NCBI GenBank assembly: GCA_026391695.1
Contig: JAPLDP010000024.1
Location: forward strand, 1 to 32,602
From: Bacteroidota bacterium
GTDB lineage: Bacteria; Bacteroidota; Bacteroidia; Bacteroidales; JAGONC01
Length of the DNA: 32,602 bases
Direction: 5' to 3'
The position numbers and the translations under genes are program-made. Positions 1 to 32,602 of this stretch are shown one piece after another (position 1 is the stretch's first letter; every line of letters starts with the position of its first letter). The notes under the pieces are model-generated. The model saw only the letters and a program-made list of their open reading frames with translations, searched no databases and was not told the origin of the DNA.

Positions 1-238
1 GCTCGTTTCATAAAATGTCGAATTTTAGATTATTGCGCAAATATAAATGATTGTGCTTCGAGCACGTGCAGCGCTTGAGCTACGGACTGGATTTTTATTC
101 GTCTGTGTGTAAACCAAACGGTTTGTAATGTATATTTGGATTAAAAGGAGTCAAAACGACCTTAAATCTTTCGAAGAGGGGGTTAATTTTTGAAAGGTTT
201 ATACCAGGAGAGGCTCTGACTGAATTACGGAGCCTCTT
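1..238. other. Left-edge intergenic stretch
   Basis: No convincing coding region is visible on either strand. The only open frame entering from the left edge on the plus strand stops after 25 codons and resembles nothing I recognise. No tRNA-like fold was found. The stretch ends in the terminator hairpin annotated at 209-240. Confidence 0.6.
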
Positions 239-240
239 TT
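209..240 (+). terminator. Rho-independent terminator-like hairpin
   Basis: AGAGGCTC (209-216) pairs with GAGCCTCT (230-237) across a 13-nt loop, and on the plus strand a T-rich tail follows. The hairpin overlaps the stop codon of wtpC. It best fits a plus-strand transcript arriving from left of the window. It may also stop wtpCBA transcription, although the minus strand has no U-run after the stem. Confidence 0.6.
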
Positions 241-1306
241 AATTTTCAAGGTATTTGACTGCTGATGCCTTAAATGAAATCCAGATATTTTTCCCTTCGT
301 ACAGGTTGAGAGCTGTCAATGATTGTTTACTGATCACCGCCACAAGGTCGATGCCACAGTCAATATGCAGTTCCATGCCATGAATGCCAGGGTGAATATC
401 GGTGATTGTAGCCTGCAGGCAGTTGACAGCGCTGGTTTCAATTTTTGCATTGGAGATTATAATGTCTTCTCCCCGGATCATAATAAAGCCTTGCATATTT
501 GAACTGTCGGTCAGCAGATAAATAGATAGCTGGTCATGAACTTTAGCTTCCACCGTCTTTTCTTCAGGATAGTTGCGCGATCTGATAAGTGTGACAGGAA
601 AGAAATTTTTAATACCTGTGAAGTTGGCGACGAATGCCGATTTAGGATGATGGAAGACTTCCTCTGCCCCGCCGGCTTGAATGATAGCACCTTTATTTAT
701 AACTGCCACTCTGGTAGCCAGTGAGATGGCTTCTTCATAGTCATGGGTAACATGAATGATTGTTTGCCCGCTCTGGTGTATCTGGCGTAAAAGTTTCCGC
801 ATGTCTGAACGGATCTGTACATCAAGAGAGGCCAATGGTTCATCAAGAAGGAGCAGTTTTGGATGGCTGGCCAGTGTTCTTGCCAGGACAACACGCTGAA
901 GCTCTCCTCCCGACAGTGTTGCAGGCTTTCTGTCAAGCAAATGCGATATCGACATTTCATCGGTGAGTTTTAAAATCCCGGAGGTAAAATCCCTTTTATT
1001 CAGCATTTTCTTACTCAATCCAAAGGCGATATTTTCTCTGACCGACATATGCGGGAAAATAGCATGATCCTGAAACACCATGCCAACCTGCCTTTTCTGT
1101 ATCTTTTCATGGGTTATATTCCTACCTTCAAGGGAAATTTCGCCCTCATCAGGAATGACAAGCCCTGCGATTAACTCCAGTAGCAGGGTTTTTCCGGCAC
1201 CCGACATACCGAGGATGACAAAATAGTCATTTTTTTGGACTGTCAGGTTTACACCAGCGATCTTAAACTCACCGTAATTTTTAGTCAGATTCCTGATTTC
1301 AAGCAT
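239..1306 (-). CDS. wtpC: Tungstate/molybdate ABC transporter ATP-binding protein
   Basis: This is the cytoplasmic ATPase that drives oxyanion import through WtpB. Visible motifs are Walker A GMSGAGKT (about 33-40), the Q-loop at Q79, the signature LSGGE (131-135), Walker B LLLLDE (151-156) and the H-loop histidine in HVTHD (about 188). The last 60 or so residues look like a TOBE/MOP-type domain, as in ModC and WtpC, where it binds oxyanion or regulates. An ATG at 1390 is in frame, but it would add 28 Phe/Tyr/Cys-rich residues lying wholly inside the permease gene. I therefore start at MLEIRNLTKN (1306), which gives 355 residues and an 8-bp overlap with the permease stop. It is the last gene of a three-gene transport operon. 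The family is sure; the metal preference rests on the binding protein. Confidence 0.9.
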   Translation of the reverse strand: MLEIRNLTKNYGEFKIAGVNLTVQKNDYFVILGMSGAGKTLLLELIAGLVIPDEGEISLEGRNITHEKIQKRQVGMVFQDHAIFPHMSVRENIAFGLSKKMLNKRDFTSGILKLTDEMSISHLLDRKPATLSGGELQRVVLARTLASHPKLLLLDEPLASLDVQIRSDMRKLLRQIHQSGQTIIHVTHDYEEAISLATRVAVINKGAIIQAGGAEEVFHHPKSAFVANFTGIKNFFPVTLIRSRNYPEEKTVEAKVHDQLSIYLLTDSSNMQGFIMIRGEDIIISNAKIETSAVNCLQATITDIHPGIHGMELHIDCGIDLVAVISKQSLTALNLYEGKNIWISFKASAVKYLEN

Positions 1307-2081
1307 TTTTCTTATTTTTTGCCAGCGACCGTAACAGGATAAAAAATAGCAGTGAAATGAGAATAAATATGACTGACACAGGCCGGGCATATTTCAGTCC
1401 GAAAGCCCCGAACCTTTCATATATCAATACAGGTGTGATCATGGGGTGGTAGGCGACAATGACTACGGCGCCAAATTCGCTCATGCCGCGTGCGAACATC
1501 ATGATAAGGCCCGACACGATATTTCGCCAGGCCAACGGCAGTGATATGGAGAAGAATACCCGGCTGGGGCGGGCGCCAAGGTTCAGCGCAGCATGTTCAA
1601 GGCGTAAAGGCACACTTGCAAAACCATCACGTGCAGCATTGATTAAAAAAGGGATACTTACAAAGGCCATCGCAACAGCTATACCTGCAGGGTGTCCGAT
1701 AAAGTTAATCCCGACCAAAGAGGCGGCTTTCCCTACAACTGAATCACGTGAGATAAAACCAAGCACTGCTATGCCGGCTGCAGAATGCGGGATGACAATA
1801 GGCAGATCGATGATGCCCAGAATAAGCTGCTTGAAACGGAAATTTTTCCTGGCCAGCAACCAGGCCAATGGAATAGCTCCGGCACCAAAGACGATGGTCG
1901 CCAGCATCGACGTCCATAATGTCAGCCAAATGCTACGTGTCACCTCAGCATCCTGAGCTGTCTTTACCAGATCTGTCGGACCGGTCTTAAGAAACATACC
2001 CAGCAATGGTGCAATGATAAACAGAAGCACCAATCCCCCAAGGAATGTGAACAATAAATGGAATCCATCCCGTTTAATCAT
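1299..2081 (-). CDS. wtpB: Tungstate/molybdate ABC transporter permease
   Basis: This 260-residue inner-membrane permease of the ModB/WtpB family forms the oxyanion channel. There are about six hydrophobic segments, from roughly residues 10-30 to 232-250. The EAA loop that docks the ATPase is visible at about 163-182 (AALNLGARPSRVFFSISLPL). The SEFGAVVIVAYHP segment after it is typical of molybdate/tungstate permeases. Its start codon overlaps the wtpA stop codon by 4 bp (ATGA), and its stop lies inside the 5' end of wtpC. Translational coupling of all three genes is therefore likely. Confidence 0.9.
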   Translation of the reverse strand: MIKRDGFHLLFTFLGGLVLLFIIAPLLGMFLKTGPTDLVKTAQDAEVTRSIWLTLWTSMLATIVFGAGAIPLAWLLARKNFRFKQLILGIIDLPIVIPHSAAGIAVLGFISRDSVVGKAASLVGINFIGHPAGIAVAMAFVSIPFLINAARDGFASVPLRLEHAALNLGARPSRVFFSISLPLAWRNIVSGLIMMFARGMSEFGAVVIVAYHPMITPVLIYERFGAFGLKYARPVSVIFILISLLFFILLRSLAKNKKNA

Positions 2082-3049
2082 TTTGTGGCGTATTTTTTTA
2101 ATGAGGCTGGTAGCTGATCATAACCTGTGGCAGTGGATGGGATAACGGATGGCTGACCATTCCTGATCATGATAGCCATTCCTTTGTCGGGATTGAGTAA
2201 AAAAGTTGTAAAAGCCATGGCTGCTTCATTATTCGGAGCATTATTTAATATGGTCATACTATAAACCATGGGTTCGCCCTTAATAGTTTTACGGGTATCA
2301 GGTGTGTCGCCGACGATATCCACCGAAACCCCGGAATAAAGTTCAGCCAGAGCAGGGTTTTCAAGATTTATCTCGTCGGGCAAACGGAGATATTTCAATT
2401 TATGTTGTTCTGCCACCGACCGGTAAATGAAGATATAATCCACACTATTGGTTTCGAGAAGCGGCAAAAGATCAACTTCTTTTGGACGAATATAATTGAC
2501 ATCCTTATTAATAAAGTTCTTTACCATATCAGCAGAGCCATAATATTTTTCTGCCAGCATGAGTGTCATCACCGTTCTGTATCCACAGGGATCCTGGTCA
2601 GGATCGGCACGCCCATAGAGAACATCGTTTTGCAGAAGGATCCTGCACCAGTTTATGGAATCAATAGTTTCAAGGTATTTTGATTTAGGAGTATAAGCGA
2701 TGACCATCTCATTGCTGGCAAAGCGGATATTCCAGCCGGCATATTTGGGAATGAGCATATCATCAATGACCCTATAATCGGATGATGCCAGAATATCACA
2801 AGGCCGGCCCAGATCGGTGATCTTTCTGGCCGATGCCACACTGCCTGCAGGTTCCAGCAGGATATTAACGGCCGGATACTCTTTGTTAAAAGCTGCAGCA
2901 ATTTCCTTAAACGGAACTGACAAGCTCCCGGCATGAAAAATGATCAGGTCGCCTGACAACCCTTTTGGGACCCTGTTCTCCTTGCATCCTATGATACTGA
3001 ATAAAATTGATATCATGAAAAGCATCCAGATAATTGATTTTATCTTCAT
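2078..3049 (-). CDS. wtpA: Tungstate/molybdate-binding lipoprotein
   Basis: This periplasmic binding lipoprotein captures tungstate or molybdate for WtpBC. The start at 3049 gives a lipoprotein signal peptide ending in a lipobox (FSIIG before Cys22). A longer in-frame start at 3193 would place the signal peptide 48 residues inside the protein and is rejected. The mature part opens with IIFHAGSLSVPF (oxyanion site, HAGSL 39-43), then GSVASARKITDLG and DPDQDPCGYR (149-158). This layout matches the archaeal-type ModA/WtpA family, whose members coordinate the metal octahedrally, rather than E. coli ModA. Length is 323 residues, normal for the family. Tungstate and molybdate cannot be told apart by reading alone. 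A 74-bp gap separates it from the acyltransferase gene upstream, so it may have its own promoter. Confidence 0.88.
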   Translation of the reverse strand: MKIKSIIWMLFMISILFSIIGCKENRVPKGLSGDLIIFHAGSLSVPFKEIAAAFNKEYPAVNILLEPAGSVASARKITDLGRPCDILASSDYRVIDDMLIPKYAGWNIRFASNEMVIAYTPKSKYLETIDSINWCRILLQNDVLYGRADPDQDPCGYRTVMTLMLAEKYYGSADMVKNFINKDVNYIRPKEVDLLPLLETNSVDYIFIYRSVAEQHKLKYLRLPDEINLENPALAELYSGVSVDIVGDTPDTRKTIKGEPMVYSMTILNNAPNNEAAMAFTTFLLNPDKGMAIMIRNGQPSVIPSTATGYDQLPASLKKYATK

Positions 3050-3123
3050 AGACAGGTTTGGAATAATTAATTTTACAAAAGACCGGGACATATAATAGTC
3101 GTTCACATGACCGGCTTTCAAAT

Positions 3124-4089
3124 TTATAAAAAAAGGATAGATTGGTACCCAAGTCGTTTTCTGAGGTCTTTTACTATTTTTAATCCCAGGCATACCACTC
3201 CGGGTAGTTTGTTGACGACCAGCTGATGATATTGATTTTCAACAGCTCCAAAGCTTTTATAAAAGCGGGCAAGGTTAATATCATTTGAACCTTCAAAATC
3301 AAAGATCTCGCGCGATTGAGCATGTTCTTTTATGAATGTGTCGATAAGAAACGGCATAGCCCCGTTTTCACGTGCGGTTTCATTGGTTGCTGAAAAATAA
3401 AATATAGCTCTTTGATGACTGAAAATAAAGATGATCCCTGCACACAGATCGTTGGTCGCTGTATAGGCTCCCCATACCTGTGCCATACCCTTGTGCAGGC
3501 AGGCATAAACCACGCGCTTCAATAAAAGGTAGTCTTTGTCCATCAGATGTAATATCTCTTTCCCTTTATTTTTCCTGAAAAGGATTATCAGATCATCAGG
3601 CCTGACATTTTTGGTTACAGTGATACCTGATTCAATGGCTTTCTTTATATTTCTTTTGGTATTCTGAGAATAGTTTTTATATAGATTTTCATACGGAAAA
3701 TTCAAGTCCAGCTCGAGGTTGAGTCTTCTGACAATGTTGAATTTATCCTGAGCAAGCTTGTTCTGAGAGTTCAGGTTTATTTCTGCAAAACGGTATTTTG
3801 GTGGAATAGCCTCTATAAATGACCCGACAATTTCTTCAGAGAGCGGATCTGTTGAGAAAACGCCCAACTGCTGGGTGAAAAAGGGTTGGTATAAATAATT
3901 TATTCCGAATTTCCGCCGGTGAGTCAGCGGAAAGACACGCCGGTAATCTCCTTCAACCAGTGCCTCCCATTCGGGTGAAACCAGATCGAGGTACCATGAA
4001 TAGCCATATACCAATCCATTGGATGCATTCCGTATGCAATCATCCCACTTTTCAGTACTGATATCTGCCCGTCGTAAGTAGTTAATCAT
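3124..4089 (-). CDS. FemAB/GNAT-like acyltransferase
   Basis: This 321-residue cytosolic protein has the look of a two-lobed FemAB-type or BioF2-like acetyltransferase. It begins with a site-pairing segment (SNGLVYGYSWYLDLVSPEW). Its second half carries the GNAT-like core: AGIIFIFSHQRAIFYFSATN, then GAMPFLIDTFIKEHAQ, then the motif IFDFEGSNDINLARFYKSFGA (split: IFDFEGSND / INLARFYKSFGA). That motif is common in Bacteroidota proteins annotated as GNAT-family or lipid II glycyltransferase-like. The acceptor substrate is unknown. Such enzymes may modify peptidoglycan stems or surface sugars, and a polysaccharide deacetylase-like gene lies upstream on the same strand. The protein has no signal peptide. 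Confidence 0.65.
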   Translation of the reverse strand: MINYLRRADISTEKWDDCIRNASNGLVYGYSWYLDLVSPEWEALVEGDYRRVFPLTHRRKFGINYLYQPFFTQQLGVFSTDPLSEEIVGSFIEAIPPKYRFAEINLNSQNKLAQDKFNIVRRLNLELDLNFPYENLYKNYSQNTKRNIKKAIESGITVTKNVRPDDLIILFRKNKGKEILHLMDKDYLLLKRVVYACLHKGMAQVWGAYTATNDLCAGIIFIFSHQRAIFYFSATNETARENGAMPFLIDTFIKEHAQSREIFDFEGSNDINLARFYKSFGAVENQYHQLVVNKLPGVVCLGLKIVKDLRKRLGYQSILFL

Positions 4090-4144
4090 TAATTAGTTGA
4101 TTATTAATATGTGAAGAAACGAATGTAAGTAATTATCTAAAACT

Positions 4145-4187
4145 TTTGCGTCCTCTGCGCCTCCTTTGCGTCCTCTGCGGTTAAACC
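4145..4187. repeat. Dispersed CTCTGCG-type repeat
   Basis: TTTGCGTCCTCTGCG occurs twice exactly (4145-4159 and 4165-4179), 20 bp apart, followed by GTTAAACC. It lies in the 136-bp gap between two minus-strand genes. On the other strand it reads GGTTTAACCGCAGAGG..., a dispersed intergenic repeat type seen in many bacterial genomes. A related copy is at 23126-23170. Confidence 0.6.
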
Positions 4188-4225
4188 AATTTGATATTGA
4201 AATAACTCTTGATTCACATCAATAA

Positions 4226-5533
4226 TTATTTGCTTGCATAACTCAGCATTTCTTCATAAACATTTCTCCACTCTATCCACCTGCAGCATTCACCCAGCGA
4301 TTCGTTATGCCAGAGGCTGATGAATGTACCATTTACCTTCTTCACTTCGTCGAACAGCAATTTGATGTGTTCCAATGCATCAGGTGGGGAAAGGTTTTTA
4401 TAATCCTTCAGTGTACCATCCATAATTGTAAAGGGATGCACCCGCAAAGTTGTTTCGTTCTCTTTTTCCAGATCGTAAAAGTTGAACGGATCACATATAC
4501 CTGCTCTGAAGCCAGGTTCTGAAGCGTAACCCAACGTATAATCATCTGTAATACCGGCATCGATTAACCTGTTATAAGTATCCGGCATAACAATTTTTAA
4601 AAAATGCTGGCGGCTTTTTGTGATCTCCTTTCCGGTGATCTCCGACAACCGGTCTATTTCTTTTTTCAGTTTCCCGGGAGCCTTATTGGAACCATAGGAA
4701 GGATGAATGCCAACATCGTTCCTCGCGGAAATGGATTTAACCAGAGCCTGTAATGCAGGATGACCGTGTGGAATATTTTTATCATATCTGCCATAATCGC
4801 CCATCAGGAAAAAGTATATTGGATGAAGATTATTGCTTTGGTGGATGTCGGTAAGATAGTCGAAGGTATCGAACGGATCGCGGCGGCGTCGCATCAGGAC
4901 TGCGGTCCTGTCAATGATATCGGCGATGTTGAACCTGGTTAATGCCCTCAGGTACGCGCCTGTTGTCCTGAAAAGTCCTTTCATCCTGAAAGCGTAAGCT
5001 GAGTCGATATCTATCGTCGGGATAAAATGAAATTGTTTTTCCGGAAAGTCCAGTTCAGGATATCGTTCACTGAGAATGCCGGCAATTTTCTTTGACCAGA
5101 TGTTGACGAGCGGCTTATTCAAAAAATGTTGCTGATAAGCAATACTCTCAGTGGCACTAAAACGGTTGTGATTGTCCCTGTTATTGGGCAGGTACTCTTC
5201 ATATCTTGATACCAGGTAGAAGCTGGCTGCAAAAGGGTCGAAGGGCAGGGCTGAACGGTTGTCATCAACCTGAAAGAAAGCAACGGAATCATCGAGAGGG
5301 AAGAATTTCAGTTCATGGTTTCTGATGCCTGTTTCGAAAAGAAGATCTGTGGCGGCAAAAAAAAGTCCTTCATCAAAGGATTCAGTGGCATATATAAACT
5401 TCGGACCTGTGAACGATTTGAAATCTTCGTGATTGGTAGTTATAGTGTATTTAATTCCTAGTAATTCATTGAATACCAGTTTTAAAGTATATTCTAGACG
5501 GGAGGTTATTTTAATGGCATGAATTAACAGCAT
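4226..5533 (-). CDS. Polysaccharide deacetylase-family protein
   Basis: A 435-residue protein of a Bacteroidota family that joins an N-terminal region of its own (residues 1-165, with the conserved FYLVSRYEEYLPN at about 105-117) to a NodB-like TIM-barrel. The barrel shows the metal-site aspartates in FIPTIDIDSAYAF (about 170-182) and the histidine motif GIHPSYGSN (about 277-285). Family members remove N-acetyl groups from glycans; the substrate here is not evident. No signal peptide is seen, so it probably acts in the cytoplasm. It is transcribed divergently from dnaX, with 113 bp between the start codons. I am confident of the family but not of activity on a polysaccharide. Confidence 0.75.
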   Translation of the reverse strand: MLLIHAIKITSRLEYTLKLVFNELLGIKYTITTNHEDFKSFTGPKFIYATESFDEGLFFAATDLLFETGIRNHELKFFPLDDSVAFFQVDDNRSALPFDPFAASFYLVSRYEEYLPNNRDNHNRFSATESIAYQQHFLNKPLVNIWSKKIAGILSERYPELDFPEKQFHFIPTIDIDSAYAFRMKGLFRTTGAYLRALTRFNIADIIDRTAVLMRRRRDPFDTFDYLTDIHQSNNLHPIYFFLMGDYGRYDKNIPHGHPALQALVKSISARNDVGIHPSYGSNKAPGKLKKEIDRLSEITGKEITKSRQHFLKIVMPDTYNRLIDAGITDDYTLGYASEPGFRAGICDPFNFYDLEKENETTLRVHPFTIMDGTLKDYKNLSPPDALEHIKLLFDEVKKVNGTFISLWHNESLGECCRWIEWRNVYEEMLSYASK

Positions 5534-5614
5534 AGGATTTTCGATTCCATGGCAAGATAACGAAAAACAATGAATTTTAATTCAGCTCTGTCAGGAATTG
5601 GTTAAAAAAGTATG

Positions 5615-5622
5615 TAAATTTG
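5615..5622 (+). promoter_or_regulatory. Candidate -7 element for dnaX
   Basis: TAAATTTG matches the Bacteroidota TAnnTTTG consensus exactly. It ends 24 bp before the ATG at 5647. A TTG lies upstream at 5598-5600, but the spacing to it (14 nt) is shorter than usual. The element covers the alternative TTG start at 5620, which supports starting dnaX at 5647. Confidence 0.5.
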
Positions 5623-5646
5623 GACCTTCACACGAATCAGATTGGG

Positions 5647-7383
5647 ATGGAGAATTTTATTGTATCAGCCAGGAAATATCGTCCGGCAACCTTTGATACC
5701 GTTATCGGGCAGGGTTCAATAACCGTGACATTAAAAAATGCGATCAGGAACAACCAGCTTGCACAGGCTTTTCTGTTCTGCGGGCCACGGGGTGTCGGCA
5801 AAACCACCTGCGCACGTATCCTGGCAAAGACTATAAATTGTGAACATATCACCGAGAACATAGAGCCATGCAATACCTGCAAGCCCTGCTTGTCATTTAA
5901 TACAACCGCATCATTCAATATTCATGAGCTGGATGCAGCATCAAATAACTCGGTTGATGATATCCGCAACCTGGTCGACCAGGTGCGCATACCGCCGCAA
6001 ATTGGCAAATACAAGGTCTATATCATTGACGAAGTACACATGCTTTCACAGGCGGCTTTCAATGCTTTTCTGAAAACACTGGAGGAGCCGCCGTCTTATG
6101 CCAAGTTTATCCTGGCTACAACTGAAAAGCATAAAATCATCCCGACCATTCTGTCGCGCTGCCAGATTTTTGATTTTAAGCGGATCAGTGTCGAGGATAT
6201 CGCCGGTCAGCTGGCATTTGTCGCAAAAAATGAGGAGGTGACGGCCGATGAAGATGCCCTGCATATCATAGCCCAGAAGGCTGACGGCGCCATGCGCGAC
6301 GCCCTTTCGATGTTTGACCAGATCGTCAGCTTTGCCGGTAATGACCTGACTTATGAAACGGTCATCCGGAACCTTAATGTACTCGATTATGATTATTATT
6401 TCAGAATCGTCGATTCCATTCTGAATAGTGACATATCCGGTGCTTTACTCACACTTAATGAGATCATTGATAACGGTTTCGACAGCCAGCATTTCATCAC
6501 CGGTCTGGGGGAGCATCTGCGCGACCTGTTAGTTTGCGAGGATCCTGCCACCCTCAAACTGCTGGAGGTTGGCGCCAGCATCCGTTACCGCTATCATGAA
6601 CAGTCGGCCAGGTGTTCCGTTGACTTGCTTCTTAAGGCTCTGGATATCAATGGTAAAGCAGATATTAATTACAAAAGCAGCAACAATAAACGGTTACTCC
6701 TCGAGTTAGCTTTGATGCAGATGTGTTCTGTATTACGGTCCAAAGACTCCTCGATAAAAGATACAGATAGCCTCAGGAGCATACCACCGGCAAAAAAAGA
6801 AGATAAAGCCCCATCACACGCACCTGTGCCATCGCCTGACCAGGGAAAACAGGTCATTTCAGGCATTTCCAAACCGCCGGCGGTGACGGGCAATGGAACG
6901 ATAAAGTCTCCCATTAAGGGAACGGGCTTTTCCATCAAGGAAAGGATGGAAAACAATAAGTTAGCCATTACTAACCTGCAGAACAATCAAAATGGCTCTA
7001 CTGATCTTGTTGAGAAACTGGATACACCCTTCAGCCAGGAAGACCTTGAAAAGTCATGGAAAGATTTTTCAGATCCGCTGTCGGAAACTCATCCTATTCT
7101 TTACGCGACTCTTACACGGCGCAAGCCACAGCTGAAAGAGGATTTTGTGATTGAATTCGCCATTGATAATAAAGTTCAGGAAGATGAGATACGTAAGGCT
7201 GAGGTGCTGGCCCACCTGCGCCGGCAACTGCGGAATGACCTTATCCGGATGATCACGGTTCTGACTAACGATCAGCATGATCTGAAACCCTATACGCCCA
7301 TGGAGAAGTTTAAAAAGATGGCGGGGAAAAATCCGGATATCATCACTTTCAAAGAAAAGCTTGATCTGGAGATAGATTTTTAA
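5647..7383 (+). CDS. dnaX: DNA polymerase III subunits tau/gamma
   Basis: This is the clamp-loader ATPase of the replisome. The start at 5647 (MENFIVSARKYRP) matches the usual Bacteroidota N-terminus; an upstream in-frame TTG (5620) lies in the presumed promoter. Domains I-II show Walker A GPRGVGKT (46-53), four zinc-site cysteines (65, 75, 78, 81), Walker B with DEVH (128-131) and the SRC sensor motif (170-172). Domain III, the oligomerisation domain, runs to about residue 370. A Pro/Lys/Ser-rich linker then leads to a C-terminal domain of about 110 residues (from about 465) that should bind polymerase or helicase. Length is 578 residues, normal for tau. At the end of domain III lies an in-phase A AAA AAA slippery site (6792-6798) with a -1 stop at 6804. 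A gamma-like product of 386 residues is therefore possible. Confidence 0.95.
   Translation: MENFIVSARKYRPATFDTVIGQGSITVTLKNAIRNNQLAQAFLFCGPRGVGKTTCARILAKTINCEHITENIEPCNTCKPCLSFNTTASFNIHELDAASNNSVDDIRNLVDQVRIPPQIGKYKVYIIDEVHMLSQAAFNAFLKTLEEPPSYAKFILATTEKHKIIPTILSRCQIFDFKRISVEDIAGQLAFVAKNEEVTADEDALHIIAQKADGAMRDALSMFDQIVSFAGNDLTYETVIRNLNVLDYDYYFRIVDSILNSDISGALLTLNEIIDNGFDSQHFITGLGEHLRDLLVCEDPATLKLLEVGASIRYRYHEQSARCSVDLLLKALDINGKADINYKSSNNKRLLLELALMQMCSVLRSKDSSIKDTDSLRSIPPAKKEDKAPSHAPVPSPDQGKQVISGISKPPAVTGNGTIKSPIKGTGFSIKERMENNKLAITNLQNNQNGSTDLVEKLDTPFSQEDLEKSWKDFSDPLSETHPILYATLTRRKPQLKEDFVIEFAIDNKVQEDEIRKAEVLAHLRRQLRNDLIRMITVLTNDQHDLKPYTPMEKFKKMAGKNPDIITFKEKLDLEIDF
6775..6806 (+). promoter_or_regulatory. 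Candidate -1 frameshift site in dnaX
   Basis: AGGAG (6775-6779) is followed 12 nt later by A AAA AAA (6792-6798), phased so that the zero frame reads GCA AAA AAA GAA. A -1 slip reads AGA AGA TAA and ends at 6804-6806. This resembles E. coli dnaX (Shine-Dalgarno-like AGGGAG, A AAA AAG, stop soon after). No strong stem-loop starts directly downstream; the nearest candidate pairs GCCTGA with TCAGGC about 35 nt on. Transcriptional slippage on A7 is an alternative route. Confidence 0.45.
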
Positions 7384-7389
7384 TTTTTT

Positions 7390-8319
7390 ATGCGAAAGGT
7401 ATTTGCCATAGGTGAAACCCTATTGGATATCATATTTCAAACTGAGGATAAAATAGTGGCCCGGCCCGGAGGCTCGATGGTAAACTGCGCAGTTTCGCTG
7501 GGGCGCTCAAATATTCCTGTATATCTGGTAAGCGGATTTGCCAGCGATAAAACCGGAGAACTGATCAGCAGGTTTCTTGCCGAACACCATGTCAGTACGG
7601 AATATGTATATCGTTATGACGGCCGCACTGCACTGGCTCTCGCATTTCTTGACAAACAAAAAAATGCTGAATACTCTTTTTATCATGATGATGTCGTGAA
7701 GGAATCCTTGTGTGCAATGCCTGTTTTCCATCAGAACGATATCCTTATTTTTGGATCATTTTATTCACTCAGGGCAGCGAACCGGCCTCAGATATTGAAG
7801 ATACTGGAATCAGCAAAGCAAAAGGATATGATGATTCTGTATGACCCGAATTTTCGCCGTCCTCATCTTCCACATCTGAAACAGGTTATGGCCTCAATAA
7901 TTGAAAATATTTCATCTGCCGATGTCGTCAGGGGATCGGATGAAGATTTTATGTTCATTTTTGGCAAGACCGGTGTTACGGAGGTTTATAAGATCATATC
8001 GGGATATGGCTGTAAAAATCTCATTTATACCAGTGGCAGTCGCGGTGTAACTCTTGTAACAGAGGCGATGACAAAGCATTATCCGGTTCCTCTTATTTCT
8101 GCTGTAAGCACCGTTGGAGCCGGTGACAGTTTCAATGCCGGAATTATTTTAATGTTTTATCGGTATAATGTGGCGAAGAGCAATGTCGGTAGATTATCTG
8201 AAAAACAATGGGATGGGATCATCGGAGCCGGTATCGACTTTGGTGCCTGTGTTTGTGGGAGTGATGAAAACTACATTTCAACGGAGTTTGCAAGAGCTTA
8301 CTCGTCGTCGGACAAGTAA
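7390..8319 (+). CDS. PfkB-family carbohydrate kinase (fructokinase-like)
   Basis: A 309-residue ribokinase/PfkB-family cytosolic kinase that phosphorylates a sugar using ATP. The N-terminal substrate-side motif PGGSMVNCAVSLGR (about 26-39) and the C-terminal signature TVGAGDSFNAGI (241-252), with its catalytic aspartate in GAGDS, are both intact. Fructokinase is the commonest label for Bacteroidota relatives, but the sugar cannot be fixed from sequence alone. It starts 6 bp after the dnaX stop, so it is probably cotranscribed with dnaX. Confidence 0.8.
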   Translation: MRKVFAIGETLLDIIFQTEDKIVARPGGSMVNCAVSLGRSNIPVYLVSGFASDKTGELISRFLAEHHVSTEYVYRYDGRTALALAFLDKQKNAEYSFYHDDVVKESLCAMPVFHQNDILIFGSFYSLRAANRPQILKILESAKQKDMMILYDPNFRRPHLPHLKQVMASIIENISSADVVRGSDEDFMFIFGKTGVTEVYKIISGYGCKNLIYTSGSRGVTLVTEAMTKHYPVPLISAVSTVGAGDSFNAGIILMFYRYNVAKSNVGRLSEKQWDGIIGAGIDFGACVCGSDENYISTEFARAYSSSDK

Positions 8320-8325
8320 AATTTT

Positions 8326-8333
8326 TATATTTG
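8326..8333 (+). promoter_or_regulatory. Candidate -7 element for the PlsC-like gene
   Basis: TATATTTG matches TAnnTTTG exactly and lies 28 bp before the ATG at 8362, in the 42-bp gap after the kinase gene. No clear -33 TTG is present at the usual spacing. Confidence 0.4.
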
Positions 8334-8361
8334 TATCAATTCTTATATCCTGATCCAATCC

Positions 8362-8925
8362 ATGTTGAAAGCACTTTCAAAATTTGTTTTACGTTTATTT
8401 GGCTGGCGTGTCATCGGCGGTTTACCCGCCGGTATTAAAAAATGTATTGTCATTGAAGCGCCTCATACCAGTAACTGGGATTTTGTCGTTGGCAGACTGG
8501 CATTCTGGTATTTTGGAATAAAAGTCAAATTTCTGATAAAAAAGGAAATGTTTAAACCTCTTCTTGGTCCGATACTGATAGCCATGGGCGGAATATCTGT
8601 TGATCGAAGCAAGAGTTCAGGCCTGGTTGACCAGATCGCAGCACTGTTCGAAAAATATAATTCACTGTATATCGTTATAACTCCGGAGGGTACCCGGAAG
8701 CTGGTGCCACGCTGGAAAAGGGGTTTTTACTTTATTGCCGCCAGGGCTAAAGTGCCCATTGCATTGGGATATCTGGATTATAAATATAAAGAAGGTGGCA
8801 TTGGCAAGGTGATTTATCCTACGGGTGATTTTATAAAGGATTTTGCTGGCATTGAGGATTTTTACAGGGAGAAACATCCAAAATATCCTGAGAAGTTCAA
8901 CCTGAGTCAGAAAAATCCTGCATAA
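8362..8925 (+). CDS. PlsC-like 1-acylglycerol-3-phosphate acyltransferase
   Basis: A 187-residue glycerophospholipid acyltransferase-fold protein. The catalytic HX4D motif is HTSNWD (35-40), and the phosphate-binding EGTR motif is at 109-112 (TPEGTRK). The segment MGGISVDRSKSSG (about 75-87) corresponds to the third conserved block of the family. Members transfer acyl chains to lysophosphatidate or related lipids at the inner membrane. It is shorter than E. coli PlsC (about 245), as is usual for this Bacteroidota subgroup, often labelled simply '1-acyl-sn-glycerol-3-phosphate acyltransferase'. The exact acceptor is unproven. Confidence 0.78.
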   Translation: MLKALSKFVLRLFGWRVIGGLPAGIKKCIVIEAPHTSNWDFVVGRLAFWYFGIKVKFLIKKEMFKPLLGPILIAMGGISVDRSKSSGLVDQIAALFEKYNSLYIVITPEGTRKLVPRWKRGFYFIAARAKVPIALGYLDYKYKEGGIGKVIYPTGDFIKDFAGIEDFYREKHPKYPEKFNLSQKNPA

Positions 8926-8975
8926 GAATTATGGATGGCCTTTCTCAGTATCTTGAATCAGGATTGTAATACTAA

Positions 8976-8990
8976 GAACCACAGTGGTTC
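8976..8990. promoter_or_regulatory. 15-bp palindrome before the nucleotide-sugar dehydrogenase
   Basis: GAACCAC-A-GTGGTTC is a perfect inverted repeat with a 1-nt centre, 21 bp upstream of the ATG at 9012. The centre is too tight for an RNA hairpin and there is no T-run, so an operator-like protein site is the more natural reading. It may also be chance. Confidence 0.25.
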
Positions 8991-9011
8991 CTCATATTTT
9001 CTGCGATTATT

Positions 9012-10307
9012 ATGGATATCTACCGGAAATTATTAAATAAAGAGACAAGGCTTTCTGTCATTGGGCTCGGTTATGTTGGATTGCCATTGGCACTTGAATT
9101 TGCGAAAAAACTATCGGTAACAGCTTTCGATCAGAGCGAAGAGCGGGTGAAATTATTAAAAGTGCATACTGATCCCGGTGGTGAAATGGCCTCTTCAGAA
9201 TTCGATGGATGTGATATCGAATTTACTTCAGACCCTGCAAGGCTGGCAGAGGCTTCGTTTCACATCATCGCTGTGCCTACACCTGTCGACGACAGCAGCA
9301 TGCCTGACATCAGCTATCTGATCGCAGCGACACAAACCGTCGCCAGATTCCTCAGACGCGGTGATTATGTGGTCTACGAATCGACGGTTTACCCCGGTGC
9401 AACCGAGGAAGATTGTATCCCCGTTCTTGAACAGATAAGCAAAATGGTCGTAATAAAGGATTTTAAGGTCGGATATTCACCCGAACGTATTAATCCCGGG
9501 GATAAAATTCATACACTTAAGACAGTCGTTAAAATTGTATCCGGATGTGATATTGAGTCATTGGAAATCATAGCAAAAATATATGAGATGGTAGTGGATG
9601 CAGGAGTGCACAGGGCATCCTGCATAAAGGTCGCCGAAGCGGCCAAAATCATTGAAAATACACAGAGAGATGTTAATATTGCACTGATGAATGAGCTGTC
9701 GATCATCTTTAACCGTATGGGAATCAACACCTATGAGGTTCTGGAAGCTGCCGGCACCAAATGGAATTTCCTGATGTTCCATCCTGGTCTTGTCGGCGGT
9801 CATTGCATTGGTGTCGATCCGTATTATCTGGCCTATAAAGCCAGGAAGTACCGTTATCACCCGCAGGTCATCAACGCCGGTCGTTTTGTTAATGATACCA
9901 TGGGATATTATGTCGCCAAACAAACTGTGAAGAAAATGATCGCCCAGGGGAAGAATATTCTCAACTCCAGGGTGCTGGTCATGGGCATCACGTTCAAAGA
10001 GAATGTCAGTGATATCCGGAATTCCCGTGTCAGAGATATCGTGGTTGAGTTGAAGAGTTATGGAGTGGATGTGGAAGTATATGATCCCAGAGTATCTCCT
10101 GCTGAGGCTGAAAGAGTGTATGGATTCACACTCATCAGTCATCCAACAGCACATTATGATACGGTGATTGTTGCGGTGGCTCATGAAGAATTCAGGCATC
10201 TGACAGAGGATTATTTTAAATCCATAACCGCTCCAATAGCGCTTTTGGTTGATGTAAAGGGTATTTACAGGACCAGGATAAAAAACATAGCCTACTGGAG
10301 CTTATAA
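9012..10307 (+). CDS. UDP-N-acetylhexosamine 6-dehydrogenase
   Basis: A 431-residue member of the UDP-glucose/GDP-mannose dehydrogenase superfamily. It oxidises C6 of a UDP-HexNAc twice with NAD+ to give the uronic acid. The NAD-binding GLGYVGLP (18-25), the NPGDK segment and the catalytic cysteine in GGHCIGVDPYYL (Cys265) are intact. The overall sequence resembles TviB/WbpO/CapL-type enzymes (UDP-GalNAcA or UDP-GlcNAcA for surface polysaccharides) rather than UDP-glucose dehydrogenases. It is followed by gmd after 9 bp, so the two are probably one transcript supplying activated sugars. Confidence 0.85.
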   Translation: MDIYRKLLNKETRLSVIGLGYVGLPLALEFAKKLSVTAFDQSEERVKLLKVHTDPGGEMASSEFDGCDIEFTSDPARLAEASFHIIAVPTPVDDSSMPDISYLIAATQTVARFLRRGDYVVYESTVYPGATEEDCIPVLEQISKMVVIKDFKVGYSPERINPGDKIHTLKTVVKIVSGCDIESLEIIAKIYEMVVDAGVHRASCIKVAEAAKIIENTQRDVNIALMNELSIIFNRMGINTYEVLEAAGTKWNFLMFHPGLVGGHCIGVDPYYLAYKARKYRYHPQVINAGRFVNDTMGYYVAKQTVKKMIAQGKNILNSRVLVMGITFKENVSDIRNSRVRDIVVELKSYGVDVEVYDPRVSPAEAERVYGFTLISHPTAHYDTVIVAVAHEEFRHLTEDYFKSITAPIALLVDVKGIYRTRIKNIAYWSL

Positions 10308-10316
10308 TCACAAGTG

Positions 10317-11432
10317 ATGAAAACAGCATTGATTACAGGGATTACCGGGCAGGATGGAGCTTATCTTGCAGAGTTTTTACTTAAAAAGGGATACATTGTC
10401 CATGGCATTAAACGGCGAAGTTCCCTTTTCAACACCTTGCGTATTGATCACCTCTACCAGGATCCGCATGTGGCAAATAAGAATTTTATTCTCCATTATG
10501 GTGATATGACAGATTCCACAAATCTGATACGCATCATACAGGAAATCCAGCCTGATGAGATCTATAATCTGGCGGCCCAGTCGCATGTTCAGGTAAGTTT
10601 TGAGACTTCAGAATACACCGCCAATGCTGATGCCCTTGGCACGCTGAGGTTGCTGGAGGCTATCCGCCTGTTGAATCTCGAGAAAAAAACACGTTTCTAC
10701 CAGGCATCAACGTCGGAATTGTATGGTAATACAAAAGAATATCCGCAATCGGAAACGACCACATTTTCGCCACGCAGCCCTTATGGGGTGGCTAAGCTTT
10801 ATGGTTACTGGATAACTGTGAATTACCGCGAGGCATACAACATATTTGCCTGCAACGGCATTCTCTTTAACCATGAATCACCCATCAGGGGTGAAACTTT
10901 TGTGACCCGTAAGATCACCATGGCAGTGGCCAGAATCGCCCTTGGCATGCAGGATAAGTTTTATATCGGTAATTTGTCGGCCAGGCGTGACTGGGGCCAT
11001 GCAAAAGACTATATCAGAGCCATGTATCTCATTCTTCAGCAGGATAACCCTGATGATTATGTCATCAGTACCGGGATTTCAACGGAAGTACGCGACTTTA
11101 TCAGGCTCGCTTTCAGCGAAATCGGTATCGAGATTGAATTTAAAGGTCAGGGTATCGATGAAAAAGGATACATCAAAAATTGTCATTTTCCCGATTATCA
11201 GCTTCCAAAAGACAAACTTATTCTCGAGGTGGATCCTCATTATTTCCGTCCGACAGAAGTAGATGTCCTTGTCGGTGATGCCACTAAGGCAAGAGAAAAG
11301 CTGGGATGGTATCCAAGGTATGATCTCCAGAGGCTTGTAAAGGAGATGGTGGAATCGGACCTGAGATTAATGAAAAGGGAGAAGTTTTTAAAGGAGAATG
11401 GATTCGACGTCAGGGGATATTTTGAAGAATGA
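10317..11432 (+). CDS. gmd: GDP-mannose 4,6-dehydratase
   Basis: Converts GDP-D-mannose to GDP-4-keto-6-deoxymannose, the first step towards GDP-L-fucose. It is an extended SDR enzyme of 371 residues, the normal length. The NADP-binding TGITGQDG (7-14), RRSS (33-36), the active-site STSELYG (131-137) and the YGVAK dyad (Tyr156, Lys160) are all present. A GTG at 10314 directly precedes the ATG at 10317; I use the ATG. It sits 9 bp after the dehydrogenase gene and 25 bp before fcl. Confidence 0.95.
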
Positions 11433-11457
11433 CCATCCATGTTATTTCGCATACCAT

Positions 11458-12543
11458 ATGGAAATCAATAGCAAAATATACATCGCAGGCCACACAGGGC
11501 TTGTGGGTTCGGCCATACATAGGAAACTGCTTGATTTGGGATTTTCAAATTTTATTTTGAAAACCCAGGAGGAACTTGACCTGATTGACCAAAAGGCTGC
11601 GGAAAGTTTTTTTAAAACGGAAAGGCCAGAATATGTGTTTGACGCTGCAGCCAAAGTTGGCGGTATCATTGCTAATGATACTTACCGTGCACAGTTTCTT
11701 TACGAAAATCTTATGATCCAGAATCATCTCATCCATTTCAGTTATGTTTATGGGGTGAAGAAATTGTTGTTTCTCGGGAGCAGTTGTATTTACCCTAAAT
11801 TGGCGCCACAGCCTATAAGAGAAGAATATTTGCTCACCGGGCTTCTCGAACCTACAAATGAACCCTATGCCATTGCAAAAATCGCTGGAATAAAAATGTG
11901 CGATGCTTATCACGACCAGTATGGCTGCAATTTTATTTCAGTTATGCCCACCAATCTTTACGGGCCGAATGATAATTATGATCTGGAGAAGTCGCATGTT
12001 CTTCCGGCTCTAATACGTAAGATGCACCTGGGAAAGTGTTTGGATAGCAATGATATAGATTCTATTCGCCAGGATCTGATTAAACGTCCTATTGAGGGCA
12101 TCAATGGTGATGCACCTATGGATCAGATTCTAAACATCCTGGAGAAATATGGGATTTTTAAAAGGCATCAATCTTTTGTAGTTATTCGTCTTTGGGGAAC
12201 AGGTTCTCCTTTGCGGGAATTCCTTTATGTGGATGACCTGGCTGATGCGGTGGTGTTTTTAATGAATCATTATAATGCCCCTGATTCTGCCTCCGGCAGT
12301 CGGCAAGCAGCAGGCAGCAGACATGTGAATATTGGTTGCGGAGAGGATATTTCGATATATGATCTGGCCTATAAGGTAAAGGATATTACCGGATTTAGTG
12401 GTGACCTCGAATTTGACAGCACCAAACCTGATGGCACTCCGAGAAAATTATTGGATGTTTCACGTTTAAATGCCCTGGGTTGGAAGCCAAAGATCAGTCT
12501 TGACGAAGGGATTCTTCAGGTTTATCAGAATTATATTAAATAA
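11458..12543 (+). CDS. fcl: GDP-L-fucose synthase
   Basis: Epimerises and reduces the Gmd product to GDP-L-fucose. It is an SDR enzyme with GHTGLVG (11-17), LGSSCIYP (106-113) and YAIAK (Tyr137, Lys141). A longer frame opens at 11398 inside gmd; the start at 11458 (MEINSKIYIAGHTG) fits the fold. At 361 residues it is about 40 longer than E. coli Fcl, mostly through an inserted helical segment between the LYGPND motif and RLWGTGSPLREF, as is usual in Bacteroidota. A second small insertion, SGSRQAAGSR (279-288), is encoded by a 28-bp near-heptamer repeat. Together with gmd it gives complete GDP-fucose synthesis from GDP-mannose. Confidence 0.94.
   Translation: MEINSKIYIAGHTGLVGSAIHRKLLDLGFSNFILKTQEELDLIDQKAAESFFKTERPEYVFDAAAKVGGIIANDTYRAQFLYENLMIQNHLIHFSYVYGVKKLLFLGSSCIYPKLAPQPIREEYLLTGLLEPTNEPYAIAKIAGIKMCDAYHDQYGCNFISVMPTNLYGPNDNYDLEKSHVLPALIRKMHLGKCLDSNDIDSIRQDLIKRPIEGINGDAPMDQILNILEKYGIFKRHQSFVVIRLWGTGSPLREFLYVDDLADAVVFLMNHYNAPDSASGSRQAAGSRHVNIGCGEDISIYDLAYKVKDITGFSGDLEFDSTKPDGTPRKLLDVSRLNALGWKPKISLDEGILQVYQNYIK
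12294..12321 (+). repeat. In-gene heptamer tract in fcl
   Basis: Four near-identical 7-bp units lie end to end: CGGCAGT, CGGCAAG, CAGCAGG, CAGCAGA. They encode residues 279-288 of GDP-fucose synthase, in a Gly/Ser/Arg/Gln/Ala stretch just before the conserved HVNIG segment. Confidence 0.6.
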
Positions 12544-12548
12544 ACAGG

Positions 12549-12919
12549 CTACTCTTTATAACTTTTGGGTTTCACCAGTGTGAAGACACGGGATATATTA
12601 AAACCGAAATAGATATCTCCTTTTGTCCATTTTCCCTGTGTTTCAGTCAGGAATCCCTTTTCGATCAGGGGAAAGGAGTTAGTAAAGAAGAGCTGGAAAA
12701 CATGGCCTCCGGTTTCAATGTCAAGACCGACAGACAATGAATTATCATATTCCTTGGTAATTTGCCCGGGAAGGACATAGCAGAAGCTTCTATGGTGAAT
12801 TCTGCTTTGGCCTTTTCATAATCCCGATGGGGTTTATTGTATATAAACTTATAAATAAGCAGTGCGGCAACAATACATAGTACTGCAAGAATTCCAATAA
12901 TTTTGAGATATCTCTTCAT
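12549..12919 (-). pseudogene. Chimeric remnant: OB-fold protein front, DUF5777 barrel tail
   Basis: Two overlapping minus-strand frames make one broken unit. The frame starting at 12919 encodes a membrane anchor (MKRYLKIIGILAVLCIVAAL) followed by YNKPHRDYEKAKAEFTIEAS. That is the usual opening of small Bacteroidota OB-fold (tRNA_anti-like) proteins. It then runs into unrelated residues and stops at 12665. From about 12770 the other frame reads YVLPGQITKEYDNSLSVG, then DIETGGHVFQLFFTNS and GDIYFGFNISRVF. That is the C-terminal end of a DUF5777-type outer-membrane barrel protein, finishing at 12549. The simplest reading is a deletion that fused the front of one gene to the out-of-frame tail of its neighbour. 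Family names are from memory of their typical motifs. Confidence 0.6.
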
Positions 12920-12954
12920 ATTTGTATATTTAACAATGAATTAGAAATTTGCTG

Positions 12955-12962
12955 CAAATATA
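12955..12962 (-). promoter_or_regulatory. Candidate -7 element of the chimeric remnant
   Basis: Read on the minus strand, TATATTTG matches TAnnTTTG exactly and lies 35 bp before the ATG at 12919. The promoter of the former gene seems preserved although the gene is broken. Confidence 0.4.
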
Positions 12963-12977
12963 CAAGTAATTACCTAC

Positions 12978-14060
12978 TTAAAATGTGATGCCGAAAACTC
13001 TGACGGGAGTTCTTATTTTGAACCTTTTGGCAATGTTAAAATTTAATATACCGGTTTGAAAATCCAGCCAGGCCTGGTCAATTGGTGTCTGGTTGCGTAT
13101 AGTCAGGATGGTATTTGATAATCCGATATAAAATGACCGGCTGTTGTACCCCAAGGCCCCGCGACCTGTCACCCCGTAATTAAATGTGAAATTTCCAATC
13201 TTTTTATCTTTGTCTGGACTCTCATAGAAGGCTGTATGTCCGAAAGATACACCACCGACAAGGGAAAGGGTGAGGAACACATGTTTCCATAGAACGACCG
13301 TATAAGCATATCCTCCTGAAGGACCAATGGTAAAAACATTCGACTGCTGATATTTGACACCGTCGAAAAACGTGGGATCGGTTAGTTCAAAAGGTATAAT
13401 GGATGAATCGGCATCGGTGATGATATAATAAACCTCACCGCCAAGCAGGAATGAACCGGCACATTTTTTCTGCCAGTCGGTCTGGTCGAACGATGCCCGG
13501 TAAGAAAAACGCTTATCATTAAAAACATGCATGAAATGGATACCAAAGCTGAATGATTCAAGATCCCGTCTTTTCGGGTATTTATCTTCAGGCCATTCCG
13601 GAATAAAGTCCTGTGGATTTGATAAGTAGAATCCTTTATAATGCTGCCCATAGAGATCAATGACACTTTTTCGGCCGTACAGGTGTGCCTGTAAACCAAA
13701 AAAATTGGTCTTTCCAAACCGTTCATTATCATTATTGAGACCCGGGAAATTGAAGCCAACATTAATAGTCAGGAATTTATAGCTGAAACCGGTACCGAGG
13801 ATCATGTTTTCATTGGGTAAATAACGCAGAGTCTGGTTGACATCACTGTCATACAGGCTGATAGTGGTACTTCTGGTTGAAGCGAAGAAGCGCGTTGTGA
13901 GCTGGAGGGAATGGTCACTAATATAATTTGTGTCGCATTCGCCCGGTGTCCATTCAATCTTCATCTGAGCATGCAGGAAAGGCGACTGAAGCAATACCAT
14001 GAAAAGAATGATGGTCAGGAACCGTTCGGATGATTTTTTTGACATGGAATGCGGTATCAT
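12978..14060 (-). CDS. DUF4421-family outer-membrane beta-barrel protein
   Basis: A 360-residue exported protein with a signal peptide ending near FLHAQ (about residue 31). The mature part is rich in alternating hydrophobic/polar strands and carries the DUF4421 landmarks: YISDHSLQLTTRFFAST, LRYLPNENMILGTGFSYKFL, GFNFPGLNNDNERFGKTNFF and VIDLYGQHYKGFYL. It ends in a strand with a terminal Phe (VRVFGITF), typical of BAM-inserted barrels. The function of the family is unknown to me. It begins 22 bp after the LRR gene stop and is probably the last gene of the operon starting at 18785. An internal ATG at 14045 is an equally possible start. Confidence 0.75.
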   Translation of the reverse strand: MIPHSMSKKSSERFLTIILFMVLLQSPFLHAQMKIEWTPGECDTNYISDHSLQLTTRFFASTRSTTISLYDSDVNQTLRYLPNENMILGTGFSYKFLTINVGFNFPGLNNDNERFGKTNFFGLQAHLYGRKSVIDLYGQHYKGFYLSNPQDFIPEWPEDKYPKRRDLESFSFGIHFMHVFNDKRFSYRASFDQTDWQKKCAGSFLLGGEVYYIITDADSSIIPFELTDPTFFDGVKYQQSNVFTIGPSGGYAYTVVLWKHVFLTLSLVGGVSFGHTAFYESPDKDKKIGNFTFNYGVTGRGALGYNSRSFYIGLSNTILTIRNQTPIDQAWLDFQTGILNFNIAKRFKIRTPVRVFGITF

Positions 14061-14082
14061 CGCAGGGCAAGTTAAGTAAATT

Positions 14083-16704
14083 TCAGTAATAAACTATCTC
14101 AACCGACGGATGGTTATTCTTAAATTTATCAACTTGTTTTGATGATATGCCTGTATTATAACATTTGAGTACCTTAAGCCAGTGCAGATTTTCCAGTGAT
14201 TTCAAGTGGCTTATGCGGGTATTGTGAATATCCAGCTCCTTCAGGTTGACAAGAGTTTCAATGAATTTCAGGTTTTTAACTGGTGTTCCGGAAATATTAA
14301 GTACTTCAAGGCTTGTCATCGTTTGAAGAAGTTCCATATCTGCTACCTGTGTATTGGAAATATCCAGCATCTTAAGCTCTTGCAATCCCGCTATAGGTGC
14401 AACGCTGCGGACAGGATTATCAGAACATATAATGCTGGTGAGCCGGGTTAGTTTGGCAAGAGGTATCAGGCTGCTGACCGGCGTTTTGGTCACTTTTATT
14501 TTCTTCAGCCTGACAAACATTTCAAAGGGCTCCAGCCCGGTGATCATCTTGTTTTCATTTACTGCTATTTCCTCAAGCCTAGCCATCTCATGAAGTTTTT
14601 CGGTGTCAGGAATCTGATCTGCAAGGCTTATCGTCTTGAAAATATTTTTCCATGCTTCCGGAAGATCGTTCCACCATGCCTTTAACCGTTCCGATTGCCA
14701 GATAACCATGCAGGAGCCATTCATATCCATAAACTTATTGACATTTTCCTGGTCAAGCAGTGTATAGTCCGCATACAGTGATTCGAGTTTTTCGAGGCGT
14801 GCCAGAGGCATAATGTCACTTATGCCGGAATGTTCGACCTTCAGATATTCAAGGTTTTGAAGATTATTCAGAACCAACAGGTCTGTTACACTGGTAGCTG
14901 AAATATCTATCCATTTGAGTGATGCCAGGTTTCTCAGGGGATCGAGGTTACGGACCGCTGTAGCCGAAGCATTGATCACCTGGAGGTGGATATTTTCACT
15001 GACAGGCTCCAGCGAATTAATCCTTGTGCCTGAACAGTCCAACTCGTTGAGGTTGTTGAGCTTTTGAAGAGGATGAAGGTCATTTATACAGGTATCGCCA
15101 CTGATATCAATCCGGTGAATTTGTGTGATTTCGTGCAACTGTTCCCGTGAAGGTACTGAATCAAGGGAAACAACAAAGCCAAAGACCTTTTTCCAGCAAT
15201 AAGGCAGATCCATCCACCATGAAGTCAGCTCTCCCGAATCATACACGATGAGGATACCTGGTATGGCCTGGTTCAGACTGTTGGCTTCAGTCGCGGAAAC
15301 CTGGCTATGATCACAATAAACCCTTCGCAAACCGGGAAGACTCATCAGTGGATTCAGGTCGCTCACCGGCGTATAATCCATATATAAATACTGCAAGTTC
15401 TGAAGATTTCGTAAGGACCCTAGATCTGTGACCAGTGTATTGCTGATATTAAGAAATGTAATACCCTTTAAACTTTTCAGCGGTGTAAGGTTGGTAATGT
15501 CGCAATCCGAAACATCCAAAACTTCAAGTTTCAATAGGTCCTCCAAAGGCGACAAATAACAAATCAGGGTATTATGGCACCGGAGTTCTTTTAATTCAAT
15601 CAGGTTGCCGGCAGCCTCCAGGTCTTCGATCATGGTATTATCACAATTCATATAAGTAAGATGAGTCAAATTGGTGATCACATCCAGGTTGTCGATCTGT
15701 GTATTGCTGATATTCAACTCCCTGATCCCGGTGCAATAATACAATGGCTGAAGATTTCTGACCGGTGTGCCGGAGCAGTTCAAACGTTCGAGCTTTGTCA
15801 GATTCCTTACTGGCGTGAGGTCATCAATAAGAGTGTTTGATATGGTCAGGTTTCTTAAACCAGTGAATTTTTTCAACGGATCCAATGAGGTCATATCGAG
15901 GTTTCCAGAAATGTCGATGTCTGTTATTCCCCATAACTGCTTGATACGTTGAAAATAAGTTTGATTGCTGCCCGGTATGGTGTCATGATAGTTGATGGTC
16001 AGAGAATCGTTAATGGCCATCAGATACTTTAGAGTGGTATCTGTGCGGATAAAAAATTGTTTCCATCCTGATGCGAGAAAATTCCACCAATTGGCTGCTT
16101 CTCCCGCTTCGCTGAGTTTGGTCGTATAAATGCTGACAATTTTAAGATCCTGGTTATCATAATCCAGGTTCAGTTCCATGTACCTTACCATGCTGTTATT
16201 TATTGAATCACCCTCAAGAGTGACACCTTGCAGATTCCGGTTCAGTGTTACTTTAAAATAGACTGATCCTGTTTCGGTAATCTCCTGGTCGACCTGTTCG
16301 ATAAAGAATTTAAACCGGACGTTTTTGAAAAAGAAACCGATATCTTTCAGATAGGCGGTGATATCTTTATTGGTGACCACTTCGCGGTGTTCATCCAGGT
16401 CGTCTTCCACCTGGACTTTCTCATCCCTGAAAATCTTGAGATAACTTTGTGTGATGATAATATCTTTTTCTTTAACAGGAACTTTGGGATCACCAATTGT
16501 GTTAAATGTAGATTCAAGATAGGCGATAAGCTGGCTCACCTGATCTTTATATGCCTTAACTTCATCGGCACTGAGACTGTCGGGCTGGATAATCTGAGCT
16601 TCCACTCTGGCAGTGAAAAAAGCCAGAAGCATCAGTACAAAAAACAATTCTTTGATCGCTGGTCTGTTCACACACATTTCCTTAAATCTCCCACTATATT
16701 TCAT
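14083..16704 (-). CDS. Secreted three-module leucine-rich-repeat protein
   Basis: An 873-residue exported protein. The signal peptide ends after ARVEA (about residue 36). Residues 37-205 form a mixed helix/strand domain that resembles parts of two upstream gene products. Three LRR modules of unequal length follow. Each opens with a Trp-rich motif: WWNFLASGWKQFF (206), WWMDLPYCWKKVF (496) and WWNDLPEAWKNIF (677). Each then runs through about 22-residue SDS22/internalin-like repeats (L..L..L.I.NT.I.DL.PL) and ends in a cap of the type (V)N/D.F.......IVY. LRRs of this kind usually bind proteins, so an adhesion, scaffold or receptor role at the cell envelope is likely. There is no T9SS sorting domain. 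The start codon lies in a TTCATNN heptamer tract. ATG 16674 is an alternative start that also keeps the signal peptide. Confidence 0.8.
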   Translation of the reverse strand: MKYSGRFKEMCVNRPAIKELFFVLMLLAFFTARVEAQIIQPDSLSADEVKAYKDQVSQLIAYLESTFNTIGDPKVPVKEKDIIITQSYLKIFRDEKVQVEDDLDEHREVVTNKDITAYLKDIGFFFKNVRFKFFIEQVDQEITETGSVYFKVTLNRNLQGVTLEGDSINNSMVRYMELNLDYDNQDLKIVSIYTTKLSEAGEAANWWNFLASGWKQFFIRTDTTLKYLMAINDSLTINYHDTIPGSNQTYFQRIKQLWGITDIDISGNLDMTSLDPLKKFTGLRNLTISNTLIDDLTPVRNLTKLERLNCSGTPVRNLQPLYYCTGIRELNISNTQIDNLDVITNLTHLTYMNCDNTMIEDLEAAGNLIELKELRCHNTLICYLSPLEDLLKLEVLDVSDCDITNLTPLKSLKGITFLNISNTLVTDLGSLRNLQNLQYLYMDYTPVSDLNPLMSLPGLRRVYCDHSQVSATEANSLNQAIPGILIVYDSGELTSWWMDLPYCWKKVFGFVVSLDSVPSREQLHEITQIHRIDISGDTCINDLHPLQKLNNLNELDCSGTRINSLEPVSENIHLQVINASATAVRNLDPLRNLASLKWIDISATSVTDLLVLNNLQNLEYLKVEHSGISDIMPLARLEKLESLYADYTLLDQENVNKFMDMNGSCMVIWQSERLKAWWNDLPEAWKNIFKTISLADQIPDTEKLHEMARLEEIAVNENKMITGLEPFEMFVRLKKIKVTKTPVSSLIPLAKLTRLTSIICSDNPVRSVAPIAGLQELKMLDISNTQVADMELLQTMTSLEVLNISGTPVKNLKFIETLVNLKELDIHNTRISHLKSLENLHWLKVLKCYNTGISSKQVDKFKNNHPSVEIVYY

Positions 16705-16734
16705 CTTTCATTCTTCATCCTTCATTATTCATGA
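16700..16734. repeat. TTCATNN heptamer tract over an intergenic junction
   Basis: Five consecutive 7-bp units on the plus strand: TTCATCT, TTCATTC, TTCATCC, TTCATTA, TTCATGA. On the coding (minus) strand these are ATGAA units. The tract covers the last codons and stop of the 274-residue gene, the 20-bp gap, and the start codon of the LRR gene. Confidence 0.75.
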
Positions 16735-17549
16735 TATATGATCTTCATGATTAATTCCTTCTCCTCTTCGGTGATCTTAATAAGATTTGCAATAAGCCAT
16801 CCGGAATTATAACCAGGCCGGTTGAAATCTTCAAGTTCGAAATACCATCCCGGCACCTGAAAGAAATGGAATTTAACGTGTCTAACAGTTTTAAAGACCA
16901 GATTTGCCTGCTTCACTTCGTACATGAAAAGAGTGAGATAATCAGGTTTGTATTCCCTTAATGCATATTGTTCCACCGCCTGCCGGTCTTTGAAAACATT
17001 GATAAGGTTCATGAAATCCAGCTCATGACTTAAAGGATGAAGAAATTTCAGCGAATCATTCTTGTTATTGTTAAAAGCCTCATGAAAGGGTTCAAAATAA
17101 ACATTGGTGATAACCCATTTTGATCCGACATTTTCTTCCTGCAACTTAAGAAACAAAGTCAGTGGTTCTTCCGTTCCTTTGAAAAGGAAAGTGGTACTTA
17201 CTTCGGCAAACCAGTTACCTCCATGGAAGGCAAGAAAATGCGGAGCATTCCTGTCGAGCACGAAACCCATAAATTCATCTTTCAGTGATTCTGTAATCTT
17301 ATAGTTTTCCTCGTCAAACAGGATAGAGAGGTATTTTTCACGCAAGATGGTATCCCTGTAATAGGTATCACCCGGGAAATACCTGTTGCCATCAGTTCCT
17401 TCCTCCCCGTTAAACCGGCGGAAAAACTGGTTTACCTGTTTGGTTTGGGCATACAATATATCTTCATCGCCAAGGTAGGTGCCGATGGATTGGGCTGATA
17501 GCTGAAAGATGAAGAGTGAAAAAATAAGACTGAAAAAGAGTTTTCTCAT
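16725..17549 (-). CDS. Secreted protein of unknown function (LRR operon)
   Basis: I do not recognise the family. It has 274 residues and a clear signal peptide (MRKLFFSLIFSLFIFQLSAQ, cleaved about residue 20), so it is periplasmic or surface-located. The mature part has two similar-looking halves rich in aromatic strands, for example FHGGNWFAEVSTTFLFKG and WVITNVYFEPF in the first, then YLTLFMYEVKQANLVFKTVR and FHFFQVPGWYFELEDF in the second. This suggests two NTF2-like or cone-shaped alpha+beta domains. No catalytic motif is obvious. Its start overlaps the stop of the 190-residue gene by 4 bp (ATGA), and it ends 20 bp before the LRR gene. Confidence 0.7.
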   Translation of the reverse strand: MRKLFFSLIFSLFIFQLSAQSIGTYLGDEDILYAQTKQVNQFFRRFNGEEGTDGNRYFPGDTYYRDTILREKYLSILFDEENYKITESLKDEFMGFVLDRNAPHFLAFHGGNWFAEVSTTFLFKGTEEPLTLFLKLQEENVGSKWVITNVYFEPFHEAFNNNKNDSLKFLHPLSHELDFMNLINVFKDRQAVEQYALREYKPDYLTLFMYEVKQANLVFKTVRHVKFHFFQVPGWYFELEDFNRPGYNSGWLIANLIKITEEEKELIMKIIYHE

Positions 17550-18118
17550 GGTGTGGTTTCAGTGATCCTGATATCGCCAAGGAGTACATCCCAGAATCCG
17601 ATGAGCCTGCCGCTGATCTGGGTCTGTTTGCGCTCGACATATACGGTAATGTCTTTTTTTGTGACATCCTTATATATCAGTTTATCTCCCGTACTGCCTT
17701 CAAAGCGTTGAAAAATAGTAATCACCCCCACATACCTGCCATCGGGCTGGAGCTCAAGGTCGCTGATATACTGTATATTATACCATTGTATATTGACCTT
17801 ATCGTAGTTCAGGGCCATCAGTCTCTCAAGGTATTCCCTGATGCCGTAATATTTGATCTCATCGCTGTTCAGTGACGACACGCCCATCTGGCTGCCGTCG
17901 GCAAAAAGCTCCAGAGCACGCTCGATCACACGATTTGCTTCGGACCAGGGGGTTTCTTTATTACCAATGATGCTGATGTATTTGCTGAGGTCCCTGACCT
18001 TTTCGAGGGCAAGGGAGTCTATGGCAGCTTTACGCTCAGGGCTGATATCTGGCTGGGCAAAAAGACCAGTTGAAAATAGTAAGCCTGCTATACAAATAAG
18101 AATTCTTGTCTTGTTCAT
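17546..18118 (-). CDS. Small secreted protein of unknown function (LRR operon)
   Basis: 190 residues with a signal peptide (MNKTRILICIAGLLFSTGLF, then AQ, cleaved about residue 22). The mature protein starts helical (residues 30-90) and ends in strands (KVNIQWYNIQYISDLEL, YVGVITIFQRFEG, KDITVYVERKQ). The order SEANRVIERALELF, then GIREYLERL, then strands resembles the C-terminal half of the lipoprotein encoded just upstream and residues 45-190 of the LRR protein. All three may share one domain type. It lies 4 bp after the lipoprotein stop and overlaps the next gene by 4 bp, so tight coupling is expected. Confidence 0.7.
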   Translation of the reverse strand: MNKTRILICIAGLLFSTGLFAQPDISPERKAAIDSLALEKVRDLSKYISIIGNKETPWSEANRVIERALELFADGSQMGVSSLNSDEIKYYGIREYLERLMALNYDKVNIQWYNIQYISDLELQPDGRYVGVITIFQRFEGSTGDKLIYKDVTKKDITVYVERKQTQISGRLIGFWDVLLGDIRITETTP

Positions 18119-18122
18119 GATA

Positions 18123-18785
18123 TTACTTTTTGATAAGTTCTAACTCTGTAATCTTTCCGTTTTCATCATACTTGATGTTATAGACTGAATTGAGGTTTTT
18201 CTTCTGGTCTTTCAGGAATTCCAGATACTTTTTGATAGTGGTGGGCTCATCATAGTCTGTATTATTTTTATCCTGATAGATAATGATGAGAACAGGGACA
18301 TTTTCACCGGCAAAGAGTTTCATCATTTCCATTATTTTGTTGTCAGCTTCGGACAGGCTGGTTGCATGGGATATTGCGAAAAACTGATCTTCCAGCGATT
18401 GTGATGTTTTTACAGTTTTATTCATCTCATTTTTTCGTTTTCCTTCCTCCAGGCGGGCCTGTTCTTTTTCTCTGGCGATTTTATCCTGTGCTTTTATAAT
18501 CAACGATAAAATCTCGGGATCATTAAAGTTCTGAGCCTTGATATCGTTCAGTTTTTTTTCTTTCTGCTCAGGGGTCATTGATCCCTGGTCATTGATAATA
18601 GAAAGCAGGGCAATTTTAGCATCGGCAATTTTTTTTGCTTTGGCTTCGGCTTCTATCCTGGCCTTTTCTTGTGCCTGCTGTTTGGCGAGTTTCTTTTTGC
18701 TGGCGCAACCAGGCCCCAGAACAGTGATACTGGCCACTAACATTATAATGAGCAGCCGGTGGATTGTTACATGTTTTCTAATCAT
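18123..18785 (-). CDS. Coiled-coil lipoprotein (first gene of LRR operon)
   Basis: A 220-residue protein with an N-terminal hydrophobic stretch ending in LGPGC (Cys27, a weak lipobox), so probably lipid-anchored. A Lys/Glu/Ala/Gln-rich coiled coil follows (residues 29-120: KKKLAKQQAQEKARIEAEAK and so on). The C-terminal region, about 130-220, carries SLSEADNKIMEMMKLFAG, TTIKKYLEFLKDQ and NIKYDENGKITELELIK, which parallels the 190-residue protein. Such proteins are sometimes mislabelled H-NS-like because of the coiled coil. I see nothing to support DNA binding. It is followed by four genes with gaps of 4, -4, 20 and 22 bp and is probably the promoter-proximal member. Confidence 0.7.
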   Translation of the reverse strand: MIRKHVTIHRLLIIMLVASITVLGPGCASKKKLAKQQAQEKARIEAEAKAKKIADAKIALLSIINDQGSMTPEQKEKKLNDIKAQNFNDPEILSLIIKAQDKIAREKEQARLEEGKRKNEMNKTVKTSQSLEDQFFAISHATSLSEADNKIMEMMKLFAGENVPVLIIIYQDKNNTDYDEPTTIKKYLEFLKDQKKNLNSVYNIKYDENGKITELELIKK

Positions 18786-18873
18786 ATTCTGTTATTTATA
18801 GATTATTTGTTTTTTGAAACGTCTGTGTAAATTCCTTTTATTCTTACTGATACAGTCCCTATTGACAGACAAT

Positions 18874-18890
18874 TTCTAAATAATTTAGAA
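18874..18890. promoter_or_regulatory. 17-bp palindrome upstream of the LRR operon
   Basis: TTCTAAAT-A-ATTTAGAA is a perfect inverted repeat with 8-bp arms, centred about 97 bp upstream of the lipoprotein start (18785) in a 187-bp gap between co-directional genes. Its form suits an operator for a dimeric regulator. No T-run follows, so it is not a good terminator. Confidence 0.35.
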
Positions 18891-18972
18891 TCGTAAAATT
18901 AACGCACAAATCGCTAAATATTGTGGGAGTTCTTTATTTATTGCTAACAGCAGGATGTTCAAATTATGACGA

Positions 18973-20070
18973 TCACTTCCATTCAAGAGTCTGACCGTAA
19001 TAAAAGACTTTTACGATATTGGTGCCGATTTTATAGATGATAAGGTCCCTGATCAGTTCAATATCACTGACACGGTCATAGGACACTATGAACTTCTGGC
19101 AATCCTTTATAGCTTCAATATTATTATTTTCATCAATGTAAGCGATTGTACTATAGTCCAGTTTATACTTTTGGGGTATATACCGTTCGATTATTTGAAT
19201 GGCATCGTTGCAGTATGTCTTTAAAAAGCCCTGATCACTGAATGCCAGCACATTGTCCTGAATTTCATAGAATGCCGGCTCATAAGTGAGTATAGTAGTA
19301 ACATTTCCATTCCTGAATAATTTAAAATTGCCCTGATCATCCACATAGGCCATCATATCATCTCCCATTTTAAAAGATTTTGGGGCAAAGTATTCCAGGT
19401 CATAATAATCACCTTTATAAAATACTCTGAAAGTGCTTCTGGGGATGTCCATATAAGCTACAATATCTCGTCCTGCATCATATTGTATACCCTGGCCAAA
19501 GGCGTCAATCTCGATAGTTTGACCCTGGTAGAAAATCTTGAATTTATTATCAACCGCTGTCACATACGCTACGATATTATCTCCGCTTTTAAAATTCTCA
19601 ATAGGGAAGTTTATAAGCCCATCCTCAATGGTGATGATCTCTCCCTGGTAATAAACCTTGATCCTTTGTTCGACTCTATCATAAAATGCAATCAGGCTAT
19701 CCTGGATGACATATCCTGCGCATGCGGTGCTGAGTATCTTTATTTGGCCTCCGTCGAAGACCTTGAGAAAATCGAACAATGACCAGCCCAGTAGATAATC
19801 GGTGGCTGTATATTTAATGGATGGACTGGCTGACTCAAGAGGATAAATCTTTCCATTGTAATATGCTTTCAGTGCCCCGGAGTTGTCGGTATAAGCCACA
19901 CATACACCACCAACCTGATAAGTCTGTATCCGGAGCTGTTCCAATTGTTTGAAGTTTCCAGCATCAAAAACATAAAACCTGTTTAATAAGTCACTGAATG
20001 CTGCAAGATGCTGGGCCTCAACAGAAACGGAGAGAAAAATGAGCATCAGGAACAAGAATGCACTTTTCAT
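18973..20070 (-). CDS. Secreted tandem-repeat protein, probably beta-propeller-like
   Basis: 365 residues with a signal peptide (MKSAFLFLMLIFLSVSVEAQ, cleaved about residue 20). The mature protein is almost entirely about nine repeats of 34-40 residues plus a final half-repeat. The unit is roughly (V/I/L)A(Y/F).D......FK.FY.G....IE......Y..GDN. Examples are VAYTDNSGALKAYYNG, IAFYDRVEQRIKVYYQG, VAYMDIPRSTFRVFYKG and MAYVDDQGNFKLFRNG. The half-repeat at the end (IIYKIGTNIVKVFYYGQTLE) could close a ring with the N-terminal strand. I know no named family for it. It may be monocistronic, because a promoter-like site lies upstream and the LRR operon begins only after 187 bp. Confidence 0.7.
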   Translation of the reverse strand: MKSAFLFLMLIFLSVSVEAQHLAAFSDLLNRFYVFDAGNFKQLEQLRIQTYQVGGVCVAYTDNSGALKAYYNGKIYPLESASPSIKYTATDYLLGWSLFDFLKVFDGGQIKILSTACAGYVIQDSLIAFYDRVEQRIKVYYQGEIITIEDGLINFPIENFKSGDNIVAYVTAVDNKFKIFYQGQTIEIDAFGQGIQYDAGRDIVAYMDIPRSTFRVFYKGDYYDLEYFAPKSFKMGDDMMAYVDDQGNFKLFRNGNVTTILTYEPAFYEIQDNVLAFSDQGFLKTYCNDAIQIIERYIPQKYKLDYSTIAYIDENNNIEAIKDCQKFIVSYDRVSDIELIRDLIIYKIGTNIVKVFYYGQTLEWK

Positions 20071-20091
20071 GGAGTAAAAATTAGTTCGTTA

Positions 20092-20122
20092 CAAATATCG
20101 AAAATGGAATGCTTTAATCCAA
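20092..20122 (-). promoter_or_regulatory. Candidate promoter of the tandem-repeat protein gene
   Basis: On the minus strand a TTG (20120-20122) is followed after 20 nt by GATATTTG (20092-20099), one mismatch from TAnnTTTG. Spacing is near the Bacteroidota -33/-7 norm. The ATG follows 21 bp later at 20070. Confidence 0.4.
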
Positions 20123-20227
20123 TTTTGTAATGCCTAATTCACCTCAGAAAGGACTAATTCATATTAATTGTTTAATTTTGGTCACTTATTTCAGGATGCT
20201 GTTCACTTTATATTATAATAAATCGTG

Positions 20228-20761
20228 ATGAAATTGTCCTGCAGTCCATCTTATAATAAACTAAAATCCTATCTTTTAGCAGGCAAGCTACTCCACTTTA
20301 TCACTCTGATCGAAATTTGTATCTCAATTTCAGTCATCTATATCCTTCCGATAGCGGAGGAAGGATCAACGTTGCCAATGGTTTTACTTCGTTTATACAT
20401 CGTATGTTTTGTGTGTTCCTTGCCGGTACTTTCCCAGCTCGATGCGCGTTCAAGGTATCAGAATTATAAGCAGATCAAGGATCAGATCTATATTTATGGT
20501 TTTAGTACAAAAATAGTCAAGCCTACCATCAAATCGCGCTGCCAGCGTGATGCCGCCATTCTTGCTGCAAAAGAACTTGGCTATGGAAAGCAGTGCAGGC
20601 AGTTTTTCAGGTTGAATGGATACCGCTGGTATCATATTTTTCCGGACTTCCTTTTTCATCGTCCTGATTTTCTGTTGAGCAGATACTTCTGGACCTCAAC
20701 TTTCTTTACTCCTACCTATATTCAGCGGGTTGATTATTCAGCGGTGAAAATCAGTCATTAG
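20228..20761 (+). CDS. Small membrane protein of unknown function
   Basis: 177 residues, not recognised. Two hydrophobic segments (about residues 20-43 and 49-68) form a likely membrane hairpin. They are followed by a basic, aromatic-rich soluble tail with DARSRYQNYKQIKDQIYIYG and, near the end, WYHIFPDFLFHRPDFLLSRY. A GTG at 20225 directly precedes the chosen ATG. It lies 29 bp before the ABC transporter ATPase gene on the same strand and could be cotranscribed with it. No link in function can be read from the sequence. Confidence 0.6.
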   Translation: MKLSCSPSYNKLKSYLLAGKLLHFITLIEICISISVIYILPIAEEGSTLPMVLLRLYIVCFVCSLPVLSQLDARSRYQNYKQIKDQIYIYGFSTKIVKPTIKSRCQRDAAILAAKELGYGKQCRQFFRLNGYRWYHIFPDFLFHRPDFLLSRYFWTSTFFTPTYIQRVDYSAVKISH

Positions 20762-20790
20762 GTCATGAATGATCATTAAGTTATATAAGG

Positions 20791-21513
20791 ATGAATGAGG
20801 CAAGGGAAATCATTAAAATAAGTGGATTATCAAAACGGTTTGGGGATATACAGGCGGTTGAGGATTTAAATTTGACTGTTTATTCGCAGGATATCTATGG
20901 ATTCCTTGGCCCCAATGGTTCGGGTAAAAGCACCACCATCCGGATGATGCTTTCCCTTGTCAGGCCTGACAAGGGTTCGGTACATATTTTTGGTATGCCG
21001 TTGCAAGGCAATCGAAAGGCCATCCTGAGCCGCATCGGCGCTTTGGTTGAAAAACCCGATTTTTATGATTATCTTACCGCCTATAAAAACCTTGAAATAC
21101 TGGCCACATATTCCGGTAAAAAAGTCTCTGCCAGTCAGATCATGGATGTTCTTGCCTTGACAGGACTCCACGACCGCGCTGAAAGCAAGGTGAAAACCTT
21201 TTCCAAAGGAATGAAACAACGTCTCGGTATCGCCCAGGCCCTGCTGCACCAACCCGAACTCATTATCCTGGATGAACCGACTGCCGGACTCGATCCACAG
21301 GGCGTCAAAGATGTAAGAGACCTGATCATTCAGCTGAATAGTGAAATGAAAAAAACCATCCTTCTTTCTTCCCATCAATTACATGAGATAGAACAGCTTG
21401 CTAACCGTATGATCATCATCGATATGGGAAGGGCTGTGGTGGAAGGTTATGTCGCAGAATTGTTGAAAAATGAAAATCAAAGTCTGGAAGGATATTTTTT
21501 AACATTGACATAG
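20791..21513 (+). CDS. ABC-2-type transporter ATP-binding protein
   Basis: A 240-residue cytoplasmic ABC ATPase of the CcmA/NatA class. It has Walker A GPNGSGKST (40-48), the signature FSKGMKQRLGIAQ (the SGGQ position reads SKGM, typical of ABC-2 exporters), Walker B LIILDEPTAGLD and the H-loop in LLSSHQLHEIE. It is one base away from the permease gene that follows, so the two form one transporter. The substrate is unknown. Confidence 0.88.
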   Translation: MNEAREIIKISGLSKRFGDIQAVEDLNLTVYSQDIYGFLGPNGSGKSTTIRMMLSLVRPDKGSVHIFGMPLQGNRKAILSRIGALVEKPDFYDYLTAYKNLEILATYSGKKVSASQIMDVLALTGLHDRAESKVKTFSKGMKQRLGIAQALLHQPELIILDEPTAGLDPQGVKDVRDLIIQLNSEMKKTILLSSHQLHEIEQLANRMIIIDMGRAVVEGYVAELLKNENQSLEGYFLTLT

Positions 21514-21514
21514 C

Positions 21515-22351
21515 ATGTTAAGCGTAACAGGTATCGAGTTATACAAGGTTTTCACGCGAAAACGCAGCTATATCTGCTTTGCAGCCATCCTCATCATTGT
21601 CATGATTACCATGGCTGCCATTGCATGGGAAGGACAGGATGTTTTCGCCTTCCTCACACAAAATCTGGCTGAATCATTTTACATGCAGGGTAATCTGATT
21701 AACGGGTACATGGCATCATACCTTGTCCTGAATTTCCTGTGGGTACATATCCCCCTGCTCATCGTTATAGTGACAGGCGATCTTTTGGCCGGTGAAGCTA
21801 ACGCGGGAACTTACAGGGTCCTGCTCACACGGCCTGTCAGCAGGGTACGACTAGTAACTGCAAAATTTATCGCCGGAATTATTTATGCGTTAATTACGGT
21901 TTTATTTCTGGCTGTCTTAAGTATGGGCCTTGGATATATACTTTTTGGAAAAGGAGATCTTATTGTTCTGATGGGTGTTCTGAATATTTTTCCTGAGGAT
22001 GATGTTTTCTGGCGTTTTGTAATGGCTTATATATTTGGATTTCTGAGCATGGCTGCTGTCGCTTCCTTATCTATCCTGCTTTCAGGATTATCCAATAATT
22101 CCCTGGGACCCATTCTGAGTACAATGGCTGTTATCATTATTTTTACGCTGATATCGAGCCTTGATATAGAATTATTTGCCATTATTAAACCGTTTTTATT
22201 CACTACATACCTGAATACTTGGCAGTTATTCTTTTCTTTTGACATTGACCGGGGAGAGATAATGAAAAATGCTGTGGTGCTGGCAGGATATGTTGTGATA
22301 TTTTATGGGATAACAGTGTTTTATTTTAACAGAAAAGATATTTTGACATGA
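21515..22351 (+). CDS. ABC-2-type transporter permease
   Basis: A 278-residue integral membrane protein with about six transmembrane segments and the ABC-2 layout (first helix about 18-36). The conserved segment GEANAGTYRVLLTRPVSRVR (about 90-110) matches ABC-2 permeases of the NosY/YhaP type ('DLLAGE..GT.R.LLTRPVSR'). It partners the ATPase directly upstream. Its stop codon is followed within 5 bp by the REP-like palindrome, and the LolA-like gene begins 68 bp downstream. Confidence 0.85.
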   Translation: MLSVTGIELYKVFTRKRSYICFAAILIIVMITMAAIAWEGQDVFAFLTQNLAESFYMQGNLINGYMASYLVLNFLWVHIPLLIVIVTGDLLAGEANAGTYRVLLTRPVSRVRLVTAKFIAGIIYALITVLFLAVLSMGLGYILFGKGDLIVLMGVLNIFPEDDVFWRFVMAYIFGFLSMAAVASLSILLSGLSNNSLGPILSTMAVIIIFTLISSLDIELFAIIKPFLFTTYLNTWQLFFSFDIDRGEIMKNAVVLAGYVVIFYGITVFYFNRKDILT

Positions 22352-22355
22352 AACA

Positions 22356-22406
22356 CCTCATCCCCCGGCCCCCTCTCCTCCAGGAGAGGGGGCGAAGGGG
22401 GTGAGG
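22356..22406. repeat. REP-like palindromic element
   Basis: A G/C-rich imperfect palindrome. Inner arms CCCCCTCTCCT (22369-22379) and AGGAGAGGGGG (22382-22392) have a 2-nt centre. Outer arms CCTCATCCCCC (22356-22366) and GGGGGTGAGG (22397-22406) pair except for one bulged T. Elements of this exact style recur between genes in many bacterial genomes and are generally ascribed to REP-type elements mobilised by RAYT transposases. None is encoded in this window. It sits between two genes of one transcript, so it could attenuate or stabilise the mRNA there. Confidence 0.7.
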
Positions 22407-22419
22407 TAATACAAAGTAT

Positions 22420-23115
22420 ATGAAATCATTATTCGTTATTTTTTGTTCAGCATTTCTATGCTTTTATTCCCTGGCACAGGAATCGGATCCATACCAGATC
22501 CTTGGGAATGTTACCAAAAATCTGGATAGGATCAAAGATTATCAGGCCGATGTTGAGATAGAATTGGATGTGGACTTCATACGCATGCCAGTGAAACATG
22601 CCACGGCCTATTACAAACAACCCGACAAAGTCACATTCAAATCGGACGAGTTCATCATGCTCCCCAAAAAAGGCTTTGATTTTTCTGCCAATAAGATTTT
22701 AAAAGAGGACTTTACAGCGATTTATATCGGTGAAGAAGAAATGCAGGGGCAGTTAAATGATGTGATACAGGTCATTCCAACGAAAAGGAAATCAGACATC
22801 GTGTTGTCGACTTTTTGGATTGATAAAGGAAACAACAGGATCACAAAAGCGGAAAGCACAACACGAAACAAGGGCAGTTATGTGATTGAATTTTCCTACG
22901 ATAAGCCGGCTGATCCTCTTCCATCTGTGATGAAGATCTCTTTTGAAATCGAAAACTTCAACATTCCATTAAAATTTATGGGTAAATCGATTGAGGTCGA
23001 TGAGAAAAAGATGAACGAACAAACAGTCAAGACAGGAGCAGTATATATCCGGTTTTCGAATTATAGAATAAATAAAGAAGTTGAAGATCAATTATTCACT
23101 GAACCGGAAAAATAG
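22420..23115 (+). CDS. LolA-like periplasmic lipoprotein-carrier-fold protein
   Basis: 231 residues with a signal peptide (MKSLFVIFCSAFLCFYSLAQ). The mature part has the pattern of the LolA/LolB-like half-barrel: an opening helix with NVTKNLDRIKDYQADVEIEL, then strands including HATAYYKQPDKVTFKS, DIVLSTFWIDKGNNRITKAE and SYVIEFSYDKPADPLPSVMK. Proteins of this fold carry lipids or lipoproteins across the periplasm. It follows an ABC-2 exporter on the same strand, which suggests, but does not prove, that it receives the exported lipid-like substrate. It differs from true LolA in length and lacks its typical C-terminus. Confidence 0.65.
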   Translation: MKSLFVIFCSAFLCFYSLAQESDPYQILGNVTKNLDRIKDYQADVEIELDVDFIRMPVKHATAYYKQPDKVTFKSDEFIMLPKKGFDFSANKILKEDFTAIYIGEEEMQGQLNDVIQVIPTKRKSDIVLSTFWIDKGNNRITKAESTTRNKGSYVIEFSYDKPADPLPSVMKISFEIENFNIPLKFMGKSIEVDEKKMNEQTVKTGAVYIRFSNYRINKEVEDQLFTEPEK

Positions 23116-23125
23116 GCCGGGATTT

Positions 23126-23170
23126 AAACCACAGAGGGTCACGGAGGATTCACGGAGTTTCACGGAGATC
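23126..23170. repeat. Dispersed CACGGAG-type repeat
   Basis: AAACCACAGAGGGTCACGGAGG begins a tract (split: AAACCACAGAGG / GTCACGGAGG) in which CACGGAG recurs at 23140, 23151 and 23161, at 10-11 bp spacing. It fills the 65-bp gap between two converging genes. It is related in style to the repeat at 4145-4187 read on the opposite strand. Confidence 0.55.
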
Positions 23171-23180
23171 CGGTTTCCAA

Positions 23181-24173
23181 TTATTTAACCACCACCTCAT
23201 CAGAGACCGCCTTAAAGATCTTCTGGACAGCAATAGTAAGCGGTACTGATAAAATCCCGCCGATAATCCCAAGACACCATGTCCAGAAGACCAGGGAAAG
23301 CGTGACTTCCAGAATCGAGATTTTTAAGCCGCCTTTCATGATAAATGGTTTCAAGACACTGTCATTGATAAAATTGATAACAAGGTAGCCTATAATGACA
23401 ATCAGGGCTTTCTGCCATCCAAACACAATCAAAGCCAGTAATGCCGGGGGAATCATTGAAAAAATAAAACCGATTGTGGGAATAAAACTGGTCAGTAATG
23501 TAAATACACCCCATAGAACTGCGTAATCAACACCCAGGATTAAAAGAAAAATAATATTTAGTATGCCATTGATAACACCTGTCAATGCAGTAATCGAGAC
23601 ATATCGAGTAATATCGCCCGTGAATTCATTAAAATGTGATAAAAGAATACTGTGTGACAGATCGCCTCTTTCCACTTTTTGTCGTATCATTTGGAATTTG
23701 GCAAGTAGCAATATGACCAGAAGAATGATAAGGAATGAGTTACTCAATAGAGAGATCACTCCTGACAGCAAATTTGTGGCCACTCCGAATACTTTTTGTG
23801 GATTTAACGCACTTGAAGATATAAGATCTGTAATATTTATGCCAATAGAAGAGAAGAATTTTGCGATTTCTTCAGTGATTTCCTGAATTCGGGGTTGATA
23901 TGATGGTGCATCCTGGATAAATTGCGAAATCGAATTGACCAGAATGGAACTCATAAGGGTGCCGGCAATCAGAAGAATGATGAATGTAAGGATAATAGCC
24001 ATGACTTTGGATAATCTCTTCTTGATGAACCATGCAGTGATTGGTGTAATGGCAAAGGCAATGAGCAGGGCAAGGAGGAATGGATTGATCAATTCAGGAA
24101 TCTGATGAAGACCGGCGACGATGATCACCAGGCTGGCCCCGGCAACTAAAAGTTTAAACAATCTGTCTTGCAT
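23181..24173 (-). CDS. AI-2E family transporter
   Basis: A 330-residue inner-membrane protein of the AI-2E/PerM/YdiK family. There are about seven to eight hydrophobic segments. The conserved C-terminal motifs are visible: GVINGILNIIFLLILGVDYAVLWGVFTLL (split: GVINGILNIIFLLILGVDY / AVLWGVFTLL), then FIPTIGFIFSMIPPALLAL, and NFINDSVLKPFIMKGGLKIS. The last corresponds to the typical 'P..mg..l.l.p' region. The family moves varied substrates (signal molecules, ions, small solutes); the substrate here cannot be inferred. It starts 27 bp after the BASS-family gene stop and is probably cotranscribed with it. Confidence 0.85.
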   Translation of the reverse strand: MQDRLFKLLVAGASLVIIVAGLHQIPELINPFLLALLIAFAITPITAWFIKKRLSKVMAIILTFIILLIAGTLMSSILVNSISQFIQDAPSYQPRIQEITEEIAKFFSSIGINITDLISSSALNPQKVFGVATNLLSGVISLLSNSFLIILLVILLLAKFQMIRQKVERGDLSHSILLSHFNEFTGDITRYVSITALTGVINGILNIIFLLILGVDYAVLWGVFTLLTSFIPTIGFIFSMIPPALLALIVFGWQKALIVIIGYLVINFINDSVLKPFIMKGGLKISILEVTLSLVFWTWCLGIIGGILSVPLTIAVQKIFKAVSDEVVVK

Positions 24174-24200
24174 TTCTGTGTTATATTTTATAAATGATAG

Positions 24201-25088
24201 CTATTTTTTTAGTAGCATAGAAGCGCTTTTTTTCAGTCTCTGCTTTTCCCATTGAATATATAATCCGCTGATGATGATAAAAACAAAAAGGTAAGGTATC
24301 AGAATGGCTTCGGCTTTATCGAAGGTGAAACTGGTCGATGCAATGAGAAGGGCAAAGCCCGGATGGCGTGCCGCACTTTCCAGAGCCAGGGTCATGCGCT
24401 CTTCCGGTTCCTTTGGTGCCATGAAATATCCGATAGTGAGTGCCATGCAGATCATCAGAATAATGACCAAATAGGAGAGGAAGTCCATGTCAAGCAGCTT
24501 TTTAAGCATCAGTTCAAAAGTATAAATGACAAGAAAAAAAATTCCCAGAAGCAGTACCGTAAATCCTATTACACGGATTGTTTTTTGTATATGTGCTGCA
24601 AGTAGAGGAACTTTTGAACGGATGAATATCCCAAGTGATACAGGCACGACAACGAGTAGCATCACCATCTTAGTAATCAGCATAATACTATATGCCGGCT
24701 TGAAGTCAAGTGCTAGCGACATGAGCCCAAGTGTAATGGGAATGGTGATGAGCGATAGGATAGCGAGTATCAGGTGGAGACTCACAAGGTATTCACGTTT
24801 TCCACCTGCTTGTTGTATTCTTTGCAAATGTAATGGCGCAGCCGGGCAGGAGACCAGGATGGCCAGTCCGGCAGCGACATGTTTGGGAGGATGTAAAAAA
24901 TAAATGAGAAGGAATGCGCACAATGGGACCACAACATCAACAGCCACCAATGATCGCAGTAATAGACCCCTGCGTTTCCGGAAAAAAAATAAATCATCAT
25001 AAGAATACGTGAGTCCCTGGGCAAACATCTGAAAGATGACCGATATTGTCAGCGCCAGTCCAAGATAGTTCATGTATTCCTTGGGCAT
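24201..25088 (-). CDS. Bile acid:sodium symporter (BASS) family transporter
   Basis: A 295-residue membrane protein with about nine to ten hydrophobic segments and no signal peptide. The order of segments, with GLAILVSCPAAPLHLQRIQQ (about 92-111) at the discontinuous-helix position and ALESAARHPGFALLIASTSF (about 238-257) in the second half, matches BASS/SbtB-like sodium-coupled transporters. In this family such transporters move organic anions (bile acids, pantoate, pyruvate); there is no clue to the substrate here. It precedes the AI-2E gene on the same strand. Confidence 0.7.
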   Translation of the reverse strand: MPKEYMNYLGLALTISVIFQMFAQGLTYSYDDLFFFRKRRGLLLRSLVAVDVVVPLCAFLLIYFLHPPKHVAAGLAILVSCPAAPLHLQRIQQAGGKREYLVSLHLILAILSLITIPITLGLMSLALDFKPAYSIMLITKMVMLLVVVPVSLGIFIRSKVPLLAAHIQKTIRVIGFTVLLLGIFFLVIYTFELMLKKLLDMDFLSYLVIILMICMALTIGYFMAPKEPEERMTLALESAARHPGFALLIASTSFTFDKAEAILIPYLFVFIIISGLYIQWEKQRLKKSASMLLKK

Positions 25089-25201
25089 CAGGAGATAGGA
25101 TTTATTTTTGACGAAATTATGAAGATGATGCCATATTACAAAATATTAGATCATCAGTATAAAAGTATCCGTTACCTGTTTCATTATAAATTTCTGGTCG
25201 G

Positions 25202-26593
25202 TTATATCTCAATCACGTCACCTGGTTCAGGAAGCAGAGGTTGCAGACCATAGCGATGCCTGATGATTTCAGCTAGTGGCTCCCGTCCGCGTGTTTCACC
25301 GTGGATCAGGACAGTTAGAGGGCGTGTTGAGGCAACGGCATCAAACCAGTGCAACAGGTCTGTTTGACCGGCATGGGCGCTGAATCCTCCGAGTTTATGG
25401 ATGGTTGCCCTGACAGCTATTTTCTCACCAAAGATCGATACGGTCCTGGCGCCGTCAACAAGCCTGCGGCCAAGCGTTCCTTCAGCCTGGTAGCCGACGA
25501 TGATGACTGATGTTTCCGGCCGCCAAAGATTATGCCGCAGGTGGTGAAGTATGCGTCCTGCATTGCACATGCCTGATCCTGCCATGATCAGGCAGGGTCC
25601 CCTGACTTCATTGAGAGCCTTCGATTCTTCAGGCGTAGATGTAGAAATTACATCGCTTAAATCAGCCCTGAGGTATCCTTTTCGTATAAGCTCCATGGAT
25701 TCTTTATCCCATAGCTCATGATGCCTTGCATAGATTTTTGTCGCTTCAATAGCCATGGGACTGTCCAAATAAACAGGAAACCGAGGAATAGCATTATCAT
25801 GGAATGCTGCAGCAAGATAATACAGGAGCTGTTGTGTGCGTCCGACAGCGAAAGCCGGCACTAAAATCTTGCCTCGCTCCTGAATGGCCTGCCTGATGAT
25901 GTCTTCGGCCTCAAGAATGGTATCTTCCAATGATCGGTGATCACGGTCACCATAGGTGGATTCCATGAATACCACATCTGCATTATGGAACGGCACAGCA
26001 TCCTTTAATATGGCCATATCATGCGGACCAATATCACCTGAGAAGACAGCCACTTTCTTTCTTCCATCTTCCTCAGCTATTACCTTAAGGCTGGCAGAAC
26101 CCAGAATATGGCCGGCTTCAGTGGCTTGTACCAAAATACCCGGTGCAACCTCAACAGGCCTGTTGTATGGAATTGGCTGCAACAGTTGTAGCGTCCTTTC
26201 CACATCTTCGATATCATAAAGTGGCTTTGTTGGTTCTTTTCCCTTTCGCAGGCGACGACGGTTTAAGTGTTCTATGTCCGAGGCTTGAACCCTTACTGCA
26301 TCATGAAGGATCAGTCCCACCATTTCGATGGTTGCAGGTGTAGCATAGACAGGATGGTCATATCCATACTTTATAAACAAAGGCAGACGTCCGCAGTGAT
26401 CCAGGTGAGCATGGGTCAAAACAATGGCATCCAGCCGCTTCAAACTTATTGGAGGTAGCTTGCGGTTCATCAGGTCGGCCTTTTTATTGCCCTGAAATAG
26501 CCCGCAGTCGATAACAACACCGGCATTTTGGGTCTTCACATAAAATAAGGATCCTGTCACTCCGCCGGCAGCACCATAAAGGGTGATTTTCAT
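25202..26593 (-). CDS. MBL-fold beta-CASP RNase-like metallo-hydrolase
   Basis: A 463-residue cytosolic protein of the CPSF73/Ysh1-like beta-CASP group of zinc nucleases that act on RNA. The zinc site is visible as HAHLDH (61-66), with FSGDIG and the later His motifs. The beta-CASP features include ESTYGDRDHR, VPAFAVGRTQQLLYYL, SGMCNAGRILHHLRH, the GYQAEGTLGRRLVDGA block, FSAHAGQTDLLHWF and LIHGE near the C-terminus. Size and motif order match the bacterial 'MBL fold metallo-hydrolase RNA specificity domain' proteins. The precise RNA target is unknown. It has a near-perfect -7 promoter element. Confidence 0.9.
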   Translation of the reverse strand: MKITLYGAAGGVTGSLFYVKTQNAGVVIDCGLFQGNKKADLMNRKLPPISLKRLDAIVLTHAHLDHCGRLPLFIKYGYDHPVYATPATIEMVGLILHDAVRVQASDIEHLNRRRLRKGKEPTKPLYDIEDVERTLQLLQPIPYNRPVEVAPGILVQATEAGHILGSASLKVIAEEDGRKKVAVFSGDIGPHDMAILKDAVPFHNADVVFMESTYGDRDHRSLEDTILEAEDIIRQAIQERGKILVPAFAVGRTQQLLYYLAAAFHDNAIPRFPVYLDSPMAIEATKIYARHHELWDKESMELIRKGYLRADLSDVISTSTPEESKALNEVRGPCLIMAGSGMCNAGRILHHLRHNLWRPETSVIIVGYQAEGTLGRRLVDGARTVSIFGEKIAVRATIHKLGGFSAHAGQTDLLHWFDAVASTRPLTVLIHGETRGREPLAEIIRHRYGLQPLLPEPGDVIEI

Positions 26594-26617
26594 GAGGATT
26601 TTTTTAAGATGTTATTT

Positions 26618-26625
26618 CAAAGGTA
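26618..26625 (-). promoter_or_regulatory. Candidate -7 element of the beta-CASP gene
   Basis: On the minus strand TACCTTTG matches TAnnTTTG exactly, 24 bp before the ATG at 26593. The -33 region falls in the AACGATGT repeat tract (26637-26668); no TTG is seen there at standard spacing. Confidence 0.5.
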
Positions 26626-26636
26626 TGGATAAATAT

Positions 26637-26668
26637 AACGATGTAGCGATGTAACGATGTAACGATAT
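26637..26668. repeat. Octamer tract AACGATGT x4
   Basis: Units AACGATGT, AGCGATGT, AACGATGT, AACGATAT lie end to end. An inverted half-copy follows at 26692-26705 (CGTTATATCGCTAT, the complement of ATAGCGATATAACG). The tract begins 11 bp upstream of the beta-CASP -7 element. Confidence 0.7.
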
Positions 26669-26722
26669 TCGAAGTGAAAAAATTGTTGTTTCGTTATATC
26701 GCTATATTTTGTATTTTAAAAC

Positions 26723-26755
26723 AAAAAAGGCTGCCCGATGATCGGAACAGCCTTT
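26723..26755 (-). terminator. Rho-independent terminator of the Lys/Pro-rich protein gene
   Basis: On the minus strand AAAGGCTG (26748-26755) pairs with CAGCCTTT (26726-26733). The loop itself holds CCGAT-C-ATCGG-type symmetry, and a T-run follows (to 26723). It lies 20 bp after the stop codon at 26775, the expected place for that gene's terminator. Confidence 0.8.
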
Positions 26756-26774
26756 ACCAACTACAACTTACTCA

Positions 26775-27272
26775 TTACTTTTTAACTGGTTGTGTTGATT
26801 TTACCGCTGCCGTATTTGCAGGCTTCGGTGGTTCGGTTTTCTTCACAGGTGCTGTTGTCGGTTTTGGTGCCGGCCTAACTTCTTTTTTCTCACCTGTCTT
26901 TTGTTCTATTCCTGTCTTAATTCCCTTGTCTTTTACTTCTGTCGACTGGGGTGCAGTTTCTTTTTTAAGCATATCTGTTTTTTGTTCAGTAGCAGTTTTA
27001 GCTTCTCCCGCCGTTGTCGCCGGAGCCTTGATTTCTTTTACCTCACCGGTCTTTGATTGAGCAGCAGGTTTCGGCTGGGTAGCAAGCTTCGGATGAGTAG
27101 TAGGTTTCTGCTGAGTATGTTTTGGAGGAGTAGCAGGCTTTGCTGCTTGGTTTTTTTCCACCTTGGTGGTTTTTGGAGCTTCTTTCTTTTCAACCGGTTT
27201 TTGATTCTGTGCAAAAACTGTTACGCTGGCTACAAATACAAATGTCAGAGCCATCAAAAAAATCTTTTTCAT
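26775..27272 (-). CDS. Secreted Lys/Pro/Thr/Ala-rich low-complexity protein
   Basis: 165 residues. The signal peptide is MKKIFLMALTFVFVASVTVF followed by AQ (cleaved about residue 22). The rest is low-complexity, built of Lys, Pro, Thr, Ala and Glu with repeated QK, KP and TEQKT-type words (for example ATEQKTDMLKKE and GIEQKTGEKKE). It is highly basic and probably unstructured. A periplasmic or surface role, perhaps wall or LPS binding or a spacer, is possible, but no family is recognised. It has its own -7 element and terminator, so it is a stand-alone gene that is probably well expressed. Confidence 0.75.
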   Translation of the reverse strand: MKKIFLMALTFVFVASVTVFAQNQKPVEKKEAPKTTKVEKNQAAKPATPPKHTQQKPTTHPKLATQPKPAAQSKTGEVKEIKAPATTAGEAKTATEQKTDMLKKETAPQSTEVKDKGIKTGIEQKTGEKKEVRPAPKPTTAPVKKTEPPKPANTAAVKSTQPVKK

Positions 27273-27313
27273 TACTTTTAATTTTTAGGTTAAAGTTTTG
27301 GTGAATTACCGGC

Positions 27314-27321
27314 CAAAATTA
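27314..27321 (-). promoter_or_regulatory. Candidate -7 element of the Lys/Pro-rich protein gene
   Basis: On the minus strand TAATTTTG matches TAnnTTTG exactly. It lies 41 bp upstream of the ATG at 27272. Confidence 0.45.
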
Positions 27322-27422
27322 CTGCTACAACGGAGTAAGGTGAATAAAAACAGCGTTAAGGAATGTTAAATGGAATTATAAAATTTGTTAAAAGTTCAGA
27401 TCGGGAAGTCATCCTTATTTTC

Positions 27423-28230
27423 TTATTCCACTATGAAGCAATGTCCGGTAAAACCGGTATCGCCTGAAAGTCTTAAAAAGTACATCCCTGGTTTAAATGT
27501 GTCAAGGCTTAACTGCATGGTACTGGCTGTGCACGTTTTCTCTAGAACGACCTGTCCCAGCTGGTTATAAACAGATATGCTTTCCCCGCCAGCTTGCTCA
27601 ATATATAGAACATTCCCGGCCGGATTAGGATAAATCTCAATTTCAGGTCGACCTGTATCTTTTATTCCTACACCATTGATTCCGATCGTTCCATCGGTAT
27701 TCAGATTCTGAGCATAAATATCCCCTCCGTCCGACCTTGTATCGCACCATGCCATAATCCACTGATGTCCATAAAAGTCAGATATATACGAATGAATGAC
27801 TTGCTTTTGGACATCGGAAATCATGACATGCTCTCCGGGCCATACAAAGTCGCCGTTTTTATCCAGGCATGTAGCTTTTATCCGGTTATCAATAACATTA
27901 AGTCCGTAATTTTCATAAACCACAACCATAGTGTCGTTTAGAATATCGCTGCCGATCTGATCGGCAAAGATCGACCCTATTGGTATAATCGTTTTCCCAT
28001 TATTAGTCCATAACCTTTCACCGGCACTATTCAATATAGCTGCAGGAGGCTGAATTAAAATATGTGATAAAAATATTACCCTGCGTATCTGTAGCAATCT
28101 TGGGAAGTGTTTGCTCACCGGTAATCGTTGAAACTGGCGTGTTTTCAAGATAATCATCGCTCCATTGACCATCACTGGCGAATGGAAATGACATTAAAAA
28201 CAGCATTAAAAAGAGAGTAAACTTTTTCAT
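27423..28230 (-). pseudogene. Internally deleted copy of the T9SS-sorted protein gene
   Basis: A broken paralogue of the gene at 30104-31780. The start (28230) encodes a signal peptide and GQWSDDYLENTPVSTITGEQ, as in the intact copy, but after ITYFNSAS the frame runs into a stop at 28027. The remainder (LNSAGERLW onward, including the sorting domain PEIEIYPNPAGNVLYIEQ) continues in another frame to 27423. Comparison with the intact copy puts the junction at 28034/28036, where the equivalent of 30717-31585 (869 bp, not a multiple of 3) is missing. Its -7 element has also decayed to TACTTCTG. The last 34 codons diverge strongly between copies though equal in length, so a different tail or gene conversion is possible. 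Confidence 0.85.
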
Positions 28231-28769
28231 GACTATTAGGATTTAATGAATATTTGGTACGCCGGTTTTATGGTACTCAGAAGTATTAAATTATCGTGAG
28301 TTTGATGTAAGGAATGATCCTACAAATTAAAAGTCTTTGTTAATAAGTTATTGTATATAAATATATTACTATAAAGGATTCTTCTTAAATTAGTAGTGAT
28401 CAACAATCCCAAAAAGGAGGAATTTTATAGTACCGCAATAGCCTCTTCTATTGGCTTGAAATAGGCTGTTCAAAGCATTATTTCTCCAATGATAAAGCTT
28501 ATCCGCTTATCAATATTCCGGTTTCTATCTTACAGAAAAACAACTGGGAACAGATGTCCAACTACTTTAAATATTCCATAAAATCTGATGAATCATTTAT
28601 ACAACTGTCATCATTGAGATACCACCAGCAGATCGGTAAGGTGACAAAAACCAAGGGTGCTTTTGCTTCGGAAAATGCCTTAATGAAAATCATCTACCTA
28701 GCTTCAACGCTGATTATCGAGAAATAGACAATCCCACTATGTAACTAGAACATTACGTTTCAGAAATTA
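27529..28769. repeat. Duplicated segment, copy 1
   Basis: Matches 30210-32325 (copy 2) at an offset of 2681 bp on the left part and about 3550-3556 bp on the right part. The difference is the 869-bp deletion in copy 1. It includes the T9SS gene, its promoter and a decayed IS256-like coding tail. Similarity extends through non-coding DNA, so it is a segmental duplication and not just a gene family. Confidence 0.8.
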
Positions 28770-29067
28770 CAGTTGGAAGGCAGGATAACTAGCCTTTAAC
28801 TTTTAGTAAAAAATCATTCACTAGGATTTTTACACAGCCTATCTATTTCTCTAATTGGTAATGGCTATTCGATAAAGCCTATGAATTCTTCCCTTAAAAT
28901 CCAGACTAATTATAAATTGTGATATTTTTTCAGTTATATAGAGATTTGAATTTTGTGGATGCTATATAGTTGACATTTAAAACATTTACACTCAGCAATT
29001 TTTAATTTTCGATAATCTAATTATATAAACTTGCATAACAATCAACCTTTTACTGAACTATAACAAA
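28231..29067. other. Gene-free AT-rich stretch with decayed IS DNA
   Basis: No intact gene. It holds the promoter region of the deleted T9SS copy, an IS982-end-like sequence at 28294-28310, the IS256-family coding tail at 28521-28727, a possible IS256 end (TTTTTACACAG at 28827-28837) and otherwise AT-rich DNA with no recognisable structure. Confidence 0.6.
28521..28727 (+). pseudogene. IS256-family transposase C-terminal remnant (copy 1)
   Basis: The frame reads NNWEQMSNYFKYS, then YHQQIGKVTKTKGAFASENA and LMKIIYLAST to a stop at 28725. This matches the C-terminal end of IS256-family transposases (FF.YP..IR..IYTTN.IE..HRQIRKVTKTKGAF). The central IYTTN block is scrambled here but readable in copy 2. 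No catalytic domain remains and there is no start codon, so it is inactive. Confidence 0.75.
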
Positions 29068-29682
29068 TTATGGATAAGGGAAGCCAAATTCAAATTCGAT
29101 TAAAACATTCTTAATGAAAACATATTTAGCCGAATAAAGTGGCATATTATATTTTTTTGCAATATCGAAACATGCTTCATTATTGAGATCTACCCAATAA
29201 TTGAGAATAGTTGTATCCTTAGTAATATAGGCATCAATAAAATTCATATTTAGTCTTGATTTTACTTGTTCGATATCACATCCTATCATAATTCCACTAC
29301 CTGATGTGAAATGTTCACAATTAACTTTTTTTATTGCGGAATCAAAAACATCAATTCTTTTGACAGTGAAATAGGAACAATGATTTCTTATCCGGCCAGG
29401 TTGAAATAACAAGATCAATTCTTCATTTAAATCTTTATTACACAAGATATAATGAAAATCTGGACCTGAATTTCCTGTATCAATTTCTCCAATCAGTTCT
29501 GATAAGTCAGTTTCTAAAGTATATGCATTGATTTTTGTATCAATTAAACAATCACTCTGATATTTCACTAAATAATTATTAATCAATGTGTTATTGTTTA
29601 ATTCTATATATTTAAAAGGGAAAATGTTACATAGAAGTAACACCAGAATAGCAGTTGATAGATTTAATTTTATCATAATCAT
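29068..29682 (-). CDS. Orphan secreted protein of unknown function
   Basis: 204 residues, unrecognised. An N-terminal hydrophobic segment ([16 protein letters not shown]) suggests a signal peptide or anchor. The mature part has five cysteines (in SDCLID, ILCNKD, NHCSYF, VNCEHF, IGCDIE), which may pair in the periplasm, plus [19 protein letters not shown] near the end. The gene is AT-rich and lies alone between two decayed IS fragments. Its start is 14 bp from the IS982-like fragment, so its native promoter may be lost. It could be an acquired or stranded gene. ATG 29676 is an alternative start. Confidence 0.55.
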
Positions 29683-29695
29683 TCAATTTTTAATT

Positions 29696-30025
29696 CGCAA
29701 GCTCTTTGGAGATAAAGGATACTTGTCCCAGAAACTCTTTGAAGCATTGTTTGTCGATGGAATTCATTTAATTACAAAAATTAGAAGCAATATGAAAAAC
29801 TCCTTGATGACCCTATCTGACAAGATATTTCTTTGTAAACGAGCCATTATAGAGTCGGTTATAGATGAACTGAAAAACATATATCAAATTGAGCATTCCA
29901 GGTATCGTAGCGTTAAAAACTTCATTGTCAATCTTATCTCTGGGTTAATTGCCTATTCATTTCTTCCTGAAAAACCTTCCATTCATTATGAAATAGTTGA
30001 TACACCACAGCTATTATTGTTCTAA
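29696..30025 (+). pseudogene. IS982-family transposase C-terminal fragment
   Basis: From [19 protein letters not shown] through [17 protein letters not shown] to [19 protein letters not shown], then [20 protein letters not shown], the frame matches the C-terminal part of IS982-family transposases, including the D/E active-site region (GDKGY and the ESV.DELKN segment). The N-terminal half is absent. An ATG-initiated frame runs back to 29588, but residues 1-36 are non-homologous and lie antisense to the orphan gene. The fragment is non-functional. TTTTATGTCGAACTCACGT just after its stop (30026-30044) looks like the element's right end. Confidence 0.8.
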
Positions 30026-30103
30026 TTTTATGTCGAACTCACGTTAAAATAGCTTATCATTCTATAAAGATAAAGTCCTATCCGAAAGGTCAGTTCTTGT
30101 GGA

Positions 30104-31780
30104 TTATTTTACTATCAGATACCTGGAATCTGTACCCTGCTGATGTATAAGTTGTATGAAATATAAACCGGATTTCATACCGGAAATGTCAAGCTGCATG
30201 TTAGTACCTGTGCATGTTTTCTCCAGAACGACCTGTCCCAGCTGGTTATAAACAGATATGCTTTCCCCGCCAGCTTGCTCAATATATAGAACATTCCCGG
30301 CTGGATTAGGATAAATCTCAATTTCAGGACGACCTGTATCATTTATTCCTACGCCATTGATTCCGATCGTTCCATCGGTATTCAGATTCTGAGCATAAAT
30401 ATCCCCTCCGTCCGACCTTGTATCGCGCCATGCCAGAATCCATTGGTGTCCGTAAAATTCAGACATATACGGATGCAGTACCTGTTTTTGGAGATCAGAG
30501 ATCATCACGTGCTCACCTGTCCATACAAAGTCGCCGTTTTTATCCAGGCTTGTGGCTTTTATCCGGTTGTCAATGGTATTAAGACCGTAAATTTCATAAA
30601 TCACATATAAGGTATCATTGACAATATCGCTGCCTATCTGGTCGGCGAAGGTTGACCCGATAGGAATAATTGTTTTGCCGTTATTGGTCCATAACCTTTC
30701 ACCGGCACTATTCAATTTTTGTCCGTACAGTCCGGCATAGTTCTGGTTATAATTAGTCTGCTTCCAGAATAGACAAAGATTGCCTGAATTATCAAAACCG
30801 GCAATAGAAGGATAGAATTTATGTTCGCCGGCTTTTGTGCTGAGCTCAACACCATTGGGTTCGAATATGGCATTGCCATCATAGCTGATATATTGAACAA
30901 AAGCACTGTAAACCATGTCGTTGTCACGATCATCATACCATGCGGCAATAACACCGCCATTACCGTCGGGTTCTACATCCAGTTCACCCCAAGCTGATAC
31001 ACCGCCGAGTTCGCTGAGAACTGCTTCATTTGACCATGCGGGAGTACCGTCGATATGAAACCTCTGGGCATACATATAACGGTCAGGATACAAGGAGCTG
31101 CCCCAGCTTCTGGAAAATACGACAATGAAATCACCATCTGTCGACGGTATAATATATGGGCTTGCATAGGAATATGCATCATCAGGTGTGAAAACTATTT
31201 CGCTGCCTGTCCACAATTTATTGCCATTTTCATCAAAGGCTACCAGCACCATAGGATACGATGATTTGTCGTTGATGCGTGTAAAGGCCACAACAGAGTT
31301 ATTTTCGGTGGTAACACATAAAACAGGGCTGTACTCGGCCGAAGGATCATTGGTAACAATTATACCGTCGCTTCCCCACATGTGACTCCCGTCAGGTGAG
31401 ATTTTATAAATGTAAGGATCAGGATTCCCGTTGAGGGTATCAGAATAAACGGTGATGCAATTCCCGTTGTTGTCAATCCTGGTGTCATAATCCGTAGTCC
31501 ATGAATACTGCGGATGGTCGCTGACCAAAACCGCCTGGGGCCAATTCCGGTTACCATCCTTATCAAGGTAGTCTATCGATAGATCATAGTTGCCGGAAGC
31601 TTTATTAAAATAAGTGATGAAAATATTACTTTGTGCATCGATGGCAATCTTTGGTTGCGTTTGCTCACCGCTTAACACCGAAATGGGCGTATTTTCAAGA
31701 TAATCATCGCTCCATTGGCCATCACTTATAAAGGGAGATATTAGTAAAAAGGACAACAAAATGAGTGTAAAATTTTTCAT
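30104..31780 (-). CDS. T9SS-secreted protein with C-terminal sorting domain
   Basis: 558 residues. The signal peptide (MKNFTLILLSFLLISPFISD, then GQ) sends it to the periplasm. The C-terminal domain, about 486-558 (EIEIYPNPAGNVLYIEQ, SVYNQLGQVVLEK, GLYFIQL), is a type A T9SS sorting signal that directs export across the outer membrane and surface anchoring. The body is made of repeated blocks with D.NGN and DGSHMWGSDG-like words (IDNNGNCITVYSD, FDENGNKLWTGSE, ISYDGNAIFEPNGVELS). This suggests a beta-propeller. No catalytic motif is seen. It is the intact partner of the deleted copy at 27423-28230 and has an exact -7 element (31828-31835). Confidence 0.88.
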   Translation of the reverse strand: MKNFTLILLSFLLISPFISDGQWSDDYLENTPISVLSGEQTQPKIAIDAQSNIFITYFNKASGNYDLSIDYLDKDGNRNWPQAVLVSDHPQYSWTTDYDTRIDNNGNCITVYSDTLNGNPDPYIYKISPDGSHMWGSDGIIVTNDPSAEYSPVLCVTTENNSVVAFTRINDKSSYPMVLVAFDENGNKLWTGSEIVFTPDDAYSYASPYIIPSTDGDFIVVFSRSWGSSLYPDRYMYAQRFHIDGTPAWSNEAVLSELGGVSAWGELDVEPDGNGGVIAAWYDDRDNDMVYSAFVQYISYDGNAIFEPNGVELSTKAGEHKFYPSIAGFDNSGNLCLFWKQTNYNQNYAGLYGQKLNSAGERLWTNNGKTIIPIGSTFADQIGSDIVNDTLYVIYEIYGLNTIDNRIKATSLDKNGDFVWTGEHVMISDLQKQVLHPYMSEFYGHQWILAWRDTRSDGGDIYAQNLNTDGTIGINGVGINDTGRPEIEIYPNPAGNVLYIEQAGGESISVYNQLGQVVLEKTCTGTNMQLDISGMKSGLYFIQLIHQQGTDSRYLIVK

Positions 31781-31827
31781 AATTATTAGGATTTAATGAA
31801 TATTTGGTATGCCGGTTTTATGGTACC

Positions 31828-31835
31828 CAAAGGTA
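31828..31835 (-). promoter_or_regulatory. Candidate -7 element of the intact T9SS gene
   Basis: On the minus strand TACCTTTG matches TAnnTTTG exactly, 47 bp before the ATG at 31780. The same place in the deleted copy reads TACTTCTG. No -33 TTG is obvious. Confidence 0.45.
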
Positions 31836-32073
31836 TTAAATTATCGTGAGTTTGATGTAAGGAATGATCTTACAAATTAACAGTCTTTGTTAATAAATTT
31901 ATTGTATATAAATGTATTACTATAAAAGATTCTTTTTAATTAGTCGTGATCAACAATCCAAAAAAGGAGGAATTTTATGGTACCGCAATAGCTTTTTCTA
32001 TTGGCCTGAAACAAGCTGTTTAAAGCATTTTATCGCCATTAGTAAAGTTTAGTTCGGTCATCAATATCACGTT

Positions 32074-32283
32074 ATTCTCATCTCCCAGAAAAACAACTGG
32101 GAAAAGTTGTCCAATTAATTCAAATATCCTCTGGAAATCTGCTGGATTATTTATACAACCAACATTATTGAAGGTTACCATCAGCTGATAAGAAAGGTGA
32201 TAAAAATCAAAGGTGCGTTTGCCTCGTAAAACGCTTTAATGAAAATCATCTACCTCGCTTCCATGCTGATTATCGAGAAATAG
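32074..32283 (+). pseudogene. IS256-family transposase C-terminal remnant (copy 2)
   Basis: The frame reads NNWEKLSN, a stop, FKYPLEIC, IIYTTNIIEGYH, LIRKVIKIKGAFAS, a second stop, then NALMKIIYLAS to the final stop at 32281. The IYTTN.IEGYH block makes the IS256-family assignment firm. Two in-frame stops show it is dead. It aligns with copy 1 at 28521-28727. Confidence 0.85.
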
Positions 32284-32507
32284 ACAATCCCCGCATAGAA
32301 CAAAAACATTACGCTTCAAAAATTAGTGATTATCTTGGGTAATAGAATTAATTTTTGACACAGTTTAATGAATACTCTCAATTTCATCCTTCCCCTCGCT
32401 GTTTTCCTTTGCCTTCCAGTTCTCCTACCACTTCAAGAATATGTATATTGAATAATTATTTACTAACGTTTCGCAGTTGAAAAAATAGTTAAAAAAAATG
32501 TAAAAAA

Positions 32508-32584
32508 TGCAGCATGGAAATTTGGCTAATATATTGTTTTATAATATATTAGCAGTGACAAACAAAACAAAAAACCATGCTGCA
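32508..32584 (+). promoter_or_regulatory. Nested inverted repeats over a start codon
   Basis: Outer arms are TGCAGCATGG (32508-32517) and CCATGCTGCA (32575-32584). Inner arms are GCTAATATATT (32525-32535) and AATATATTAGC (32543-32553) with a 7-nt loop. The right outer arm includes the ATG at 32577 of the gene leaving the window. An RNA starting upstream could fold and hide this start codon. Confidence 0.55.
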
Positions 32585-32602
32585 CAACAAAGGTACAAAA
32601 AG
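32577..32602 (+). CDS. Probable start of a truncated gene at the right edge
   Basis: Only the first eight codons (MLHNKGTK) are in the window. The ATG sits in the right arm of a long inverted repeat in an IS-rich region, so a transposase is a reasonable guess. The visible residues are too few to name a family. Confidence 0.35.

What the first reader, a model, noticed from the sequence alone, without database searches (positions are those of the whole stretch)
6775..6806. Possible programmed frameshift making a gamma-like DnaX
The heptamer A AAA AAA (6792-6798) is in exactly the phase needed for tandem -1 slippage on two Lys codons. AGGAG lies 12 nt upstream. The -1 frame stops after two codons (AGA AGA TAA). 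The site falls just after domain III, so the short product (about 386 residues) would keep the ATPase and oligomerisation domains and lose the tau tail, as in E. coli gamma. Two cautions apply. Bacteroidota ribosomes are known to sequester the anti-SD, so the AGGAG may not act. There is also no strong stem directly downstream, so transcriptional slippage (as in Thermus dnaX) is an alternative.
Basis: partly seen in the sequence, partly recalled or inferred. Interest (0 to 1): 0.6.

Follow-up and report, generated by a model that had tools for sequence, protein, structure and literature searches.

The report
Poly-A slippage site in Bacteroidota dnaX
The seven-A run in this window's clamp-loader gene dnaX is probably not a programmed site, but many relatives carry a ten-A run in the same stretch, in part of them right behind an RNA hairpin, which looks built to make RNA polymerase slip and give two protein forms from one gene.

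Summary
A programmed -1 frameshift is not supported for this gene: in the 75 codons after domain III none of 4 same-family genomes has a run over A6; codon shuffling gives a run of at least A7 in 28%; there is no hairpin and no near +1 stop. The comparison showed something larger. Of 273 distinct dnaX loci (not an even sample), 168 carry A9-A11 after domain III and 119 exactly A10, in all three phases. In 116 of the 168 tau is one open frame and both shifted frames usually stop at once; in 49 the zero frame stops and tau lies in a shifted frame. The 30 nt directly 5' of the run fold better than controls, mainly at that register; 3' there is no such signal. This fits transcriptional slippage (Thermus kind), helped in part of the loci by a nascent hairpin (Roseiflexus IS kind). 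The window's lineage probably lost or eroded the cassette. Split A10 dnaX is known (Antonov 2013); the breadth, the exact length and the 5' hairpin were not in the passages I read. No slippage was measured.

The parts
5647..7383 (+). dnaX, DNA polymerase III tau (full-length frame, 578 aa plus stop)
6792..6798 (+). A7, in-phase A_AAA_AAA; probably not a programmed site, possibly an eroded remnant of the A10 of relatives
   Evidence: sequence; family comparison; shuffles
6775..6779 (+). AGGAG, Shine-Dalgarno-like letters 12 nt before the run; function not tested
   Evidence: AGGAG also occurs in the 200 nt after the anchor in 2 of 4 family members, with no heptamer
6804..6806 (+). TAA in the -1 frame, two codons after the heptamer
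6762..6791 (+). 30 nt directly 5' of the run, where many A9-A11 relatives have a hairpin; here no stem abutting the run
   Evidence: z -0.34; stem score 0

Best explanation
(1) The window's A7 is most likely not a programmed frameshift site but an A-rich Lys stretch in a lineage that lost or eroded an older cassette. (2) In many other Bacteroidota dnaX genes the same linker carries that cassette: in part of the loci a nascent-RNA hairpin, then a run of A9-A11, mostly exactly A10, then stops within a few codons in the frames that do not lead to tau. Inferred mechanism: with RNA polymerase at the end of the A10 tract the whole RNA-DNA hybrid is A:T; it realigns on the tract, helped by the hairpin at its upstream edge, and mRNAs with extra or missing A's result. 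Ordinary translation gives tau from one class of mRNA and a gamma-like short DnaX from the others; where the zero frame itself is closed, tau needs slippage. Shown: run lengths, phases, stops, position-dependent folding, distribution. Inferred: the slippage itself, its rate, the two proteins, the role of the hairpin, and that the window's lineage lost the run rather than never had it.
For: Window: no run over A6 in the same 75 codons of 4 of 4 family members, chance-level A7, no hairpin, +1 frame open for 28 codons. Relatives, 273 distinct loci: A9 in 31, A10 in 119, A11 in 18; against few such runs elsewhere in the 239 loci first analysed: N-terminal part 1 A9 and 0 A10 in 247,317 nt, tau part 3 A9 and 6 A10 in 101,740 nt, flanks of 80 loci 14 runs of 9 and 4 of 10 (A or T) in 344,804 nt. 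Codon shuffles reproduce the run in an expected 3.6 of 116 single-frame loci. Among 119 A10 rows the phase changes at least 19 times on the tree. Stops in single-frame loci (n 115): median 2 codons in -1 and 3 in +1, against 9 and 13 at control places of the same genes; both within 6 codons in 85% against 11%. Split genes: 46 with tau in -1 and 3 in +1, of 168. Folding of the 30 nt 5' of the run: mean z -1.13 in 151 loci, -0.50 three nt and -0.02 six nt upstream, -0.19 directly downstream, -0.05 in 85 short-run loci; synonymous-codon control z -0.80 in 118 dissimilar loci, p 7.1e-8; stems of score 12 or more in 50 of 168 against 6.3% of 5640 control positions and 4 of 102 short-run loci.
Against: No RNA or protein data. 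Every A10 also holds an in-phase A_AAA_AAA, so -1 ribosomal frameshifting is not excluded, and 46 of 49 split genes need the -1 direction. A clear stem is present in a minority (36% with z under -1.5; 50 of 168; only 3 of 31 A9 loci). Compensatory change was not found in the one clade tested: 0 of 8 pairs with a change on both sides, 76.4% of cells paired against 74.8% in shuffles. In the synonymous test a weaker signal also lies 30 nt upstream (z -0.38, p 0.005), and raw folding energies are lower than controls on both sides of short runs too, so only the shuffle-based tests count. For the window: heptamer plus near -1 stop has P 0.027 under codon shuffling, and Antonov 2013 lists one Chlorobium dnaX with only seven As, which a review calls a candidate with E. 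coli-like signals.
Confidence: 0.7

Rival explanations
1. E. coli-like programmed -1 ribosomal frameshifting at the window's A_AAA_AAA makes a 386-residue gamma.
For: In-phase heptamer, AGGAG 12 nt upstream, -1 stop after two codons; the combination has P 0.027 under codon shuffling; 11 of 24 comparable linker heptamers of short-run loci have a -1 stop within 2 codons against 18 of 70 in the tau region.
Confidence: 0.15
2. In the relatives the A10 acts on the ribosome (-1 frameshifting on iterated AAA) and not on RNA polymerase.
For: Each A10 contains A_AAA_AAA in phase; 46 of 49 split genes need the -1 direction. Insertion of one A by slippage gives the same direction.
Against: Seven As would suffice, yet 119 of 273 have exactly ten; early stops are also enriched in the +1 frame (median 3 against 13); 3 split genes need +1; the structure lies directly 5' and none 3', unlike the known dnaX ribosomal stimulators.
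Confidence: 0.12
3. The A10 runs are chance, sequencing indels or phase-variable tracts without programmed function.
For: Linkers are Lys-rich and homopolymers are error-prone and mutable.
Against: Lengths peak at exactly 10 and do not fall with length; codon shuffles expect 3.6 of 116; single-frame and split genes share the same length, which indel errors do not explain; stops in both frames and 5' folding.
Confidence: 0.03

Closest known systems
Thermus thermophilus dnaX transcriptional slippage on nine As (original paper not held; seen in passages of PMC1088944, and PMC5009743)
   Same: Gene, place after the clamp-loader part, long A-run, stops close by in both shifted frames, gamma-like short form predicted
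   Different: Relatives here mostly have exactly ten As, in part a 5' hairpin, and 49 of 168 have the closed zero frame; the window itself has only A7 and no near +1 stop
Split dnaX genes of Antonov 2013 (PMC3711429, passages)
   Same: Two adjacent frames, A10 in nine of 17, transcriptional realignment proposed, tau needs recoding
   Different: Here the single-frame form with the same A10 is commoner (116 against 49 of 168), a 5' hairpin is added, and the spread is much wider; their A10 genera are in a supplement I did not read
Stem-loop-dependent slippage in a Roseiflexus insertion sequence (passages and figure legend in the review PMC5009743; original not held)
   Same: Nascent RNA stem directly 5' of the slippery run
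   Different: There T5C5 and one-base deletion in a transposase gene; here a pure A-run in a cellular replication gene, stem in a part of the loci only and untested
E. coli dnaX -1 ribosomal frameshift (passages)
   Same: Place in the gene, in-phase A-rich heptamer, SD-like letters upstream, near -1 stop in the window
   Different: A_AAA_AAA not A_AAA_AAG, no downstream stem, not conserved in the family

Membership tests
E. coli-type dnaX -1 frameshift (window) | In-phase slippery heptamer with a -1 stop close behind | tested here: met
   P 0.027 under codon shuffling
E. coli-type dnaX -1 frameshift (window) | Upstream Shine-Dalgarno-like stimulator that pairs with 16S rRNA | tested here: inconclusive
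E. coli-type dnaX -1 frameshift (window) | Downstream stem-loop | tested here: not met
   6760-6900 z -0.48, 58 of 200 shuffles fold as well
E. coli-type dnaX -1 frameshift (window) | Conserved in close relatives | tested here: not met
   0 of 4 family members
Thermus-type dnaX slippage (window) | Run of about nine or more As with near stops in both shifted frames | tested here: not met
   A7; -1 stop at 2, +1 stop at 28 codons
Thermus-type dnaX slippage (relatives) | Run of nine or more As after the clamp-loader part | tested here: met
   171 of 273 loci, 168 of them A9-A11
Thermus-type dnaX slippage (relatives) | Near stops in both shifted frames | tested here: met
   both within 6 codons in 85% of 115 single-frame loci against 11% of control places
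Thermus-type dnaX slippage (relatives) | mRNA population with different A counts; two proteins | not testable with these tools
   no RNA or protein data on hand
Nascent stem-loop-stimulated slippage (relatives) | Stem-loop directly 5' of the run | tested here: met
   as a group tendency: z -1.13 in 151 loci, z -0.80 against synonymous recoding in 118, strong stems in 50 of 168; no covariation in one clade
Nascent stem-loop-stimulated slippage (relatives) | Slippage depends on the stem | not testable with these tools
   needs reporters
Split dnaX of Antonov 2013 (relatives) | Zero frame stops after the run and the tau tail lies in another frame | tested here: met
   49 of 168 A9-A11 loci, 46 in -1 and 3 in +1; part of these loci were picked for short frames

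The most novel reading that the evidence does not exclude
Bacteroidota dnaX is set by a transcription-level switch kept across the phylum: a nascent hairpin abutting an A tract of one RNA-DNA hybrid length, whose default product (tau or gamma) has flipped many times. Where the tract is lost, other recoding can take over, as in one Bacteroidales genus whose dnaX carries a conserved in-frame UAG at the gamma/tau junction and so appears to make tau by programmed stop readthrough.
Probability: 0.5. Interest if true: 0.75.

Novelty: new variant of a known kind. Interest (0 to 1): 0.5.

Why it matters
If true, making gamma and tau by RNA-polymerase slippage is widespread in a large and partly tractable phylum and not a Thermus curiosity. 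Run length, stem and default frame are natural variants that can be assayed directly, and the need for a gamma form could be tested where lineages have lost the run. It also warns that dnaX genes that look frameshifted may be intact. For the window alone the finding is ordinary.

Tried and rejected
-1 ribosomal frameshifting at the window's A7: rejected as best reading (no conservation, no stem). Downstream structure as a stimulator in relatives: no signal. Raw folding energies: 5' stretch lower than controls, but short-run loci also differ there, so shuffle-based and synonymous tests were used. Covariation of the 5' hairpin in 9 loci of one spacing group: negative; I left out L078 (same 33 letters as L069) and L065 (other spacing) and the remaining loci of that spacing. 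Near -1 stops after in-phase heptamers in short-run linkers: suggestive at most, several loci are near-duplicates. An alignable remnant of A10 at the window's A7: linkers align poorly, undecided. Genome-wide UAG reassignment in the TAG genus: not favoured, since 2 of 17 of these dnaX genes themselves end in TAG. A second place with the TAG motif in each of 6 genomes: unrelated genes; in 5 of 6 an open frame reads across it in another frame, in L324 no frame is open. A common hairpin after the TAG: alignment A2 has shifting registers; I did not test it further.

Dropped before the 273: L002-L005 (no dnaX) and 14 near-duplicates. Loci from L292 on are not in the 273. Searches used the 239 loci before de-duplication. 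3 of 168 A9-A11 loci have unresolved architecture and 3 loci have A12 or A13.

Full report
WHAT IS IN THE WINDOW. The gene is dnaX, 5647-7383, 578 aa. The +1 frame stays open for 28 codons. The RNA around the site folds no better than shuffles (z -0.48), and no stem abuts the run on its 5' side (z -0.34). AAAAAAA matches are common in this DNA (30 against 22.9 +/- 6.0). Shuffled linker codons give a run of at least A7 in 28%, an in-phase heptamer in 22%, and a heptamer with a near -1 stop in 2.7%.

Of the genus only the window's own genome is held. In the 4 other genomes of the family the longest A-run in the 75 codons after domain III is A4, A4, A4 and A6, and the -1 frame after it stays open for 11 to 31 codons. 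L008 has an A7 further on, at codon 443, with a -1 stop 9 codons away. In the smallest well-supported clade beyond the family (16 rows, local support 94), 4 of 16 have A9 or A10, each with a -1 stop within 6 and a +1 stop within 14 codons. Parsimony with the run present at the root puts a loss well before the window's lineage, which would make those four runs regains; repeated later loss is as possible, since the root state is ambiguous, the outgroup was not monophyletic and many branches are weak. So 'lost or eroded' is inference.

THE LARGER PATTERN. I compared dnaX loci of the family, order, class and phylum groups and of named genome contigs. After dropping 4 loci without dnaX and 14 near-duplicates, 273 remained. 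The longest A-run in the 75 codons after domain III is A10 in 119, A9 in 31, A11 in 18, A12 or A13 in 3, A8 in 4 and A7 or less in 98. A9-A11 is found in 0 of 4 (family), 30 of 92 (order), 69 of 76 (class), 60 of 80 (named, Bacteroidota by title) and 9 of 20 (phylum, mostly outside the class). Elsewhere in the same loci such runs are few: 1 A9 and 0 A10 in 247,317 nt of N-terminal part, 3 A9 and 6 A10 in 101,740 nt of tau part, and 14 runs of 9 and 4 of 10 (A or T) in 344,804 nt of flanks. Codon shuffling reproduces the observed run in an expected 3.6 of 116 single-frame loci. On a FastTree tree of 273 N-terminal parts the phase of the A10 run changes at least 19 times and its distance from domain III at least 66 times; presence of a run of nine or more changes at least 34 times, against a mean of 81 (lowest 74) in 50 label shuffles. 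Length is held while frame and place drift. Length is not fixed: 9, 10 and 11 change into one another at least 40 times on that tree.

FRAMES. Of 168 A9-A11 loci 116 are single-frame, 46 split with tau in the -1 frame, 3 split with tau in the +1 frame, 3 unresolved. Architecture changes at least 25 times. In single-frame loci (n 115) the -1 stop follows at median 2 codons and the +1 stop at median 3, against 9 and 13 at control places of the same genes; both within 6 codons in 85% against 11%. Early +1 stops are expected if mRNAs of several lengths exist; -1 ribosomal frameshifting alone would not call for them.

THE HAIRPIN. The 30 nt ending at the run fold better than dinucleotide shuffles: mean z -1.13 over 151 loci, 36% under -1.5. 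The mean is -0.50 three nt further upstream, -0.02 six nt upstream and -0.19 directly downstream; loci with short runs give -0.05. Against synonymous recoding, in 118 loci with dissimilar upstream sequence, z is -0.80 (p 7.1e-8); short-run loci give -0.06, and 0.00 at matched distances. In that test there is also a weaker signal 30 nt upstream (-0.38, p 0.005) and a slight opposite one at 12 nt (+0.22). Strong stems ending within 3 nt of the run are found in 50 of 168 loci (40 of 119 with A10, 7 of 18 with A11, 3 of 31 with A9), in 6.3% of 5640 control positions and in 4 of 102 short-run loci. Compensatory change was not found in the one group of 9 loci tested. The hairpin is a feature of part of the loci.

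MECHANISM. Passages of the review PMC5009743 give the precedents: slippage at the nine-A/T run of Thermus dnaX, and slippage in a Roseiflexus insertion sequence that depends on a nascent stem-loop directly 5' of the motif; they give a 9-10 bp RNA-DNA hybrid for Thermus RNA polymerase. An A10 tract would fill that hybrid and a hairpin abutting it would sit at the hybrid's upstream edge. This joins length, register and both-frame stops. It is inference: no RNA or protein was measured.

WHAT IS KNOWN. Antonov 2013 (PMC3711429, passages) reported 17 split dnaX genes, nine with A10, and suggested transcriptional realignment; one Chlorobium case has only seven As, and the review calls it a candidate with E. 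coli-like signals, which speaks a little for A7 sites. The genera of the nine are in a supplement I did not read. My searches (listings, abstracts' beginnings, and passages of five papers) showed no report of a Bacteroidota-wide run or of a 5' hairpin in dnaX. The original Thermus and Roseiflexus papers are not held, so this is not proof of absence.

A SECOND ROUTE, SEEN IN PASSING. In one Bacteroidales-level genus group, 14 of 14 genomes have a single in-frame TAG in dnaX; 0 of the 65 matches of other genera of that family have one. With three named loci, 17 of 17 read TAGATWGCNAGR there, with the frame open for 186 to 254 codons after it. Two of the 17 genes end in TAG, so TAG still stops there. 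This looks like programmed stop readthrough at the gamma/tau junction and deserves its own study.

VERDICT. Window: observation right, programmed A7 unlikely. Gene family: a widespread A10 slippage cassette, a new variant of a known kind.

Noticed in passing
L050, L053, L060, L244, L292-L294, L297, L300-L305, L309, L310, L313: dnaX of one genus group (14 of 14 genomes) plus three named loci has no long A-run but one in-frame TAG at the gamma/tau junction, followed by conserved ATW GCN AGR and 186-254 open codons in the same frame (17 of 17): candidate programmed UAG readthrough.
   Followed up: partly
L028, L031, L046, L049, L071, L082, L084: Several named Bacteroidales loci (for example Bacteroidaceae and Bacteroides by title) have no A-run over A4 in the linker: the cassette seems lost there; how or whether they make a gamma form is open.
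   Followed up: no
L087, L200, L205: Split dnaX genes whose tau tail lies in the +1 frame after A10 or A11, against 46 with -1.
   Followed up: no
L064, L110 (A13) and L040 (A12): Rare longer runs at the same place; L064 is split, L110 and L040 are open in the zero frame.
   Followed up: no
G010, G038, G060, G129, G139 and others: 14 of 295 order genomes show no dnaX match at E 1e-60, some of them over 90% complete; assembly gap or divergent gene not examined.
   Followed up: no
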